A stretch of 64,000 bases of DNA from Prevotella sp. (GTDB lineage: Bacteria > Bacteroidota > Bacteroidia > Bacteroidales > Bacteroidaceae). The notes beneath the pieces were generated by a model, which was not told the DNA's origin, searched no databases, and saw nothing but the letters and a program-made list of their open reading frames with translations. Positions 1 to 64,000 of the stretch are shown here, piece by piece. The translations under genes and the position numbers were made by a program. The stretch lies in contig JAFYYV010000028.1 of NCBI GenBank assembly GCA_017557405.1, positions 186,001-250,000 on the forward strand, given 5' to 3'. Every line of letters begins with the position of its first letter. Positions within the stretch are counted from its first letter, which is position 1.

Positions 1-3000
1 TTTTCAAATACATAGAATATTCCTCGTCTACACAACAATCTTTGTTGGGGAGAATTTTGAGAGTTCAACCTAATTGGGCCAAATTAATCCTAAAAGAGTT
101 CGAGGGCAAAATATGTAGTCATGCTGATTTTGACGCGTTGGTCAGATTGTATCCAATAGAATTGGCATACTGTTTGGCTGTAATAAGTGCTGACGACATA
201 TTCTCTATCACTCCCGCTTGGGTGGTACGAAACTACCCCCAAGTAGTCAACGTAATGAACCTACTGTGTAACACTTCTTGTGGAGATTGTGATTATTGTC
301 ATAGTCGCTTAGATGCTCACAGTGGACTAAAGGCTTTTTTCGGCTATGATGAGTTTCGCACTTTTGACGGAGTGCCAATGCAGCAACAAGCTGTTGAATC
401 TGCTATCCGTGGAGAATCGTTACTAACGATATTTCCAACTGGTGGTGGCAAAAGTCTCACCTTCCAACTTCCAGCATTAATGGCTGGTCGAAACACTCAT
501 GGGTTGACGGTTGTAATTTCACCTTTACAGTCGTTAATGAAAGATCAGGTTGACAACTTGGTGGCTCGTGGCATCAGTGATGCTGTCACTATTAATGGTC
601 TGCTTGACCCAATAGAGAGATCTGTAGCAGTCAATCAAGTAGCGGAAGGAACGGCTAATATACTTTATATTGCCCCAGAGATGTTACGCAGTAAAACTAT
701 TGAGAAACTGCTAATAAGTAGGAATATTGTTCGTTTTGTGATAGACGAGGCTCACTGCTTCTCAGCATGGGGGCATGATTTCCGTGTGGACTACTTGTAT
801 ATCGGTGATTTCATTCGTCAGTTACAAGAGAAGAAAAATTTGGATCAACCTATTGCCGTTTCATGTTTTACCGCAACTGCAAAACAAAAGGTTGTCAGCG
901 ATATTTGTGATTACTTCAGGGCAAAACTTGGTTTAGAACTAACCCTTTTTGCTGCCAATGCGGAAAGAAAGAATTTGCGCTACTCTGTACTCCACGCTGA
1001 CACTCCCGATGAGAAATACAACCTGTTGCGCTCTCTCATACTCGGACACAACTGCCCTTCGATTGTTTATGTTTCACGTACTCGACGCACTCGTGAATTA
1101 GCAAATCATTTGGTCAACGACGGTATACGAGCATTGCCATTTAATGGCAAGATGGAGGCCGCAGAAAAGGTGAAGAACCAGAATGCGTTTATGAATGGCG
1201 AAGCGCAAGTCATTGTGGCTACTTCTGCTTTCGGTATGGGAGTTGACAAAAAAGATGTGGGATTGGTAGTGCACTATAACATCAGCGACTCGTTGGAAAA
1301 CTACGTTCAGGAGGCTGGTCGCGCAGGGCGAGACCCACAAATGCAAGCAGAATGCTATGTCCTGTATGCAGATAACGACCTCGACAAGCATTTCATACTC
1401 CTCAACCAAACCAAACTTAGTATAAGTGAAATTCAACAGGTATGGAAAGCCATCAAGGATCTCACGGCTAAACGGGATCAGGTGAGTTGTTCGCCATTAG
1501 ACATTGCACGACAGGCCGGATGGGATGAAGATGTGGAAGATATTGAAACGCGAGTAAAGGCAGCAATTGCCGCACTAGAGGATGCAGGATTCGTACAGAG
1601 AGGCAGTAACACTCCACATATCTTTGCTACAGGAATTGCAGTGAAGAACATGGATGAGGCGCGTCGAAAATTGACTATCTCACCACTCTTTGATGAACAG
1701 TCGCGAGAGGAAGCAGCTCGTATTATCAAATCGCTTATCAGTGCACGTGCTACTGTTGAAGGTCGGGGAGCCGAAGCAGAGAGTCGTGTTGATTATCTGG
1801 CAGATGTTCTAGGAATGAGTAAGGCGACTGTAATCAGGAACATCAACCTGATGCGGCAAGATGGCTTATTGGCAGACAGTCGTGACATGCAAGCATGGAT
1901 TTCCAAGAGCACTTCCCTACGCAACCTTGACGTCATTTTAAAGTTAGAACAATTCCTTTTGCAACGATTTGGAGAAGAAGCACAAAGGATGAACTATAAG
2001 GAACTGAATGAGGAGGCCCAAAAGGCAGGTCTTTCATATTCAAACCTTAAGCGTATGAGGATGCTACTCCATTTCTTATCGTTAAAAGGCTATATTCATA
2101 AAAGAGAGGTCTTCAACGATAATGTTAGTGTCCGTTTGCAAGCTTCGCAAGAGGTTACAATGGCTCGATTTGAACGACGTATGGACATTTGCCGGTTTAT
2201 CGTTGAAACGCTCAATGTTGAACGTGACACCAACAAAGACATGACGCTCGTGAACTTCTCAATCGTTGAATTGCTACAACAATTCATTGCTAGGCAACAA
2301 GACTCAATGTTTGCTGACCATGAGAAGCCCACTATTTCAGACATTGAAGAAGCATTGCTCTATCTTACCAAAACAGAATTGATGAAGATTGAAGGTGGCT
2401 TCATCGTTATCTATAACACTATGCAGATAGGTCGTATTGCAGACCGTCGTACAAGATATAGTAAGGAACAATATCGTTTGTTGGATGAATTTTACAAGCA
2501 ACGTATACGTCAGATACATATTGTGGGCGAATATGCCAACTTGATGGTACGAGATTATGATGCAGCGCTACGTTTTGTGAACGATTATTTCACATTAGAC
2601 TTCCGTAAGTTCATAAACCAATATTTCAAAGAAGAACGACGTTCACAGATAGATAAGAACATAACACCTGCCAAATACAACAAACTCTTTGGCGAACTAT
2701 CCAATCGTCAATGTGAGATTATCGATGACAAGCAGTCAAAATACATCGTTGTGGCGGCTGGACCAGGAAGTGGCAAGACAAGAGTTTTGGTACATAAACT
2801 GGCTTCGCTTTTATTATTAGAAGATGTGAAACATGAGCAACTGCTGATGCTTACGTTTTCAAGAGCAGCTGCTACCGAGTTCAAGAAACGACTCATTGGT
2901 TTGGTGGGAAATGCTGCACATTATGTGGAAATCAAAACATTCCACTCCTACAGTTTTGACCTTATTGGTAAACAAGGAAATCTGGATGAGTCGAAAGATG

Positions 3001-4280
3001 TGGTTCGCCTTGCAGCAGAAATGATAGAAAATGGTGAAGTGGAACCATCGAAGATAGCCAAAAGTGTGCTCGTCATTGACGAAGCACAAGATATGGGCGC
3101 TGACGACTTCCGACTGGTCCAGGCTCTAATGCGACAGAACGAAGAAATGCGAATCATAGCAGTGGGCGATGATGACCAAAATATCTATGCATTCCGTGGT
3201 TCAGATTCAAGATACATGCAATCTCTTGTCAGCCAAGAGGGAGCCAAGTTATATGAAATGACCGACAACTTTAGATCCTCGACTGCCGTTGTTAACTGTG
3301 CCAACCGCTTTGTCAAACGTATACCAGGACGTATGAAACTTACTTCCATTCAGTCAGCAACAGGAGAACAAGGTAAAGTGATGACATTAAAATCACTATT
3401 TGACGCTGAAATAAATGTCCACGGGAGTACAGCAATACTGACCCGTACCAATGAAGAGACGATGCAGGTGGCTTATGAATTGGAGTGTCGCGGTCTGCAT
3501 GCTACAGTTGCACAGTCAATGGGCGGATTCCATTTTGTCAACCTTGCAGAAGTGCGTTATTTCCTTAAACAATTAGGTAAGAACGACGAGGTGGCAATTT
3601 CAAAAGAAAGGTGGCTGGAGGCGAAACAACGCACACTCGAAACTTATGCGTCAAGCACTTGTATGAGCATCATGCAGCGTTTCTTCACAGACTTTGAGGT
3701 AACCCACCAAGCTTATTATCGTAGCGATTTGCGTGAATATATTTATGAGTCGAATATAGAAGATTTCATTGCTGCGGATGACAAGTCTGTATTTGTTAGT
3801 ACCATTCATAAAGCTAAAGGGCGTGAATTTGATACCGTCTATCTTTTGTCACCAGTTCCAGATGTTAGAGATATCGACGATATGCGAGCTTATTACGTGG
3901 GACTCACACGCGCCAAACAATCTCTATACCTTGTTACGAATCCTCTTGTTCAGTATTCATCAATATCAATAGCACTAAACATGCGCGATATATGGCTCGA
4001 TTTCGTCAAAGGTCGTAAGGAAATAGTGCTTCGACTTAGAAGTGGTGATGACCTACAATACCAAGACGGTTATATGCAGAATGAGCAAGGTATCAACGTA
4101 GCAGCTTTATCTGCATCAGGAAAAACCAAATTGAATGCATGGACTGATAAAGGTTATAAAGTGACAAGTGCTAAGGTAAGTTATACTTTGGCATGGAGAC
4201 CAATGGATTCTGAATCGGAATATGCCGTTTGTTTGGCTAATCTTGTCCTTTCCAAACCAGAAGATGAGAATGAAACATAA
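1..4280 (+). CDS. RecQ-type + UvrD-type fusion helicase, 5' end outside window
   Basis: The frame is open from base 3 with no stop, so the gene begins upstream; the TTG at 42 is only the first possible start inside the window. Visible order: a four-Cys cluster (CX3CX2CX2C, CGDCDYC, about nt 267-300) resembling the RecQ zinc motif, then a RecQ-like SF2 core with Walker A GGGKS (about 441), IDEAH (about 741) and motif VI AGRAGR (about 1315), then winged-helix-like sequence, then an SF1 UvrD/PcrA-like core with Walker A GPGSGKT (about 2760), DEAQD (about 3078), GDDDQNIYAFRG (about 3168) and HKAKG (about 3808). Family knowledge: both cores unwind DNA using ATP, in repair or recombination; similar giant RecQ proteins occur in Bacteroidetes. 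The zinc motif lies before the RecQ core instead of after it, which is odd. Its substrate, and any role in defence, cannot be told from here. Confidence 0.9.
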   Translation, partial: FKYIEYSSSTQQSLLGRILRVQPNWAKLILKEFEGKICSHADFDALVRLYPIELAYCLAVISADDIFSITPAWVVRNYPQVVNVMNLLCNTSCGDCDYCHSRLDAHSGLKAFFGYDEFRTFDGVPMQQQAVESAIRGESLLTIFPTGGGKSLTFQLPALMAGRNTHGLTVVISPLQSLMKDQVDNLVARGISDAVTINGLLDPIERSVAVNQVAEGTANILYIAPEMLRSKTIEKLLISRNIVRFVIDEAHCFSAWGHDFRVDYLYIGDFIRQLQEKKNLDQPIAVSCFTATAKQKVVSDICDYFRAKLGLELTLFAANAERKNLRYSVLHADTPDEKYNLLRSLILGHNCPSIVYVSRTRRTRELANHLVNDGIRALPFNGKMEAAEKVKNQNAFMNGEAQVIVATSAFGMGVDKKDVGLVVHYNISDSLENYVQEAGRAGRDPQMQAECYVLYADNDLDKHFILLNQTKLSISEIQQVWKAIKDLTAKRDQVSCSPLDIARQAGWDEDVEDIETRVKAAIAALEDAGFVQRGSNTPHIFATGIAVKNMDEARRKLTISPLFDEQSREEAARIIKSLISARATVEGRGAEAESRVDYLADVLGMSKATVIRNINLMRQDGLLADSRDMQAWISKSTSLRNLDVILKLEQFLLQRFGEEAQRMNYKELNEEAQKAGLSYSNLKRMRMLLHFLSLKGYIHKREVFNDNVSVRLQASQEVTMARFERRMDICRFIVETLNVERDTNKDMTLVNFSIVELLQQFIARQQDSMFADHEKPTISDIEEALLYLTKTELMKIEGGFIVIYNTMQIGRIADRRTRYSKEQYRLLDEFYKQRIRQIHIVGEYANLMVRDYDAALRFVNDYFTLDFRKFINQYFKEERRSQIDKNITPAKYNKLFGELSNRQCEIIDDKQSKYIVVAAGPGSGKTRVLVHKLASLLLLEDVKHEQLLMLTFSRAAATEFKKRLIGLVGNAAHYVEIKTFHSYSFDLIGKQGNLDESKDVVRLAAEMIENGEVEPSKIAKSVLVIDEAQDMGADDFRLVQALMRQNEEMRIIAVGDDDQNIYAFRGSDSRYMQSLVSQEGAKLYEMTDNFRSSTAVVNCANRFVKRIPGRMKLTSIQSATGEQGKVMTLKSLFDAEINVHGSTAILTRTNEETMQVAYELECRGLHATVAQSMGGFHFVNLAEVRYFLKQLGKNDEVAISKERWLEAKQRTLETYASSTCMSIMQRFFTDFEVTHQAYYRSDLREYIYESNIEDFIAADDKSVFVSTIHKAKGREFDTVYLLSPVPDVRDIDDMRAYYVGLTRAKQSLYLVTNPLVQYSSISIALNMRDIWLDFVKGRKEIVLRLRSGDDLQYQDGYMQNEQGINVAALSASGKTKLNAWTDKGYKVTSAKVSYTLAWRPMDSESEYAVCLANLVLSKPEDENET

Positions 4281-4308
4281 GAGCACGCGGGTAGGCCTTA
4301 CAGGTGCA

Positions 4309-5376
4309 TTATGTCTTTGACAACTTGCTTTTTAATTCATCATAAGTTTGTTGTGACAAGTCTCCTTTACTTAACATATCGTCCAGTTTGTTACCAATTA
4401 CCACTTTGTCGATACCTGTTAACCCACCGTTATAGTCTCTATCAACTTTAACAGAGTATGAGTCCGTGGAAGTATTGACGTTACTTGGAATGTCCACTCC
4501 ATTTTCTTTACAAGTCTCCAGGAACTTGACAGCGTTTTCATCATAAGAATTTCCGAAAGGAATCAAACTCCCGTTTGGGTTGTCAACAACTTGGTCAGCT
4601 GGAGACGTCAGGTAGTCAACAAAGGCGGGATTATCATCCAACTTGAAAAGATCCACATCACATGACAAATCCATACCACTTAAATCGACACTGTTGAAGT
4701 CTTGAAATGAACCGCCATCAGAATAGGAGTCGCTATTGCCATTCATCAAATTATAACACAACAATCCAAATCGAACTGCTTTATAAATACCCAAAGCAGT
4801 TTGCGCTTTCTCCTGTTTGCTTTTCTGTAGCGCTTGCTGTTTAACAAATGCTTCTTTAATGTTTTTGTATATAACGGATTTCTTGTAACTTTCATATTCC
4901 TGTTCTGCTTGAAGAACAGTATCAGCTGCTTTTATAATAAAATTAGCTTGAATGTCACTGAGTTCCCCGTCAACAACTTTCTTGATACTCATATTGCATG
5001 TATCGAAATAAGCATGATTATCAAAGCAATGGAAACTAAGAAAATTACAAAGAATCTCCCTCTTAGATAATTTAGTTAATAGAGGATAACGTTCTTTAAT
5101 CTGAGGTGGCAAAGAATGTGGAAATCGTTCTGTTAGTCTTTCTAAATTTGGATTATCAATGTTATAATGGCAATCACCTGTATCAAATAAATCATGAATA
5201 ATATGAAAGGTGAGAGTACAACATTGATCGTTGCGCATGACTTGAATGGTATAGTGAAAGTTGTCATTAAACCATCCTAGTTCCTTCTCAACAACGAAGT
5301 GAATGTCTACACCATTAAATGTCTTTACTTTAGGAAGGTCTTGCCACGGTGAATGAAAATCTGTTTGATAAGCCAT
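4309..5376 (-). CDS. Unknown protein with C-terminal SHOCT-like segment
   Basis: About 355 residues, no signal peptide. The last about 30 residues (LDDMLSKGDLSQQTYDELK) fit the short C-terminal SHOCT pattern, an oligomerisation or targeting module often placed at protein ends. The middle has a basic, probably helical stretch (KQQALQKSKQEKAQ) followed by an Asp/Ser-rich low-complexity part. No catalytic motif recognised. I chose the ATG at 5376 (MAYQTDFH) because recognisable globular sequence starts there; an in-frame ATG at 5421 would add 15 residues. It converges on the helicase gene, 28 bp away. The low GC content resembles the helicase and differs from the GC-rich genes to the right, which suggests accessory DNA. 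Confidence 0.7.
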   Translation of the reverse strand: MAYQTDFHSPWQDLPKVKTFNGVDIHFVVEKELGWFNDNFHYTIQVMRNDQCCTLTFHIIHDLFDTGDCHYNIDNPNLERLTERFPHSLPPQIKERYPLLTKLSKREILCNFLSFHCFDNHAYFDTCNMSIKKVVDGELSDIQANFIIKAADTVLQAEQEYESYKKSVIYKNIKEAFVKQQALQKSKQEKAQTALGIYKAVRFGLLCYNLMNGNSDSYSDGGSFQDFNSVDLSGMDLSCDVDLFKLDDNPAFVDYLTSPADQVVDNPNGSLIPFGNSYDENAVKFLETCKENGVDIPSNVNTSTDSYSVKVDRDYNGGLTGIDKVVIGNKLDDMLSKGDLSQQTYDELKSKLSKT

Positions 5377-5493
5377 AATTATAAAATTGTTACTTTGAAG
5401 CAAATGGCCATATTCGACCATCTTGTGACTTTGTCTCGTATTACATTAAGGGTACGTTATAAATTACGCAAAAGGATTCTTGATTGTACTTCG

Positions 5494-5525
5494 CAAAAGT
5501 ACAAATAATCTTTGATAATTCCAAA
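5494..5525 (-). promoter_or_regulatory. Bacteroidetes-type promoter for the SHOCT-like gene
   Basis: On the minus strand TTTG (5525-5522), 20 bp, then TACTTTTG (5501-5494), matching the -33/-7 pattern. The expected leader is about 70-110 nt. Confidence 0.55.
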
Positions 5526-5622
5526 TGTAAATGTGTCAACAAGTATCAAAAAGTATTGCAAATCATAAATTTTATAGCAAAGTTATGTCCAAATTATGAA
5601 AAAATACTAATTGTAATTAGCA

Positions 5623-5656
5623 TTTGTTCGTTTTTTTTTTTTTTTTGTTAACTTTG
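5623..5656 (+). promoter_or_regulatory. Promoter for the DUF2693-like module
   Basis: TTTG (5623-5626), a T-rich spacer of 22 bp including a long T run, then TAACTTTG (5649-5656), about 50 bp before the ATG at 5708. The spacer is slightly longer than the usual 19-20 bp; slippage of the T run could vary it. Confidence 0.6.
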
Positions 5657-5707
5657 CGGCATGAACGTTCATGCATGCAAAGTATCAATCAAAAAAACTG
5701 ACAAATT

Positions 5708-6103
5708 ATGAAAGAAAATGAAATCCGCCAAATGCTGAACAAAGGGTTGGTCTCTTTCCGCTACGTGAAGAAGAATGGCGACACGCGCAATGCGGTGGGG
5801 ACGCTGAATCTACGGCTTATCCCTCTCTCCTCCCATCCGAAAGGCCCCCTCCAACCTCCCCCGACTGGGGGAGGCTCCCAAATAGAGGGGGCTACAGAAA
5901 AGCGCGAGGAGATGGTGGCCTCCCCCAGTCGGGGGAGGATGGAGGGGGCACCCGGTCTTATTCGTTACTTTGATTTCACTGTGCAGGACTGGCGCAGCCT
6001 CTACTGCGATGAGGTCATCGAAGCCAAGCCGCTGGTGCTCAATCCCACTGACGACTACAACGATGCCGTGTTTGAAGCCAACCTAACTGCGCAAGGGCTA
6101 TGA
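5708..6103 (+). CDS. DUF2693-like small protein carrying an in-frame repeat insertion
   Basis: 131 residues. The start (MKENEIRQMLNKGLVSFRYV) and the end (RYFDFTVQDWRSLYCDEV) resemble the short SH3-fold DUF2693 proteins of Bacteroidetes mobile modules, normally about 80-90 residues. Between them lie about 43 residues rich in Pro, Gly, Ser and Arg that are encoded by a pair of inverted GC-rich repeats (5843-5949). Without that insert the protein would have ordinary family size, so I infer that a palindromic element entered the gene in frame. The stop overlaps the next gene's start (ATGA), so they are translationally coupled. Function unknown; DUF assignment is by recollection of the family. 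Confidence 0.7.
   Translation: MKENEIRQMLNKGLVSFRYVKKNGDTRNAVGTLNLRLIPLSSHPKGPLQPPPTGGGSQIEGATEKREEMVASPSRGRMEGAPGLIRYFDFTVQDWRSLYCDEVIEAKPLVLNPTDDYNDAVFEANLTAQGL
5843..5949. repeat. GC-rich inverted repeat pair inside a coding region
   Basis: Left copy 5843-5876 and right copy 5915-5949 are near-perfect reverse complements (about 33 bp), each itself with a C5/G5 palindromic core (CCTCCCCC...GGGGGAGG). Together they would fold into one long hairpin. The length keeps the reading frame. Related copies lie at 6493, 8837, 8971, 9168 and 10933, and a degenerate one in mazG near 41951. Confidence 0.85.
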
Positions 6104-6489
6104 GAAGACGACAAGACTTCATCAAGGAGTTGGGCGAGCTGTGCCTTGACGCGCTCTATCAGCTGGAAGACTGCGACTACGAGTTCGAGGACGGTTATTT
6201 GGAGACCGCCAGTTGCGGCAGCCATCTCACGTTCAGAAGCGCGGAGGTGAACGTCAACTACTGGTATGGCTCGGGCAAAGAGTCGGTGGAGGTCGAGATT
6301 TATAAAGACGATGGCAGCATCTTCCTCGATAATCTCGCCGATGCGGTGCAGAAATACTGCAACGAGAACATCGATTTCCAACTCATGCGCGACTACTTTT
6401 ACGAGCAGGCCGAAGAAGACAATGAAGACGAATGGCAGCGCAACGGCTTCCGCGATGCACAAGATTATTACAGTTGGAGATATGGATAA
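6100..6489 (+). CDS. Unknown acidic protein of the accessory module
   Basis: 129 residues, strongly acidic, no signal peptide or membrane segment. It starts with an ATGA overlap on the preceding DUF2693-like gene. The C-terminal YYSWRYG tail and the many Asp/Glu/Tyr residues are the only obvious features. No family recognised; its position points to a phage- or plasmid-type accessory role. Confidence 0.75.
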   Translation: MRRRQDFIKELGELCLDALYQLEDCDYEFEDGYLETASCGSHLTFRSAEVNVNYWYGSGKESVEVEIYKDDGSIFLDNLADAVQKYCNENIDFQLMRDYFYEQAEEDNEDEWQRNGFRDAQDYYSWRYG

Positions 6490-6604
6490 AAGAGGCCCCC
6501 TCCCGTCCTCCCCCCGTAGGGGAGGCTCTGATGAACTGCTGAGTGGCTGCGTAGTGGCCGCGATGCTAATTATTGTTTGGTTTTTAATTATGATTTTCCA
6601 TTAA
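6482..6604 (+). CDS. Possible 40-residue single-span membrane peptide
   Basis: ATG at 6482 overlaps the end of the previous gene in another frame. Residues 3-15 come from the GC-rich repeat at 6493-6528; residues about 22-39 (CVVAAMLIIVWFLIMIF) form a convincing transmembrane segment. Deleting the repeat-encoded part would leave a 27-residue membrane peptide. The hydrophobic run and the tight spacing argue for a real gene, but there is no independent support for translation. Confidence 0.4.
   Translation: MDKRGPLPSSPRRGGSDELLSGCVVAAMLIIVWFLIMIFH
6493..6528. repeat. GC-rich palindromic element (copy 2)
   Basis: GGCCCCCTCCCG then TCCTCCCCCCGTAGGGGAGG; the same family as the insert at 5843-5949 and closest to the copy at 8971-9003, which shares the CCCCCCGTAGGGGAGG core. 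Confidence 0.75.
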
Positions 6605-6621
6605 TTATAGAGGTAAGAGGT

Positions 6622-6647
6622 AAGTGGTAAGTTAAGCCCTACCACTT
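6622..6647. repeat. Short inverted repeat
   Basis: AAGTGGTA (6622-6629) and TACCACTT (6640-6647) form an 8-bp stem with a 10-nt loop, preceded by imperfect GGTAAGA repeats. A T run follows only about 20 bp later, so it is not a textbook terminator. Confidence 0.5.
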
Positions 6648-6678
6648 CCCTTTATCCCCTTTAAACCCTTTTTTTAAT

Positions 6679-7038
6679 ATGACAAAAGAATTGAGATTGG
6701 CACTTGAAAAAGTGATTGCAAAGTGCGATTTGCCGAAGCCCATCAAGGGCGAGGAATGGCTTCGCATGTTCTACGAAATACAGAAATTGGTAGATGTTGA
6801 ACTACCCGAGTGGTTTATAGATGTGGCTTTGACTAAAGCGCTGGGCGGCAAACGAAGCCGCTACTACGAGCTGAAGGCTGGGAAATGGTACCCACGCCTC
6901 AACCGCTATTCCACTTGGGAGAGTATTCAATGTTTCGACGAGCGATACAAAGATGATTACCTCGTTGACACGCAACGCAAGGAAGTGAAGCGGAAAATAC
7001 GTAAACTGATAATCAGAATGGACGATGGAAAGCATTGA
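6679..7038 (+). CDS. Unknown basic protein of the accessory module
   Basis: 119 residues. The sequence contains an aromatic-basic stretch (ALGGKRSRYYELKAGKWYPR) and a very basic C-terminus, suggesting nucleic-acid binding. No family recognised. It overlaps the following HNH gene by 14 bp, so the two are probably co-transcribed and coupled. Confidence 0.7.
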   Translation: MTKELRLALEKVIAKCDLPKPIKGEEWLRMFYEIQKLVDVELPEWFIDVALTKALGGKRSRYYELKAGKWYPRLNRYSTWESIQCFDERYKDDYLVDTQRKEVKRKIRKLIIRMDDGKH

Positions 7039-7531
7039 ATATCGGACGATCAACTATCGAGGTCGCGACATCCGCGTGGGTTCGGACGGCAGCCTCGACG
7101 GTATCAAGTATTTGGGCGTGGACAAACGCGGATATATGCATACAACCCGAATGTTGAACGGGAAGTTGATTCATGTGCTCCCCCATAGGATGGTGGCCTT
7201 GGCTTTCCACCCTGAAGAACATACTGAGGAACGTCGCGAAGTGGACCACATCAATGGCGACAGAACCGACAACCGAGCCTCGAACATCCGCTGGGTAAGC
7301 AGGAGCGAGAATCGCAAGAACTGGGCGCGGCTGCGATGCCGACGGGTGATGATCGTGAATATCGACACGAGCGAACAGCATGTGTTCTATGGGTTGCGCC
7401 CTGCAGCCAGATGGCTTCATACTAAACCCAAGACACTCGTCAAACACGATGCTTCCCGGCAGCCGTTGCATGGTGCTTGGATTATTGACATTCTGCCTCC
7501 TTTAGCCTCTTATCAAAATGAAAAAGGATAG
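7025..7531 (+). CDS. HNH endonuclease, homing/phage type
   Basis: 168 residues. The centre carries the HNH signature: EVDHINGDRTDNRASNIRWV with a downstream N (SENRKN), the usual His-Asn metal-binding nuclease core. The N-terminal part (YRGRDIRVGSDG, then HRMVALAFHP) resembles the beta-rich region preceding HNH in phage and homing enzymes, and the C-terminus (GLRPAARWLHTKPKTLVKH) looks like a helix-turn-helix DNA-binding tail of NUMOD type. Such enzymes nick or cut DNA and spread themselves or accompany phages. It overlaps its neighbours by 14 bp on both sides. Confidence 0.85.
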   Translation: MESIEYRTINYRGRDIRVGSDGSLDGIKYLGVDKRGYMHTTRMLNGKLIHVLPHRMVALAFHPEEHTEERREVDHINGDRTDNRASNIRWVSRSENRKNWARLRCRRVMIVNIDTSEQHVFYGLRPAARWLHTKPKTLVKHDASRQPLHGAWIIDILPPLASYQNEKG

Positions 7532-8228
7532 GGTGATTCTCTACGCCAACCAATACGGCGCGTTGAAACGGTTGACCAACGAGGAGATGGGGATTCTCTT
7601 CCACCAGATCTTCCGTTGGTTGAACGGTGAGGAAACGGAAGCGGGCGACTGGTCGTCCGCTCTGTTCCTTGCCTTCGAGTTCCTGACTTTGCAAATGAGT
7701 ATCGATAATGAAAAATATTTACAAAAGAAAGGGCGCGTGTTGGAATGGAAGAAGAAACGAGCAGAGAAGAATATAACAGACGTTAACAATTCTTCCCGCG
7801 CGCGCGTTGATATAGACATTGATAAAGATAAGGATATAGATAGGGATAAGGATATAGACAAGGATATGGATACTGATATTTTTTCTTTGTCTATGAATAG
7901 CCAAAGCAAAAACGCGCGCGAGGATGAAGAGCAAGAAAAACAGAAAAAAGATGAAAAAGCAATCGAGAATTTCGTTGAATATTGGAACCAGGCCATCGAG
8001 CAGTCGGGCAGCGCGATGCGAAAAGTGAAACTCATCACGGAAACGAGGCGAGAGAAACTCCTGAAGATTGTCCGTACCATCCCGGGTGAGGACGCTGCGC
8101 GCGCCATCCATCGGGCCATGAACTCGCCCTTTTGCAACGGGGCGACGAAAACGCGTTCGCGCCCTGTCGATTTCGACTGGCTGATTGAGTACCAGAACTT
8201 CACCCGACTGCTGGAAGGCAGCCTCTGA
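7518..8228 (+). CDS. DUF6291-like phage replication-type protein with Asp/Lys repeat tract
   Basis: 236 residues. The first about 70 (YANQYGALKRLTNEEMGILF...IDNEKYLQKKGR) match the helical DUF6291-type N-domain found in phage replication and replisome-organiser proteins. A low-complexity tract of alternating Asp and Lys/Ile follows (about 96-118), then a C-terminal helical domain. Overlap with the HNH gene implies one operon. An acidic-basic linker encoded by direct repeats between two domains is reminiscent of lambda O-like initiators, where the origin lies inside the gene; that is inference only. Confidence 0.7.
   Translation: MKKDRVILYANQYGALKRLTNEEMGILFHQIFRWLNGEETEAGDWSSALFLAFEFLTLQMSIDNEKYLQKKGRVLEWKKKRAEKNITDVNNSSRARVDIDIDKDKDIDRDKDIDKDMDTDIFSLSMNSQSKNAREDEEQEKQKKDEKAIENFVEYWNQAIEQSGSAMRKVKLITETRREKLLKIVRTIPGEDAARAIHRAMNSPFCNGATKTRSRPVDFDWLIEYQNFTRLLEGSL
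7807..7882 (+). repeat. Hexamer-based direct repeats within the DUF6291-like gene
   Basis: Degenerate 6-bp units of the type GATATA / GATAAG / GACATT occur about a dozen times in a row and encode the D-x-D-x tract. The stretch is much more AT-rich than its surroundings. Confidence 0.75.
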
Positions 8229-8275
8229 CAGGGCGCACGCACGTCCTATAATTCACCCTCATCAGCGCAAATCTC

Positions 8276-8306
8276 TTGCAGGTTTGCGCTTTTTGTTTTA
8301 TCTTTG
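8276..8306 (+). promoter_or_regulatory. Promoter for the HU-like gene
   Basis: TTG (8276-8278), 20 bp, TATCTTTG (8299-8306). It gives a leader of about 75 nt before the ATG at 8389. Confidence 0.65.
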
Positions 8307-8388
8307 CGGCGAGAACGGAAAGGGAAGTAAAACTCCCTCCTCTGGTACTTAAAAACTAATTTACTAACCAACTAATCAACTAATCATT

Positions 8389-8835
8389 ATGGCAATTCTT
8401 TACAGAGTTTATCAAGACAACCGCGAAAACGCACTGACCTCAGGCCAGTGGTTCGCACGTGCCGTCCACACGCAGGCCATCAACCTGCAGCAGATGGCAA
8501 TGGAGATCGAGGAGAACGTCTCCGTGAAGTACTCCGACGTAAGCGCCGTGCTCATCGAGCTGGTCAATGTCATGAACCGCCACCTCAACGCTTCCGAGCG
8601 CGTCGTGCTCGATGGCTTCGGCTCGTTCAAAATCGGTCTGAAGACCAAAGGTTCGCTTCGCAAGGAGGACTTCTCCGCGTCGAAGAACATCGTCGGCTCG
8701 CGCATGAATTTCCAGCCAGAATGGAAGGTCACGAAGGAAGGCAACCGCATCAAGAAGTTCCTCAGCAACGTGACCGTCAAGAACATTGCCGACCTCCTGC
8801 CCGAAGAGGAGGAGGAAGGTGAACAGCAGCCGTAA
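8389..8835 (+). CDS. HU/IHF-like DNA-binding protein
   Basis: 148 residues. The pattern fits the HU-type proteins common in Bacteroidetes accessory modules: an N-terminal helical part (QAINLQQMAMEIEEN), the conserved turn LDGFGSFKIGL at about 75-85, then a beta-arm region (SASKNIVGSRMNFQPEWKV) that would grip DNA. The acidic tail EEEEEGEQQ is typical of the group. Its role is DNA bending or nucleoid binding. Own promoter; followed by a GC-rich palindrome and a 22-bp array instead of a classical terminator. Confidence 0.85.
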   Translation: MAILYRVYQDNRENALTSGQWFARAVHTQAINLQQMAMEIEENVSVKYSDVSAVLIELVNVMNRHLNASERVVLDGFGSFKIGLKTKGSLRKEDFSASKNIVGSRMNFQPEWKVTKEGNRIKKFLSNVTVKNIADLLPEEEEEGEQQP

Positions 8836-8836
8836 A

Positions 8837-8889
8837 AGCCTCACCCCCGACCCCTCCCCAAAAAGGGAGGGGAGATTGGAGGGGGCTCC
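8837..8889. repeat. GC-rich palindromic element (copy 3)
   Basis: Starts 2 bp after the HU-like stop with GCCTCACCCCCGACCCCT and continues into CCTCCCC...GGGAGGGGAG and TTGGAGGGGGCTCC. Nearly identical in its first half to the copy at 10933, which also starts just after a stop codon; it may act as a transcript end or stabiliser. Confidence 0.75.
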
Positions 8890-8972
8890 TACATGCCACA
8901 CCTGAGCGCCTCAGGTAATACATCTGAGGCGCTTACTTTTATCATCTGAGATTGCTACATGATAGCTATAGC
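8888..8972. repeat. 22-bp-period dyad array 1 (four units)
   Basis: Units at 8888, 8910, 8932 and 8954: 19-bp degenerate dyads such as CTCAGGTAATACATCTGAG separated by 3-bp linkers (CGC, GCG, ATT). It sits exactly between two GC-rich palindromic elements. Confidence 0.8.
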
Positions 8973-9003
8973 CCCCACCATCCTCCCCCCCGTAGGGGAG
9001 GCA
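8971..9003. repeat. GC-rich palindromic element (copy 4)
   Basis: GCCCCCACCATCCT then CCCCCCGTAGGGGAGG. It abuts array 1 and shares its core with the copy at 6493-6528. Confidence 0.75.
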
Positions 9004-9060
9004 ATAAATTACAAACTCAAAAGGGTAAAAATTATGAGACAAAAACTAAACAAAAACAAT

Positions 9061-9159
9061 ATGAAAAAGGAAACTTGGAAACTCATCATTCAGATGATCG
9101 TAGCCGTTCTCACGGCGATTGCCACCACACTCGGTGTAACTGCTTGCCTCACAAGCTAA
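9061..9159 (+). CDS. Smalltalk small protein (32 residues)
   Basis: MKKETWKLIIQMIVAVLTAI followed by ATTLGVTACLTS. This matches the 'smalltalk' family of roughly 30-residue proteins of Bacteroidetes, which occur beside HU-like and amidase/peptidase genes as here. One hydrophobic segment (about residues 8-28) ends in a Cys-containing LGVTAC motif, so membrane or lipoprotein-like placement is likely. Biological role unknown. It has a Lys-rich start and a preceding AT-rich leader. An in-frame ATG upstream would add residues that do not fit the family. Confidence 0.8.
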   Translation: MKKETWKLIIQMIVAVLTAIATTLGVTACLTS

Positions 9160-9167
9160 ATAAAAAA

Positions 9168-9220
9168 GCCCCAACTCAATTCCTTCTCCTCACCCTTCTG
9201 GGGGAGGACGGGAGGGGGCT
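9168..9220. repeat. GC-rich palindromic element (copy 5)
   Basis: GCCCCAACTC..., CCTCACCCTTCTGGGGGAGG, then ACGGGAGGGGGCT. Related to copies 1-4; it lies directly upstream of a smalltalk-like gene fragment. Confidence 0.65.
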
Positions 9221-9222
9221 CC

Positions 9223-9285
9223 GATTTCCTCACACTTACCGCCACAATACTTGGCGTCGATTATAAATTCAACAGCAAGGAATAA
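9223..9285 (+). pseudogene. Possible remnant of a second smalltalk-like gene
   Basis: The open 3' segment reads DFLTLTATILGVDYKFNSKE and stop. The part LTATILGV parallels LTAIATTLGV of the intact gene 64 bp upstream. No start remains: the GC-rich repeat at 9168-9220 replaces the N-terminal coding region. The match is short, so chance cannot be excluded. Confidence 0.3.
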
Positions 9286-9357
9286 ATCCTTGAATGAAAA
9301 ATTAAAAATGAACAATTAAAAATTAAGATGGAAAAATGGGAAATAATGTTCAATGTT

Positions 9358-9432
9358 GCCCTTTCGGGCGAAGTTCCTCACGCTCGGCAGAATACAAACG
9401 AGTTTGCTTCTGCTCTCACTTAATCGGAACTT
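9358..9432. repeat. Covarying hairpin element, copy A
   Basis: Mini-hairpin GCCC-TTTC-GGGC, then outer arms AAGTTCC (9371-9377) and GGAACTT (9426-9432), inner pairs GGCAGA/TCTGC and AAAC/GTTT. Copies B (12256) and C (63517) keep the layout with compensatory changes. Confidence 0.8.
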
Positions 9433-9465
9433 TCAATGTTCAATAGTCAATGTTCAATGGTTAAT
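9431..9465. repeat. Heptamer tandem repeat
   Basis: Five consecutive 7-bp units of the type GTTCAAT (TTTCAAT, GTTCAAT, AGTCAAT, GTTCAAT, GGTTAAT). The M15 peptidase start codon at 9457 lies inside the fourth unit. Confidence 0.75.
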
Positions 9466-9870
9466 ATAAGATTATCCCCCCACTTTTCGCTCTTTGAAAT
9501 GACTGCTACAAACCACAAGGTGGAGAACACGCCCACGGTTGAGGCCATCGTCAACCTCTGCCGCCTCTGCAACGAAGTCTTGGAGCCAGCGCGAAAGAAG
9601 TACGGCCACCCCATAAAGGTAACCTCTGGCTACCGTTGCAAGAAACTCAACGACCTCGTGGGTGGAGTGAAAACCTCGCGCCACCTCACAGGCCAGGCTG
9701 CCGACCTCCGCGTCGAGAGCAAGGAACTGGGACGAAAACTCTTCGACGCCCTGAAAGACCAGCCCGCCATCGACGAACTGCTCTACGAGCACAAAGGTTC
9801 CGCGTCGTGGATTCATGTCGCATGGGCAGAGCAACCGCGCCACAAAATCAATCTCAACTATGAGGTTTGA
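9457..9870 (+). CDS. Peptidase M15A family protein (D-Ala-D-Ala carboxypeptidase-like)
   Basis: 137 residues from ATG 9457. Zinc-site motifs of the M15A family are visible: SRHLTGQAADL (His and Asp ligands) and the C-terminal SWIHVAW (His ligand); KVTSGYRCKKLN precedes them. The family cleaves peptidoglycan stem peptides; small versions are typical of phage lysis and Bacteroidetes accessory modules with HU and smalltalk neighbours, as here. No signal peptide, so export would need a holin-like partner or it acts on lysis. A start at 9436 would add seven residues. Confidence 0.85.
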   Translation: MVNIRLSPHFSLFEMTATNHKVENTPTVEAIVNLCRLCNEVLEPARKKYGHPIKVTSGYRCKKLNDLVGGVKTSRHLTGQAADLRVESKELGRKLFDALKDQPAIDELLYEHKGSASWIHVAWAEQPRHKINLNYEV

Positions 9871-10010
9871 GTTATGAACTATGCAGAAGAAGATGAGGGA
9901 GTTCGCAACTTTTCGACCGATTATTTGGTAGTTTCCTGAAAATCATATAAATTTGCACTTCAGCAAAGAGTTATTGGAATATTAAACTAAAAACCATTAA
10001 TAAAATAGAA

Positions 10011-10931
10011 ATGAAAAAGATTCTCATGACGATGTGTGCCTTCGTGGCGCTGACAGCTGGGGCGCAGGACATCAAGAACGGTTCCCTTTGGAACATCAAC
10101 AACCTGGAGTATGAGGCCAAGGTGAATGCCGACAAGACGATTTCGTTCAACGCGATGGCGGAGGGCGAGGAGCTGGCGTTCCGTCTCACGCCGAGCAAGA
10201 ACAAGAAGAACGAGTACACGATTGGCGAGGACCCGAAGGCTGACGGTTTCAATCCCTATAGCAAGGCTACGCGTGCGAAGTATGTTGCGGAACAGGGTTG
10301 GAAGCTGCTGTGCCTGTACGACCAGAAGGGTGGCCTGCGTGAGGTGCTCGACGGCTCGTTCGTCGGCTCGGGCGAGAAGGTGGCGATGGGCAAGTGGATG
10401 CAACAGATCATGGGCAAGTATGTGGATAGCTATGGCGATGAATTGGAAATAGGTAATGAGGTCGTTTACAAAAATGGCTTGGCATGTGCGACATACGAGA
10501 ACATCCTCTTCAACGGATGTGTCACAGGGGTGGTGAAGATTACGGGAAACACCCATCTCGACGGCATGTGGGAGGTGGTGCAGACACTCGATGGCCTCAC
10601 GCTCTACGAGGTGAAGCAGGACGAATACGGGATGTTTGAGCGGAAGGGCAATGAGCAGGAGCTCGACTGGATAAACACGGAGCCGCGCTTCGGCTATGCG
10701 AGCATCGTGCTGCTGAACGACAAGCAGTTCCGCAAGATGGACAAGGCGACGCTCCGCATCATGCGCAACTCCATCCTCGCCAAGCACGGCTACGTGATGT
10801 CATCGCCCGACCTGAAGGAGTATTTCGGTAGCAAGGCTTGGTTCTCGCCGCGTCCCTCGAACGATGGCGTCTTCGACGAGCTGACCCTCGTGGAGAGGTT
10901 GAATATTGAGCTGATAAAGGGGGAGGAATAA
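10011..10931 (+). CDS. Secreted YARHG-domain protein
   Basis: 306 residues with a Sec signal peptide (KKILMTMCAFVALTAGAQ). The C-terminal about 65 residues match the YARHG domain: LRIMRNSILAKHGYVMSS, then LKEYFGSKAWF and a final LNIELIK. The function of YARHG is unknown; it is extracellular or periplasmic and often accompanies WG-repeat proteins, as in the next gene. The middle region has no recognised domain. Base composition is GC-rich and unlike the first 5 kb. Confidence 0.85.
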   Translation: MKKILMTMCAFVALTAGAQDIKNGSLWNINNLEYEAKVNADKTISFNAMAEGEELAFRLTPSKNKKNEYTIGEDPKADGFNPYSKATRAKYVAEQGWKLLCLYDQKGGLREVLDGSFVGSGEKVAMGKWMQQIMGKYVDSYGDELEIGNEVVYKNGLACATYENILFNGCVTGVVKITGNTHLDGMWEVVQTLDGLTLYEVKQDEYGMFERKGNEQELDWINTEPRFGYASIVLLNDKQFRKMDKATLRIMRNSILAKHGYVMSSPDLKEYFGSKAWFSPRPSNDGVFDELTLVERLNIELIKGEE

Positions 10932-10932
10932 A

Positions 10933-10970
10933 AGCCTCACCCCCGACCCCTCTCCAAAGGGCGAGGGGAG
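10933..10970. repeat. GC-rich palindromic element (copy 6)
   Basis: GCCTCACCCCCGACCCCT, then TCTCCAAAGGGCGAGGGGAG. It begins immediately after the YARHG stop codon, as copy 3 does after the HU-like gene. Confidence 0.75.
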
Positions 10971-11004
10971 TAAATAGCTAAATCGATAAATCAATCGTGA
11001 AATC

Positions 11005-11044
11005 GGACTCGCTACGCGCTTTTACAAAGCAAAGCGACTAAAAG
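11005..11044 (-). repeat. Second intergenic element family, copy D1
   Basis: The reverse complement (CTTTTAGTCGCT...GCTTTGTAAAAGCG) matches the element at 41464-41506. It contains a GCTTTG-T-AAAAGC mini-hairpin. Confidence 0.65.
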
Positions 11045-11069
11045 AAATTGTCAAATCGTAAATTGCTAT

Positions 11070-12242
11070 ATGAAACGGAACATTCTATTTGTATTTGCCG
11101 TGTTGATGCTTGCGGCATGTGGGGACAAAAAGCCGCAGAACACGAGTGGGGGAGAGAGTGGCGACAGCACGAAGGTGAGCGTGGCTACTGACGAGGGCCA
11201 AGCCGAGGAGGACGACAGCTATGACCTGGAGGCCATTGCGAAGGTCATTGAGGGCTGCGAGGACCTGGGGAACTTCAGCGACGGATTGGCTGGCGTGAAG
11301 AAGAACGGCAAGGTGGGTTACATCGACAAGAAGGGTCGCACGGTGATTCCCTTCGAGTACGACGGTCCCATCCAGATCTTCAGCGAGGGCATCGTCACGG
11401 TGTTCAAGGGCGATGACAACATCTACATGGACACGTCGGGCAAGGAACTGTTTCGCACGAAGAGTTTCGGGCGCTACTACGATGGATTGAGCGCGGTGAG
11501 AGAGAACGGATTGATCGGCTTCAAGGACAAGACGGGCAAGACGGTGATTTCTTGCGACTACGACTATGCAGGCGAGTTCAGCGACGGGATGTGCTGGGTG
11601 ACGAAGAAGGACGGCAAGATAGGCTTCATCGACAAGACGGGTAAGCTGGTGATTCCCTGCCAGTATGAATGGCCTGCCGAGCGCTCTCCACGCGACTTCC
11701 ACGAGGGACTCTGTTGCGTGATGGTGGAGGACAGCCACGAGTGGTTCGGCTTCATCGACAAGACGGGCAAGCGTGCATTCCCGGGCATCTACGGCTCGGA
11801 GTCGGATTTCCATGAGGGGCTGGCATACGCGAGGGAGGTCTTCCGCAACGGCGACAGCTATGAATGGAAGGACGGCTATATCGACAAGACGGGCAAGATG
11901 GTGATTGAGCTGGAGGAAGACTGCTGGGGCGAGTCGTTCTGCGACGGCGTGGCCATCGTGAGGAAACTCGGCAACCCCGTCTATGCCATTGACAAGACGG
12001 GCAAGAAGGTCTTTGATATCGACCCGCAATACAAGCAGTTCGACCACTATGGCGATGGTGCCTGGGTGGTGTGGGACGGCACTCACATGGGATATATGGA
12101 CACGACGGGCAAGCTCATCGTGCCGTGCAAATACTACGCATACAACGCCTTCTCGGAGGGATTGGCGGCCCTTCAGGACAAACAGAATGGTCGCTGGGGC
12201 TTCGTGGACAAAGAGGGGAGGACGACGTTCTCCCAAAATTGA
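11070..12242 (+). CDS. WG-repeat lipoprotein
   Basis: 390 residues. The lipoprotein signal ends at the lipobox LMLAAC (Cys about 17), followed by a Ser/Thr/Glu-rich tether. The rest consists of about nine WG-type repeats with the recurring pattern GxIDKTGKxVIPxxY (for example GYIDKKGRTVIPFEY and GFIDKTGKLVIPCQY), predicted as repeated beta units. WG proteins bind partners at the cell surface; no enzymatic function is known. It probably acts with the YARHG protein upstream. Confidence 0.9.
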   Translation: MKRNILFVFAVLMLAACGDKKPQNTSGGESGDSTKVSVATDEGQAEEDDSYDLEAIAKVIEGCEDLGNFSDGLAGVKKNGKVGYIDKKGRTVIPFEYDGPIQIFSEGIVTVFKGDDNIYMDTSGKELFRTKSFGRYYDGLSAVRENGLIGFKDKTGKTVISCDYDYAGEFSDGMCWVTKKDGKIGFIDKTGKLVIPCQYEWPAERSPRDFHEGLCCVMVEDSHEWFGFIDKTGKRAFPGIYGSESDFHEGLAYAREVFRNGDSYEWKDGYIDKTGKMVIELEEDCWGESFCDGVAIVRKLGNPVYAIDKTGKKVFDIDPQYKQFDHYGDGAWVVWDGTHMGYMDTTGKLIVPCKYYAYNAFSEGLAALQDKQNGRWGFVDKEGRTTFSQN

Positions 12243-12255
12243 CAATTTGACAATT

Positions 12256-12331
12256 GCCCTATCGGGCGAAGTTTCTCATGCTCGGCAAAGCTCAAATGTA
12301 ATTTGGCTCTGCTCTCGCTTAATCGAAACTT
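12256..12331. repeat. Covarying hairpin element, copy B
   Basis: Mini-hairpin GCCC-TATC-GGGC, then arms AAGTTTC (12269-12275) and GAAACTT (12325-12331). Compared with copy A the C/G pair became T/A on both sides. Flanked by ACAATTTG and ACAATGT short repeats. Confidence 0.8.
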
Positions 12332-12403
12332 TTACAATGTACAATGTACAATTGATTTTACGATTTTACTATTTCACGATTTTACAATTACCAAGGCATT
12401 TGG

Positions 12404-12446
12404 CTTCTAACTCCCTTTAACTCCTTCTAACTCCTTCTAACTCCTG
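12404..12446. repeat. 10-bp tandem repeat
   Basis: Four consecutive units of about 10 bp with consensus CTTCTAACTC between the WG gene and the tRNA promoter. No gene in this 316-bp gap. Confidence 0.7.
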
Positions 12447-12482
12447 TAATAAATTCTTTTTTCAAAAAAAGTTGCGAAAAAG

Positions 12483-12513
12483 TTTGTGGTGTCAAAAAAA
12501 TGTGTTACCTTTG
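12483..12513 (+). promoter_or_regulatory. Promoter of the tRNA cluster
   Basis: TTTG (12483-12486), 19 bp, TACCTTTG (12506-12513): a perfect Bacteroidetes -33/-7 pair, 45 bp before the first tRNA. Confidence 0.8.
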
Positions 12514-12558
12514 CACCGCATTTAGAGAAATGCTCCATATTTGACGATGTGGATGAAC

Positions 12559-12631
12559 GCGGAAATAGCTCAGTTGGTAGAGCACAACCTTGCCAAGGTT
12601 GGGGTCGCGGGTCCGAGTCCCGTTTTCCGCT
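12559..12631 (+). tRNA. tRNA-Gly (GCC)
   Basis: 73 nt with acceptor GCGGAAA/TTTCCGC, anticodon loop TTGCCAA and a GTCCGAGTC T-arm region; CCA not encoded. Identical copy at 12889-12961. Confidence 0.95.
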
Positions 12632-12687
12632 CAAAACATTCTGAAACGGCGGAAGTTGAAGATTTGGGTTTTCAACTTCTATGATTT

Positions 12688-12769
12688 GCCCAGGTGGCGG
12701 AATTGGTAGACGCGCACGTTTCAGGTGCGTGTGCCGCGAGGTGTGCAGGTTCGAGTCCTGTTCTGGGCA
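12688..12769 (+). tRNA. tRNA-Leu (CAG)
   Basis: Class II tRNA with a long variable arm. Acceptor GCCCAGG pairs with TTCTGGGC; anticodon loop TTCAGGT gives CAG; T-arm GGTTCGAGTCC. Confidence 0.95.
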
Positions 12770-12797
12770 CACTGCTTTCAGAATGTTTCAATTTGAT

Positions 12798-12881
12798 GGA
12801 GAGGTGGCGGAATTGGTAGACGCGCTACTTTGAGGGGGTAGTGTCAATTGCGACGTGGGAGTTCGAGTCTCCTCCTCTTCA
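12798..12881 (+). tRNA. tRNA-Leu (GAG)
   Basis: Acceptor GGAGAGG pairs with CCTCTTC; anticodon loop TTGAGGG gives GAG; long variable arm. CCA follows in the DNA (12882-12884), unlike the other three tRNAs here. Confidence 0.95.
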
Positions 12882-12888
12882 CCACTTC

Positions 12889-12961
12889 GCGGAAATAGCT
12901 CAGTTGGTAGAGCACAACCTTGCCAAGGTTGGGGTCGCGGGTCCGAGTCCCGTTTTCCGCT
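12889..12961 (+). tRNA. tRNA-Gly (GCC), second copy
   Basis: Identical over 73 nt to the first tRNA-Gly of the cluster; probably a recent duplication within one transcription unit. Confidence 0.95.
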
Positions 12962-13016
12962 CTTTTTTGTGAGATTTTGTGAGAGAAACATATCCTTATA
13001 TTTTTTTAGACAATCA

Positions 13017-13568
13017 ATGAATTTATATTTAAGATACTTTGATAAGGAAACATTAGTGCATAGTGTTGACGAGGCTATTGATTTCCTTCGTTCTATTCAG
13101 GAGATAGGTGTTGATGAAGAGCTGGAGGCCGACATCCGCGATTATGCCGCCAGCGATGTGTTCTACCCGAAGCGTTACAAGGTGCGTCAACGCGTGTATT
13201 TCATCATCATCAAGACAACTGCAGAGACGATGCTCGATTTCAAGCAGAAGAAAGCCGTCCGCCCGATGGCTCCTGCTCCAGGTATGGACAGACGTGACTT
13301 GGCTGCCAGTGCCATCACCCGACTGACGGAGATGCGTCCGGGTTGGTACGAGGGTTCGCTGGACTTCAAGCGTGTGGTGATGATTCCTGCCACTGGCAAG
13401 CACGAGTATCGCGACACACATTTCGTGGCGCAATGCAAGGCCAACTCGGGTATGGATTGCTACAACCGCATCGTGGAGCATCTGCGTGAGCGCGTGGATG
13501 GTCGCTCGCAGTTCCCTTCGGCAAAAGGAAAGAACTTCCATTTCAAGTATCTGGGCATGTGGAAATAA
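13017..13568 (+). CDS. Conserved-looking protein of unknown function
   Basis: 183 residues from the ATG at 13017; the longer open frame runs back into the tRNA-Gly and cannot be coding. No signal peptide or membrane segment. Features seen: acidic helical N-terminus (IDFLRSIQEIGVDEELEADI), a central KTTAETMLDFKQKK segment, and a basic C-terminus ending FHFKYLGMWK. I do not recognise the family. It lies 17 bp before ssb, so the two may be co-transcribed. Confidence 0.75.
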   Translation: MNLYLRYFDKETLVHSVDEAIDFLRSIQEIGVDEELEADIRDYAASDVFYPKRYKVRQRVYFIIIKTTAETMLDFKQKKAVRPMAPAPGMDRRDLAASAITRLTEMRPGWYEGSLDFKRVVMIPATGKHEYRDTHFVAQCKANSGMDCYNRIVEHLRERVDGRSQFPSAKGKNFHFKYLGMWK

Positions 13569-13585
13569 CTCAACGCGCGTGAGAT

Positions 13586-13990
13586 ATGAATAAGGTGATG
13601 TTGATAGGCAATGTGGGGAAGGAGCCGGATGTGCGCTACTATGAGGCGGATCAGGCTGTCGCCCAGCTTCCGTTGGCAACGACGGAGCGCGGCTATACCT
13701 TGCCCAACGGCACTCAGGTGCCTGAGCATACGGATTGGCACAACCTGGTGTTCTACCGCAGTTTGGCCAAGGTGGTGGAGAAGTATGTGCACAAGGGTGA
13801 CAAACTCTATGTGGACGGCCGCATCCGCTACAGATATTATGACGACCAGCGTGGCCAGCGCCGTTTCGTGACCGAGGTGCTCGTGGAGAACATGGAGATG
13901 CTCACTCCGAAACCGACCGGTACGGCAACGACTCCCGAGCCCGTGCAACAGCAACCAGAAGACAACGACGATGGCAACCTGCCATTCTAA
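13586..13990 (+). CDS. ssb: Single-stranded DNA-binding protein
   Basis: 134 residues, the OB-fold of bacterial SSB: MNKVMLIGNVGKEPDVRYY start, TDWHNLVFYRSLAKVVEKYV, and VDGRIRYRYYDDQ. The acidic linker ends DNDDGNLPF, the variant of the C-terminal tip (consensus DDDIPF) that recruits replication and repair partners. It coats ssDNA as a tetramer. Followed after 13 bp by gldE, the order known from other Bacteroidetes (mutY-ssb-gldE-gldD). Confidence 0.96.
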   Translation: MNKVMLIGNVGKEPDVRYYEADQAVAQLPLATTERGYTLPNGTQVPEHTDWHNLVFYRSLAKVVEKYVHKGDKLYVDGRIRYRYYDDQRGQRRFVTEVLVENMEMLTPKPTGTATTPEPVQQQPEDNDDGNLPF

Positions 13991-14003
13991 ATCCATATAA
14001 GAA

Positions 14004-15341
14004 TTGGACCTTTCAGACATACAGCAAATAGGAGACTTGGTAACATTCCACCCGTTGACGTTCGGGGTGGTGATGGCGTTCTTATTGGCCATTGTGCTGC
14101 TCTTGCTCTCGGGATTTGCCAGCGGTTCTGAAATTGCGTTCTTCAGCCTTTCACCATCTGACTTGGCGGAGCTCGACGAGGAGAAGTCGGCTTCGGACAA
14201 GAACATCAAGATGCTTCGAGAAGATAGTGAACGGACACTCGCTACGATATTGATTACCAACAACTTTATCAACGTGACCATCATCATGTTGCTCAACTTT
14301 GTGTTCGCGTCGTTGGTGAAGTTCAAGGCCGAGTGGCTGGAGTTCGTTTGCATCACCATCTTGCTCACTTTCCTGTTGCTGCTCTTTGGCGAAATCATGC
14401 CAAAGGTGTATAGCCGTCAGAATCCTTTGAAGTCGTGTCGCCGCTATGTGAACGGCATTCTCTTCGCCCGTCGGTTGTTCTGGCCGTTGGCGTCGTTGCT
14501 GATGCGTAGCGGCACGTTGGCCGAGAAGGTGGTGCAGAAGGAGAACCACGTGCTGAGCGTGGACGACCTGGAGCAGGCGCTGGAGCTGACCGACAAGGAG
14601 GAGATCAAGGACGAGCAGAGCATGTTGCAGGGCATCATCCGCTTCGGTGACGAGACGGCGAAGGAGGTGATGACGAGCCGTCAGGACATTGTGGACCTCG
14701 ACATCAACAGCAGCTTTTCCGACGTGCTGAAGTGCATCGTGGAGAACAACTACAGCCGTATTCCCATCTATCAGGACAACACCGACAACATTCGTGGCGT
14801 GTTGTATATCAAGGACTTGCTGCCGCACCTCTCGAAGCCCGCGAATTTCCGTTGGCAGAGCATGATTCGTCCGCCGTATTTCGTGCCCGAGACGAAAAAG
14901 ATTGACGACCTGCTGCGCGAGTTCCAGGAGAACAAGGTGCACATCGCCATTGTGGTGGACGAGTTCGGCGGTACGAGCGGATTGGTGACGTTGGAGGATA
15001 TCCTGGAGGAGATTGTGGGCGAGATCAACGACGAGTTCGACGAGGAGGAGAAGTACTACTCGAAGTTGAACTACAACACCTACGTGTTTGAGGGAAAGAC
15101 CTTGCTGAGCGACTTCTGCAAGATCATCAAGGTGGACGACGACGAGTTTTCGGAGGTGGAGGGTGACGCCGACTCGCTGGCAGGCTTGCTGCTTGAGTTG
15201 AAGGGTGAATTCCCGAGCATCCACGAGAAATTGGAATACAAAAACTACACGTTCGAGGTTCTGGGTATCGAGGAACGTCGAATCAGCCGCATCAAGGTGA
15301 CCATCCACGAGAAAAACCATGCGACGGAATCGCATGATTGA
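14004..15341 (+). CDS. gldE: GldE-type CBS/CorC-domain membrane protein
   Basis: 445 residues. An N-terminal DUF21 (CNNM-like) membrane region with about four spans (VMAFLLAIVLLLLSGFASG; IIMLLNFVFASLV; FLLLLFGEIMPKVYS) is followed by paired CBS domains (about 210-330) and a CorC-type C-terminal domain (about 350-440) with VDEFGGTSGLVTLEDILEEI. The family is tied to ion or metabolite transport; in gliders it supports gliding and type IX secretion, but non-gliding Bacteroidales keep it. The start is TTG at 14004; the first ATG in frame (14073) would cut into the first span. Confidence 0.92.
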   Translation: MDLSDIQQIGDLVTFHPLTFGVVMAFLLAIVLLLLSGFASGSEIAFFSLSPSDLAELDEEKSASDKNIKMLREDSERTLATILITNNFINVTIIMLLNFVFASLVKFKAEWLEFVCITILLTFLLLLFGEIMPKVYSRQNPLKSCRRYVNGILFARRLFWPLASLLMRSGTLAEKVVQKENHVLSVDDLEQALELTDKEEIKDEQSMLQGIIRFGDETAKEVMTSRQDIVDLDINSSFSDVLKCIVENNYSRIPIYQDNTDNIRGVLYIKDLLPHLSKPANFRWQSMIRPPYFVPETKKIDDLLREFQENKVHIAIVVDEFGGTSGLVTLEDILEEIVGEINDEFDEEEKYYSKLNYNTYVFEGKTLLSDFCKIIKVDDDEFSEVEGDADSLAGLLLELKGEFPSIHEKLEYKNYTFEVLGIEERRISRIKVTIHEKNHATESHD

Positions 15342-15470
15342 CAACGTTTTCCGCACTTTTCACGACGCTTTTTCCTATTATTTTCGTTTACATTCGGTAG
15401 TTTTAGTTAAATATCATTAACAGACGACAGAGTGCAGGGGAGAAACGGGTGGAATATGAAATGATTTTTG

Positions 15471-15494
15471 TAACTTTGCAGCCGCTTTGCGGCT
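15471..15494 (+). promoter_or_regulatory. rpsA promoter -7 box and start-site hairpin
   Basis: TAACTTTG (15471-15478) is followed at once by AGCCGC-TTT-GCGGCT (15480-15494), a perfect 6-bp hairpin at the expected RNA 5' end. The leader is about 100 nt, long enough for the autogenous control known for S1 in other bacteria; no clear -33 box. Confidence 0.55.
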
Positions 15495-15587
15495 TTCGGC
15501 AACGGGAGATGGCAGGGCAACCGTGAGTATTTATACATAAAGTCCAACTTTATTAATTTACAAACAAAACTTTTTTTAATTAACATT

Positions 15588-17360
15588 ATGTCAAACTTTA
15601 AAAACATTGAGCCTCTGCAGGACTTCAACTGGGACGAGTTCGAGCAAGGTTCAGCAATTGGCGAAAGCCGCGACGAGCTTCAGAAAGCTTACGACGAAAC
15701 CCTTAACAAGGTAGCCGACCACCAGGTTGTGGAAGGTAAGGTCACCCACGTCGATAAAAAAGAGGTGATCGTGAACATTGGTTACAAGAGCGATGGTATC
15801 ATCGCCGCTAGCGAATTCCGTTACAACCCCGACCTGAAGGTGGGCGATGTTGTGGAAGTTTATGTTGAAAATCAGGAAGACAAGAAAGGTCAGTTGGTGC
15901 TCTCTCACAAGAAGGCTCGCATGAGCAAGAGCTGGGAGCGTGTCAACGCTGCTTTGGACAACGAAGAGGTCATCACCGGTTACATCAAGTGCCGCACGAA
16001 GGGTGGCATGATCGTCGATGTGTTCGGAATCGAGGCCTTCTTGCCCGGCAGCCAGATCGACGTACATCCCATACGCGACTACGATGTGTTCGTAGGCAAG
16101 ACAATGGAGTTCAAGGTTGTGAAGATCAACCAGGAGTTCCGCAATGTTGTTGTTTCTCACAAGGCTCTCATCGAGGCCGAGCTCGAGGCTCAGAAGAAGG
16201 AGATCATCGGCAAGCTCGAGAAGGGTCAGATTCTCGAAGGTACAGTCAAGAACATCACCTCTTACGGTGTGTTTGTTGACCTGGGCGGTGTTGACGGACT
16301 CATCCACATCACCGACCTGTCTTGGGGCCGCGTAAGCGATCCTCATGAGGTGGTTGCCCTCGACCAGAAGATCAATGTCGTAATTCTCGACTTCGACGAC
16401 GAGAAGAAGCGCATCGCCCTCGGTCTGAAGCAGCTCACTCCGCATCCTTGGGATGCTCTCGATGCCGACCTGAAGGTGGGTGACCACGTGAAGGGTAAGG
16501 TGGTCGTGATTGCCGACTACGGTGCATTCGTTGAGATTGCTCCTGGTGTGGAAGGTCTGATCCACGTCTCTGAGATGTCTTGGAGCCAGCACCTGCGCAG
16601 CGCTCAGGAGTTCATGCACGTTGGCGACGAGGTGGAGGCAGTGATCCTGACTCTCGACCGCGACGAGCGCAAGATGTCTCTCGGCATCAAGCAGCTGAAG
16701 GAAGATCCATGGGAGGCTATCGAAGTGAAGTATCCTGTTGGTTCGAAGCACACCGCTAAGGTTCGCAACTTCACCAACTTCGGTATCTTCGTGGAGCTCG
16801 AGGAAGGTGTTGATGGTTTGATTCACATCAGCGACCTCTCTTGGACCAAGAAGGTGAAGCATCCTTCAGAGTTCACTCAGCAGGGTGCCGACATCGACGT
16901 TGTCGTTCTCGAGATCGACAAGGAGAACCGTCGTCTGAGCCTTGGTCACAAGCAGCTCGAGGACAATCCTTGGGATACCTACGAGACTCTCTACACTCCT
17001 GGAAGTGTGCACGTTGGTAAGATTACCGAACTGATGGACAAGGGTGCCGTGATCACTCTGAACGAGGGTGGCGAAGGCTTTGCTACTCCTAAGCACCTTG
17101 TGAAAGAGGATGGTAGCCAGGCACAGCAGGGTGAGGAACTCAGCTTCAAGGTGATTGAGTTTGTGAAGGACACCAAGCGCATCATCCTTTCTCACAGCCG
17201 CACATTCGAAGAGGCTAAGGAAGAGAAGAAGGCTGCTCCTCGCAAGCACGCTGCCAAGAAGGAAGAGGCTCCCGCAATCAACAACGTTGCCGCTGGTACC
17301 ACTCTTGGTGACATCGACGCTCTCGCCGAGCTGAAGGCTAAGCTCGAAAAGGGTGAATAA
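15588..17360 (+). CDS. rpsA: 30S ribosomal protein S1
   Basis: 590 residues with six S1 RNA-binding repeats; typical cores are GYKSDGIIAASEF, VDLGGVDGLIHITDLSWGR, VEIAPGVEGLIHVSEMSW and VELEEGVDGLIHISDLSW. S1 brings mRNA to the 30S subunit; in Bacteroidetes, where Shine-Dalgarno use is weak, it matters for initiation on A/T-rich leaders. The Lys/Ala/Glu-rich tail after the last S1 domain is usual. Codon use is that of highly expressed genes. Own promoter and terminator. Confidence 0.97.
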   Translation: MSNFKNIEPLQDFNWDEFEQGSAIGESRDELQKAYDETLNKVADHQVVEGKVTHVDKKEVIVNIGYKSDGIIAASEFRYNPDLKVGDVVEVYVENQEDKKGQLVLSHKKARMSKSWERVNAALDNEEVITGYIKCRTKGGMIVDVFGIEAFLPGSQIDVHPIRDYDVFVGKTMEFKVVKINQEFRNVVVSHKALIEAELEAQKKEIIGKLEKGQILEGTVKNITSYGVFVDLGGVDGLIHITDLSWGRVSDPHEVVALDQKINVVILDFDDEKKRIALGLKQLTPHPWDALDADLKVGDHVKGKVVVIADYGAFVEIAPGVEGLIHVSEMSWSQHLRSAQEFMHVGDEVEAVILTLDRDERKMSLGIKQLKEDPWEAIEVKYPVGSKHTAKVRNFTNFGIFVELEEGVDGLIHISDLSWTKKVKHPSEFTQQGADIDVVVLEIDKENRRLSLGHKQLEDNPWDTYETLYTPGSVHVGKITELMDKGAVITLNEGGEGFATPKHLVKEDGSQAQQGEELSFKVIEFVKDTKRIILSHSRTFEEAKEEKKAAPRKHAAKKEEAPAINNVAAGTTLGDIDALAELKAKLEKGE

Positions 17361-17417
17361 TTGACCATGTTGACGCCCATATTATTAATAATGTGGGAAA
17401 ACATACTGATAAGGAAA

Positions 17418-17448
17418 GGCTGCTTTGAAAAAAAGCGGCCTTTTTTTT
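17418..17448 (+). terminator. rpsA terminator overlapping the rho promoter
   Basis: GGCTGCTTT (17418-17426) pairs with AAAGCGGCC (17432-17440), followed by eight T. The end of the T run supplies the TTTG of the rho promoter. Confidence 0.85.
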
Positions 17449-17477
17449 GTCTATATCAGAAATAATGCGTATCTTTG
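17446..17477 (+). promoter_or_regulatory. rho promoter
   Basis: TTTG (17446-17449), 20 bp, TATCTTTG (17470-17477); leader about 70 nt to the ATG at 17552. Confidence 0.75.
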
Positions 17478-17551
17478 CACGTAGTTTAATACAGACACTA
17501 CGTTTCTGTTCTGGAAACGTGTTCTATTTCAACAAATTCATACTATTTTAC

Positions 17552-19555
17552 ATGTATTACAAAGACGATTTATTATCGAAAAATATCTCCGAACTCGAAG
17601 GTATTGCTAAGGAAGTAGGTGCCGACTTGAGTCTCGGCTCTGATATAGAAGCATTGGTTTACGACATCCTGGAGAAGCAGGCGGTGGCGGAAGCTGCGAA
17701 GAACCCGCTGGGAACGAAGCGCAAGCGCACACGTATCGCCAAGAAGGACACTACCGATCGTGTCTATTCGGTGAATGGAAAGGATGGCGAGAACTTTGAC
17801 TTGAAGAAGAACAAGGCATCGGTCGAGCAAGCTCCTCTTTTCAAGGACGAACCCGAGAAGGTCGTTGTCGAGGAGGCTCCTGTGGCTGTGGTTGAAGAAC
17901 CTGCTCCCGAGCCCGCTCCAGCTCCCAAACGCAGGGGTAGGAGAACGAAGAAGGAGATTGAGGAGGCAAAGGCTGCCGAGGCAGCCGCCAAAGCCGCCGC
18001 TGAAGCCGCTCTAAAAGCCGAACTTCCTGAGGAGCCCGTCGCAGAAGCTCCCATGCAAGACGTGGAGAATGTAGTCGAGATGGCTGATATGGTTCCTGAA
18101 GAGATGCCTGAGGCTGAGTTTGTTCCTGAGGCTGAGTTCTCGATGGGTGCTGGAAATGGCGCCGACGAGCAGGACTCGAATCTGCTGGCTCAGTTGCAGG
18201 CGAAAATCAATGCCCACAACGAGGGCGGCGATGAGCAGCCGGAGATGATGATTGAGAGCGGCTATTGGGCTGGTGACCCGCAGGATGGCACCGACTTCAT
18301 TCCCGTTGTCGACCTTCCCATCGAAGACCAGGGCGCTGTTCCCAACTACGACATGTTCGACAATCCCACGATGCCGATGGTGCAGGCTGCTCCCGTCTAT
18401 CAGCAGGCTCCTGTGGCTGTTCCTCAATACGACTTCGAGGACATCGTGAAAGCGAATGGCGTGCTCGAGATCATGCCCGATGGATACGGATTCCTTCGTT
18501 CGAGCGATTACAACTATCTGTCGTCACCCGACGATGTGTATGTAGCTACCAACCTCATCAAACGTTACGGTTTGAAGACGGGCGATGTGATTCAATGCTG
18601 CGTGCGTCCTCCACACGATGGCGAGAAGTATTTCCCATTGACGAGCATCGAGAAGATCAACGGACGTGATCCGTCGGAAGTGCGCGACCGCATTCCGTTC
18701 GAGCATCTCACTCCGCTCTTCCCCGACGAGAAGTTCACCCTTTGCGGCGATCCTCACACCACGAACCTCTCCACACGTATTGTTGATTTGTTCTCACCGA
18801 TTGGTAAGGGTCAGCGTGCGCTTATCGTTGCACAACCCAAGACAGGTAAGACCATCTTGATGAAGGATATTGCCAACGCCATCGCCGCCAACCATCCCGA
18901 AGCCTATCTGATGATGCTGCTGATTGACGAGCGTCCTGAGGAGGTGACCGATATGGCTCGCACCGTGAATGCTGAGGTCATCGCTTCTACGTTCGATGAG
19001 CCCGCCGAACGCCACGTGAAGATTGCTGGAATCGTGTTGGAGAAAGCAAAGCGTATGGTGGAATGCGGACACGATGTCGTGATTTTCCTTGACTCCATCA
19101 CTCGTTTGGCTCGTGCCTACAACACCGTTTCTCCTGCCAGCGGTAAGGTGCTGACGGGTGGTGTGGACGCCAATGCCCTGCAGAAGCCGAAACGTTTCTT
19201 CGGTGCTGCCCGTAACATCGAGGGCGGTGGTTCGTTGACCATCATTGCTACCGCACTCATCGACACGGGTTCGAAGATGGACGAGGTGATCTTCGAGGAA
19301 TTCAAGGGAACCGGCAACATGGAGTTGCAGCTCGATCGCTCGCTCTCCAACAAGCGTATCTTCCCAGCTGTCAATCTGGTGGCTTCAAGCACGCGTCGTG
19401 ACGACTTGTTGCAAGACAAGACTACACTCGACCGCATGTGGATCCTGCGTAAGTATATTGCCGACATGAACTCGATCGAGGCAATGAACACCATCCACGA
19501 GCGGATGGAGAAGACCATCAACAACGACGAATTCCTGTTGTCGATGAATTCATAG
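17552..19555 (+). CDS. rho: Transcription termination factor Rho with long disordered N-terminal region
   Basis: 667 residues from ATG 17552 ([20 protein letters not shown]). A short SAP-like Rho_N segment (1-50) leads into about 240 residues rich in Ala, Glu, Pro and Lys (for example [20 protein letters not shown]), then the RNA-binding cold-shock fold ([19 protein letters not shown], about 300) and the RecA-like ATPase with P-loop AQPKTGKT and Walker B VVIFLDS. E. coli Rho has 419 residues; the insert is a known Bacteroidetes feature that can drive condensate formation. It terminates RNA synthesis as a hexameric 5'-3' RNA translocase. A longer upstream frame is excluded because the promoter lies there. 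Confidence 0.96.
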
Positions 19556-19580
19556 ACCACTATACATTATATATATAATA

Positions 19581-19616
19581 AAGGAACCTTGCTCTTGGAG
19601 TGGGGTTCCTTTTTTC
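19581..19616 (+). terminator. rho terminator
   Basis: AAGGAACC pairs with GGTTCCTT and is followed by a T run. The remaining 302-bp gap up to gdhA is AT-rich with runs such as GTTGCTTTTTTC twice. Confidence 0.85.
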
Positions 19617-19770
19617 ATATTTGCTTGCCAGATGGATTGAATATCGAGTTCGGCGGTTGTTGACGCACACAATTCGCTTGAATATAAATGTCGAAAAGTT
19701 GCTTTTTTCTTCTTTTTTCAATAAAAAAGTTGCTTTTTTCTATTTTTTTGAGAAAAAATCTTTCTTTTTG

Positions 19771-19801
19771 TTTGTTATTTGAGAAAAATGCTTTACCTTT
19801 G
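19771..19801 (+). promoter_or_regulatory. gdhA promoter
   Basis: TTTG (19771-19774), 19 bp, TACCTTTG (19794-19801); leader about 50 nt. Confidence 0.75.
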
Positions 19802-19857
19802 CAATCGTTTTTTGAAACATTTATCAACCAACCAATAAATTTTAAAGTAAAAAGATT

Positions 19858-21192
19858 ATGAATGCAGCAAAAGTTGTAGAAACTCTGAAACAGAGATTCC
19901 CCAATGAGCCGGAGTACATCCAGGCCGTCAGTCAGGTATTAGGCACTATCGAAGAGGAGTACAACAAACATCCCGAATTCGAAAAGGCAAATCTCATTGA
20001 GCGTCTTTGTATTCCAGATCGTTTGGTAGAGTTCCGCGTAACGTGGACCGACGACAAAGGAAATGTACAAACCAACATGGGTTATCGTATCCAGCACAAC
20101 AACGTGATTGGCCCGTACAAAGGTGGTATTCGTTTCCACGCCTCTGTGAACCTTTCGATTCTGAAGTTCCTTGCTTTTGAGCAGACTTTCAAAAACTCGC
20201 TGACCACACTTCCTATGGGTGGCGCAAAAGGTGGTTCGGACTTCTCACCCCGCGGCAAGTCGAATGCTGAGGTGATGCGTTTCTGCCAGGCCTTCATGAG
20301 CGAGCTCTATCGTCACATTGGTCCTGATGAGGACGTTCCCGCTGGCGATATCGGTGTCGGTGGCCGTGAGGTGGCTTACATGTTTGGTATGTACAAGAAG
20401 CTCACCCATCAGTTCCAGGGTGTGCTGACCGGTAAGGGTCTTGAGTTCGGTGGATCTCTGATTCGTCCCGAGGCTACTGGTTATGGTAATGTGTACTTCC
20501 TGCAGAACATGCTCGCTACAAAGGGCATCGATATCAAGGGTAAGACTGTCCTCGTGAGTGGTGCCGGTAACGTTGCCCAGTACACGATGGAGAAACTGAT
20601 CCAGCTGGGTGCCAAGCCTGTCACTTGCTCCGACTCTGACGGTTATATCTACGATCCCGATGGAATCGACCGCGAGAAACTCGACTACATCATGGAGTTG
20701 AAGAACGTTGAGCGCGGACGTATCAGCGAATATGCAGAGAAATATGGTGTGAAGTATGTGGCTGGTCAGAAGCCTTGGTTCGAGAAAGCCGACATCGCTC
20801 TGCCTTCTGCTACTCAGAACGAAATCAACGGTGAGGCTGCCAAAGCTCTTGTTGCCAACGGCGTGTTTGCTGTGAGCGAAGGTGCCAACATGCCTTCTAC
20901 TCCTGAGGCCATCAAGGTATTCCAGGATGCTAAGATCCTCTACGCTCCTGGTAAGGCCGCTAATGCTGGTGGTGTATCTGTTTCTGGTCTTGAGATGTCT
21001 CAGAACTCTGAGCGTTTGAGCTGGACAGCCCAGGAAGTTGACGACTATCTGAAGCGCATCATGAACGACATCCACGCCAACTGTGTGAAGTATGGTACGG
21101 AGGCCGATGGCTATATCAACTATGTAAAGGGTGCCAACGTGGCTGGCTTCTTGAAGGTTGCCAAAGGCATGATGGCTCAGGGCATTGTGTAA
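19858..21192 (+). CDS. gdhA: Glutamate dehydrogenase (NADP-type)
   Basis: 444 residues, the length of hexameric GDH. Substrate motifs: GYRIQHNNVIGPYKGGIRFH and LPMGGAKGGSDFSP with the catalytic and binding Lys residues; nucleotide-binding turn VSGAGNVAQYTMEKL at about 235. It makes glutamate from 2-oxoglutarate and ammonia, the main ammonia assimilation step in gut Bacteroidales. It stands alone with its own promoter and terminator. NADP preference is inferred from family resemblance. Confidence 0.96.
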   Translation: MNAAKVVETLKQRFPNEPEYIQAVSQVLGTIEEEYNKHPEFEKANLIERLCIPDRLVEFRVTWTDDKGNVQTNMGYRIQHNNVIGPYKGGIRFHASVNLSILKFLAFEQTFKNSLTTLPMGGAKGGSDFSPRGKSNAEVMRFCQAFMSELYRHIGPDEDVPAGDIGVGGREVAYMFGMYKKLTHQFQGVLTGKGLEFGGSLIRPEATGYGNVYFLQNMLATKGIDIKGKTVLVSGAGNVAQYTMEKLIQLGAKPVTCSDSDGYIYDPDGIDREKLDYIMELKNVERGRISEYAEKYGVKYVAGQKPWFEKADIALPSATQNEINGEAAKALVANGVFAVSEGANMPSTPEAIKVFQDAKILYAPGKAANAGGVSVSGLEMSQNSERLSWTAQEVDDYLKRIMNDIHANCVKYGTEADGYINYVKGANVAGFLKVAKGMMAQGIV

Positions 21193-21220
21193 TTGCTTGA
21201 AATCATTACATAATATGTGA

Positions 21221-21253
21221 AAGGTTGCGGAACTTGAGTTCTGCAACCTTTTT
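21221..21253 (+). terminator. gdhA terminator
   Basis: AAGGTTGC...GCAACCTT with inner GAAC/GTTC pairing, then TTTTG. Confidence 0.9.
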
Positions 21254-21299
21254 GTTTGTGAGCACTCATGCGAGTGTTTTACGTTATCTCAAGAATGAT

Positions 21300-23504
21300 T
21301 TATGATTGTTGTCGAACGATGAGGTCGGACATGATGGCTTTGTCGGCAGTGCTCACCTCATAGTCGTCAAGAAGGGTTTTGTCGTTGTTGAACGCTTCTT
21401 GGATGAGGGTCGTCGCATTCTTCTCCGAGTTGTCGGCGCTGGTGTAGCGGTGGAAAAGACCGACAGCCTCTTCGATTTTGCCAGCAAACCATTTGCAATA
21501 GCCGGCATTCAGGTAATCCATCGGTTCGTTTTTCTTCATCCCAAGTAGCGTGTCGTAGATGTTCTCGGCTTGTTGAATGTTCTTTTGCACCAGCAATCCC
21601 CATCCCAAAGCGCGCAACACATTCTTGTCGTCGGCATTTTCGTAGTTGAGCCGATAGAGCAGTTTCACGCCTTCATCGACCTTGTGGTTGTTGATCTGGG
21701 CGATGCTCAGATTGAGCATATAGTGGCGATTGTCGGGGTGCAGGTCGACGAGTCGGGTGTAGTTCTTCTCGGCTTCGGCGAAATCTCCACATCGCATGCT
21801 TGCCTGAGCCAATCCTTTGATGGCTTGTTCGTTGTCGGGTTGCTCGGCCACCAAGCGGAGGAAACTTTGGCGTGCTTGGTCGAATTGCCCGTCGTTCATC
21901 GCCGAAAGGGCCACAAGCATGTCGTGTTCGGAATCGTTTTCTGGCCATATTTGTCGTTCGAGCATCTGACGCAGACAATCGTGGCGTTTCTGTTTGATGA
22001 GGAAACGTCCCATTCTCGAAAACATCTTGTTCAACGAGGTGTCGGCCAAAGCTGGATTCGCAAAGAAGAAACGGTTGGGATTCTTCACGTAGTCGAAAGG
22101 AGTATCGAAGTCGTCTTTCTGCTGATAGACGCGGAAGAAACGATAAAGGTCCTGCAGATACATTCGTCGGATGTAGGCAGGCGATTGCCTTTCCGCATCG
22201 TCCATTGTGGGACCTATCGCCTCGCGGTTGTCGAGCATCTCGCGCATGTTGGCGGGTATCTTGTCGATGACGGAGGTCATAGCAAGGGTGAACGAATATT
22301 TGTCGGAGTCGCAGAAAGGTCCGCTATCCAACAGAATCTGCAAGAAACGACTTCTTTTCAGTTCCCTCCTCGCTTGTGAAATGCCCGGATGATCGAGATA
22401 GAAGGGGATGAACCAATTGCTCAACGTGTAGAAGAACGAGAACCGCTTCATTTGTGAGAACCCGCCGAAATAGATGTCGGAGCCAGCCTTCTGCATTTCC
22501 ATCATCTTCGAGATGCTCTTCTCCAGTTCCTCCATCGCTTTGTCGTCGGCGTCGGGATGAAGAATGTCCTGCATCGGGTCGTCTTCCTTCTCCTCGATAC
22601 CGAATCTTGTAACCCTGAAGTTGTTGTTCTTCATGATGGTGGGGATGATGTCACGTTGAATAGCGGCGTTGTCGCGGTCGGTGTTCATGCAATAGAATAT
22701 CTGCATCTGAAGTTCCAACAGTTCCCGACAAGCGTCTTCGTTATTGCAGAAGTCGTTAACTACCTGCTTAAAGGGTTCGAAGAGTGAGTAGTCGCCCATA
22801 GGAAGGGCGAAGGCGAAACCTACAAGAGCGCGTTGTTTCAGATAGTCGTCGGTGGCTTGCTGATAGACGTCTTTCAAGGTCGTTAGCTTGTAAACATCAA
22901 ACTCGTTCATCGCCGAAAGCATGATAGCGCACGTCATCATACGCGCATCGATGGAGTCGATGGTGGGCGAGAGAATCAGTTGGCTCATCGACGTAGCAAG
23001 TCCTTCGTTCCATTGAGGAGAAACGAGGATGAGGTCGAATAGCCAGTTGACGTATTGTTGATGTTTGAAGGCAAGTTCCTCGCGTCGTTCAGTTGTGCTT
23101 TCTTCGCTTTCCAAAGAAAGCATCGCGGCTTCTTGAACGAACCCCTCAAGCCGTTGGCGAATCGAATCGGGTGACACGTTTTGTTGTCCCACCGTGTTTC
23201 CTGCTTCGCGTAAAGAGCTGTTGGCGCCTCTGATGGCAAATTGCAACTCGAGGTCGCAAGCCACCCGATAGGTTTTCCTCAACAGGTTGTCGTAGAGGTC
23301 GGAGCGTTTTTCATCGCGGAAACCACGCAACATGAAGTCGCACATCAGTTGGTAGTCGTTCTCGATTGCCTCCAACTCGTTGGCATACGACGACAACCAT
23401 TGCTTGTCCGCAAGAAAGGCGTGAATCCGATGGAGTGCGGCTCCGAGATTCCTTTCTTCAAGAATGATGCGTTTGGCTTCTTTCAGGTTAGGTTCGTTCA
23501 GCAT
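21300..23504 (-). CDS. Large TPR protein of unknown function
   Basis: 734 residues, no signal peptide. Tetratricopeptide-like helical pairs are clear in the C-terminal third (LAEQPDNEQAIKGLAQASMR; RLVDLHPDNRHYMLNLSIAQ; NIYDTLLGMKKNEPMDYLNA). The N-terminal two thirds are helical without recognised motifs. TPR domains bind proteins, so a scaffold role is likely. It begins 18 bp after the ABC-type lipoprotein gene on the same strand, so both are probably one transcript. Confidence 0.85.
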   Translation of the reverse strand: MLNEPNLKEAKRIILEERNLGAALHRIHAFLADKQWLSSYANELEAIENDYQLMCDFMLRGFRDEKRSDLYDNLLRKTYRVACDLELQFAIRGANSSLREAGNTVGQQNVSPDSIRQRLEGFVQEAAMLSLESEESTTERREELAFKHQQYVNWLFDLILVSPQWNEGLATSMSQLILSPTIDSIDARMMTCAIMLSAMNEFDVYKLTTLKDVYQQATDDYLKQRALVGFAFALPMGDYSLFEPFKQVVNDFCNNEDACRELLELQMQIFYCMNTDRDNAAIQRDIIPTIMKNNNFRVTRFGIEEKEDDPMQDILHPDADDKAMEELEKSISKMMEMQKAGSDIYFGGFSQMKRFSFFYTLSNWFIPFYLDHPGISQARRELKRSRFLQILLDSGPFCDSDKYSFTLAMTSVIDKIPANMREMLDNREAIGPTMDDAERQSPAYIRRMYLQDLYRFFRVYQQKDDFDTPFDYVKNPNRFFFANPALADTSLNKMFSRMGRFLIKQKRHDCLRQMLERQIWPENDSEHDMLVALSAMNDGQFDQARQSFLRLVAEQPDNEQAIKGLAQASMRCGDFAEAEKNYTRLVDLHPDNRHYMLNLSIAQINNHKVDEGVKLLYRLNYENADDKNVLRALGWGLLVQKNIQQAENIYDTLLGMKKNEPMDYLNAGYCKWFAGKIEEAVGLFHRYTSADNSEKNATTLIQEAFNNDKTLLDDYEVSTADKAIMSDLIVRQQS

Positions 23505-23522
23505 TTGTCGGTTTTCCTTTCA

Positions 23523-24428
23523 TTATTTCTTCTTGGCTCGTTCCAAATCGACCGCGCGGGGTGGGGCAGCATGTGGGAAAGTCAGCTTCGGCAGAGCCTC
23601 GACGGTCTTGTCGTCCGTTTGGCAATACTTCTTGATCAAGTCGGCATATTCTTTCAACCCATAGTGGTTGATGGAATCGCAAGCTCTGTTGTAGGCTTTC
23701 ACAAAGACATCGAGCTGTTGCTGGCGACGTTTGTCTTTCAAAGCGTTCTCGCGAAACGCGATGACACCCAACCGAATGTCTTTTGTCTTCGTATCCATCA
23801 TCACGGGATGCTTGGCCAATCGAGCCGTTGTTGCTTGCGGTTCGGGCAACCACATCGCGTCCATCTCGTTGTTGATGAGCATGCGAAGTCTCAAGGGTAT
23901 GTCGTTGATCTGAATGCGGAACACGGCGGCGCTTGTCTTCACGCCATCGAGTGCCAAGTCGGTCAGGTAGTCGGTGGCCGAAAAGCGAGTCATAGCCACC
24001 ATCTTGTCGCCCAACTGCTTGGGTTCTTTCACGCGAGCCGTGCGGTTGCTGATGAATTGCCAATGAGTGTTCGTAGCCGCCACATAGCGTAGGGGAGTTC
24101 CTTTCGTTTGCAGGCGTTCGCCTCTGATGAGGTCGGTGATGCTGCCTTCCACGCTTCCACCAGCCAGCGCGGTGTCGCAATCCATCTGGGCATTGTATAG
24201 GCGCAAACGGACGTCGGTCTTCAAGGCCTCGAAGAATTTGTGGTCTTTGGCCAGATAAATGGGAAGACAATCGAGCGTGGGCAGCACCGCCACCTTGAAA
24301 GCCAGAGAATCCTCTTTTCTCAATTGTGCTTGTTGGGCGCGCGTCAACCTTTTCGTTTCTTCGTATGAAGGTCCGCAAGCGGCAACCACGAAGGTCAATA
24401 CCAGCAGATATTGGAATGCTTTTTTCAT
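23523..24428 (-). CDS. Substrate-binding lipoprotein, NMT1/SsuA-like
   Basis: 301 residues. Lipobox FVVAAC (Cys about 18). Residues 44-60 (FKVAVLPTLDCLPIYLA) and the following KDHKFFEAL match the start of the NMT1/THI5/SsuA binding-protein fold, with AGGSVEGSITDLI at the ligand pocket. Such proteins deliver small ligands to ABC importers, but no permease or ATPase gene is nearby, so the partner is elsewhere or the protein has another role. It is followed by the large TPR gene. Confidence 0.82.
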   Translation of the reverse strand: MKKAFQYLLVLTFVVAACGPSYEETKRLTRAQQAQLRKEDSLAFKVAVLPTLDCLPIYLAKDHKFFEALKTDVRLRLYNAQMDCDTALAGGSVEGSITDLIRGERLQTKGTPLRYVAATNTHWQFISNRTARVKEPKQLGDKMVAMTRFSATDYLTDLALDGVKTSAAVFRIQINDIPLRLRMLINNEMDAMWLPEPQATTARLAKHPVMMDTKTKDIRLGVIAFRENALKDKRRQQQLDVFVKAYNRACDSINHYGLKEYADLIKKYCQTDDKTVEALPKLTFPHAAPPRAVDLERAKKK

Positions 24429-24678
24429 AAATGCAAAGATACAAATAATCGGTGGAACAAACGAACAATTTGGGAAGATTAACGATTAGATGATTTGGGG
24501 TGTCTTTCTGGTGATGAAACATTATGATTCGTTTGTCAAGAAAATTCTGAATTTTGCCCCCTCAAAACGGCCATCGTTTCATAATAAAAGCCAATCGCTC
24601 GCAAATACGCGAGTTTTGAGCGTTTTCGGAACGTGTTGATAACCAATAAGTTCCGTTTCCTTTACAAACAATGAACCG

Positions 24679-24807
24679 GTCAAAGCTATGCAATGACCTT
24701 GTCAAAGCTATGGAATGAGGTTGTCAGAGCTATGCTTTGATGGTGTCAGATGCCACATGTAAGCGGGTCAAAGCATAACTATGAGCGGCTCAGATGATAC
24801 ATGTGAC
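24679..24807. repeat. 22-bp-period dyad array 2 (six units)
   Basis: Units begin at 24679, 24701, 24723, 24745, 24767 and 24789, each 19 bp (for example GTCAAAGCTATGCAATGAC) plus a 3-bp linker (CTT, GTT, GGT, CGG, CGG). Ends follow the dyad STYA...TRAS. It lies in a 510-bp gene-free gap between two minus-strand genes; the rest of the gap holds only short GC-rich inverted repeats such as CGGAAC...GTTCCG (about 24628-24656). Confidence 0.9.
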
Positions 24808-24938
24808 AATTTCGGATGTAAAAAATGGGGAGATTGGAGCGGAAAAACGGTTTTCTCACACGATTTTCTTCTCTAGATTGAACGGAAAAGTCGACAATTT
24901 TTTGTAAAAGAAAATGTACAAATGAATGGCTTTTCCCT

Positions 24939-25643
24939 TCATTTTTTCTTGCCCAAACGACGGTAATACTCAGTAAGCGTGGCGCGATTGACGCCCAGTT
25001 TTACCAGTTCGTTGAGGTCAGAGCGGGCTTCATCGAAACGGCGCATTTGAATCCTCGTTTCCACGCGAGCCAGCAGATAATCGGTGTTTTTCGGGTCGCG
25101 TTTGATGGCTTCGCCGTAGTCGTATTCGGCAGGCTCCCACATCTGGCGCTCCATCTCCATACCAGCTCGGGCGGCATAGACAATCGCGCTATCGGGGAAC
25201 TGGCTGACCATATTGTTGATTTGGTTGTAGGCCTCTGTGTAGTGCTTGTCTTTCTGGTTGAGAAGGGCCAATCCCAATTGCGCCTCAAAGTGGCCAGGAA
25301 CCGCAGCCAACAGGTTCTCATAGTCGAGTCGGGCGAATCCATAGCGATAAAGTTTTTCGTTAACAAATGCTCGGAAATACCTTGCAGCTAGATTGTTGGG
25401 GTTCCTGTCGAGAATGTAGTCGTATTCCTCTTTCGCTTTGTCCCATTCCTCCAACATCAAGTTCCAGCCCGCCTTCTTCAAACGCAAGTCGGTGTTGTCG
25501 GGATGATACTCCATCGCATCGATGGCCAAGCGGAGCGAGTCGCGCAAGGCTTTTGTGTCTTGAGCGGAAACAGGTTGTGCGGCCAACATGCAAATGATGG
25601 CGAAGAGACACGATGCGAACTTCGAGCGGATACAGTTTTTCAT
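24939..25643 (-). CDS. Exported TPR protein
   Basis: 234 residues from the ATG at 25643; the preceding open frame has no signal and overlaps the upstream gene. Signal peptide CLFAIICMLAAQPVSAQ, then about five TPR-like units (MEYHPDNTDLRLKKAGWNLM; LLAAVPGHFEAQLGLALLNQ; AIKRDPKNTDYLLARVETRI). Probably a periplasmic binding or scaffold protein. Function unknown. Ten bp separate it from the 67-residue gene upstream. Confidence 0.85.
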   Translation of the reverse strand: MKNCIRSKFASCLFAIICMLAAQPVSAQDTKALRDSLRLAIDAMEYHPDNTDLRLKKAGWNLMLEEWDKAKEEYDYILDRNPNNLAARYFRAFVNEKLYRYGFARLDYENLLAAVPGHFEAQLGLALLNQKDKHYTEAYNQINNMVSQFPDSAIVYAARAGMEMERQMWEPAEYDYGEAIKRDPKNTDYLLARVETRIQMRRFDEARSDLNELVKLGVNRATLTEYYRRLGKKK

Positions 25644-25653
25644 CGTTTGTCGG

Positions 25654-25857
25654 TCAAAGTTCCAAGAGGAGGTCGGCCACTTCCTCGGGTGTGTTGAAAA
25701 GAATGCCATCAGCCAACTCGGCGTCCGACAGATGAGCCAAGAGCTTCTTAGCTTCTTTTTCTAGAATCACAGGGTAGCCGTCTTCAGGATCTCGGCGGTC
25801 GAGCATAGCCTGCAGAATGGCTTCGCGATAGGCTTGGATTTCGTTGTTCGATTCCAT
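25654..25857 (-). CDS. Small acidic protein of unknown function
   Basis: 67 residues, acidic and helical (YREAILQAMLDRRDPEDGY; LSDAELADGILFNTPEEVAD). No family recognised. Its spacing to the 51-residue gene upstream (19 bp) and the TPR gene downstream (10 bp) indicates one operon. Confidence 0.75.
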   Translation of the reverse strand: MESNNEIQAYREAILQAMLDRRDPEDGYPVILEKEAKKLLAHLSDAELADGILFNTPEEVADLLLEL

Positions 25858-25876
25858 ATTGTCTTTGTTTTTCGTT

Positions 25877-26032
25877 TTATATTCCTTCCTGAATGTAGTT
25901 TTTGGTCGTCATATCGTAGTAGAGCGCCTCCAATTCAGCCAAAGTCAGTTGCTCAACGGAGTGCTCGATGACGCGAATGAGTTCTTCTCGGCGGTATTCG
26001 CCAGTAGCTTCGAAGCGATGGAAATTTGCCAT
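25877..26032 (-). CDS. Small protein of unknown function, first gene of operon
   Basis: 51 residues, start at 26032 (MANFHRFEATGEYRREELIR), helical and acidic, ending YDMTTKNYIQEGI. A longer frame upstream is rejected because the promoter box TATCTTTG lies just before this ATG. Parallels in sequence style to the 67-residue neighbour suggest a small regulatory or adaptor pair; no function assigned. Confidence 0.65.
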   Translation of the reverse strand: MANFHRFEATGEYRREELIRVIEHSVEQLTLAELEALYYDMTTKNYIQEGI

Positions 26033-26050
26033 AATGTTGTCCTTTTGCGG

Positions 26051-26058
26051 CAAAGATA
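26051..26058 (-). promoter_or_regulatory. Promoter -7 box for the small-protein/TPR operon
   Basis: TATCTTTG on the minus strand, 18 bp before the ATG at 26032; no clear -33 box. Confidence 0.55.
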
Positions 26059-26194
26059 GGCAAAAAAGCTGATACGTCGATAAAATGTCAGCGTAAAATA
26101 GTATAATATACTTAAAAGAGTGTTCTTTTGAAAGGAATATGATGGTGGCAGCCGATTTTATTTGTATTTTTGCATGAGAAAACGAATGAGGAAT

Positions 26195-26701
26195 ATGAAA
26201 GAGATTTACTTGGCTGGAGGATGCTTCTGGGGAACCGAGCATTATTTCAAACAGATTGCGGGCGTTGTGGAGACAGAAGTGGGGTTTGCCAACGGAAACA
26301 CCGAGAATCCCACCTATCAGGAGGTGTATACCGACCAGACGGGCTATGCCGAAACGGTTCGTATCAAGTACGATGAGACGAAAATAGACTTGGAGTTTTT
26401 GCTCAACATGTTTTTCAAAGCCATAGAACCGACAAGTCTGAATCGGCAGGGACATGATGAAGGAACACGCTATCGCACAGGTGTTTATTACACAGATGAG
26501 AGCGAACTATCCGTCATTCGGAAGGTGTTTGCCGAACAACAGGCGTTGCTTTCAGAGCCTATCGCTGTGGAGGTGGAGCCTTTGAAGAACTTCTATACAG
26601 CCGAAGAATACCATCAGGATTATCTCGACAAGAATCCTACTGGCTATTGTCATCTTCCGCTTTCGCTGTTCGAGTTTGCGCGAAATGCGAAAAAGAATTA
26701 G
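26195..26701 (+). CDS. msrA: Peptide-methionine (S)-S-oxide reductase
   Basis: 168 residues. [11 protein letters not shown] carries the catalytic Cys; [13 protein letters not shown] and [14 protein letters not shown] complete the family pattern. It reduces methionine-S-sulfoxide in oxidised proteins. Only the MsrA domain is present, without an MsrB fusion. A TATTTTTG box at 26165-26172 allows only a very short leader, so ATG 26195 or 26186 is used. It converges with queC and overlaps it by 4 bp. Confidence 0.95.
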
Positions 26702-27351
26702 GATTCGTACTCGGTGGTGTCCTCGATGCCAGCCTCGGCCAGCGCTTCTTTGCGCTCCACACAGGTTCCGCAACGGCCACAATGTTTCTCACCACCCTTG
26801 TAGCACGACCAAGTTTCGGTATAGTCGATACCCAGTTCACGACCTCTTGCCGCTATCTCGCCCTTTGTCAGATGGGTGTAGGGGGTAAGCAGATGGACGT
26901 TGATGAAGGTTCCTGCTTGGGCAGTCAGGTCGAATGCTTTGACAAAGGCAGGTGTGCAATCGGGATAGATAGTATGGTCGCCCGCATGATTGGCCATCAT
27001 CACATTCTTCAGGTTGTTGCTTTCGGCTATTCCTACGGCAATCGAGAGCATGATGGCATTTCGGAAAGGCACAACGGTGGATTTCATATTATCGTCGGCG
27101 TAGTGTCCTTCGGGAATGGCTTCGGCACCTTCGAGCAACGAACTCTTGAAATACTTCGTCATGAACTCTAAAGGAATGACAATATGCTTGATGCCCAACC
27201 GTTGGCAATGAAGTTGGGCGAAAGGAATCTCGCGTGCATTGTGGTTGCTGCCATAATCGAAAGAGATGGCCAACGCAATACGTTCTTGCTCGTCGTAGAG
27301 CAGGGTGGTGGAGTCCATCCCACCGCTTAGAATCAATACAGAATCTTTCAT
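26698..27351 (-). CDS. queC: 7-cyano-7-deazaguanine synthase
   Basis: 217 residues. [12 protein letters not shown] is the PP-loop ATP site; [19 protein letters not shown] provides the zinc-binding Cys set; [14 protein letters not shown] is conserved. It converts carboxy-deazaguanine to preQ0 for queuosine. The ATG at 27351 is chosen because the promoter box TACCTTTG (27374-27367) lies directly upstream, excluding the longer frame. No other queuosine gene is in the window. Confidence 0.95.
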
Positions 27352-27521
27352 TTTCTCTTTTTGTTGCAAAGGTAGCAAAAATCAATCAACTTGATGGCTT
27401 TTTCGTTAATAAATCGACTTGGAATGCATGTTTTGCTATCCCGACATGACATAATGGTCGGTGTAGGGCAAAAAAAGTATAAATAATCAATTCACTCTTC
27501 ACGTATCACAATTAAAATTAG

Positions 27522-27529
27522 TAACTTTG
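27522..27529 (+). promoter_or_regulatory. pgk promoter -7 box
   Basis: TAACTTTG, about 40 bp before the ATG at 27571; no convincing -33 box. Confidence 0.55.
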
Positions 27530-27570
27530 CGTTCATAATTGTATTATGTAAATAATTTAACAACACAACT

Positions 27571-28821
27571 ATGACAATCAACGAATTCAATTTTGCTGGT
27601 AAAAAGGCAATCGTGCGCGTTGACTTCAACGTGCCCCTTGACGAGAATGGTAAGATTACGGACGACACTCGTATTCGTGGTGCTCTTCCCACTCTGAAGA
27701 AGATTCTGGCTGACGGTGGTGCTCTCATCATCATGAGCCACATGGGTAAGCCTAAAGGAAAGGTGAACCCCAAGTTCTCTTTGGGACAAATCAAAGACGC
27801 TGTGGCTGATGCTCTGGGTGTTCCTGTGACGTTCGCTCCCGACTGTGCCAAGGCTCAGGAGGCTGCCGCCGCCCTGAAGATGGGTGAGGCTCTGCTGCTT
27901 GAGAACCTTCGCTTCTATCCTGAGGAGGAAGGAAAGCCTGTTGGAATCGAGAAGGACGACCCCGCTTACGACGATGCTAAGAAGGCCATGAAGGCCAGCC
28001 AGAAGGAGTTTGCCAAGACATTGGCTTCGTATGCTGACTGCTATGTGATGGACGCTTTTGGTACCGCCCACCGCAAGCACGCTTCTACAGCTGTGATTGC
28101 CGACTATTTCGATGCCGACAACAAGATGCTTGGTTTGCTGATGGAGAAAGAGGTGACGGCTGTCGACAACATCCTTTCTAACATCAAGCGTCCTTTCACT
28201 GCCATCATGGGTGGCTCGAAGGTCAGCACCAAGATTGGTATCATCGAGAACCTGCTCGGTAAGGTTGACAACCTGATTCTTTGTGGTGGTATGACCTACA
28301 CCTTCGCAAAGGCTATGGGTGGTGAGATTGGTAACTCTATCGTTGAGCTCGACAAGTTGGATGTGGCTCTCGACGTGATGAAGAAGGCCAAGGAGAACGG
28401 TGTGAACCTCGTTCTGGGTACCGACTGCATCGCTGCTGACAGCTTCTCTAACGACGCCAACACTCAGGTTTGCCCCGCAAACGCCATCCCCGAAGGATGG
28501 GAAGGTCTTGATGCAGGTCCTGAGACACGCAAGGCTTTTGCTGAGGCTATTGAGCCCGCCAAGACCATTCTGTGGAACGGTCCTGCTGGCGTGTTCGAGT
28601 TCGACAACTTCATCGGTGGTTCGAAGGCTATTGCCGACGCTATTGCCAAAGCAACCGCAAATGGTGCATTCTCGCTCATCGGTGGTGGAGACTCTGTTGC
28701 TTGCATCAACAAGTTCGGTATGGCCGACCAGGTGAGCTACATCTCTACTGGTGGTGGTGCTTTGCTCGAGGCTATCGAGGGCAAGGTGCTCCCAGGTGTG
28801 GCCGCTATCAAAGGCGAATAA
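27571..28821 (+). CDS. pgk: Phosphoglycerate kinase
   Basis: 416 residues. [13 protein letters not shown] is the substrate-binding start; [24 protein letters not shown] and the ATP-side [13 protein letters not shown] are all present. It transfers the phosphate of 1,3-bisphosphoglycerate to ADP in glycolysis. Single gene with promoter and a strong terminator; highly expressed codon use. Confidence 0.97.
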
Positions 28822-28840
28822 GCAAATCTCAAATAACCAA

Positions 28841-28878
28841 AAGAGTGCAAACCGTTTGCGTGGTTTGCACTCTTTTTT
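28841..28878 (+). terminator. pgk terminator
   Basis: AAGAGTGCAAACC pairs perfectly with GGTTTGCACTCTT and is followed by a T run; 13-bp stem. Confidence 0.93.
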
Positions 28879-28904
28879 AATTCTTTATTGAACGATGCGA
28901 GCTT

Positions 28905-29732
28905 TTACTTGGGGATTTTCTCGAGTTCTATGGCCATTTCTTGCTGTAGCTCGCGTGCTTTGTTACCTGCAATCTCGGCATAATGCTCATCGGAAGAAGC
29001 ATAGATGATGCCACGAGATGAATTGACCAACAAACCACAATCCTTGTTCATTCCATATTTGCATACTTCTTGCAACGAACCTCCTTGTGCTCCTACGCCA
29101 GGAACAAGAAGGAAGTGATTAGGAGCGATGCGGCGGATGTCTTTGAACATCTCTCCTTGTGTAGCACCCACAACGAACATCATGTTCTCTGTTGTTCCCC
29201 ATTCCAATCCTTTGTGAAGCACCTTTTCAAAGAGACGTTCTCCATTGGCATCTTGCATGAACTGGAAGTCGAGGCTTCCCTTGTTGCTAGTCAACGCCAA
29301 CATGACAACCCACTTGTTTTCGTACTCGAGGAAGGGTGTGACTGAATCCTCACCCATATAAGGGGCGACCGTCAAAGCGTCCACCTCGTATTCATCAAAG
29401 AAAGTGCGGGCGTACATCTTCGATGTGTTGCCGATATCACCACGTTTGGCATCAGCGATGATGAAATGGTGGGGATGGTTTTCCTTGATGTACTTGATGG
29501 TCTTCTTGAATGCCGTCATCCCATGAATGCCGTGAGCCTCGTAGAAGGCGAGGTTCGGCTTGTAAGCGACACAATAGGGAGCCGTTGCGTCGATGATCTC
29601 CTTGTTGAACTCAAATAGAGGATCATGAAGGTCAAGCAGATGGATGGGGATCTTCTTCGCATCGGTGTCAAGTCCGACGCAAAGAAATGATTTCTTGGCA
29701 AAGATTTGCTGGATTAACTCTTGTCTTGTCAT
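28905..29732 (-). CDS. pyrF: Orotidine 5'-phosphate decarboxylase (long type)
   Basis: 275 residues, the longer type-2 form. The catalytic set [13 protein letters not shown] contains the Lys-Asp pair; LCVGLDTD is the N-terminal strand and [16 protein letters not shown] the phosphate-binding loop. It decarboxylates OMP to UMP. Last gene of the eight-gene minus-strand operon, 53 bp after prfA. Confidence 0.96.
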
Positions 29733-29785
29733 ATCTCAATCGGTTAATTAATAATGTGTCTGATGGTAAGATAAATGTCTCTTGC

Positions 29786-30895
29786 TTAGAGCTCGGATTC
29801 TTTCATGCGTTCGGCATTCTCAGCAACTGTAAGCGCATCAATCATGTCCTGTATGTTGCCACCAAGGAATCCTTGAAGGTCGTAGATGGTGTAGCCGATG
29901 CGATGATCGGTCACACGACCTTGCGGGAAGTTGTAGGTGCGGATCTTTGCCGAACGGTCTCCTGTTGACACGAGGCTCTTGCGGCGCGAAGCAATGTCAT
30001 CTACGTATTTCTGATGTTCCTTGTCGTAGATGAACGTATAGAGGCGTGAGAGTGCGCGCTCCTTGTTCTTCGGTTGGTCGCGTGTCTCAGTACATTCGAT
30101 GAGAATCTCCTCCGTCTCACCCGTGTTGGGATTCTTCCACATGTAGCGCAGACGAACTCCCGATTCCACCTTGTTGACATTCTGTCCACCCGCACCACTC
30201 GAACGGAAGGTGTCCCATTTGATTTCACCTTCGTTGATGTGGACCTCGAACTTGTCAGCCTCAGGCAATACGGCAACGGTAGCGGCACTTGTATGCATAC
30301 GACCTTGCGTCTCTGTGGCGGGCACACGTTGAACACGATGCACACCCGACTCATATTTCAAAGTGCCATAGACATCTGTTCCGCTGATGGCGAAATCGAT
30401 TTCCTTGAAGCCGCCCACAGCACCCTCGCTTTCGCTTGTCACGCTGAGCGTCCAACCTTTCGAGTCGCAATACTTCTTGTACATCATGAACAAGTCGCCA
30501 GCAAAAAGACAAGCTTCGTCGCCTCCTGTTCCTGCACGAATCTCCATCTGCACGTTCTTGGCGTCCTCAGGGTCTTTCGGTACGAGGGCAATCTTGATTT
30601 CCTCTTCCAACTTGGGTTGTAAGGCCTCGTTCTCAGAGAGTTCCTCGCGAGCCATCTCCTTCATGTCGGGGTCGCTCTCGTTAGCCAAGATGTCTTTGGC
30701 CTCGCTGATGGCATTCAGACAGGCAATATAGCGTTTGCGGGCGTCCATGATGTCGCTCAGGTCCTTGTATTCCTTCGTCAGTTTCACAAACCGTTGTTGG
30801 TCGGTGATGACATCAGGGTCGGTGATCAAGGTGGAGACTTCCTCAAAGCGAGCCTCCAAACCTTCAAGTTTCTGCAATATACTGTTATTCTCCAT
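29786..30895 (-). CDS. prfA: Peptide chain release factor 1
   Basis: 369 residues. GAGGQNVNKVESGVRL carries the GGQ peptidyl-hydrolysis motif; RVPATETQGRMHTSAATVAV contains the PAT-type codon recognition triplet of RF1. It releases peptides at UAA and UAG. It lies between the 110-residue unknown gene and pyrF. Confidence 0.96.
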   Translation of the reverse strand: MENNSILQKLEGLEARFEEVSTLITDPDVITDQQRFVKLTKEYKDLSDIMDARKRYIACLNAISEAKDILANESDPDMKEMAREELSENEALQPKLEEEIKIALVPKDPEDAKNVQMEIRAGTGGDEACLFAGDLFMMYKKYCDSKGWTLSVTSESEGAVGGFKEIDFAISGTDVYGTLKYESGVHRVQRVPATETQGRMHTSAATVAVLPEADKFEVHINEGEIKWDTFRSSGAGGQNVNKVESGVRLRYMWKNPNTGETEEILIECTETRDQPKNKERALSRLYTFIYDKEHQKYVDDIASRRKSLVSTGDRSAKIRTYNFPQGRVTDHRIGYTIYDLQGFLGGNIQDMIDALTVAENAERMKESEL

Positions 30896-30913
30896 ATTTG
30901 ATTCTTCTTTTTT

Positions 30914-31240
30914 TCATTCCCACTCACCTGGGTGCTTGCCTTTTATGCTGGTGATTCCCAGCTCTTTCAAAGGCGTCTGTCTGTCCCATTTCGTGTACTG
31001 TATTCTCTTTCCGTCATCGCAGACATAGGCAAGTACGCCAATATTGGACTCCAAGGCCCACCGTGCAGTTCCGCCAGTATAAGGGATGGCACTATAGTTG
31101 TCAATTCGTTTCGTGATGAGGTATTGTATCAAATCTTCTAATACGCTATCTTCAGGTAATGTGATTGTGAGATTGCGGTTAACATAGTCATCGCCAGCAC
31201 ACACCGATTCGCGAGAGTATTTGATAGCATTATCCATCAT
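30914..31240 (-). CDS. Unknown protein between purM and prfA
   Basis: 108 residues from ATG 31240 (MMDNAIKYSRESVC). Starts 6 bp after purM and ends 18 bp before prfA, so it is certainly in the operon. No signal peptide. Segments: LPEDSVLEDLIQYLITKRID (helix), YTGGTARWALESNIGVLAYV, and KWDRQTPLKELGITS. I do not recognise the family; codon use is like that of its neighbours. Confidence 0.7.
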   Translation of the reverse strand: MMDNAIKYSRESVCAGDDYVNRNLTITLPEDSVLEDLIQYLITKRIDNYSAIPYTGGTARWALESNIGVLAYVCDDGKRIQYTKWDRQTPLKELGITSIKGKHPGEWE

Positions 31241-31246
31241 TTTCAA

Positions 31247-32413
31247 TCATTTGTAATCGAAGGTGCCGAATTCACTCTTGATGGTGAGACTCTTCGTTCC
31301 TTCTTCGATGTGTCCAACGATCTGTGCGTCGATGTTGAACGACTTGGAGATTTCAATCACCTTGTCAGCCACTTCTGGGCACACGTAAATCTCCATGCGG
31401 TGTCCCATGTTGAACACCTGGTACATCTCACGCCAGTCGGTGCCGGAGCATTCATGTATGGCACGGAAGAGTGGTGGGATGGGGAACATGTTGTCTTTCA
31501 CCACGCGGCAATTGTCGTTGACGAAGTGTAACACTTTCGTTTGTGCGCCTCCTGTGCAATGCACCATCCCGTGAATCTCAGGACGAAGCTCGTCGAGCAT
31601 TTTCTTGATGACAGGGGCGTATGTTCGTGTGGGCGACAACACCAATTGTCCTGCATCGACAGGAGAACCCTCCACATTATCGGTCAGTTTGTATTTGCCG
31701 CTGTAAACGAGTTCGTTGGGAACATTGTGATCAAAACTCTCAGGATACTTCTCCGCCAAGTATTTGGCGAAGACATCATGACGTGCGGAGGTAAGTCCGT
31801 TGCTTCCCATACCGCCATTGTATCGTTTCTCGTAGGTGGCTTGTCCTGTAGATGAAAGTCCCACAATGACATCACCCGGTCGAATGTTGGCATTATCGAT
31901 GACATCTTTGCGTTTCATGCGACAGGTGACGGTGGAGTCAACGATGATGGTGCGCACCAGGTCGCCTACGTCAGCTGTCTCACCACCCGTGGGGTAGATG
32001 CCGATTCCCATCTCGCGAAGTTCAGCCAATAGTTCGTCGGTTCCGTTGATGATAGCCGAGATGACCTCACCAGGCACTAACATCTTGTTGCGTCCGATGG
32101 TCGAACTGACAAGAATGTTATCCACCGCACCCACGCAAAGCAAGTCGTCGGTGTTCATCACAATGGCATCTTGCGCAATACCTTTCCAGACAGAGAGGTC
32201 GCCTGTTTCCTTCCAATACATGTAAGCCAACGCCGACTTCGTTCCAGCGCCGTCAGCATGCATGATGTTGCAATATTCAGGGTCTCCACCGAGAATGTCG
32301 GGGATGATTTTGCAGAATGCTTGTGGGAAGATACCCTTGTCAATGTTCTTGATGGCGTTGTGTACGTCTTCCTTCGCGGCACTTACACCACGCATCATAT
32401 ATCGATTGTCCAT
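31247..32413 (-). CDS. purM: Phosphoribosylformylglycinamidine cyclo-ligase (AIR synthase)
   Basis: 388 residues. HADGAGTKSALAYMYWKE, the Asp-rich MNTDDLLCVGA and GGETADVGDLV match the PurM ATP and substrate sites. It closes the imidazole ring in purine synthesis. The Bacteroidetes version is a little longer than E. coli PurM (345). ATG at 32413 preferred over an upstream TTG that lies inside tandem heptamers. Confidence 0.94.
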   Translation of the reverse strand: MDNRYMMRGVSAAKEDVHNAIKNIDKGIFPQAFCKIIPDILGGDPEYCNIMHADGAGTKSALAYMYWKETGDLSVWKGIAQDAIVMNTDDLLCVGAVDNILVSSTIGRNKMLVPGEVISAIINGTDELLAELREMGIGIYPTGGETADVGDLVRTIIVDSTVTCRMKRKDVIDNANIRPGDVIVGLSSTGQATYEKRYNGGMGSNGLTSARHDVFAKYLAEKYPESFDHNVPNELVYSGKYKLTDNVEGSPVDAGQLVLSPTRTYAPVIKKMLDELRPEIHGMVHCTGGAQTKVLHFVNDNCRVVKDNMFPIPPLFRAIHECSGTDWREMYQVFNMGHRMEIYVCPEVADKVIEISKSFNIDAQIVGHIEEGTKSLTIKSEFGTFDYK

Positions 32414-32416
32414 AAT

Positions 32417-32458
32417 GTTCAATATTCAATGTTCAATGTTCAATGTTCAATATTCAAT
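32417..32458. repeat. Heptamer tandem repeat between aroE and purM
   Basis: Six exact-phase 7-bp units: GTTCAAT, ATTCAAT, GTTCAAT three times, ATTCAAT. Same unit as at 9431-9465 and, on the other strand, at 41437-41464. Confidence 0.9.
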
Positions 32459-33201
32459 CATCTCTCGTGCCAGAACTCCCATGAAGCGAAAGCCTGAAGC
32501 AACAGCATCTCCAAACCATTCTTGACTGTTGCTCCACGCTCTTTTCCTTTCTTCATGAAGAGCGTTTCATCGGGATTGTAGATGAGGTCGTAGAGCAAAG
32601 TGTGGTTGTCCATTGCTTCGTAAGGCAGGTCGGGGCAAGAGTCAACATTGGGATACATGCCAAGTGGGGTGCAGTTGACGATGACATTGTATTCCTGAAT
32701 GTCTTCGGGCGTGATCTTGTTGTATTGGATGGTACCAGGACGTTCAAAACGACTGACAAATACCGTTTCCAATCCCAACGACTTGAGTCCGTAGTTGATG
32801 GCTTTCGAGGCACCTCCCGTACCCAAGATGAGCGCTTTCTTGTGGCATTGCTCCAGCAAGGGTTCGATGCTCTGTGTGAATCCGATGACATCGCTGTTGT
32901 ATCCTTTCAGATGAATGTCTTTTCCTTTATGGCTGACTCGAATCACGTTGACAGCACCAATGGCACGGGCTTCAGGGCTGACGGAATCGAGATAGGGGAT
33001 CACCTTCTCCTTGTAGGGAATGGTCACATTGAGTCCCTTCAACTCGGGATTGGTGTCGAGCACTTCAGCCAAGTCCTCTATCGATGGAATCTCGAAGTTG
33101 ACGTATTCGGCATCGATACTTTCGTTTTGAAACTTTTCGTTGAAATAGCCGATAGAGAACGAATGCCCTAAAGGATATCCAATCAATCCATACTTATCCA
33201 T
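32458..33201 (-). CDS. aroE: Shikimate dehydrogenase
   Basis: 247 residues. YGLIGYPLGHSFS binds shikimate; LNVTIPYKEKVIPYL holds the catalytic Lys; ILGTGGASKAINYGL is the NADP turn. It reduces 3-dehydroshikimate in aromatic amino-acid synthesis. ATG 33201 (MDKYGLIGY) chosen because an upstream start would overlap ubiE. Five bp after ubiE. Confidence 0.95.
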   Translation of the reverse strand: MDKYGLIGYPLGHSFSIGYFNEKFQNESIDAEYVNFEIPSIEDLAEVLDTNPELKGLNVTIPYKEKVIPYLDSVSPEARAIGAVNVIRVSHKGKDIHLKGYNSDVIGFTQSIEPLLEQCHKKALILGTGGASKAINYGLKSLGLETVFVSRFERPGTIQYNKITPEDIQEYNVIVNCTPLGMYPNVDSCPDLPYEAMDNHTLLYDLIYNPDETLFMKKGKERGATVKNGLEMLLLQAFASWEFWHER

Positions 33202-33205
33202 AGTC

Positions 33206-33943
33206 TTATTTTGTTGCGAAATACATGGTGCAAATACCACATGTGAGTCGTCGGAAACTGGCATCTGAGAAGCCTGCCGACTTTAAGATTTCCACCATTT
33301 GCTCTCCTTGCGGGAAGGCTTCGATGGTGGCCGTGAGATAGGCGTATGCACTTTGGTCTTTCGAGATGAGTCGACCATAAATGGGCAATACGGTGTGCGA
33401 ATAGACATGAAACAGTTGGCGCATAGGAAAAGAAACGGGACGTGTGAGTTCAACGATACTCAGATGTCCTCCTTCTTTCAGCACTCTGTATATTTCTTTG
33501 AGTCCTTTGTCAAGGTTTGCGAAGTTCCGAATGCCGAATGCCGCTGTCACGGTATCGAACGTGTTGTCGGAGTAGGAGAGTGACAGGCAATCCTCTTTTT
33601 TGAATTGGATGATGTCCGAGAGCCCTTCTTGCTCCACCTTTTTCCGTCCTATCTCCATCATTCCCTCCGAGATGTCGGCTCCAACCAATGTTTGTGGTCG
33701 AAGCATCTTGGCAGCAAGAATCGCAAAATCACCCGTTCCTGTGGCTATGTCGAGCATGGTCTTCGGCTCATACGGAGCGAGTTGCTTGATAGCCTTCTTG
33801 CGCCACCCTCGGTCAATGTCCCACGATAGCCTATGGTTCAACTTGTCGTAAGTGGGCGCGATGCTGTCGAACATTTCCTCCACTTGTGAGGTTTTGTCGC
33901 CAGCGTCGTGATAGGGTTTGATGTTCTCTTGCTCGTAGGGCAT
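33206..33943 (-). CDS. ubiE: Demethylmenaquinone methyltransferase
   Basis: 245 residues. SAM site [15 protein letters not shown], the family signatures [17 protein letters not shown] and [13 protein letters not shown]. It methylates demethylmenaquinone in respiratory quinone synthesis; as Bacteroidales make menaquinone, menG is the better functional name. Seven bp after purC. Confidence 0.94.
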
Positions 33944-33949
33944 GAATGA

Positions 33950-34897
33950 TTATCTTTTTGCCAACCACTCGGCCACGTTTTTCTCGATTCGAGCCGCAAT
34001 GTCGTTTTCTTCCTCCACCTTGTTGAATCGCTCGCCGGTGATGTGCTCATAGAGTTCGATGTAGCGGTCGCTCACGCTCTCAGCATATTCGTCGGTGATC
34101 TCGGGCATCTGTTGTCCAGGCTCGTTCATGAAGTTGTGTTCGATGAGCCATTGGCGAACGAACTCCTTCGAGAGCTGACGTTGAGGCTCACCCTTCTCGA
34201 ACTTCTCCTCGTAGCCGTCGGCATAGAAATAACGGCTTGAGTCAGGGGTGTGGATCTCGTCGATGAGATAGACCTTTCCGTCGCGCTTTCCGAACTCGTA
34301 TTTCGTGTCAACGAGGATGAGGCCTTGCTTGGCGGCAATCTCCTGACCACGAGCGAACAACTTGCGAGTATAGTCCTCCATGATGGCATAGTCTTCTGCC
34401 GACACGATGCCTTGGGCGATGATCTCTTCACGCGAGATGTTCAAGTCGTGTCCCTCATCGGCCTTCGTCGTGGGCGTGATGATTGGCTCTGGGAAACGCT
34501 CGTTCTCACGCATTCCCTCGGGCAGACGAACACCACATATCTCGCGAACTCCTTTCTTGTAGTCGCGCCAAGCAGAACCCGTCAGAATGCCGCGGATAAT
34601 CATCTCTACGCGGAATCCTTCACACTTCAAACCCACCGTGACCATTGGGTCGGGAGTGGCGAGTTTCCAGTTCGGGCAGATGTCGGCTGTGGCGTCAAGG
34701 AATTTTGCTGCAATCTGGTTGAGCACTTGTCCTTTGAAGGGAATACCTTTGGGAAGAATCACATCGAATGCTGAGATGCGATCGGTTGCCACCATCACCA
34801 TCAGGTCGTCGTTGATGTCATACACATCACGCACTTTTCCGTGATAAACGCTCTTTTGTCCATCAAAATGGAAGTCGGTTTTTGTCAATGCTTTCAT
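33950..34897 (-). CDS. purC: SAICAR synthase
   Basis: 315 residues, the longer form. [13 protein letters not shown] and [20 protein letters not shown] at the N-terminus, [20 protein letters not shown] and TPDSSRYF later are the ATP and substrate signatures. It joins aspartate to CAIR in purine synthesis, linking it with purM in the same operon. Confidence 0.96.
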
Positions 34898-34976
34898 CGA
34901 TTGATTTACTATTTTACGATTTACGATTTTACTATTTATTTTACAATTGGTTGGGGTATTTCAATTTTTCAATTTT

Positions 34977-35927
34977 TTAATTTCCCTTTGTCTCCTTGTC
35001 AGCGGCCTCGTAGGCATTCACGATGCGCGTAACGAGTTTGTGGCGCACGATGTCTTTCTTTGTCAGTTCCACCACGCCGATGCCCTCGATACCCGTCAGA
35101 ATGTGCAGCGCCTCTTTCAAACCACTCAGTTGGTTCTTTGGCAGGTCAATCTGCGTCATGTCGCCCGTGATGATCATCTTCGTGTTCCATCCCATACGAG
35201 TGAGGAACATTCTGATTTGTGCGGGTGTGGTGTTCTGTGCCTCGTCGAGAATGACCACAGCATCCGAGAGCGTACGTCCACGCATGAATGCCAGCGGTGC
35301 AATCTGAATGATGTGCTTGTCCATCATGTCTTGTAGCTTCACGGCGGGAATCATGTCCTCCAACGCATCGTAGAGCGGTTGCAGATAGGGGTCTATCTTC
35401 TCCTTCATGTCGCCCGGTAGGAATCCCAGCTTTTCGCCTGCTTCAACGGCAGGACGCGACAAGATGATTTTCTTGGCGGTCTTCTCCTTCAGTGCTCGCA
35501 CGGCCAATGCAATGGAGAGGTAAGTCTTTCCCGTTCCAGCAGGACCTACGGCAAACACCATGTCGTTTTGTTCGAAGGCGTCAATGAGCCGTTGCTGGTT
35601 CTCCGAACGGCTTTTGATGGGACGTCCCGAGAGACTATAGCACACCACTCCTTTCACGGCGTCAGCTTTGGTCTTCTGTCCGTTCACGATGTCAATGATG
35701 TCTTCTTCCGAGAGGGTGTTGTATTTCAACACATGACGACGCATGTTCTCGATTTGTTCTTCGAATCGTTCCATCTCCTCGCTGTCGCCAAGAACGCGAA
35801 TCACATTATCCCTCGCCACGATGCGGAGTTTGGGATATAGTGACTTGATTATTTGCAGATGACCGTTGTTCACGCCATAAAATGCCACAGGGTCAATCTC
35901 TTCGAGTACAATATGCTTCTCTATCAA
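34977..35927 (-). CDS. PhoH-family ATPase
   Basis: 316 residues. P-loop AVGPAGTGKTYLSIALAVRA and Walker B VILDEAQNTTPAQIRMFLTR match PhoH/YbeZ proteins, RNA-associated ATPases linked to YbeY and stress. The start is TTG at 35927: the codon is preceded in frame by a stop 12 bp upstream and homologues begin with a similar IVLE-DPxxFYG segment. First gene of the operon; an 80-bp gap with TTTTACGATTT repeats precedes purC. Confidence 0.9.
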   Translation of the reverse strand: MIEKHIVLEEIDPVAFYGVNNGHLQIIKSLYPKLRIVARDNVIRVLGDSEEMERFEEQIENMRRHVLKYNTLSEEDIIDIVNGQKTKADAVKGVVCYSLSGRPIKSRSENQQRLIDAFEQNDMVFAVGPAGTGKTYLSIALAVRALKEKTAKKIILSRPAVEAGEKLGFLPGDMKEKIDPYLQPLYDALEDMIPAVKLQDMMDKHIIQIAPLAFMRGRTLSDAVVILDEAQNTTPAQIRMFLTRMGWNTKMIITGDMTQIDLPKNQLSGLKEALHILTGIEGIGVVELTKKDIVRHKLVTRIVNAYEAADKETKGN

Positions 35928-36065
35928 ATTCTTTATACCTTAATTATTTATAATGAAGTATCGCAAGCTCCACTTCAAGGTTTAAAGGGCTTAAAGGGGA
36001 GTGGAAGGGGCTTTATACCCTTTACGCTTCAACTTGTGAAAGTTGAATTATATATTTATCGAGTG

Positions 36066-36097
36066 CAAATTTACAATAAAAACACGAAATATACAAA
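36066..36097 (-). promoter_or_regulatory. Promoter of the phoH-purC-ubiE-aroE-purM-prfA-pyrF operon
   Basis: Minus strand TTTG (36097-36094), 20 bp, TAAATTTG (36073-36066). Leader about 130 nt, containing GC-rich inverted sequence around 35970-36020. Confidence 0.6.
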
Positions 36098-36137
36098 TTA
36101 TTCTTTATTCTTAAATGGTAAATTTAAAAAAAATCCG

Positions 36138-36145
36138 TAACTTTG
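36138..36145 (+). promoter_or_regulatory. -7 box directly before the DUF5715-like start codon
   Basis: TAACTTTG ends 5 bp before the ATG at 36151, so the transcript would start at or within a few bases of the start codon. Confidence 0.6.
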
Positions 36146-36150
36146 CAAAG

Positions 36151-37089
36151 ATGAAAATAAGTCAGAATAGATATTTACAGTTTTTTTGTATAGCCGTCAT
36201 TCTCTTGGCGTTGGTGCGAACCATCTTCCCTTCGGTAGCTGAATCGAAGGTGGACGAGCAGGGACCCGTGCTGGAAGAACAGACGGAGCAAGCTATGCCT
36301 TCTGAGCAGATTGAACAGGAGGAAGTTGCAGCCGCCCAGGTAGAGCAGAAAGACGAACAAACAGAGCAGAACGAAGAAGCCACAGAACAACCTTCTGCAT
36401 CCGAGCAGAAAGAAGAAGCTGTTGTTGTCAAAGTGGAGGACAAGAAACCTGCGAAAGCTTCGGATGGCCTGCAGAAACCAAGCCGTTTTTTCAATGCTGA
36501 TGGCAGCGTGGCTCGGCACCGCATTGTGAGTGTCCCCAGCTATTCCGATGCTTTCCCCGACCTCCAGGATGTGCAGATACTATCGGCCAACAAATGGGGG
36601 GTGGCTCCAGTTCAGAATCGTGCCGAAGCCGAAAGCCGCAAATCCGAGTTGGTGTACGTGGGGAGCAATCCTTATTTCTTCGTAGAACCCCTCAGGCAGA
36701 GCATTCCTTATCTCGTTCCGCGTGCTTCAGTGTTACTTCAAGACATCGGTCGTAACTTCTTTGATAGTCTGCAAGTTAAGGGATTGCCTTTGCACAAGAT
36801 TATCGTCACCAGCGTGATGCGTTCCAAGGATGATGTGGCTCGTTTGCGCCGAGGTAATGTCAATGCAACCGAGAACAGTTGCCACATGTATGGAACGACG
36901 TTCGATATTGCCTACAATCGTTATCTGCGTGTGGAGGAGACCGATTCCGCCTATCGCAAAGACCGCACGGCGAGCGATGTGCGATTGAAGCAGATTCTCT
37001 CCGAAGTGCTCAACGACATGCGCAAGCAAGGACGATGCTGGGTGAAATACGAAGTGAAGCAAGGGTGCTTCCATGCAACGGTGAGATAA
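36151..37089 (+). CDS. DUF5715-like exported protein, M15-peptidase-like core
   Basis: 312 residues. N-terminal signal anchor (YLQFFCIAVILLALVRTIF), then a Gln/Glu-rich linker of about 70 residues (QTEQNEEATEQPSASEQKEE), then a globular domain with VTSVMRSKDDVARL, CHMYGTTFDIAY and the terminal GCFHATVR. The His, Asp and final His match the order of zinc ligands in M15/VanY-type peptidases, suggesting peptidoglycan peptide cleavage, though the exact SxHxxGxAxD form is altered. Start at 36151 because the promoter box lies inside the longer frame. Confidence 0.75.
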   Translation: MKISQNRYLQFFCIAVILLALVRTIFPSVAESKVDEQGPVLEEQTEQAMPSEQIEQEEVAAAQVEQKDEQTEQNEEATEQPSASEQKEEAVVVKVEDKKPAKASDGLQKPSRFFNADGSVARHRIVSVPSYSDAFPDLQDVQILSANKWGVAPVQNRAEAESRKSELVYVGSNPYFFVEPLRQSIPYLVPRASVLLQDIGRNFFDSLQVKGLPLHKIIVTSVMRSKDDVARLRRGNVNATENSCHMYGTTFDIAYNRYLRVEETDSAYRKDRTASDVRLKQILSEVLNDMRKQGRCWVKYEVKQGCFHATVR

Positions 37090-37141
37090 ACCATCCGTTC
37101 TCACCCTCCCGAATAAACAGTGTATAATGAGGAAAACAAAA

Positions 37142-37168
37142 AAGGTTGGCTTCGAATGAGCCAACCTT
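37142..37168. terminator. Bidirectional terminator
   Basis: AAGGTTGGC (37142-37150) pairs with GCCAACCTT (37160-37168); A run to the left and T-rich sequence to the right serve both the DUF5715-like gene and the convergent GGGtGRT gene. Confidence 0.85.
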
Positions 37169-37193
37169 CTTTCATTTAGGATGTTATAATCGC

Positions 37194-38207
37194 TTATTTC
37201 TTGTTCAGGGCGAGGTCAACCTCAACAGCGATGGAAACAGTAGCACCCACCATCGGGTTGTTACCAATGCCGAGGAAGCCCATCATCTCAACGTGGGCGG
37301 GCACCGAGCTCGAGCCAGCGAACTGAGCATCGCTGTGCATACGGCCCAGTGTGTCGGTCATACCATAGCTGGCAGGACCAGCGGCCATGTTATCGGGGTG
37401 CAGTGTACGACCAGTACCACCACCAGAAGCTACTGAGAAGTAGGGCTTGCCAGCCAGCACGCGCTCCTTCTTGTAGGTACCAGCAACGGGGTGCTGGAAG
37501 CGGGTCGGGTTGGTAGAGTTACCAGTAATCGACACGTCAACGTTCTCTTTCCACAGGATGGCAACACCCTCGCGGACATCATCGGCACCATAGCACTTCA
37601 CTTTGGCGCGAGGACCGTCAGAATAGGGGACTTCCTTCACAACCTTCACCTCACCGGTGTAATAGTCGAACTGTGTCTGAACGTATGTGAAGCCGTTGAT
37701 GCGGCTAATGATCATAGCGGCGTCCTTGCCAAGACCGTTCAGGATGACGCGCAGAGGCTTCTGGCGCACCTTGTTGGCCTTCTCAGCAATCTTGATGGCA
37801 CCTTCGGCAGCAGCGAAGCTCTCGTGGCCAGCCAGGAAGGCAAAGCACTCGGTCTCCTCGCGGAGCAGACGGGCAGCCAGGTTTCCGTGGCCGATACCCA
37901 CCTTGCGGTCGTCAGCAACACTTCCGGGAATGCAGAAGCTCTGCAAACCGATACCAATGGCCTCAGCAGCCTCGGCAGCGTTCTTCACACCCTTCTTGAT
38001 GGCGATGGCGGCACCACAAACGTAGGCCCACTTAGCGTTCTCGAAGCAGATGCCCTGAGTGTCTTCGCACATCTGATAGGGGTCAACACCCACCTTCTCG
38101 CAAATCTCGTTGGCCTCTTCGATGCTCTCGATTCCGTTCTCTTTCAGAGCGGCCAGCACCTGGTTGATGCGACGCTCGTAGCTCTCAAAACTAACTTTTC
38201 TTATCAT
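37194..38207 (-). CDS. GGGtGRT protein
   Basis: 337 residues, named after the motif seen here as SGGGTGRTLHPDN. Other features: ICFENAKWAYVCGAAIAIKK and GLGKDAAMIISRINGF. The family is widespread in anaerobes and nearly always sits beside a NifU-like protein, as here (47 bp apart); no activity is established. Codon use indicates strong expression. It is likely a cytosolic partner in Fe-S or redox metabolism, by context only. Confidence 0.88.
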   Translation of the reverse strand: MIRKVSFESYERRINQVLAALKENGIESIEEANEICEKVGVDPYQMCEDTQGICFENAKWAYVCGAAIAIKKGVKNAAEAAEAIGIGLQSFCIPGSVADDRKVGIGHGNLAARLLREETECFAFLAGHESFAAAEGAIKIAEKANKVRQKPLRVILNGLGKDAAMIISRINGFTYVQTQFDYYTGEVKVVKEVPYSDGPRAKVKCYGADDVREGVAILWKENVDVSITGNSTNPTRFQHPVAGTYKKERVLAGKPYFSVASGGGTGRTLHPDNMAAGPASYGMTDTLGRMHSDAQFAGSSSVPAHVEMMGFLGIGNNPMVGATVSIAVEVDLALNKK

Positions 38208-38254
38208 GGGAATAATCTTTTAATTTTCTAATTCTTAAATTTTTTCATTTTCCA

Positions 38255-38956
38255 TTATTCCTTGCGTGGGTCAATAGCTTTCACAACACCCTGCTCGGCG
38301 GTGGTGCGGCCATAGGTGCCGGTGAACTTCTTCACGGCCTCGTTGGCGTCCATGCCGTTCTTGATGGCTTCCATCATCTTGCCCAGGTGAACATACTCGT
38401 AGCCACAAACCTGAGAGTCTTTGTCGAGGAACTGCTTGGTGATGTAGCCCTCAGTGAGTTCCAGATAACGTGTGCCTTTGGCAACAGTTCCATAGAGAGT
38501 ACCAGTCTGCGAACGGAGTCCCTTGCCGAGGTCCTCAAGACCAGCGCCAATCACGAGTCCACCCTCAGAGAAAGCACTCTGTGTGCGGCCGTAGACGATT
38601 TGCAGGAACAACTCGCGCATAGCGGTGTTGATGGCATCGCAGACAAGGTCGGTGTTCAGAGCCTCAAGGATGGTCTTGCCGGGCAGAATCTCGCTAGCCA
38701 TAGCGGCAGAGTGGGTCATACCCGTGCAGCCGATGGTCTCTACGAGAGCCTCCTGGATGACGCCGTCCTTCACGTTCAGCGACAGCTTGCAAGCACCCTG
38801 CTGGGGAGCGCACCAGCCGATTCCGTGAGTGTAACCAGAAATGTCTTTGATTTCTTTTGCCTGAATCCATTTGCCCTCTTCGGGAATGGGAGCAGGACCG
38901 TGGTTGGGGCCTTTGGCCACAACGCACATGTTTTCAACTTCCTTAGAATAAATCAT
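38255..38956 (-). CDS. NifU-like iron-sulfur scaffold protein, GGGtGRT partner
   Basis: 233 residues. Contains the scaffold-type Cys positions IGWCAPQQGACKL, VETIGCTGMTHSAAM and LVCDAINTAM of the NifU/IscU N-domain family, but longer than IscU (about 130). Widely annotated as an Fe-S cluster assembly scaffold; here with no sulfur donor (IscS/SufS) nearby, so it may serve a specific client such as GGGtGRT. First gene of the two-gene operon. An internal ATG (MCVVAKGP) would shorten it by nine residues. Confidence 0.85.
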   Translation of the reverse strand: MIYSKEVENMCVVAKGPNHGPAPIPEEGKWIQAKEIKDISGYTHGIGWCAPQQGACKLSLNVKDGVIQEALVETIGCTGMTHSAAMASEILPGKTILEALNTDLVCDAINTAMRELFLQIVYGRTQSAFSEGGLVIGAGLEDLGKGLRSQTGTLYGTVAKGTRYLELTEGYITKQFLDKDSQVCGYEYVHLGKMMEAIKNGMDANEAVKKFTGTYGRTTAEQGVVKAIDPRKE

Positions 38957-38998
38957 ATCTGTAAATTAAAAAAAAGTAATCCTCCAGTTTTGTGAGTG

Positions 38999-39029
38999 CA
39001 AAATTACAATTTTTTTTTAGAATAACAAA
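38999..39029 (-). promoter_or_regulatory. Promoter of the NifU-like/GGGtGRT operon
   Basis: Minus strand TTTG (39029-39026), 19 bp, TAATTTTG (39006-38999); leader about 40 nt. Confidence 0.7.
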
Positions 39030-39129
39030 ATAGAATCACTCCTTTTTCTTTCATTTGTTTTCATTAAGAAAAACAAACACAAAAAGACCACCGAACTTAC
39101 TCGAGCCCAGCGAGCATCAGAGTGCCTGT

Positions 39130-39236
39130 GCTAAAGACCACAAATGACCGTGTCAAAGCTATGCAATGAGGCGGTCAAAGCTATGGAATGACTCGGTCAA
39201 AAGCCACAAATGAGACGGTCAAAGATGGCCTTTGAC
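39130..39236. repeat. 22-bp-period dyad array 3 (five units)
   Basis: Units at 39130, 39152, 39174, 39196 and 39218; unit 2 is GTCAAAGCTATGCAATGAG, and the last, GTCAAAGATGGCCTTTGAC, is a good palindrome. Linkers CGT, GCG, TCG, ACG. Within an 815-bp gene-free, divergent region. Confidence 0.9.
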
Positions 39237-39325
39237 AATCGTGTTTCTGTGGCGGCTCTCTATTTTCATCAGTTAGGGGAGGAATAATCATGCGTAATTA
39301 TATATAATGGTGTAAATCGGACACC

Positions 39326-39452
39326 CGTACAGTATTACAGTTACAGTTTACCTTTATGGAATTGCAAAAGTGAGTTTATTTATATATAATATATATAAAT
39401 AAAAATTCAACTCCCACTTTTTTGCTCGATAAAAATACTGTTATACTGTACG
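39326..39452. repeat. Large AT-rich nested inverted repeat, IR-A
   Basis: Outer arms CGTACAGTATTACAGT (39326) and ACTGTTATACTGTACG (39437), one mismatch; inner AAAAGTG/CACTTTT; centre a perfect 29-bp palindrome of T and A (39375-39403). It lies 90 bp beyond array 3 and upstream of the GH20 gene. Confidence 0.85.
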
Positions 39453-39670
39453 TTCGTACGGTTGTGTAATCTACACTAAAACGTGGTCGTGATTTGAGAT
39501 ACTATTGCATGAGTATGATTCGATGTGCTAAATGAAAAATGCAAAATGAAACTTCGGCACAGAGCACACAGAGAGGACGGAGAGCACTGAGCCATCGTGA
39601 ACGAATAGCGGAGATTGTCAAAAATTATTACTAACGATTAACAAATTTTCACTCGATAGAGGCTTCGAAA

Positions 39671-39702
39671 TTTGGAGGTATCATTTTTTTTTCGTAAATT
39701 TG
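39671..39702 (+). promoter_or_regulatory. Promoter of the GH20 gene
   Basis: TTTG (39671-39674), 20 bp, TAAATTTG (39695-39702); leader about 65 nt. Confidence 0.7.
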
Positions 39703-39771
39703 TAACTGAAATGGAGAACCTGTAGATTTGACCGAAAACAGTATATATTCGCACTTAAATAAAATAATGAT

Positions 39772-41436
39772 ATGGAAATGAAAAAGCTCTATTCTCTGAT
39801 TTGCCTGACCATCGGCATACTGGTTGCAAGTGTGCTGACATCGAATGCGCAAGGCACAGCTGACTACCAGGTGATTCCCCTCCCTGACCAGATTACCATG
39901 CAAAAGGGGAAACCGTTTGTGCTTGACAAGAACACCGTCATCGTGGCTGACAACGAGGACGGGATGGCTCGCAACGCCCAGTTCCTGCAGGAGTACATCC
40001 GTGCGAACACAGGCATCGAGGTGCAGACGGGCAGCGGGAAGGTGAAGAATGCCATCACCCTGAAGTTGGACAAGACGATTGCAGCCATCGAGGGCTACCG
40101 GGTGAGCGTCGGTCAGAAGGGAATCAGCATTGGTGGTTCCACGCCTGCAGGTGTGTTCTACGGCATTCAGATGCTCAGGAAAGCGCTGCCTTGCGACACG
40201 CTCTGCGAACAGGTGGTGATGCCTGCCGCCGACATCTCGGACAGTCCGCGCTTCGGTTACAGGGGTATGCATCTGGATGTGGCTCGCCATTTCTTCGATA
40301 CCGATTTTGTGAAGGAGTATATCGACTTGTTGGCGATGCACAATATGAACGTGCTGCATTTCCACCTGACTGACGACCAAGGTTGGCGTATCGAGATCAA
40401 ACGCTATCCGAAGCTGACGGAGGTGGGCGCCTATCGCTCGGGCACCGTGTTGGGGCGCAACTCGAATGTGGACGACCATATCCGCTATGGAGGCTATTAC
40501 ACCCAAGAGCAGCTGCGCGACATCGTGAAGTATGCGCAGGAGCGCCATATCACCGTGATTCCCGAGATTGAGATGCCTGGCCACATGTTGGCAGCTTTGG
40601 CGAGCTATCCGGAGCTCGGTTGCACGGGCGGTCCTTACCAAGTGGGCCACTACTGGGGTGTCTATACAGATATCCTCTGCGCAGGCAAGGAGGAGACTTT
40701 CACTTTCTTGAAAGGCGTGCTCGATGAGGTGATGGACATTTTCCCCTCGGAATTCATCCATATCGGTGGTGATGAGGCTCCCAAGCAGAAATGGGAGAAA
40801 TGCCCGCTTTGCCAGAAGCGCATCGAGGAGATGCACATCAAGGCCAATGGCGAGCAGAGTGCGGAGAACCTGCTGCAGGGCTATTTCACCAACCGCATCA
40901 ACGATTACTTGAGACAGCATGGCCGACGGCTGATTGGATGGGATGAGATTACGGAATGTGGAGTGGACAAATCGGCCACCGTGATGTCGTGGCGTGGGTC
41001 GAAGCCGGGCATCGAGGCCGCCAAACTGGGACACGATGTGATTATGGCTCCGTCGGACGTCGCCTATTTTGACAAATACCAGACCGAAGACACCTACTTC
41101 GAACCGAAGCTGATTGGTGGTAACATCAGCGTGGAGAAGGTGTACAACTACGAGCCTGTCGCCGAGGGTGTAGCCGCCGAGGACGCCAACCATATCTTGG
41201 GTATGCAGGCCAACCTTTGGACAGAGTACATTCACGTGAAGCAACTGGCTGAATATCAGGTGCTGCCACGTATGGCGGCTCTGGCTGAAGTGCAATGGAC
41301 GGCGCCAGCGAAGAAGGACTACCAGCAGTTCTTGCCGCGATTGGACAAGCTGGTGCGGCTCTATCGCCAATATGGTCTGACCTATGGTCTGCATGTGTGG
41401 CCCGAGCTGTACAAACAGAATAGGGAAGTGTTTTAA
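39772..41436 (+). CDS. Secreted beta-N-acetylhexosaminidase, GH20
   Basis: 554 residues. Signal peptide (LICLTIGILVASVLTSNAQG). GH20b-type N-domain, then the TIM barrel from SPRFGYRGMHLDVARHFF; FHLTDDQGWRIEIKRYP; catalytic Asp-Glu in HIGGDEAPKQKW (about 330-335). It removes terminal GlcNAc or GalNAc from host glycans or chitin fragments, in the periplasm or at the surface. No SusCD pair or other glycosidase is adjacent, so it may work on mucin glycans as a stand-alone enzyme; substrate is inferred. Confidence 0.95.
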   Translation: MEMKKLYSLICLTIGILVASVLTSNAQGTADYQVIPLPDQITMQKGKPFVLDKNTVIVADNEDGMARNAQFLQEYIRANTGIEVQTGSGKVKNAITLKLDKTIAAIEGYRVSVGQKGISIGGSTPAGVFYGIQMLRKALPCDTLCEQVVMPAADISDSPRFGYRGMHLDVARHFFDTDFVKEYIDLLAMHNMNVLHFHLTDDQGWRIEIKRYPKLTEVGAYRSGTVLGRNSNVDDHIRYGGYYTQEQLRDIVKYAQERHITVIPEIEMPGHMLAALASYPELGCTGGPYQVGHYWGVYTDILCAGKEETFTFLKGVLDEVMDIFPSEFIHIGGDEAPKQKWEKCPLCQKRIEEMHIKANGEQSAENLLQGYFTNRINDYLRQHGRRLIGWDEITECGVDKSATVMSWRGSKPGIEAAKLGHDVIMAPSDVAYFDKYQTEDTYFEPKLIGGNISVEKVYNYEPVAEGVAAEDANHILGMQANLWTEYIHVKQLAEYQVLPRMAALAEVQWTAPAKKDYQQFLPRLDKLVRLYRQYGLTYGLHVWPELYKQNREVF

Positions 41437-41464
41437 AACATTGAACATTGAACATTGAGCATTC
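41437..41464. repeat. Heptamer tandem repeat after the GH20 gene
   Basis: AACATTG three times then AGCATTC; the complement of the GTTCAAT heptamers elsewhere. It leads straight into element D2. Confidence 0.8.
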
Positions 41465-41506
41465 TTTTAGTCGCTCCGCTTTGTAAAAGCGAGCAAGCTC
41501 GAGCGG
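41464..41506 (+). repeat. Second intergenic element family, copy D2
   Basis: CTTTTAGTCGCTCCGCTTTG, TAAAAGCGAGCAAGCTCGAG, CGG. Matches the reverse complement of D1 (11005-11044); heptamers precede it and an ACATTG follows. Confidence 0.65.
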
Positions 41507-41554
41507 AACATTGACCATTGGGCGTTGTTTTTTGTGCATTTACTATTGAATTAT

Positions 41555-41585
41555 TTTGCGTTTTCCTTTTTTCTTTTTAACTTTG
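41555..41585 (+). promoter_or_regulatory. mazG promoter
   Basis: TTTG (41555-41558), 19 bp, TAACTTTG (41578-41585); leader about 20 nt. Confidence 0.75.
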
Positions 41586-41609
41586 TGCGGTTAAAACAGA
41601 ATTGAGGAA

Positions 41610-42488
41610 ATGCATACACGCGAAGAACAGATGCAGGCGTTCGGGCGCTTCTTGGATGTGCTCGACCAATTGCGCGAGAAATGTCCGTGGGATAGGAAGC
41701 AGACGAATGAGAGTCTGCGACCTAATACGATAGAGGAGACCTATGAGTTGTGCGACGCCCTGATGAAGGACGATGAGCATGAGGTCTGCAAAGAGTTGGG
41801 CGATGTGCTGCTGCACATTTGCTTCTATGCGAAGATAGCCGACGAGCAAGGAAGGTTTGATGTAGCGGATGTCTGTAACACGTTGACTGACAAGTTGATA
41901 TTCCGCCACCCGCACGTCTATCATCCCTCGCAGGTGGGTGTTGAGAATCCCAAGCCGTTGCCTTACGGAGAAGCCGGTGAAGGACAGACGGAGACGGCTC
42001 AGTTTGCGAAAGCGAAGACGGTGGGTCAGGTGCTGGAGAACTGGGAGCAAATCAAGCTGAAAGAGAAGGACGGAAACAAGCGGGTGCTCTCGGGAGTCCC
42101 TGGTGCGCTCCCTTCGCTCATCAAGGCCTATCGCATACAGGACAAGGCCCGCAACGTTGGATTCGATTGGGAAGACCGCAAGGACGTGTGGGCGAAGGTT
42201 CGCGAGGAACTGAACGAGCTGGAGGTGGAGCTGGAGAAGGGCGACAAGGATAAATCGACTCAGGAGTTGGGCGATTTCCTGTTCAGCGTCATCAATGCCG
42301 CCCGCCTCTACAAGTTGAACCCCGACAACGCGTTGGAGCATACCAACCAGAAGTTCATCCGCCGCTTCAACTATGTGGAGGAGCACTCCATCCGCGCAGG
42401 AAAACCCCTGACGGAGATGACGTTGGCCGAGATGGACGAGTTGTGGAACGAGGCCAAGGCGCAGGAGAATGAAGAAAACAAAGTTTGA
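41610..42488 (+). CDS. mazG: Nucleoside triphosphate pyrophosphohydrolase with probable repeat-derived insert
   Basis: 292 residues; usual length about 260. LREKCPWDRKQTNESLRPNT and the EExxE-type motif IEETYELCDAL, with ELGDVLLH, define the first MazG domain; EELNELEVELEKGDKDKSTQ and ELGDFLFSVIN the second. It hydrolyses aberrant NTPs. Between RHPHVY and the conserved WEQIKLKEK lie extra residues including PLPYGEAGEG, whose DNA (about 41951-41985) resembles the GC-rich repeats elsewhere, as if one had inserted in frame and decayed. Stop overlaps a possible start of the next gene. Confidence 0.92.
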   Translation: MHTREEQMQAFGRFLDVLDQLREKCPWDRKQTNESLRPNTIEETYELCDALMKDDEHEVCKELGDVLLHICFYAKIADEQGRFDVADVCNTLTDKLIFRHPHVYHPSQVGVENPKPLPYGEAGEGQTETAQFAKAKTVGQVLENWEQIKLKEKDGNKRVLSGVPGALPSLIKAYRIQDKARNVGFDWEDRKDVWAKVREELNELEVELEKGDKDKSTQELGDFLFSVINAARLYKLNPDNALEHTNQKFIRRFNYVEEHSIRAGKPLTEMTLAEMDELWNEAKAQENEENKV

Positions 42489-42505
42489 TGTTAAATATAT
42501 TTGAC

Positions 42506-43075
42506 ATGAAAAACCTATTGTATTTGGCATGTTTGACATGCATCGTTTCGTTGTTTATGACGGGTTGTAAGCCGACTCCACCCGCACCGGAGAACGTGGT
42601 GAACGACTCGGACAGCATTGTCTTTGTTCCAGTGGAAACGGAAACCGACTCCACCATGTACGGCGTTTGTGGCGAGGGTACGGCCATGCACACCATCGAG
42701 CTCATCACCGATGCTGGCGACACCTTGTTCTTTGGCATGAGGATTGAGGAGGACGCTGATGTGCAGGGTGGAATGATGGTAGGCGACCGTTTGGCCATCA
42801 TCGGACACGATTCGGAACAAGGATTGGTAGCCACGCAGGTGGTGAACCTGACAACTTTGTTGGGCAAATGGACGAGTCTTGACAAGAATTTCGAGATATT
42901 GGAAGGGGGTATCGTGCAGTCGAGTGTCCAGGCCGAGAGCAACCCTTGGACGTCGTGGAAGTTGCTGAACGGACGCCTCGTGTTGAATGCCGATACCTTC
43001 AAGATTTCATGTCTAGGGGCAGACAGTCTTTATTTGGAGAACGAAAAAGGCATTTTCGTCTATAAACGTCAGTAA
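42506..43075 (+). CDS. Lipoprotein of unknown function
   Basis: 189 residues from ATG 42506 (an ATG at 42488 overlapping the mazG stop is also possible). Lipobox LFMTGC. Mature part beta-rich and acidic, with repeated segments such as HTIELITDAGDTLFFGM and RLAIIGHDSEQGLVATQVVN; the C-terminal ENEKGIFVYKR is reminiscent of lipocalin-like lipoproteins of Bacteroidales. No function known. It overlaps rnz by 1 bp (TAATG), so the mazG-lipoprotein-rnz set is coupled. Confidence 0.85.
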   Translation: MKNLLYLACLTCIVSLFMTGCKPTPPAPENVVNDSDSIVFVPVETETDSTMYGVCGEGTAMHTIELITDAGDTLFFGMRIEEDADVQGGMMVGDRLAIIGHDSEQGLVATQVVNLTTLLGKWTSLDKNFEILEGGIVQSSVQAESNPWTSWKLLNGRLVLNADTFKISCLGADSLYLENEKGIFVYKRQ

Positions 43076-43992
43076 TGGAGCCTTTCAGAGTACATATTTT
43101 AGGGTGTGGGAGCGCGTTGCCTACACTGAAACATAATGCCACCGCCCAGATTGTGGAGGTGCGTGGCAAGATGTTTATGGTGGATTGTGGCGAAGGAACA
43201 CAGATCAGCTTGCGCCGCTCACGCATCACCTTCACACGGGTGCAAGGGGTGTTTATCTCACATTTGCACGGTGATCATTGCTTCGGATTGATAGGCATGA
43301 TCTCCACCTTCGGCATGATGGGACGTACGGCGAATCTGAATGTCTATGCTCCAGCTGCCTTCGAACCCTTGTTGAAGACGCAACTCGAAATGTTTTGCTA
43401 TGGATTGGAGTTCGAGGTTATTTTCCATGCGGTTGACACCACTCGTCGTCAGGTGATTTATGAAGACAGGAGCGTTACGGTGGAAAGCATTCCGTTGGAG
43501 CACCGGGTTCCTTGTTGCGGTTTTTTGTTCAAGGAGAAGCCCACGTTGCCGCACATACGTCGCGACATGATGGATTTTTATCAGATTCCCGTCAGTCAGG
43601 CGCAGAACATCAAGAACGGAGCCGACTGGGTTTTGGAGGATGGGACGGTGGTTCTCAATGCGCGATTGACAACGCCCTCAGATGCTCCTCGTAGCTATGC
43701 TTTCTGTAGTGATACCCGCTATATGCCCCGTTTGGCAAAGAGCATCGAGGGTGTGAACCTGCTTTACCACGAGAGTACCTACGACAGTGCGAACGAGGAG
43801 AAGGCGGTGAAATACCATCACAGCACGGCGGCGCAGGCTGCTCGGGTGGCTCGTGATGCACATGTGGGGAAACTGTTGTTGGGGCATTATAGCGCCCGTT
43901 ATGAAAACGAGAAATTGATGTTGGAGGAGGCGCGAGAAATCTTCCCAAATACAGAGTTGAGCAACGAAGGACTTGTATTTGACGTTAAATAA
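43075..43992 (+). CDS. rnz: Ribonuclease Z
   Basis: 305 residues. Metallo-beta-lactamase site HLHGDH (63-68), LPTLKHNATAQIVEVRG at the N-terminus, SDTRYMPRLAKSIEGVN and HHSTAAQAARVARDAHVGKL with later His ligands. It trims tRNA 3' trailers, needed here because most tRNA genes of the window lack encoded CCA. Start overlaps the lipoprotein stop by 1 bp. Confidence 0.95.
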   Translation: MEPFRVHILGCGSALPTLKHNATAQIVEVRGKMFMVDCGEGTQISLRRSRITFTRVQGVFISHLHGDHCFGLIGMISTFGMMGRTANLNVYAPAAFEPLLKTQLEMFCYGLEFEVIFHAVDTTRRQVIYEDRSVTVESIPLEHRVPCCGFLFKEKPTLPHIRRDMMDFYQIPVSQAQNIKNGADWVLEDGTVVLNARLTTPSDAPRSYAFCSDTRYMPRLAKSIEGVNLLYHESTYDSANEEKAVKYHHSTAAQAARVARDAHVGKLLLGHYSARYENEKLMLEEAREIFPNTELSNEGLVFDVK

Positions 43993-44086
43993 TCTTAAAA
44001 CTATGATATTTGCCCTCTCTACGAGGTACAATCCCACGAAAAAAATCTATCTTTGCATCAAAGAAGAAATATAAATGTGTACGCAT

Positions 44087-44395
44087 ATGACAAAAAGCAT
44101 ACTAAAATTCACTTTAGCGGGCATATTGCTCTTAGGAACGCCTGTTGCGATACAGGCTAGCAACATGATTGAGATCGTGGAGAACGATTTCCAGAATGTT
44201 ACCATATCGGTATCGGAGTCGACCGTTCATGTCGCGAATGCCAATGGCCAAATGCTTTATGTTTACAATGTGGCTGGTGTGCGTGTGATGAGCGTAAAAA
44301 TAGAAGGTGCCGACAAGAAAATCGATTTGAATTTGCCAAAGGGATGTTACATCTTGAAGGTTGGCAAGACCGTCCGTAAAATCTCCATCAAGTAA
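44087..44395 (+). CDS. Tiny exported protein resembling a stand-alone T9SS sorting domain
   Basis: 102 residues from ATG 44087 (an ATG at 44075 would add four). Signal peptide KFTLAGILLLGTPVAIQA; the mature part is only about 80 residues. The last 60 (LYVYNVAGVRVMSVKI, then LNLPKGCYILKVGKTVRKIS) closely follow the type A C-terminal sorting domain used by type IX secretion, yet there is no cargo domain in front. A -7 box TATCTTTG is at 44048-44055. It abuts the transpeptidase gene with no gap. Confidence 0.7.
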   Translation: MTKSILKFTLAGILLLGTPVAIQASNMIEIVENDFQNVTISVSESTVHVANANGQMLYVYNVAGVRVMSVKIEGADKKIDLNLPKGCYILKVGKTVRKISIK

Positions 44396-45964
44396 TTGTT
44401 TTCTTTGAGGCTGCATCGCGTTGCTTTTTTGTTACTTTTCATGGCTTTTGCCCTTGTTGCGTGCCACGAAGAGCCCGTGATTCCAAATGAAGATTTGGAA
44501 ATGTCTATGTTTGCGGAACTCCAAGATTCGACTTACGCTTTGAACTCCCATCTCATTCGTGAGGAGATAGACAAACTGGTGAAGAGCGACAATGATTTGA
44601 TGCAGTCGGACGCCAAAGTGCGCAATTATTATAAGAACGACGGACGGTTCCTATGGATTGAGAGACATGGGGTGGATGCGCGCGCAGACAGTTTGCTGGC
44701 GTACTTAAGCGAGGTGGGGAAGATGGGCTTCAAATCTGACAGGTTCTACGTGGAGCAACTACAGTCGGACCTACGGAGGGTGCGCGAACTCGATTTCAGT
44801 AGCAGTGGGCGGCATCAGATCAACAATGTGATGGCCCGGCTTGAGTACAATCTGACAAAGGCATTCCTGAGATATACGACCGGACAGCGGTTTGGTTTCA
44901 TCAACCCTCAACAGGCGTTGAATCAATATGATGTGCAATACAAGGATTCAGTGAAGGTGGTTTATCGTCGCATCTTCGATGTGGCTATGGACCATCCTGA
45001 CGACCGTTTCTTCGCTTCGGCTATCCGGAAGATTTATAACGATAGTGTCGCCAAATTCCTTCATGAGGTACAACCCAAAGAGCGATTGTATTACACATTC
45101 CAGAACATGCTGAATAGCGACTCGCTTCCTGCTTCGAAACGCTTGAAGGTGGCTTGCAACATGGAGCGTTGCCGTTGGCGCACGAAGGACGCGCCGAGCA
45201 AACATAAGAAATATGTGTTCGTGAACGTGCCTGCTTTCCATCTCGATGCCGTTGATGGCGATAGCGTGTTGAACATGCGGGTGGTTTGTGGAACGGTGAG
45301 CACAAAGACGCCGTTGCTGCATAGTGAGATCAAGCGGATGGACATCAATCCGCAATGGATCATCCCCAAGAGCATCATCGAGAAGGACATTGCCCGACAC
45401 GCTGGCAACAGGTCGTATTTCGATAGTCGTCGCTATTTTATCCGTGAACGGAAGACAGGAAAGAAGGTGGATCCCAATCATGTCTCGCGAAGCGGATTGC
45501 TGAGTGGCAAATACCTGGTGGCACAGGAGGGAGGAAAAGGTAATTCGCTGGGGCGGATCATCTTCAGGTTTGACAACAATTTCTCGGTATATCTGCACGA
45601 CACATCGTCACCTGGCGTGTTCAGTCGTGACAATCGAGGGGCCTCGCACGGATGTGTTCGTGTGCAACGACCTTTTGATTTGGCAGTCTTCCTACTTAAG
45701 GACAAGGACGAGGATGTCATAGACAAAATACAGTATTCGATGACGATGGATGTGAATTCATCGGGGACGAAAAATGAAGATGGTGAGTATCAACCTATTG
45801 ACAAGAAACGGATTTTGCATTCGTTGCCGGTTGAGCCACACGTCCCTGTGTTCATTTCCTATTTCACCATGTATCCTGACAAAGATGGAAAGATGTGTGA
45901 ATATCCCGACGTATATGGATACGATCGTCATATGAGCAGTTTTCTTAGTAAGCTTTGCGAATGA
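44396..45964 (+). CDS. L,D-transpeptidase lipoprotein (YkuD/YcbB type)
   Basis: 522 residues. Lipobox FALVAC (Cys about 23). The C-terminal YkuD domain has YLHDTSSPGVF and the catalytic SHGCVRV (Cys about 420); upstream is the YcbB-type scaffold. It makes 3-3 peptidoglycan cross-links or anchors lipoproteins in the periplasm. The start must be TTG (44396) directly after the preceding stop: the first ATG would leave no signal peptide. The stop overlaps the sigma-factor start by 4 bp (ATGA). Confidence 0.9.
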   Translation: MFSLRLHRVAFLLLFMAFALVACHEEPVIPNEDLEMSMFAELQDSTYALNSHLIREEIDKLVKSDNDLMQSDAKVRNYYKNDGRFLWIERHGVDARADSLLAYLSEVGKMGFKSDRFYVEQLQSDLRRVRELDFSSSGRHQINNVMARLEYNLTKAFLRYTTGQRFGFINPQQALNQYDVQYKDSVKVVYRRIFDVAMDHPDDRFFASAIRKIYNDSVAKFLHEVQPKERLYYTFQNMLNSDSLPASKRLKVACNMERCRWRTKDAPSKHKKYVFVNVPAFHLDAVDGDSVLNMRVVCGTVSTKTPLLHSEIKRMDINPQWIIPKSIIEKDIARHAGNRSYFDSRRYFIRERKTGKKVDPNHVSRSGLLSGKYLVAQEGGKGNSLGRIIFRFDNNFSVYLHDTSSPGVFSRDNRGASHGCVRVQRPFDLAVFLLKDKDEDVIDKIQYSMTMDVNSSGTKNEDGEYQPIDKKRILHSLPVEPHVPVFISYFTMYPDKDGKMCEYPDVYGYDRHMSSFLSKLCE

Positions 45965-46506
45965 GCATCGATGATAAAGAAATAATCAAGCAGTTGGCCG
46001 ATCCGAGAACGCAACGTGCGGCATTTTCGAAGATCGTCTCCCAATATACGGAACCCCTATATTGGAAGATTCGTCGTATCGTACTCACTCACGATGACGC
46101 CAATGATGTGCTTCAGAACGTCTTTATCAAGGCTTGGACGAATATTGGCGATTTTCAGAACAAATCGAAACTCTCAACGTGGCTGTATCGTATTGCCATC
46201 AATGAGTCGTTGGACTTCCTTCGCAAGCAGAAAGCCGCTTCCTCCATCAGCGCTGATGAGGATCTTTCGGTGGCGAACAGGTTGATGGCCGACGAGTATT
46301 TTGATGGTGATGAGACCGAGGCCCAGTTGCAGGAAGCCATAGCGAAACTGCCTGAAGTTCAACGCACTGTGTTCAATCTTCGGTACTTCGATGAGATGAA
46401 ATATTCAGAGATGAGCCGCCTGTTGGATACCAGTGAAGGGGCCTTGAAAGCCAGTTATCATCTGGCAGTCAAAAAAATAACTGAATTTTTTAAAAGCCGA
46501 GATTAA
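45961..46506 (+). CDS. ECF-family RNA polymerase sigma factor
   Basis: 181 residues. Region 2 (YTEPLYWKIRRIVLTHDDAN, DVLQNVFIKAWTNIGDF, LSTWLYRIAINESLDFLRKQ) and region 4 (LPEVQRTVFNLRYFDEMKYS, EMSRLLDTSEGALKASYHLA) are both complete. It would direct RNA polymerase to a stress or envelope regulon. Coupled to the upstream transpeptidase and followed by a one-span protein and a small periplasmic protein, the usual sigma/anti-sigma/sensor arrangement. Confidence 0.93.
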   Translation: MSIDDKEIIKQLADPRTQRAAFSKIVSQYTEPLYWKIRRIVLTHDDANDVLQNVFIKAWTNIGDFQNKSKLSTWLYRIAINESLDFLRKQKAASSISADEDLSVANRLMADEYFDGDETEAQLQEAIAKLPEVQRTVFNLRYFDEMKYSEMSRLLDTSEGALKASYHLAVKKITEFFKSRD

Positions 46507-46552
46507 ACTTTTTGCATGCGCTTGCGTCAAATATACAAATAAAATTAAAAAT

Positions 46553-46912
46553 ATGGAAAGAGAGAGATTCTTAGAAGAGCGATTGGGACGGAAACAACCT
46601 TTCAAGGTCCCAAATGGCTATTTCGAGGATTTTGCAGCTCAAATGATGGACAAATTACCTGAAAGAGAAGCGCGAATCATTGAAATGAAGCCTCGTGGAT
46701 GGCGTAAATACCGTCCGTTTGCCTATGCGGCCGCTTGTGTTTGTGCCGCAATCTTCTGTGTAGGGACATATCTGCATTCAAGCAACGGTGACCAAATGGG
46801 TCAATCTGTGGCCAGCGTGCAGCCGAAGTCAACGTATTCAGCCATTGACGAAGTGGCCGATTATACGATGATGGACAATGTCGACTTTTACGCTTATATG
46901 TCTGATTACTAA
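46553..46912 (+). CDS. One-span membrane protein, probable anti-sigma factor
   Basis: 119 residues: about 55 cytoplasmic residues (FKVPNGYFEDFAAQMMDKLP), one membrane segment (YRPFAYAAACVCAAIFCVGT), and a short acidic periplasmic tail ending DFYAYMSDY. No zinc anti-sigma motif is visible. The function is inferred from its place right after the ECF sigma gene and from its topology. Confidence 0.7.
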   Translation: MERERFLEERLGRKQPFKVPNGYFEDFAAQMMDKLPEREARIIEMKPRGWRKYRPFAYAAACVCAAIFCVGTYLHSSNGDQMGQSVASVQPKSTYSAIDEVADYTMMDNVDFYAYMSDY

Positions 46913-46929
46913 TTAAATCTTTAGGAAAG

Positions 46930-47427
46930 TTGAAGAAGATTGTTGTTTTGTTCGCGATGATGTTGTGCATGATTTCAGTACATGCCCAGCAGCAACAGCA
47001 GTTCGACGCAGCCAAGTTTGATGCCGAATTGGAACAGTTCATTACAACAGAAGCTGGACTTGCACCGAAAGAGGCCGCAGCATTTTTCCCATTGTACAGG
47101 GAGATGCTGCGCAAACAGCGTGTATGCTACAATGAAATGCGTCGTACATTTCATATGGATGTCAAGAATGACAAGGCTTGTGCAGAGGTCATTGAGAAAA
47201 GAGACAAACTGGAGATTCAGATGAAGGAAATCCAGCAGCAGTATCATCAGAAGTTCATGAAGGTGGTTCCTGCTGGCAAGGTCTTCCGTATCATGAATGC
47301 TGAAGAGAAATTCCATCGTCAGGCCTTCAGACGTGTGGCTAGACCTAATATGCCTACTATGCCAGCTATGCCTAATTTCTCTAGGCCTATGAATGGCATG
47401 GGCAGATCTCAGTCTCAGCGTAAGTAA
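46930..47427 (+). CDS. Periplasmic Spy/CpxP-like helical protein
   Basis: 165 residues with signal peptide (VVLFAMMLCMISVHAQ). The mature part is helical and Gln/Lys/Met-rich (AAAFFPLYREMLRKQ; EVIEKRDKLEIQMKEIQQQY) and ends in a Met/Pro-repeat tail (RPNMPTMPAMPNFSRPMNG). Resembles small periplasmic chaperone or sensor proteins that accompany ECF or Cpx-type systems. Start is TTG at 46930. The stop overlaps truA by 1 bp. Role inferred from context. Confidence 0.7.
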   Translation: MKKIVVLFAMMLCMISVHAQQQQQFDAAKFDAELEQFITTEAGLAPKEAAAFFPLYREMLRKQRVCYNEMRRTFHMDVKNDKACAEVIEKRDKLEIQMKEIQQQYHQKFMKVVPAGKVFRIMNAEEKFHRQAFRRVARPNMPTMPAMPNFSRPMNGMGRSQSQRK

Positions 47428-48158
47428 TGCCACGTTATTTCGTTTATTTTTCATACGACGGAACTCGATATCATGGTTGGCAGATCCAACCAAATGGGAT
47501 TTCTGTGCAGGAAGTGCTGCAAAACTCTCTTTCCATTCTTTTACGAACTCCCGTTGACGTAACTGGTGCAGGACGAACGGACGCAGGTGTGCATGCCAAG
47601 ATGATGGTTGCACACTTTGATTTTTTATCCGAGCTTGATGTCCAACAGTTGGCTTATCGGCTCAATCATCTTCTTCCCTCTGATATTGCCGTTAGCAAGA
47701 TAGAAGCGGTTGATAGTGAGATGCACGCGCGTTTCAGCGCCGTTTCACGTACCTATCATTATTATCTACATACGACGAAAGACCCATTTGCACGTTCTTA
47801 TTCGTTGGAAACCCACTACAACCTGGATTTCGAAACGATGAACCAGGCGGCGGCTTATCTGACCACCCAATCGGATTTTGCATCGTTTTGCAAAACTGGT
47901 GCTGATGTGAAGACAACCATTTGTCATGTTACAGAGGCTCGATGGGAGCAGATAGATGAATTCAAATGGCGCTTTGTGATTACAGCCAATCGTTTCCTTC
48001 GGAACATGGTTCGTGCGGTGGTTGGCACTTTGATTGAAGTGGGGCGCCATCGCCTTTCCTTGGATGAATTCAAGGCCATTATAGAAACGAAGAAACGCAC
48101 ATCTGCGGGAGAAAGTATGCCAGCACATGCGCTGTTCCTGGTGGATATCCAATATTAA
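47427..48158 (+). CDS. truA: tRNA pseudouridine synthase A
   Basis: 243 residues. GAGRTDAGVHAKMMVAHF holds the catalytic Asp (about 51); RYFVYFSYDGTRYHGWQ at the N-terminus and RFLRNMVRAVVGTLIEVG near the end are conserved. It modifies U38-40 of tRNAs. Joined by 1-bp overlap to the stress operon upstream. Confidence 0.96.
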   Translation: MPRYFVYFSYDGTRYHGWQIQPNGISVQEVLQNSLSILLRTPVDVTGAGRTDAGVHAKMMVAHFDFLSELDVQQLAYRLNHLLPSDIAVSKIEAVDSEMHARFSAVSRTYHYYLHTTKDPFARSYSLETHYNLDFETMNQAAAYLTTQSDFASFCKTGADVKTTICHVTEARWEQIDEFKWRFVITANRFLRNMVRAVVGTLIEVGRHRLSLDEFKAIIETKKRTSAGESMPAHALFLVDIQY

Positions 48159-48185
48159 ATTCTTTTTGTATTAATGCGTCTTTCA

Positions 48186-48217
48186 TTTGCGCATTTTTAT
48201 AAAAGTGTGTACCTTTG
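48186..48217 (+). promoter_or_regulatory. Promoter of the DMT permease gene
   Basis: TTTG (48186-48189), 20 bp, TACCTTTG (48210-48217); the ATG at 48227 follows only 9 bp later, so the leader is almost absent. Confidence 0.75.
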
Positions 48218-48226
48218 CACCCGATT

Positions 48227-49144
48227 ATGTGGTTAGTTTTGGCTTTTCTCTCAGCAGCGATGCTGGGATGTTATGATTCATTCAAGAAAAAGGCGTTACA
48301 GAACAATGCGGTCATTCCTGTCTTGTTCTTTAACACGTTGTTCTGCTCCTTGATTTTTTTACCGTTCATCGTGTTGTCAAAAACAAGTGGAGTGCTTGAT
48401 GGCACCATCTTTCATGTTGCTTCTGGTGGATGGGAAGTTCATCGATATATCGTTCTGAAGAGTATCATCGTCTTGTCGTCGTGGATATTCGGCTATTTCG
48501 GTATGAAGCATCTGCCGCTCACCATTGTAGGCCCAATCAATGCCACACGTCCTGTAATGGTGTTGATTGGAGCGCTGCTGGTGTTTGGCGAGCGTTTGAA
48601 TCTGTACCAATGGATTGGTGTGATCTTGGCAGTCATCTCTTTCCTAATGCTCAGTCGTAGTGGGAAGAAAGAGGGAATTGATTTCAAACACGACAAATGG
48701 ATTTATTTCATTGTCTTAGCGGCTCTTCTAGGTGCGGTCAGCGGTCTTTATGACAAATATCTGATGGCGGCACCAGAAGATGGAGGAGTGGGATTGGATC
48801 GTATGATGGTGCAAAGTTGGTACAACATCTATCAATGTTTCATGATGGGTGTGATGTTACTGTTGCTTTGGTATCCTACTCGAAACAACACAACCCCTTT
48901 CCAATGGCATTGGAGCATCATCTTCATCAGTTTGTTCTTGAGTGCCGCCGATTTCATGTATTTCTATTCGTTGAGTCTGCCGAGTGCGATGATTAGTATT
49001 GTGAGCATGATACGACGCGGCTCGGTGGTTGTCAGTTTCCTGTTTGGCGCTGTTGTTTTCCATGAAAAGAATCTGAAAAGCAAGTTCGTTGACTTAGCTT
49101 TGGTTCTTTTAGGAATGATTTTCTTGTATTTTGGTAGCAGATAG
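48227..49144 (+). CDS. DMT/EamA-family membrane transporter
   Basis: 305 residues and about ten hydrophobic spans in two EamA repeats (MWLVLAFLSAAMLGCYD start; ITGAL-type GPINATRPVMVLIGALLVFG; LSLPSAMISIVSMIRRGSVV). Drug/metabolite transporters of this type export amino acids or other small molecules; no substrate is evident. A TTG at 48215 would lie inside the promoter box, so ATG 48227 is used. Confidence 0.85.
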   Translation: MWLVLAFLSAAMLGCYDSFKKKALQNNAVIPVLFFNTLFCSLIFLPFIVLSKTSGVLDGTIFHVASGGWEVHRYIVLKSIIVLSSWIFGYFGMKHLPLTIVGPINATRPVMVLIGALLVFGERLNLYQWIGVILAVISFLMLSRSGKKEGIDFKHDKWIYFIVLAALLGAVSGLYDKYLMAAPEDGGVGLDRMMVQSWYNIYQCFMMGVMLLLLWYPTRNNTTPFQWHWSIIFISLFLSAADFMYFYSLSLPSAMISIVSMIRRGSVVVSFLFGAVVFHEKNLKSKFVDLALVLLGMIFLYFGSR

Positions 49145-49156
49145 AAATTTTTTTCG

Positions 49157-49164
49157 TACCTTTG
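49157..49164 (+). promoter_or_regulatory. dapA promoter -7 box
   Basis: TACCTTTG, 33 bp before the ATG at 49197; a TTTG at 49130 is 23 bp upstream, at the limit of useful spacing. Confidence 0.6.
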
Positions 49165-49196
49165 CATGCGATTTGTAAGTTACTGGTACATTTATT

Positions 49197-50084
49197 ATGG
49201 CAAATAACATATTTAGGGGATTGGGAATAGCCCTTGTGACTCCATTCTGTGCTGATGGTTCGGTTGATTATTCTTCATTAAAGCGCTTGGTGGAGTATCA
49301 GCTTCAGAATGGTGCTGATTTCATGTGCATTCTGGCTACAACGGGCGAGACCCCCTGTTTGAGTGCGGAGGAGAAGCAAAGGATTAAGAATCTGGTGGTT
49401 GACATCGTGAATGCCCGCGTCCCGATATTGATGGGATGTGGTGGAAACAACACGGCAGCTGTTGTCGAGGAATTGAAATCCGCCGATTGGAGTGGCATTG
49501 ATGGAGTCTTAAGCGTATGTCCTTATTACAACAAACCGTCTCAGGAAGGTCTTTACCAGCATTTCAAGGCCATCGCTGCCGCAAGTCCTCTTCCTGTGGT
49601 TCTTTATAATGTACCAGGACGAACAGGTATCAACATGAAAGCAGAAACCACCGTTCGTCTGGCTAATGATTGCGAGAACATTGTGGCAATCAAGGAGGCA
49701 AGTGGTAGCTTGGAGCAGGTGGATGAGATTATCAAGAACAAGCCCGACCGATTTGATGTGATTAGTGGTGATGACGCTTTGACATTCCCGATGATTGCAA
49801 GTGGTGCAGCTGGCGTGATTTCTGTCATAGGTAATGCTCTACCCAAAGAGTTCTCGCGTATGATTCGTTTGGAATTCAAGGGCGAATACGAACCTGCTCG
49901 CAAGATACACCATCGTTTCACCGAACTTTACAGTCTTTTGTTTGTGGATGGAAACCCTGCTGGTGTGAAGGCTTTGCTTCATGAAATGGGATTCATCGAG
50001 AACGAATTGCGTCTTCCGTTGGTTCCCACTCGCATCACCACCATGCAGAAAATGGCAGCCATCTTGAAAGAATTGCGCATTTGA
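49197..50084 (+). CDS. dapA: 4-hydroxy-tetrahydrodipicolinate synthase
   Basis: 295 residues. GTTGET-type LATTGETPCLSAEEKQRI, VLYNVPGRTGINM with the Tyr, and the Schiff-base Lys in NIVAIKEASGSLEQV (about 164). It condenses pyruvate with aspartate semialdehyde in lysine and diaminopimelate synthesis. The COG0523 GTPase starts 10 bp downstream, so both may be co-transcribed. Confidence 0.96.
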   Translation: MANNIFRGLGIALVTPFCADGSVDYSSLKRLVEYQLQNGADFMCILATTGETPCLSAEEKQRIKNLVVDIVNARVPILMGCGGNNTAAVVEELKSADWSGIDGVLSVCPYYNKPSQEGLYQHFKAIAAASPLPVVLYNVPGRTGINMKAETTVRLANDCENIVAIKEASGSLEQVDEIIKNKPDRFDVISGDDALTFPMIASGAAGVISVIGNALPKEFSRMIRLEFKGEYEPARKIHHRFTELYSLLFVDGNPAGVKALLHEMGFIENELRLPLVPTRITTMQKMAAILKELRI

Positions 50085-50094
50085 ACATACGACA

Positions 50095-51360
50095 ATGATG
50101 AACAAACCAACCCCCGTTTTGCTGCTCACAGGTTATTTAGGAAGTGGCAAAACAACTCTTTTGAATCGAATTCTCACCAACGAGCGCGGCATCAAGTTTG
50201 CTGTGATTGTCAACGACATTGGTGAGGTGAACATAGATGCTGACCTTATTGAGAAGGGTGGCATTGTAGGGCAGAAAGAAGAAAGCTTGGTTGCCCTGCA
50301 GAATGGTTGCATTTGTTGCACCTTGAAGATGGATTTGGTTGAACAGTTGCGCGATATCATTCGTCAGCAACGATTCGATTATATCGTTATCGAGGCCAGT
50401 GGCATTTGCGAGCCTGCCCCCATTGCCCAAACCATCTGCTCCATCCCAACGATGGGTTATCAATATGTGATGGACGGCGTACCCGTTCTTGACAGCATTG
50501 TGACCGTTGTTGATGCTCTTCGTATGCGCGACGAGTTCGGTAACGGTGAGAATCTGCTGGGGCAGAACATGGAGGAGGATGACATCGAGAATCTTGTCAT
50601 TCAGCAAATCGAATTCTGCAATATCATCCTGCTGAACAAGGCCGCGGAAGTATCGAAGAAAGAATTGGGACGTATCAGGGAGATTATCCGCGCCATTCAA
50701 CCCAAAGCCGAGATCATCGAGTGTAATTTCTGCGATGTGCCTTTGGAGAAGCTTCTCAATACGGGCATGTTCGATTTTGATAGTGTGGCCACCTCAGCCG
50801 CTTGGATCAAGGAGATTGAGGGTCATCATGAAGAAGATGAAGACGATGATGATGAAGATGAACACGAGCATGAGCACGAACATGACCATGAGCATGATGA
50901 AGAGCACGAAGAGCATCACCATCACGATCATGAACATGGTGGCCATCATCATCACCACCACCATCACCACGATGATGAGGGAGAGGCTGAGGAATATGGT
51001 ATCGGTACGTTCGTCTATTATCGTCGTCCTGCGATGGATTTGGGACGTTTCGATGAGTTCGTAGCGCGCCGTTGGCCAAAGAATGTCATTCGAGCCAAAG
51101 GTTTGTGTTGGTTCAATGATGAGCCTGAGGTCTGCTACGTTTTCGAACAAGCAGGAAAACAAGTGTCCATTCGTAATGCGGGACAATGGTATGCAACGAT
51201 GCCCGCAAAGGAGCTTCGAGAGTTCATGTCTCAGAATCCAGGACTCCAACGCGATTGGGATGAGAAGTATGGCGACCGTATGCAGAAACTGGTCTTCATT
51301 GGTCAGCATCTTGATCGCGAAGCCATCTCTCGCGAGTTGGATCAATGTCTTGACATATAA
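50095..51360 (+). CDS. COG0523 (CobW/ZNG-like) GTPase metal chaperone with His-rich loop
   Basis: 421 residues. G1 LLTGYLGSGKTTLLNRIL, the CxCC metal site NGCICCTLKMDL, IEASGICEPAPIAQT and the NKA-type guanine loop. Between the GTPase and the CobW C-terminal domain (about 245-300) is an exceptional run of His, Asp and Glu with a block of nine consecutive His. The family delivers zinc or other metals to client enzymes using GTP; the His loop implies zinc or nickel handling. Which client is served is unknown. Confidence 0.93.
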   Translation: MMNKPTPVLLLTGYLGSGKTTLLNRILTNERGIKFAVIVNDIGEVNIDADLIEKGGIVGQKEESLVALQNGCICCTLKMDLVEQLRDIIRQQRFDYIVIEASGICEPAPIAQTICSIPTMGYQYVMDGVPVLDSIVTVVDALRMRDEFGNGENLLGQNMEEDDIENLVIQQIEFCNIILLNKAAEVSKKELGRIREIIRAIQPKAEIIECNFCDVPLEKLLNTGMFDFDSVATSAAWIKEIEGHHEEDEDDDDEDEHEHEHEHDHEHDEEHEEHHHHDHEHGGHHHHHHHHHDDEGEAEEYGIGTFVYYRRPAMDLGRFDEFVARRWPKNVIRAKGLCWFNDEPEVCYVFEQAGKQVSIRNAGQWYATMPAKELREFMSQNPGLQRDWDEKYGDRMQKLVFIGQHLDREAISRELDQCLDI

Positions 51361-51382
51361 TCATTTACGATACATATATAAA

Positions 51383-51412
51383 AAGCGGAGGTCATTCAAG
51401 TGGCCTCCGCTT
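51383..51412. terminator. Bidirectional terminator between the GTPase and GH2 genes
   Basis: AAGCGGAGGTC (51383-51393) pairs with GGCCTCCGCTT (51402-51412); A-rich before and T-rich after, serving both convergent genes. Confidence 0.85.
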
Positions 51413-51435
51413 GTTTGTTGCATATGGATTTGTTT

Positions 51436-53778
51436 TTATTGAGTCTTCAGGGTGATGCTGGCTTTGGGTAGGTTGCTCTCAACGTCAACTTTCACATTCC
51501 CTTTCTTCTTCATGCTTCGCACGGCAATGATGGCTCGTCCTTTCCAAGTCTTGACATTTGGTGATGTTGCCGGCTCCCTATCTTTCAGGTTAGCGCTGGC
51601 AGCAGCCATCAATTGCCCTTGTCCATCCACGTTGACTTTGCAGTAGATGTCGGCATTGGGAACCACATGTCCATCCTGATCGATGACTTCAACCGTGATG
51701 AAAGCAAGGTCTTGTCCATCGGCGTTGATGACTTGGCGATCTGTCGTCAAACGGATAGATGCTGGTTTGCCTGCAGTAGTGAGGGTAACAGATGAACCTT
51801 CATCGGTTGTGGCACGAAGCGTACCTTCTTGATAAGGAACCTTGAATACGGCCTTGTATTCGGTTTCAAGTCCTACATTCTTGCTCTCGATGAGTTGGTC
51901 ATTAAGATAAAGGCTCACGCGTTGTGCTTTGGTGTAGACCTCCACCTCGATGGGTTCTCCTTCCCATCCTGGCCAGTTCCACGATTCCCATGTAGGCCAC
52001 ACGCTCCAAGCCGTCTCCTTGATTTCCCCTTTATAACCAGAAGGCTCTTTTACCGCCATATACAAGGAGGAAGGCGAGCCGTTCCACAACAATTCGCGAT
52101 AATGCGAAATGGGCTTCCGCCATCCTGTAATGTCGACATCACCACAATAGGCTCCGTGCCAATTGGGTTGTCCACCTTCTCGATAGTGCTCGCCATCATA
52201 GTCTTGACCTTTGTAATAATAGCGGCCGATACCCGATTCACCCAGATAGTCGAGACCTGTCCACACGATGTCTCCCACGATGTACGAATAATCGTTCACC
52301 AATGCCCAGTTCTTAAATGCATCGCGCGGATAACTCTCCGTTTGCCACATCACACGTTTCGGGTCGCGTTGGTGGTCAGAAGCATGCTTGTGAATCATGT
52401 AATTATACCCCACAACATCGAGCACTTCGGCATGTGGGTCGTAAATCTCCCAATCTCTGTCCCACGAACAGAGAGCCTCTGTCACAGGACGCGTGTTGTC
52501 CATCTCCAAAACGGCTTGCTTCAACTGTCGGGCGGTGGTGATGACGCGAATGTCCTTGCGTTCCATCACTTCATTGCCCAAGCTCCAGCAGATGACGCTG
52601 GGATGATTGCGGTCACGTTGCACCATCGCGTGGATATCCTGGCGATAGCACGAATCGATGAGAGTCGAGTAATCGTATTGGGTTTTTGCGGTTTGCCAAC
52701 CATCGAACGCCTCGTCGATGACAAGCATGCCGAGCGAATCACAAGCATCGAGGAAAGCGCGAGTGGTGGGATTGTGCGAGGTGCGGATGAGGTTGAAACC
52801 AGCCTCCTTCATCAGTCTCACTTTTCTCACTTCGGCAGCATCGAAGGCCATCGCTCCTAGCACGCCGTCGTCGTGATGAACGCAGGCACCATTGATAAGC
52901 AGCGGCTTTCCGTTGAGCACAAACCCTTTCTCTGCATCGAAGGAGAATGAACGGATTCCGAATTTAGTTGGGATTTGAGAGAGGATGGTTCTGAGGTAGC
53001 CCTTTTGGTGTTCTATCACTCTCTTGCTGTATAATTTAACATAGGTGGTGTAGAGAACGGGGGAATCTGGAGACCAAAGTTTTGGATTCTCTATCGTATA
53101 AGTGAAGGAGACAGTTGCGCTTTCACCTGCCTTCAGCATCACCGTTTTCTCCTGACCTTCCACCTCTACGATAGCCTCTTTTTCTGTATTTGCTTCGTTC
53201 TCAATCGTTACATCAACCTTGACCGTTGCCTGTTCTGCCGACACCTTAGGAGTGGTTACAAACACACCATTCTCGGCAATATGCAAGGCTGACATCGTCT
53301 CTATCCACACGTGGCGGTAGATGCCCGAACCCGAATACCAACGGCAATTGGGCTGCTCCGAGTTGTTCACTTTCACCACCACCTCGTTCTCCCGCTTGTC
53401 TTTATATAAATAAGGTGTCACGTCAATGGTAAACGGTGTATAGCCGTAGGCATGCTGCCCGGCCTTCTGTCCGTTGACGAATACTTCGGCTTTCTGATAG
53501 ACACCCTCGAAATGCATTTTCACGATATCGCCCTTGGGTGAGCGGAATTTCTTTCGATATTCGCCCTTGCCGCCGGGATACCAACCTCCGCCCGTACCTG
53601 TTGCACCCGTTAGGGGGTCGGGAGCGCAATAGATGTCCCAATCGTGGGGCAGGTCAACTTGGATGGTTTCCCCGTTTCGGCTGAATTGCCAACCGAAGTC
53701 GAACAATTCCTGTTTCTGAGCCATCGAACCAATGGGAAGGGTGAGTAGGGTGGCGATAAAGGTTTTTCTGATGTTCAT
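51436..53778 (-). CDS. Exported beta-galactosidase/GH2 hydrolase
   Basis: 780 residues with signal peptide (ATLLTLPIGSMAQ). Sugar-binding GH2 domain (LPHDWDIYCAPDP; GGWYPGGKGEYRKKF), immunoglobulin-like domain, and TIM barrel with acid/base Glu in CWSLGNEVMERKD (about 400) and nucleophile in WQTESYPRDAF (about 479); C-terminal Ig-like domains and a DUF4982-type segment follow. It cleaves beta-galactosides or related glycans in the periplasm. Substrate unproven. Own promoter. Confidence 0.93.
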   Translation of the reverse strand: MNIRKTFIATLLTLPIGSMAQKQELFDFGWQFSRNGETIQVDLPHDWDIYCAPDPLTGATGTGGGWYPGGKGEYRKKFRSPKGDIVKMHFEGVYQKAEVFVNGQKAGQHAYGYTPFTIDVTPYLYKDKRENEVVVKVNNSEQPNCRWYSGSGIYRHVWIETMSALHIAENGVFVTTPKVSAEQATVKVDVTIENEANTEKEAIVEVEGQEKTVMLKAGESATVSFTYTIENPKLWSPDSPVLYTTYVKLYSKRVIEHQKGYLRTILSQIPTKFGIRSFSFDAEKGFVLNGKPLLINGACVHHDDGVLGAMAFDAAEVRKVRLMKEAGFNLIRTSHNPTTRAFLDACDSLGMLVIDEAFDGWQTAKTQYDYSTLIDSCYRQDIHAMVQRDRNHPSVICWSLGNEVMERKDIRVITTARQLKQAVLEMDNTRPVTEALCSWDRDWEIYDPHAEVLDVVGYNYMIHKHASDHQRDPKRVMWQTESYPRDAFKNWALVNDYSYIVGDIVWTGLDYLGESGIGRYYYKGQDYDGEHYREGGQPNWHGAYCGDVDITGWRKPISHYRELLWNGSPSSLYMAVKEPSGYKGEIKETAWSVWPTWESWNWPGWEGEPIEVEVYTKAQRVSLYLNDQLIESKNVGLETEYKAVFKVPYQEGTLRATTDEGSSVTLTTAGKPASIRLTTDRQVINADGQDLAFITVEVIDQDGHVVPNADIYCKVNVDGQGQLMAAASANLKDREPATSPNVKTWKGRAIIAVRSMKKKGNVKVDVESNLPKASITLKTQ

Positions 53779-53825
53779 GTTGTATATTTGAGAGTGAATG
53801 TTGTAGTAGTCGATAAGATTGATTG

Positions 53826-53856
53826 CAAAGATAATGAAAAAAAAGGAATCTGCAAA
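53826..53856 (-). promoter_or_regulatory. Promoter of the GH2 gene
   Basis: Minus strand TTTG (53856-53853), 19 bp, TATCTTTG (53833-53826); leader about 45 nt. Confidence 0.75.
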
Positions 53857-53981
53857 ACCATTGTTCGGAAAAAGAGAAAATCACTTTGATAGCGAAAAGC
53901 GCTTTTTCGTGACAAAATGCAAAGAAAAAAGGCGAATCAAATAACCGATTTGTTGAATCTTTTTACTTTTCGTCTGGTTTT

Positions 53982-54088
53982 CTCATAGCTATGCTTTAAG
54001 CGTGTCAAAGATATGCTTTGACCGCCTCATAGTTATGCTTTGACAGCCTCAAAGCATAGCTTACACTTTGTCACATTGATGCTTTACG
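53982..54088. repeat. 22-bp-period dyad array 4 (five units)
   Basis: Units at 53982, 54004, 54026, 54048 and 54070; unit 2 is GTCAAAGATATGCTTTGAC, nearly a perfect palindrome. Linkers CGT, CGC, AGC, TTT. In the 352-bp gap between the GH2 promoter and the end of hisB, which holds nothing else coding. Confidence 0.9.
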
Positions 54089-54130
54089 AAATCCACCTTC
54101 AAGCGGAGCCTTTCGTAGGGTTTAGTGTTA

Positions 54131-55204
54131 TCAAAGCGAGCCTTTGGTGGAAGGCAATTCGTAGTGGTAGATGTCGCGTTTGACAGCCATTCGGAGCGCG
54201 CGAGCGAGTGCTTTGAAGATTCCTTCAATCTTGTGGTGTTCGTTCGTTCCTTCGGCTTTGATGTTGAGGTTCATCCGAGCCGCATCGCTCAGGCTCTTGA
54301 AGAAGTGGAGGAACATCTCGGTGGGCATCTCGCCAATGCGTTCGCGATGGAACTCAGCATCCCACACGAGCCAAGGACGTCCACCAAAATCGAGGGCCAC
54401 CGAGCAGAGACAATCGTCCATCGGCAGGCAATATCCATAGCGTTCTATACCACGTTTGTCGCCCAACGCCTTGAGGATGCATTCGCCAAGAGCAAGTGCG
54501 GTATCCTCGATGGTGTGGTGCTCGTCAACGTGCAGGTCGCCTTTGGTTTGTATGGTGAGGTCCATCATGCCGTGCTTTCCGATTTGCTCCAACATGTGGT
54601 CGAAGAATCCAAGACCTGTCGAGATGTCGCATTTGCCCGTTCCATCGATGTTGAGGCGCACAAGAATGTCTGTCTCTTTCGTGGTGCGACGCACCTCAGC
54701 CACACGCTCTCCAGCGAACAACAACTCGGCGATTCGATCCCAATTCATGCCCTCTTGTCCGAGAATGAGCGCCTTGCAACCAAGATTTTCAGCCAGTTGC
54801 TTGTCGGTTTCACGATCGCCAATCACATAGCTGTTCTCGATATCGTATTCGTCGGAATCGATGTATTCCCGCAACATTCCTATACCAGGTTTCCGGTCGG
54901 GATGGTTGTCTTCGGGGAAATGACGATCGATTTTGAAGTCGTCGAATGTGATTCCTTCTCCTTCAAGCGTCTGAAGGATGAAGTTGTGAACCGGCCAGAA
55001 CGTCTCTTCAGGGAACGAGGAAGTCCCCAAACCGTCTTGGTTGCTGACCATCACAAAGCGGAAATCAAGGTTCTTGCGTATGAATGACAGATTGCGAAAG
55101 ACGCCTTCCACGAATTTCAACTTCTCGAACGAGTCAATCTGTTCGTCAGCAGGTTCGTAGATGAGGGTGCCGTCGCGATCGATGAATAGGATTTTCTGTT
55201 TCAT
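54131..55204 (-). CDS. hisB: Bifunctional histidinol-phosphatase / imidazoleglycerol-phosphate dehydratase
   Basis: 357 residues. N-terminal HAD phosphatase: [20 protein letters not shown] with the two Asp, and [19 protein letters not shown]-terminal dehydratase with the two metal-binding HHxxE sets, [16 protein letters not shown] and [17 protein letters not shown]. It catalyses two steps of histidine synthesis. No other his gene is in the window; it follows the membrane-protein gene by 12 bp. Confidence 0.97.
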
Positions 55205-55216
55205 GAGTCTTGGATG

Positions 55217-56173
55217 TTAATTGTTGTCGTGTTGGGGTGCAATGGCCTTCCGTTCCGTTTCCTTCTGTTCGATGGAGCCGTAGGCGTAGTAGAGCACGAG
55301 CACAGCCCAAACGACGAGGAAAGTGAAGACGAAGAACGTGGCCAGCGAGGTGATGAATTGAAGGATATAGATGTGGCTGGGAAGTCCCGAAGGATCGCCC
55401 ATGATGATTCCCGCGAGCGATAACGACTGAGCCGTGTGGAGTATTCCCAATGGCATGAATAGCACCAAATAGAGGCACAACAGCAGCAATCCCATCATGA
55501 AGAATGTGACGAAAAGGAATCCCCAATAGCGGAATCCCGTCTTGAAACTCTTCCATAGATGCGTGCGTATGTGGATGGGTTCCATCATGTATTTCATGTA
55601 GAAATAATAGATGGGCAATAGAATCAGCTCGAATATCAGCCACAAAATCACTGCGATGCCGATGGCTCCCAACAACGCGGGGGTGAAGAGCGTCTGTGCG
55701 GCTTGCATTTGAGGTAGAGCGGTCGTATGGAGAGGATCGGCGCTTTGGGCAGCTGCAACGGCTTTGAGTTGACGTACTACCGCGATGACGATGGGAATGG
55801 CGACAATAAGGACCATCACGAGATCTATCACCAGCTGAAGGATGGCCAACTTAGTGGTTTGCAGTAGGTTACGTTTGAATCCGAACTTGTTGAGCATGGT
55901 GAACAGAGAAGCCAGAATCCAAACCAAAGCGATGACCATCAAGACATACAACGAGCTTTGAAGAATGCCAAGAGGCATTACCAACTTCGGGTGCTCGACA
56001 GCTGCCTGCGAGGTATACGAACTGGTGCAAACCAACGCGGCCATGATGAAGGCGAATGCTAGAGCGGGAATCCACAAACGGCGGAAGATGGTCTTCAGAT
56101 TCGAACCGAAGAGGGAATATGCCGCCTTGATGCATGCTGAGGCACTACGTATTTTATAGAGTTCTTGTTCCAT
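55217..56173 (-). CDS. Multi-span membrane protein of unknown function
   Basis: 318 residues with six or so membrane segments (LWIPALAFAFIMAALVC; SLYVLMVIALVWILASLF; LVIDLVMVLIVAIPIVIAVV; GAIGIAVILWLIFELILLP; FLFVTFFMMGLLLLCLYLVL; FVFTFLVVWAVLVLYYAY). Cytoplasmic charged ends, no transporter signature recognised. Twelve bp before hisB and 18 bp after the SpoU gene, so all three form an operon. Confidence 0.85.
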   Translation of the reverse strand: MEQELYKIRSASACIKAAYSLFGSNLKTIFRRLWIPALAFAFIMAALVCTSSYTSQAAVEHPKLVMPLGILQSSLYVLMVIALVWILASLFTMLNKFGFKRNLLQTTKLAILQLVIDLVMVLIVAIPIVIAVVRQLKAVAAAQSADPLHTTALPQMQAAQTLFTPALLGAIGIAVILWLIFELILLPIYYFYMKYMMEPIHIRTHLWKSFKTGFRYWGFLFVTFFMMGLLLLCLYLVLFMPLGILHTAQSLSLAGIIMGDPSGLPSHIYILQFITSLATFFVFTFLVVWAVLVLYYAYGSIEQKETERKAIAPQHDNN

Positions 56174-56191
56174 AGGGTTTGTGGATGGGTG

Positions 56192-56959
56192 TTATGGTTT
56201 GATGGAATATGATTTTCTTCTGAATTCCGCACAGACGATGGCGGTGGCGACTGCGACATTCAAGCTGTCGGCTGTTGGTCGGTTCGGTGGATAGTTAGGG
56301 ATGAGCAAACGGTGGGTCAGCTTTTGGATGATGTCGGCCGACAATCCGTTCCCCTCGTTGCCCATCACAATCACGCCACGCGGTTGGAGTTCCGTCTCGT
56401 AGATGTTCTCGCCATCGAGCAGGGTTCCATAAACAGGAAAGCCTTCGGGAAGTCCGCTGATGAGTTCCGAAAGGTCCGTGTAGTGGATGTTGACGCGGGC
56501 GATGCTTCCCATCGTGGCTTGCACCACTTTCGGGTTGTAGACATCGGCAGAGTCAAGGCTGCAGAAGACGTCGGTAATGCCAAACCAGTCGGCAATTCGG
56601 ATGATGGTACCCACATTCCCAGGGTCTTGCACACCATCGAGCATCAGCGACAAATCGTCCAGGTTCACCTTGGGCATAGAGCGTTGCGGAGTGGGGAAGA
56701 CGGCCAATACTTGCTGGGGGTGTTTGAGGAAGCTGGCTTTTGCCAATTCTTCGTCTGTAACCTCCAACCATTCGCCACCTTTCTGCAAGTGTCGGTTCTC
56801 GTGCAGCCATTCTTCGGTCGCAATCAGGAGGGTAGGGTGCATCACGCAAAGCAAGTCGCCAACCACCTTGGGGCCTTCAGCCACAAAGGCACCTTCCTGG
56901 CGTCGGTTCTTTTTCAGTTCCAACGAATGGATGTATTTCAACTTCGCCTTGCTAATCAT
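56192..56959 (-). CDS. SpoU/TrmH-family RNA 2'-O-methyltransferase
   Basis: 255 residues. N-terminal substrate-binding part (KKNRRQEGAFVAEGPKVVGD) and SPOUT motifs: LMLDGVQDPGNVGTIIRIAD, VIVMGNEGNGLS and DSLNVAVATAIVCAEF with the knot residues. It methylates ribose in rRNA or tRNA; the exact target cannot be told. First gene of the operon; divergent from tamL, with -7 box TATCTTTG at 56984-56977. Confidence 0.92.
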   Translation of the reverse strand: MISKAKLKYIHSLELKKNRRQEGAFVAEGPKVVGDLLCVMHPTLLIATEEWLHENRHLQKGGEWLEVTDEELAKASFLKHPQQVLAVFPTPQRSMPKVNLDDLSLMLDGVQDPGNVGTIIRIADWFGITDVFCSLDSADVYNPKVVQATMGSIARVNIHYTDLSELISGLPEGFPVYGTLLDGENIYETELQPRGVIVMGNEGNGLSADIIQKLTHRLLIPNYPPNRPTADSLNVAVATAIVCAEFRRKSYSIKP

Positions 56960-57059
56960 TCTAGCTAAATTTTATGCAAAGATATGAAAAAGAATGAAGA
57001 CGAAAGATGAAAGATGAAAGAAATTTGAATGGATGGCACATTCTTTCATTATTTTTTCG

Positions 57060-57067
57060 TAATTTTG
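57060..57067 (+). promoter_or_regulatory. -7 box directly before the tamL start codon
   Basis: TAATTTTG ends 5 bp before the ATG at 57073, again implying a nearly leaderless mRNA. Confidence 0.6.
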
Positions 57068-57072
57068 CATTT

Positions 57073-59289
57073 ATGAATCGAATAAACCGCTTGTTGGCAT
57101 GTGCTTTCGCTGTAGGGTTGCTGGTGTTTTTCTCAGCATGCTCTACCACCAAGTTCGTTCCTGAAGGCGAACAGATGTTGGTGGGTGCGAAGGTAAAATC
57201 CCACGACAAGGCGCTCGATGTAAGCCTTTTGGAGCCCTATGTCCGACAAACGGGTAATTCGCGATGGTTCTCCCTTTTCAAAGTGCCTCTGGGAGTCTAT
57301 TCTTTGGCTGGCCGCGACACCACGAAATGGTTGAATCGCTCCTTGCAACATATTGGCGAACCGCCCGTTGTGTTCGACACGTTGCAAGCCCTCTATACTT
57401 GTCAGGATTTGGCCTCGGCCATGCGCGATATGGGTTATCTCGATGCGCATGTGGATTTGGAAACCAAAGCGCGTGGAAAACGATTGAAGGCCATCTATCA
57501 CCTTCATCCTGGCGAACCTTTTTATTTAGGCGACATCCAATACGACATCCACGATGAAGTGATATCCAGCATGCTGGCCAATCATTACGATTATGCCAAA
57601 GGATTGCAGACGGGCGCCCAATTCTCCATCAACAAACTCGATGAAGAACGCAAACGCTTGACGTCGTTCCTGATGGACAATGGCTACTATCGCTTCAACA
57701 AGGATTTTATTCATTACACGGCCGACTCCTCGTCAAACGACCGAAAGGTCGATGTGACCTTGCATCTTGAGAAATATCGTGCCAACAGTAAGTCGCCCGA
57801 GACCGAGCATCCTAGTTTCACGATTAGGAACGTCAATTTCTCGCCTGCTGCCAACGAACGAATCCACCTGCGTCGCAAGGTGTTGGAACTGAACTCTGCC
57901 ATCAGGGAGCACGAGCCCTTCAGCAGTTCCGATTTGCAGAAGACCTACAATAATTTCGGTCGTTTGCAAGCCGTGAAATTCACCAACATCCGCTTCACGG
58001 AAGTGCCCGACTCCCAACAGTTGGATTGCGACATCCAGTTGAGCATGAACAAGCCCTCCACGTTGGCGTTCCAACCCGAGGGAACCAACACGGCTGGCGA
58101 CTTGGGTGCCGCTGCCTCGTTGACTTATGAGAACCGCAACCTGTTCCGAGGTTCCGAGGTGTTGAGCATTCAGCTGCGTGCGGCATTCGAGGCCATCACG
58201 GGATTGGAAGGTTATCAAAACCAAGACTACGAGGAGTATGGTGTGGAAACGAAGCTTGCATTCCCGCGATTTGTCGCCCCGATGCTCTCGAAGTCATTCC
58301 GCCGCAGAAGTAGTGCCACATCCGAACTCTCGTTGAGTTACAACCTTCAGAATCGTCCCGAGTTCCATCGTCGCGTCTTCTCCACCGCTTGGAGATACCG
58401 TTGGGCAGAACCCTCGAAGAACAGGAGTTTCCGTATCGATCTGCCCGACCTCAACTACGTCTATATGCCTTGGATTAGCGCGACGTTCAAGGAGGATTAT
58501 CTCGACAATGCCAACAACAGGAACGCCATCCTGCGCTACAACTACTCCGACCTGTTCATTATGAAGATTGGATTCGGCATCAGCTACAACAACGGCAGCC
58601 ACGCCATTCGCACCAACATCGAGACAGCGGGCAACTTGTTGACAGGAGGTTCGAAGCTATTGGGATTCAACAAGAATGCGAACGATCAATATACCTTATT
58701 TAATATCGCGTTCGCGCAATACGCCAAGTTCGACTTCGACTACACGCGGCTCGTCAAGTTCGACGCCCACAACCAATTGGCTCTCCACGCCGATTTCGGA
58801 ATTGCCTATCCCTATGGCAACAGCAACGTGCTGCCTTTCGAGAAGAGATATTTCTCGGGCGGAGCCAACTCCGTGCGTGGATGGAGCGTCCGAGGATTGG
58901 GACCTGGAAAATACAAGGGAACCGACGGCCGTATCGACTTCATCAACCAGACGGGTGACATGAAGTTGGACTTGAACCTCGAATACCGCACCTACCTGTT
59001 CTGGAAGTTCAACGGAGCCATGTTCATCGATGCGGGAAACATCTGGACGTTGCGCTCATATGCAGAGCAGCCCAATGGACAATTCAAGTTGGACGAGTTC
59101 TACAAGCAGATAGCGGTGGCTTATGGATTGGGCTTGAGATTGAATTTCGATTACTTCATCCTGCGTCTCGACTTGGGTATGAAAGCCGTCGACCCCGCCT
59201 ACGACTCCCATCGCGAGCATTTCCCCGTCCTCCATCCGAAGTTCAGCCGCGACTATTCGTTCCACTTCGCCGTCGGGTTGCCATTCTAA
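57073..59289 (+). CDS. tamL: TamL-type BamA-family outer-membrane lipoprotein
   Basis: 738 residues from ATG 57073; the longer frame is excluded by the promoter box. Lipobox LVFFSAC. POTRA-like repeats (HPGEPFYLGDIQYDIHDE; PSFTIRNVNFSP) precede a C-terminal Omp85 beta-barrel, with the closing FSGGANSVRGWSVRGLGPG (VRGY/F-type lid motif) and the terminal RDYSFHFAVGLPF ending in Phe. In Bacteroidetes the lipoprotein TamL replaces TamA and works with TamB in outer-membrane biogenesis. No tamB in the window. Confidence 0.9.
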   Translation: MNRINRLLACAFAVGLLVFFSACSTTKFVPEGEQMLVGAKVKSHDKALDVSLLEPYVRQTGNSRWFSLFKVPLGVYSLAGRDTTKWLNRSLQHIGEPPVVFDTLQALYTCQDLASAMRDMGYLDAHVDLETKARGKRLKAIYHLHPGEPFYLGDIQYDIHDEVISSMLANHYDYAKGLQTGAQFSINKLDEERKRLTSFLMDNGYYRFNKDFIHYTADSSSNDRKVDVTLHLEKYRANSKSPETEHPSFTIRNVNFSPAANERIHLRRKVLELNSAIREHEPFSSSDLQKTYNNFGRLQAVKFTNIRFTEVPDSQQLDCDIQLSMNKPSTLAFQPEGTNTAGDLGAAASLTYENRNLFRGSEVLSIQLRAAFEAITGLEGYQNQDYEEYGVETKLAFPRFVAPMLSKSFRRRSSATSELSLSYNLQNRPEFHRRVFSTAWRYRWAEPSKNRSFRIDLPDLNYVYMPWISATFKEDYLDNANNRNAILRYNYSDLFIMKIGFGISYNNGSHAIRTNIETAGNLLTGGSKLLGFNKNANDQYTLFNIAFAQYAKFDFDYTRLVKFDAHNQLALHADFGIAYPYGNSNVLPFEKRYFSGGANSVRGWSVRGLGPGKYKGTDGRIDFINQTGDMKLDLNLEYRTYLFWKFNGAMFIDAGNIWTLRSYAEQPNGQFKLDEFYKQIAVAYGLGLRLNFDYFILRLDLGMKAVDPAYDSHREHFPVLHPKFSRDYSFHFAVGLPF

Positions 59290-59355
59290 AGAAAAAATGT
59301 AACCGTCGGTCGGCCGTTCCAAACAAGGATTCCTTTTTAAATAAGAATAAAAAAA

Positions 59356-59385
59356 CAGGGGTTGACGTTTGCCAATCCCTGCTTT
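59356..59385. terminator. Bidirectional terminator after tamL
   Basis: CAGGGGTTG pairs with CAATCCCTG (one G-T pair), with A run before and TTTT after. Confidence 0.75.
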
Positions 59386-59405
59386 TCGTATAGAATGATT
59401 GTCGC

Positions 59406-59831
59406 TTATTCAATCACCACCAGAGGAGAGTCTTCCAAGACGCTCTCACCGGTCTTCACCAGAATGGCAGTCACCTTGCCGTCGCGCTCCGACTCCAGGT
59501 TGTTGGCCATCTTCATGGCTTCGAGCACGATGACCACATCGCCCGTCTTCACCTCGTCGCCCACAGCCACCTTGATCTCGGTGATCACGCCAGGCAGCGG
59601 AGCCTTCACGGCATTTGCGGTGTTCACGTTGGCGGCGGAAGTCACATTCTCTTCGCTTTCCTTTTGGGCGGGTTGACCCAGAACCACCTTCTTCTTCTCG
59701 GGCTCCTGTTCGGGTTCCATCTCCACTTTGAAATCCTCGCCGTTGACAGTCACGTCAGCCACGTTGTCGACGATATCGCCGATAGTGACAACATATTCCT
59801 GTCCGTTGATAGTATATTTGTATTCTTTCAT
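59406..59831 (-). CDS. Biotin carboxyl carrier subunit
   Basis: 141 residues. The C-terminal biotinyl domain contains EAMKM with the biotinylated Lys at 107, inside VKAPLPGVITEIKVAVGDEV...VVIVLEAMKMANNLESERDG. The N-terminal half (EYKYTINGQEYVVTIGDI) and a Glu/Lys linker are typical of oxaloacetate or methylmalonyl-CoA decarboxylase gamma subunits. Last gene of the three-gene carboxylase operon. Confidence 0.95.
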   Translation of the reverse strand: MKEYKYTINGQEYVVTIGDIVDNVADVTVNGEDFKVEMEPEQEPEKKKVVLGQPAQKESEENVTSAANVNTANAVKAPLPGVITEIKVAVGDEVKTGDVVIVLEAMKMANNLESERDGKVTAILVKTGESVLEDSPLVVIE

Positions 59832-59837
59832 AATCCT

Positions 59838-59993
59838 TTATGGTTTTTGCGTCATGCTCAGGAACTTGGCATTCCAAAGCGTGTGACGGGGTTTGATTGT
59901 AATGATGCCCGGCTCCTTGTCGTGCACGTTGTTGCCTTTGAACTCGTGCAGAGCCATTGCAATGGCTGCATATATGTTCTTGTCGGTAGTCAT
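59838..59993 (-). CDS. 51-residue OadG-like subunit without a membrane segment
   Basis: Reads from ATG 59993: MTTDKNIYAAIAMALHEFKG, NNVHDKEPGIITIKPRHTLW, NAKFLSMTQKP. It resembles the C-terminal part of OadG-type small subunits (IAAIAxALHE, VHD.E..) but lacks the N-terminal membrane span. It lies between the carboxyltransferase gene (37 bp) and the biotin carrier gene (6 bp), in line with a subunit that links these two. A short gene easily missed. Confidence 0.75.
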   Translation of the reverse strand: MTTDKNIYAAIAMALHEFKGNNVHDKEPGIITIKPRHTLWNAKFLSMTQKP

Positions 59994-60030
59994 AATTGTA
60001 AATTGTAAATTGTCCAATTGTAAATTGAAA

Positions 60031-61596
60031 CTACATCGGCATGCAACCGTGTTTCTTTGCCGGTAGGCCCTGCTTCTTGCAAGCCAACTGAGCCAAACCT
60101 CTGCAGATGCGGAAACGAGTGTTGCGGGGCTCTATCACGTCGTCGATATAACCATACTGAGCGGCCTGATATGGGTTCGCGAACAATTCGGTGTATTCGG
60201 CTTCCTTCTCTGCCAAGAATGCCTGCACGTCCTCGCCGGCTTCCTTCTTTGCCTTTGCCTCACGAGCCGACAGCACAGCCACAGCACCACTTGCACCCAT
60301 CACGGCAATCTCACTCGACGGCCATGCGAAGTTCAGGTCGGCACGAAGCTGCTTGCAACCCATCACGATGTGCGAACCACCATATGACTTGCGCAGGGTG
60401 ATGGTGATCTTGGGAACGGTGGCCTCGCCGTAGGCATAGAGCAGCTGGGCGCCATGCAGAATCACGGCGTTGTACTCCTGACCTGTTCCCGGCAGGAATC
60501 CAGGCACGTCCACCAACGAGATGATGGGGATGTTGAAAGCGTCGCAGAAACGCACGAAGCGGGCACCCTTGCGCGAAGCATTCGTGTCGAGCACACCAGC
60601 ATAAGCCGCTGGTTGGTTGGCCACGATACCCACGCTCTGTCCGTTGAAACGGGCGAATCCCGTGATGATGTTCTTGGCAAACTTAGGTTGCACCTCAAAG
60701 AATTCTCCATTGTCGGTCAAGGCCGTGATGACCTTATACATGTCGTAAGCCTTGTTGGGGTCGTCGGGGATGATGTCGTTCAGGATGTCCTCCTTGCGGT
60801 CGATGGGGTCGTTGCACTCTGTGCGCGGAGCCTCCTCCATGTTGTTCGAAGGAATGTAGCTCAGGAGCGTCTTGATCATCGCCATCGCCTCCTCCTCGGT
60901 CTTGGCTGTAAAGTGGGTCACACCGCTCTTCGTGGCATGCACCGAAGCACCACCCAGATGCTCAGCGTCCACACTCTCGCCCGTCACCGCCTTCACAACG
61001 GCAGGACCCGTCAGGAACATGTACGACGTATTCTCCATCATCAGGATGAAGTCCGTGAGGGCAGGGGAGTAAACGGCACCACCGGCACACGGGCCCATGA
61101 TGGCCGATATCTGTGGAATCACACCACTCGCCAAAATGTTGCGCTCGAAAATCTCGCCATAGCCAGCCAGCGAGCAGATGCCCTCCTGGATGCGTGCGCC
61201 ACCCGAGTCGTTCATGCAAATCATGGGAGCGCCATTCTGCATGGCCATGTCCATCACCTTGCAAATCTTCTGGCTCATCGTCTCCGATAGTGAACCGCCA
61301 TTCACCGTGAAGTCCTGGGCGCTGACATACACAAGTCGGCCATCGATGGTGGCGCTTCCCACCACAACACCGTCGCCCATGTACTGCTTCTTCTCCATGC
61401 CGAAGTTGTGGCAGCGATGAAGCTTGAACATGTCGTACTCCTCGAAAGAGCCCTCGTCGACAAGCATCTCAATGCGCTCACGCGCCGTGTACTTGCCACG
61501 CTGGTGCTGCTTCTCGATAGCCTTTTCGCCTCCGCCCAAGCGAGCTTGTTCGCGTTTGGCAATCAATTCTTTGATCTTTTCTGTTTGTTTGCTCAT
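60031..61596 (-). CDS. Acyl-CoA carboxyltransferase subunit (methylmalonyl-CoA decarboxylase alpha / propionyl-CoA carboxylase beta)
   Basis: 521 residues. Carboxyltransferase domains with ARIQEGICSLAGYGEIF, GPCAGGAVYSPALTDFI and later YAYGEATVPKITITLRKSYG and GSHIVMGCK. It moves carboxyl groups between biotin and acyl-CoA; in Bacteroidales it belongs to methylmalonyl-CoA decarboxylation to propionyl-CoA, or the reverse. The expected membrane beta subunit gene is absent here. First gene of the operon. Confidence 0.93.
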   Translation of the reverse strand: MSKQTEKIKELIAKREQARLGGGEKAIEKQHQRGKYTARERIEMLVDEGSFEEYDMFKLHRCHNFGMEKKQYMGDGVVVGSATIDGRLVYVSAQDFTVNGGSLSETMSQKICKVMDMAMQNGAPMICMNDSGGARIQEGICSLAGYGEIFERNILASGVIPQISAIMGPCAGGAVYSPALTDFILMMENTSYMFLTGPAVVKAVTGESVDAEHLGGASVHATKSGVTHFTAKTEEEAMAMIKTLLSYIPSNNMEEAPRTECNDPIDRKEDILNDIIPDDPNKAYDMYKVITALTDNGEFFEVQPKFAKNIITGFARFNGQSVGIVANQPAAYAGVLDTNASRKGARFVRFCDAFNIPIISLVDVPGFLPGTGQEYNAVILHGAQLLYAYGEATVPKITITLRKSYGGSHIVMGCKQLRADLNFAWPSSEIAVMGASGAVAVLSAREAKAKKEAGEDVQAFLAEKEAEYTELFANPYQAAQYGYIDDVIEPRNTRFRICRGLAQLACKKQGLPAKKHGCMPM

Positions 61597-61637
61597 AAAA
61601 TATTATAGTAAAATTTGATGCAAGTTCAAAATTGCTG

Positions 61638-61669
61638 CAAAGGTACAAAGTTTTTTTCATACCACCAAA
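61638..61669 (-). promoter_or_regulatory. Promoter of the acyl-CoA carboxyltransferase operon
   Basis: Minus strand TTTG (61669-61666), 20 bp, TACCTTTG (61645-61638); leader about 40 nt. Confidence 0.75.
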
Positions 61670-61733
61670 TGTCAAACATCTTTATCTTTTATCTATTATC
61701 TTTTATCTTTCTATCTAAACAAAAAGGCCACTG

Positions 61734-61759
61734 AACCCTCTCCCGAGTTCAATAGCCTT
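61734..61759 (-). terminator. Terminator of the secreted-protein gene
   Basis: On the minus strand AAGGC...GAAC, loop, GTTC...GCCTT followed by TTTT; interrupted stem of about 9 bp. Confidence 0.75.
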
Positions 61760-61789
61760 GATGTATGTCGTCATTCTTGCAAACCACTC

Positions 61790-62368
61790 TTATTCCGCGA
61801 GCAAGCTGTCTTTCAGTTTGGCGTCGCCATTCATGACGGCCTTCGCCAGTTGTTCGGTCAGCTTCACCATGGCGTTGTCCTGCGTTCTTGCTTTCGCGCC
61901 TTGCTTGCCGATGAAAAACTCCCACTTGATGCCGTCGAGCATGTTGTCCTCCTTCTCCACAGCGTTTCCCACAGCATCCGTCCACATCGCCTTCAGCTTC
62001 TTCGCCTGCTTGGCAGAGACCGCCAGCGTGTAGCTCTTCACGCCAGGAGCCTTATAGGCGTCCTGATTCTTCGTGGCTTTCCAAATGCTACTCTCCGCCT
62101 GTTTATACACCAGCTGTTTCGCCTGGGCGTCGTAGCTCAAAGCCGACTGAGTGCCGTTCGACGGAGTGATGACCACGCCAAACTCAGCGTTCTTCGCCAC
62201 CAGCAGCCGGAACATCTCGTTATAGTACAACCACAGTCGGGGGCTGCTGTTGCGCACCTCAAGCGTTTCTTTGTCGATACGAATCAGTTTCTCTTGTGCC
62301 ACCATCGTCAGCGAGACGAAGGCCAGCAACACGGTAAGGATTGATTTCTTGGTCATTTTTGTAGTCAT
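61790..62368 (-). CDS. Exported protein of unknown function
   Basis: 192 residues with signal peptide (KSILTVLLAFVSLTMVAQ), start at 62368 or 62356. Mature protein: ETLEVRNSSPRLWLYYNEMF, VVITPSNGTQSALSYDAQAK, then a Lys/Ala-rich helical C-terminus. No family recognised. Promoter box TATCTTTG at 62395-62388 (minus). Monocistronic with its own terminator. Confidence 0.75.
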   Translation of the reverse strand: MTTKMTKKSILTVLLAFVSLTMVAQEKLIRIDKETLEVRNSSPRLWLYYNEMFRLLVAKNAEFGVVITPSNGTQSALSYDAQAKQLVYKQAESSIWKATKNQDAYKAPGVKSYTLAVSAKQAKKLKAMWTDAVGNAVEKEDNMLDGIKWEFFIGKQGAKARTQDNAMVKLTEQLAKAVMNGDAKLKDSLLAE

Positions 62369-62444
62369 TTAAGTTCTTCTGACGTTGCAAAGATAGTGCA
62401 AACCGAGCACAATGCAAAATAATTTATTTATTTTTTTCTTTTCG

Positions 62445-62546
62445 CTCCTACCTTAAACTTGTTTAGAAGGTAGGAGGGGGAAGAAAAACAAGGAAAACCT
62501 TTTCCGCATTGTGAGGTGCAGCCTACCTTCAACGTAGTTAAAGGTA
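62445..62546. repeat. Two related palindromes P1 and P2
   Basis: P1: CTCCTACCTT (62445) with AAGGTAGGAG (62467), inner AAAC/GTTT. P2: TACCTT (62524) with AAGGTA (62541), inner AAC/GTT. Same theme 78 bp apart, in a 1255-bp gene-free region upstream of divergent genes. Confidence 0.75.
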
Positions 62547-62621
62547 CGAATAACCGAGTGAAATGCCAAACAAAATCGCTTATATTTTTGCCTCGTAGAG
62601 AGCTAAGTAATCACGACCGAG

Positions 62622-62768
62622 TCTTACACTTACAGTCTTACAATTAAAAAACATGTAATACAACCCCCTTCTAAAGATTATATAACTAATTGATATATAT
62701 ATAGTTATATAGTATATCAGGGGGAATGGATACCCTTAAAAAACAACTGTAAGACTGTAAGTGTAAGA
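62622..62768. repeat. Large AT-rich nested inverted repeat, IR-B
   Basis: Perfect 21-bp outer arms at 62622-62642 and 62748-62768 (TCTTACACTTACAGTCTTAC plus A, and its complement); inner CCCCC/GGGGG and TATATAACTA/TAGTTATATA pairs; span 147 bp. Confidence 0.9.
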
Positions 62769-63134
62769 TTTGGAAACTCAATTTTTCATCTAAGAGGCTG
62801 ATATACAATGAGGTACGATATTTCAAAACCAACAGCACCTAAGATGCAAGGCTCGGAAAAGGCTCAAAGTGCGTGAAAAATCTGCTTTCGCAGGTATCAA
62901 AATGCATGTATGAACCTCTTTTTCCGATGTTTTTCCCCTCTACTTGGCGCACATGTAAGCGGCTCCGAATTTCAATTCCTGACCTTACATGGAAGGAATT
63001 GTGTGGACAAATGGCAAATCTCGTTACAAAAAGTGGGGGTAACAAGTGCCAACTGTCACTTTTAGTGTAAGCTATTTGCAGGGTTTTTCGTCAGCACGTC
63101 ACATTGGTAAAAGAGTAGCATCCGAATTCAAAAA

Positions 63135-63336
63135 CTTGCATCTTGCATCTTGCATTCATTTTTTTACATGTTCAGTGGAAGAGAAGAGAAAATAGTAGTA
63201 ATTATAGTAATAATTTATAATATAACTTATTGATATATAATACTTTATATAATATATATACTATATATTTCACTCTATTTTATCTCTCTCTAAAATCGCA
63301 CTCCTTAAAAACCGTTTGCAAGATGCAAGATGCAAG
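63135..63336. repeat. Large AT-rich nested inverted repeat, IR-C
   Basis: Perfect 20-bp outer arms CTTGCATCTTGCATCTTGCA (63135) and its complement (63317), themselves 7-bp tandem repeats; about 160 bp of mostly AT sequence between, sharing the TATAACTTATTGATATATA core with IR-B. Confidence 0.9.
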
Positions 63337-63348
63337 ATTCCGCCCATT

Positions 63349-63433
63349 GCTACATGCCACATCTAAGCGTCTTAGGTGATATGTCTGAGGTGCTTACTTG
63401 TATCACCTAAGGGCCTTACATGCCACATGTGAC
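63349..63433. repeat. 22-bp-period dyad array 5 (four units)
   Basis: Units at 63349, 63371, 63393 and 63415, for example CTTAGGTGATATGTCTGAG and CTTACTTGTATCACCTAAG; linkers CGT, GTG, GGC. It starts 12 bp after IR-C. Confidence 0.85.
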
Positions 63434-63516
63434 AGAAATGAAAAATGATATTTTTAGCGAAAGAGATTAAATTCGAAGGAAAGGTGGCAGGAAATGCCGA
63501 TTTTTTTTATACCTTT

Positions 63517-63589
63517 GCAAAGAACTTTGCGAAGGTACTCACGCTCGGCAAATGAAACAAGTTTTTTTGCTCTCGCTTACTCGTACCTT
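63517..63589. repeat. Covarying hairpin element, copy C
   Basis: Mini-hairpin GCAAAG-AA-CTTTGC, then arms AAGGTAC (63532-63538) and GTACCTT (63583-63589), with CTCACGCTCGGCAAA and TTTTGCTCTCGCTTACTCG conserved. The right arm forms part of a -7 box. Confidence 0.8.
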
Positions 63590-63591
63590 TG
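63584..63591 (+). promoter_or_regulatory. -7 box of the GH13 gene within element C
   Basis: TACCTTTG; the ATG follows 32 bp later. A second TACCTTTG is at 63510-63517, at the other edge of the element. Confidence 0.5.
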
Positions 63592-63623
63592 TGCACAGAC
63601 AACAAACTAACTCCGAAACAATT

Positions 63624-64000
63624 ATGAAAAAAATCCTTTCTTTCATCAGTCTGGTTCTTCTGCTGGCAGCCTGCAAGCCCGGCAAAGAAGTGAAGAACGA
63701 AGTGTTTATTCTGCCTGCCGTTGAGGACATTGCCATGTATCAGGTGAATCCTCGCGTCTTTGCCCCTGAGAAGTCGCTTAATGCTGTTGCCGCACGCATT
63801 GACTCTATCCGCGAGCTGGGTGTCAACATGATGTGGGTTATGCCCATTTATCCCATCGGTCTCGAGAAAGGCAAGAACTCCCCCTATTGTATCAGCGACT
63901 ATAAAGCCATCGCACCTGAATTCGGTACTATAGACGATTTCAAGAACCTCACCAAGATTTGTCACGAGCATGGTATGGGTATCATCCTCGACTGGGTGGC
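63624..64000 (+). CDS. Alpha-amylase family (GH13) lipoprotein, 3' end outside window
   Basis: 125 codons visible. Lipobox LLLAAC, then the start of a GH13 barrel: MYQVNPRVFAPEKSLNAVAA, ELGVNMMWVMPIYPIGLEKG, SPYCISDYKAIAPEFGTIDD and EHGMGIILDWVA, the last leading into conserved region I. It would cleave alpha-glucans such as starch or maltodextrin at the cell surface or in the periplasm. Catalytic residues lie beyond the window, so activity and subfamily are open. Confidence 0.88.
   Translation, partial: MKKILSFISLVLLLAACKPGKEVKNEVFILPAVEDIAMYQVNPRVFAPEKSLNAVAARIDSIRELGVNMMWVMPIYPIGLEKGKNSPYCISDYKAIAPEFGTIDDFKNLTKICHEHGMGIILDWV

Follow-up and report, generated by a model that had tools for sequence, protein, structure and literature searches.

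What are the tandem 19-bp units, each followed by a 3-bp linker, that lie between genes of Prevotella sp., and what, if anything, keeps them there? The genome concerned, GCA_017557405.1 (G000 below), is assembled in 54 contigs totalling 3,557,533 bases, and the window is the whole stretch of 64,000 nt that was analysed on one of them, contig C16. A preliminary description had placed 24 units at five intergenic places in it, and all are found there both by direct reading and by an array finder whose only input is the ends STYA..TRAS and the 22-bp period (Table 1). At scores of 15 or more the finder returns exactly these five arrays and none besides, and the enrichment over shuffled DNA that had been proposed as a check is evident, with scores of 32-76, whereas dinucleotide-shuffling the window 20 times gave at most 19.8. 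One degenerate unit, at 24657, is added by the finder ahead of the six-unit array; the last unit of the array at 8888 is decayed, and the left flank of the array at 53982 (46 bp) is common to an array at C16:284255.

Table 1. Positions of the arrays, and of the gene and repeated element associated with two of them, in the 64,000-nt window
Feature	Position	Strand	Finder score	Basis
Array, 4 units, type II (CTTAGGTGATAC-like), 52 bp past the HU-HIG gene	8888..8972	none	32.2	finder
Array, 6 units of 19 bp + 3 bp, period 22	24679..24807	none	75.8	finder; aligns with L136, a G652 array in the same position
Array, 5 units, without long-element flanks	39130..39236	none	58.8	finder
Array, 5 units, final two decayed	53982..54088	none	48.1	finder
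Array, 4 units, type II	63349..63433	none	39.8	finder
HU-HIG DNA-binding protein gene	8389..8835	+		PF18291, E 9.7e-23
Non-coding repeated element: leader 24532-24678, the six-unit array, tail 24808 to about 24909 (right end not sharp)	24532..24909	+		leader matches and alignment

Arrays of this kind are numerous in the genome. The two-unit pattern STCA-N11-TGAS-N3-STCA-N11-TGAS occurs at 254 places in G000 and its backwards control at none, while GTCAAAGCTATGCWWTGA, searched at a tolerance of two mismatches, gives 194 + 139 matches and its backwards control one. At a score of at least 22 the finder yields 20 arrays with 103 units on C16 (three shuffles gave 1, 0 and 0). There are 41 arrays with 209 units in the 761 kb of C16, C44 and C43 together, all three scored as fetched stretches and C43 to base 157,000 of 175,477; extrapolation from these contigs gives about 190 arrays and about 980 units for G000. 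Thirteen of the 41 arrays have four units, 17 have five, six have six, four have seven and one has eight. One of them, C43:10457 (in L311), has four units with period 22 and partly other ends (approximately STTACCA..TGGTAAT), and is perhaps a second lattice type. Five contig ends in G000 are less than 400 bp from array units (C1:207, C3:156, C5:354, C20:129 and C52:309), and arrays may break assemblies.

The geometry is exact. When tandem STCA/TGAS units were sought with 45 length combinations (core 9-13, linker 0-8), the combination of an 11-bp core with a 3-bp linker was found at 65 places in the 761 kb of G000 and at 41 in 381 kb of a second species, G652, and the other 44 combinations at no place in either. 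Among G000 units, which were chosen by their ends, the information at TCA/TGA is 1.42-2.0 bits and that in the core 0.05-1.02 bits; cores within one array are not homogeneous, and in other species the core varies less, reaching up to 2.0 bits in G675 (27 units). That length and ends are kept while the interiors of units differ, as the preliminary description had it, is thus borne out, but its term palindrome is too strong for G000, where regular symmetry is confined to TCA..TGA. Across 148 G000 units, complementarity is rarer than expected at positions 5/15 (0.24 against 0.35) and 6/14 (0.37 against 0.52), commoner at 7/13 (0.66 against 0.47) and 8/12 (0.71 against 0.35), and at 9/11 is 0.01 with 0.36 expected; in G652 the inner pairs 5/15 and 6/14 are likewise complementary no more than by chance. 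Symmetry extends to 5/15 (0.96) and 6/14 (0.93) in G675, which for arms as nearly invariant as those of this species is just what is expected. In all five species groups the outermost pair, 1/19, is under-complementary (observed/expected 0.43/0.50 in G000, 0.36/0.44 in G652, 0.13/0.48 in G028, 0.26/0.37 in G675 and 0.21/0.45 in S104, which is SRR873600_bin.104), so the units have polarity, most clearly in G028 with GTCA-N11-TGAG. The commonest linkers are ACG, GCG, AAA and AAG in G000 and GTG and CAC in G028. Of the selection on symmetry and spacing that had been proposed, the part concerning spacing and ends is now better supported, by the shared-site comparison below, and the part concerning the whole dyad is not supported as stated, given the inner pairs of G000 and G652 and the outermost pair in all five groups; selection seems to act on TCA-N11-TGA and on spacing, and less on inner symmetry.

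A search of the genome and its relatives, also proposed at the outset, finds further arrays in both, and the strict 22-bp period and intergenic location hold throughout the genome and in other species. Among 393 genomes of the order, G000 alone has more than one place, with two singletons otherwise, which is the chance level. Among 398 sampled genomes of the genus, G000 included, the 19+3 pattern is present in 29 and reaches at least three places in 16: 294 in G652, the 254 of G000, 62 in G675, 55 in G533, 31 in G028, 26 in G755, 15 in G617, 11 each in G430 and G635, ten in G469, nine in G477, six in G549, four each in G436, G513 and G692, and three in G707. The backwards control is positive in nine of the 398, with a maximum of six places (G014), and equals or exceeds the pattern in G014, G032, G488, G649, G651, G657 and G716, none of which is among the 16. 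A scan of genome contigs gave, among the matches listed, mostly Prevotella or Prevotellaceae, nearly all metagenome-assembled and several from rumen; the outsiders among them (Shewanella, Paraburkholderia, Rhizobium, a deltaproteobacterium and others) resemble simple tandem repeats, as do both of the two matches in viral contigs, and in plasmids the array at 53982 had no match.

What changes from species to species is the vocabulary. The same geometry carries other words in G028 (GTCAGGAGATACTCCTGAG) and G675 (GTCATTCCACTGAAATGAC), the half-site words being AAGCT, TTGCA and AAGAC in G000, TTTGT, AAAGC and AAGAC in G652, GGAAG, CTTGT, GGAGA and GGTAT in G028, TTTAA, TTTCA and TTCCA in G675, and GAGAC, GAGAT and GAAGA in S104; the 14 commonest words account for 0.62 to 1.00 of half-sites, depending on species. 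The distribution is also patchy, with negative species interleaved with positive ones in a one-gene tree (a carboxyltransferase; 31 rows, of which ten count as array-positive under the strict pattern; 30 loci available from 36 matches). The array-positive rows there require seven changes, at least four of them forced by supported branches, where shuffled labels give a mean of 8.6 and a value as low as seven in 74 of 500 cases; the row for G755 may stem from contamination (6%).

Maintenance was addressed by a comparison with G652, which covers this one species pair. Three G652 contigs, C4, C6 and C19, were chosen since each held an array locus syntenic with a C16 array, and were then scored whole, giving 30 arrays in 381 kb. 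Six syntenic blocks contain 11 C16 arrays; for ten of these the mapped place in G652 also holds an array, within 130 bp in nine cases and at 333 bp for C16:266299, and C16:310474 has no counterpart. In the reverse direction a C16 array corresponds to ten of the 14 G652 arrays. Setting aside the three pairs behind the choice of contigs (C16 166065, 274625 and 324095) leaves 7/8 and 7/11. The two species have a coding identity of 0.823, an identity at 4-fold sites of 0.575 and a Jukes-Cantor distance of 0.63 (from 106 translated matches no shorter than 150 residues and at least 70% identical), from which arithmetic gives a neutral survival of six fixed letters of about 0.575^6 = 0.04 per unit. 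Conformity at TYA/TRA positions is 95.5% over the ten pairs, and 90 of 115 units conform fully; this agreement is partly built in by the finder, as the retention rate is not. Since the finder itself uses the ends, and since end identity in orthologous arrays (0.78) is barely above that in unrelated ones (0.755), the argument rests on retention. Core identity averages 0.49 (0.16 to 0.82) against 0.40 in 180 non-orthologous comparisons; pair by pair, 365699 is clearly above this null, 84354 and 166065 are at about 0.05, and the other seven are not clearly above it.

Flanking DNA aligns at 84354, 166065, 315059, 324095 and 365699, and likewise between the six-unit array of the window and L136. 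In some cases at least, then, a single array is present in both species and its words have drifted. At C16:80137, 110381, 274625 and 284255 the 50-200 bp of flank are unalignable, and little aligns at 266299, so that replacement, or a second insertion at preferred places, is possible there. Arrays of the pairs viewed differ in length by complete units and stay in phase. G028 is more distant and offers one testable place, for which neither G000 nor G652 has an array in the matching intergenic region. A separate observation concerns one orthologous element, L173:5773 compared with L225:1338, in which unit 4 is oriented alike on both sides and units 3 and 5 look swapped as reverse complements.

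Our working interpretation, to which we give a probability of about 0.45, is that the arrays are an old dispersed Prevotella repeat family that would now be kept as a multi-site platform for a putative DNA-binding protein. Its observed part is that there are many copies, that the long-element copies described below have common flanks, and that the arrays are mostly at the same places in one species pair, a placement that suggests protein binding as a possible function. After dispersal, arrays would have been retained in place with TCA/TGA and spacing conserved while cores drift or are exchanged, as is observed in the one pair. A single protein, probably an oligomer, would contact the TCA/TGA half-sites, which on the 22-bp period would recur every two helical turns on about the same face, and it might bind several units cooperatively; in each species the protein and a small set of half-site words would then have drifted jointly. 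Iteron arrays of plasmid origins, whose sites are about two helical turns apart and are bound cooperatively by one protein, offer a precedent, and the Prevotella arrays share with them a fixed site spacing, only core 11 with linker 3 occurring, but differ in being chromosome-wide intergenic arrays and not parts of one origin, and in that no recurrent adjacent gene was found. The neighbourhood yields no candidate for the binding protein or another partner: in 340 ORFs within 1.2 kb of arrays, from up to 16 species groups, no cluster of related genes reaches more than three groups. Counted against such a platform are this lack of a candidate, the flanks that do not align at several shared sites, the array-less counterpart of the G028 place, the patchy distribution, which is unlike that of an essential chromosome system, and the negative RNA folding z-scores given below, which a pure protein-site model does not need.

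One local association does occur. Three close HU-HIG-like paralogs on C16 (the window gene at 8389-8835, C16:144795-145244 and C16:296930-297379), 76-100% identical to the query copy and with the HU-HIG domain confirmed by Pfam for the window gene only, are each followed by a type II array (CTTAGGTGATAC-like), which accounts for three of the five C16 arrays of that type. The window gene is also followed by a short reading frame that we take to resemble the small 'smalltalk' proteins. No array lies within 700 bp of either of two distant HU homologs in G028 (35% identical).

A somewhat less probable account is that the arrays belong to a non-autonomous mobile repeat of MITE type, comparable to BrickBuilt, in which the units serve as internal repeats of an element, or as sites bound by the transposase that spread it, and most copies are relics by now; shared places would be old insertions, and recombination in register would keep the geometry and homogenize words within each species. 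This account draws on a fact that the preliminary description had missed, namely that the six-unit array is embedded in a repeated element of about 380 bp. Counting itself and two partial ones, its leader has at least 34 matches in G000 (40 of 51 candidates scored), at least 38 in G652 (40 of 58 candidates scored), seven in G755 and three in G635, with a single short patch each in G675, G533, G617 and G477 and no match in the other eight of 15 genomes. Thirty copies were aligned from TTTGTCAAGAAAATTC to past GTCGACAAAAATTTGTC, and all 30 contain an array. Measured from the start, TAGATT lies 342 nt away in 20 of the 30, 340-343 nt away in 24 and 320, or one unit less, in two; of the remaining four copies one is without the TAGATT anchor, two were measured to another TAGATT and one is diverged. 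Given this constancy the array here is a fixed-length component and not a free tandem repeat. TTTGT is present near both ends of the element in direct orientation, and in eight of the 30 copies (L225, L228, L233, L235, L238, L239, L243 and L245) a further non-coding repeat of about 550 bp lies upstream.

A mobile origin would also suit the patchy distribution and the borders of arrays. In G652 a border TT|GTCA...TGAC|AA is seen on the two sides in 15/29 and 14/29 cases against 7/104 and 9/104 internally; the resulting TTGTCA/TGACAA, a possible counterpart of MITE terminal inverted repeats, is present in about half of the arrays there, more weakly in G000 (7/19 and 6/19 against 8/64 and 8/64 internally) and not in the pooled other species (left TT 5/20 against 19/80 internally). 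Other expected traces of transposition are missing, in that no target-site duplication is clear in 28 copies (k = 3-9), and of five array-less sites compared in the other species four hold 31-157 bp of unrelated DNA, with no clean empty site, and the fifth aligned on one side only. Nor is it easy to see mostly neutral relics in arrays of which ten of 11 are shared across 0.63 substitutions per 4-fold site, and homogenizing recombination should affect cores as it does ends, yet cores are diverse.

BrickBuilt of Porphyromonas gingivalis, as characterized in PMC4596501, has a 23-nt unit without spacer, of consensus AGAYCATARTATCCTCTCRTRTG; an element contains 1 to 22.8 repeats, and its terminal repeats are IS5-like. 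The Prevotella arrays resemble it in being Bacteroidales intergenic sequences with tandem units of 22-23 nt between a leader and a tail, in tens of copies and, for window positions 24400-25000, with no Rfam match, though of the approximately 190 arrays just the long-element copies, with their at least 34 leader matches, have this leader-array-tail layout. They differ from what is described there in their 19+3 bp units with TCA-N11-TGA, which a comparison by eye does not find in the BrickBuilt consensus (PMC4596501), in having mostly 4-6 units, in their extrapolated number and in their species-specific words. BrickBuilt is the nearest described element found in the literature searched and REP/BIME the nearest class. 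REPs are described in PMC3733652 as palindromes of 20-40 bp with a GTAG or CGTC tag at one end, and the arrays share with REP/BIME sequences, on that account, short intergenic dyad-like units, high copy number, families differing between species, and clustering (PMC3733652). The paired stem of 5-13 bp of REP/RAYT systems, as given there, is not seen in the G000 units, with their values at 5/15 and 6/14, only G675-like words fitting it, and the GTAG/CGTC tag has no equivalent in the variable linkers. The Y1 (RAYT) transposase family PF01797 has no match in G652, with its 294 places and 99% completeness, or in G755; it is present in eight of 14 array-positive genomes, G000 having one weak match (E 4.9e-5), and in 40 of 60 genomes of a set of relatives nearly all without arrays. 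A REP/RAYT system was rejected, array-rich G652 and G755 being without the Y1 transposase, most units not being full palindromes and a tag being absent.

More ambitious, and in our estimate improbable, is the idea of a chromosome-wide DNA-marking system, in which the lattices of the whole genome, about 190 of them, would be read by a dedicated oligomeric protein recognizing geometry together with TCA/TGA and co-evolving with a species-specific half-site vocabulary. Such a system may organize the nucleoid or insulate neighbouring regions, a role suggested because the arrays are indifferent to gene direction and because no two are closer than 4.2 kb in the three G000 contigs, G652 having nearer pairs. 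With arrays less than 500 bp apart merged beforehand (for example one pair on G652 C4), the smallest gap is unusually large on C16 (P 0.0067), G652 C4 (0.0020) and C44 (0.0097), and not clearly so on C43 (0.076), G652 C19 (0.12) and G652 C6 (0.58, gap 1.8 kb). Even spacing along the chromosome was considered as well, with P of 0.022 for C16, 0.008 for G652 C4, 0.14 for G652 C6 and 0.083 for G652 C19, and was rejected when C44 (0.21) and C43 (0.58) did not reproduce it.

Action as RNA or single-stranded DNA, with transcribed units folding into stem-loops alone or one with another and acting on transcript ends or stability, is unlikely. Mean RNA folding z-scores run from -2.3 to -11 by species, being on the plus strand -3.4 in G000 (20 arrays), -2.4 in G652 (30), -2.3 in G028 (11), -4.3 in G675 (six), -5.0 in S104 (seven) and -11.2 in G469 and G430 together (four), and similar on the minus strand, and the unit arms of G675 are complementary, as those of G000 at 5/15 and 6/14 are not, being below chance. 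RNAalifold pairs unit 3 of the long element with unit 5, and four such pairs are changed on both sides in 7-8 of the 30 copies, but the same pairs are broken or gapped in 7-8 of the 30 too, and the copies are related. This co-switching was dropped as proof of RNA pairing, given the relatedness of the copies and given that L173/L225 swaps units without complementarity. The consensus fold of the entire element is weak (-5.2 kcal/mol, 21 pairs), and Rfam has no match near the gathering score in window positions 24400-25000. Around 69 arrays of G000 and G652 with both neighbours, gene orientation is codirectional in 37, convergent in 17 and divergent in 15, so that gene 3' ends are not preferred, and the baseline for intergenic regions of C16 is 62, 31 and 24; placement with respect to transcription is therefore like that of other intergenic regions, which favours a role as DNA over one as RNA. 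Array polarity with respect to codirectional genes is opposite in ten and the same in five. A terminator or promoter role was rejected, the arrays having no bias to gene ends. An unconstrained minisatellite, made by slippage and chance with selection absent, would account for the whole-unit gains and losses between species but is very improbable, being largely refuted by the shared-site comparison, with its shared placement and its ends conserved over cores, as well as by heterogeneous cores and a narrow size range (4-8 units in the 41 arrays, 30 of them with four or five).

Whichever account is preferred, this is a real and strikingly regular repeat class, with a conserved lattice, species-specific words and a placement mostly conserved in the pair tested. 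Prevotella is abundant in gut and rumen. If the arrays are kept as a protein-binding platform, they are an intergenic repeat class that inherits geometry and not sequence, the 22-bp lattice staying while words turn over, and, if true, a natural experiment in the co-evolution of a DNA-binding protein with its many sites. Even as a repeat element they would be a large family, no published description of which was found in the literature searched, most subscription papers and all bioRxiv preprints being outside it.

Another kind of repeat is met in the same surroundings. The repeat of about 550 bp upstream of some long-element copies holds, in the copies read, a hairpin with tandem-repeat arms whose words vary by copy and are complementary within a copy. 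Similar hairpins are present in the window, where positions 63135-63155 pair with 63317-63338 and 62620-62646 with 62746-62761, their arms being tandem words of 6-8 nt, mutually complementary, about an AT-rich centre. Along C16, five of 27 nearby pairs of tandem repeats with the same period are reverse complements, against an expectation of 0.49 and a maximum of three in 200 word shuffles.
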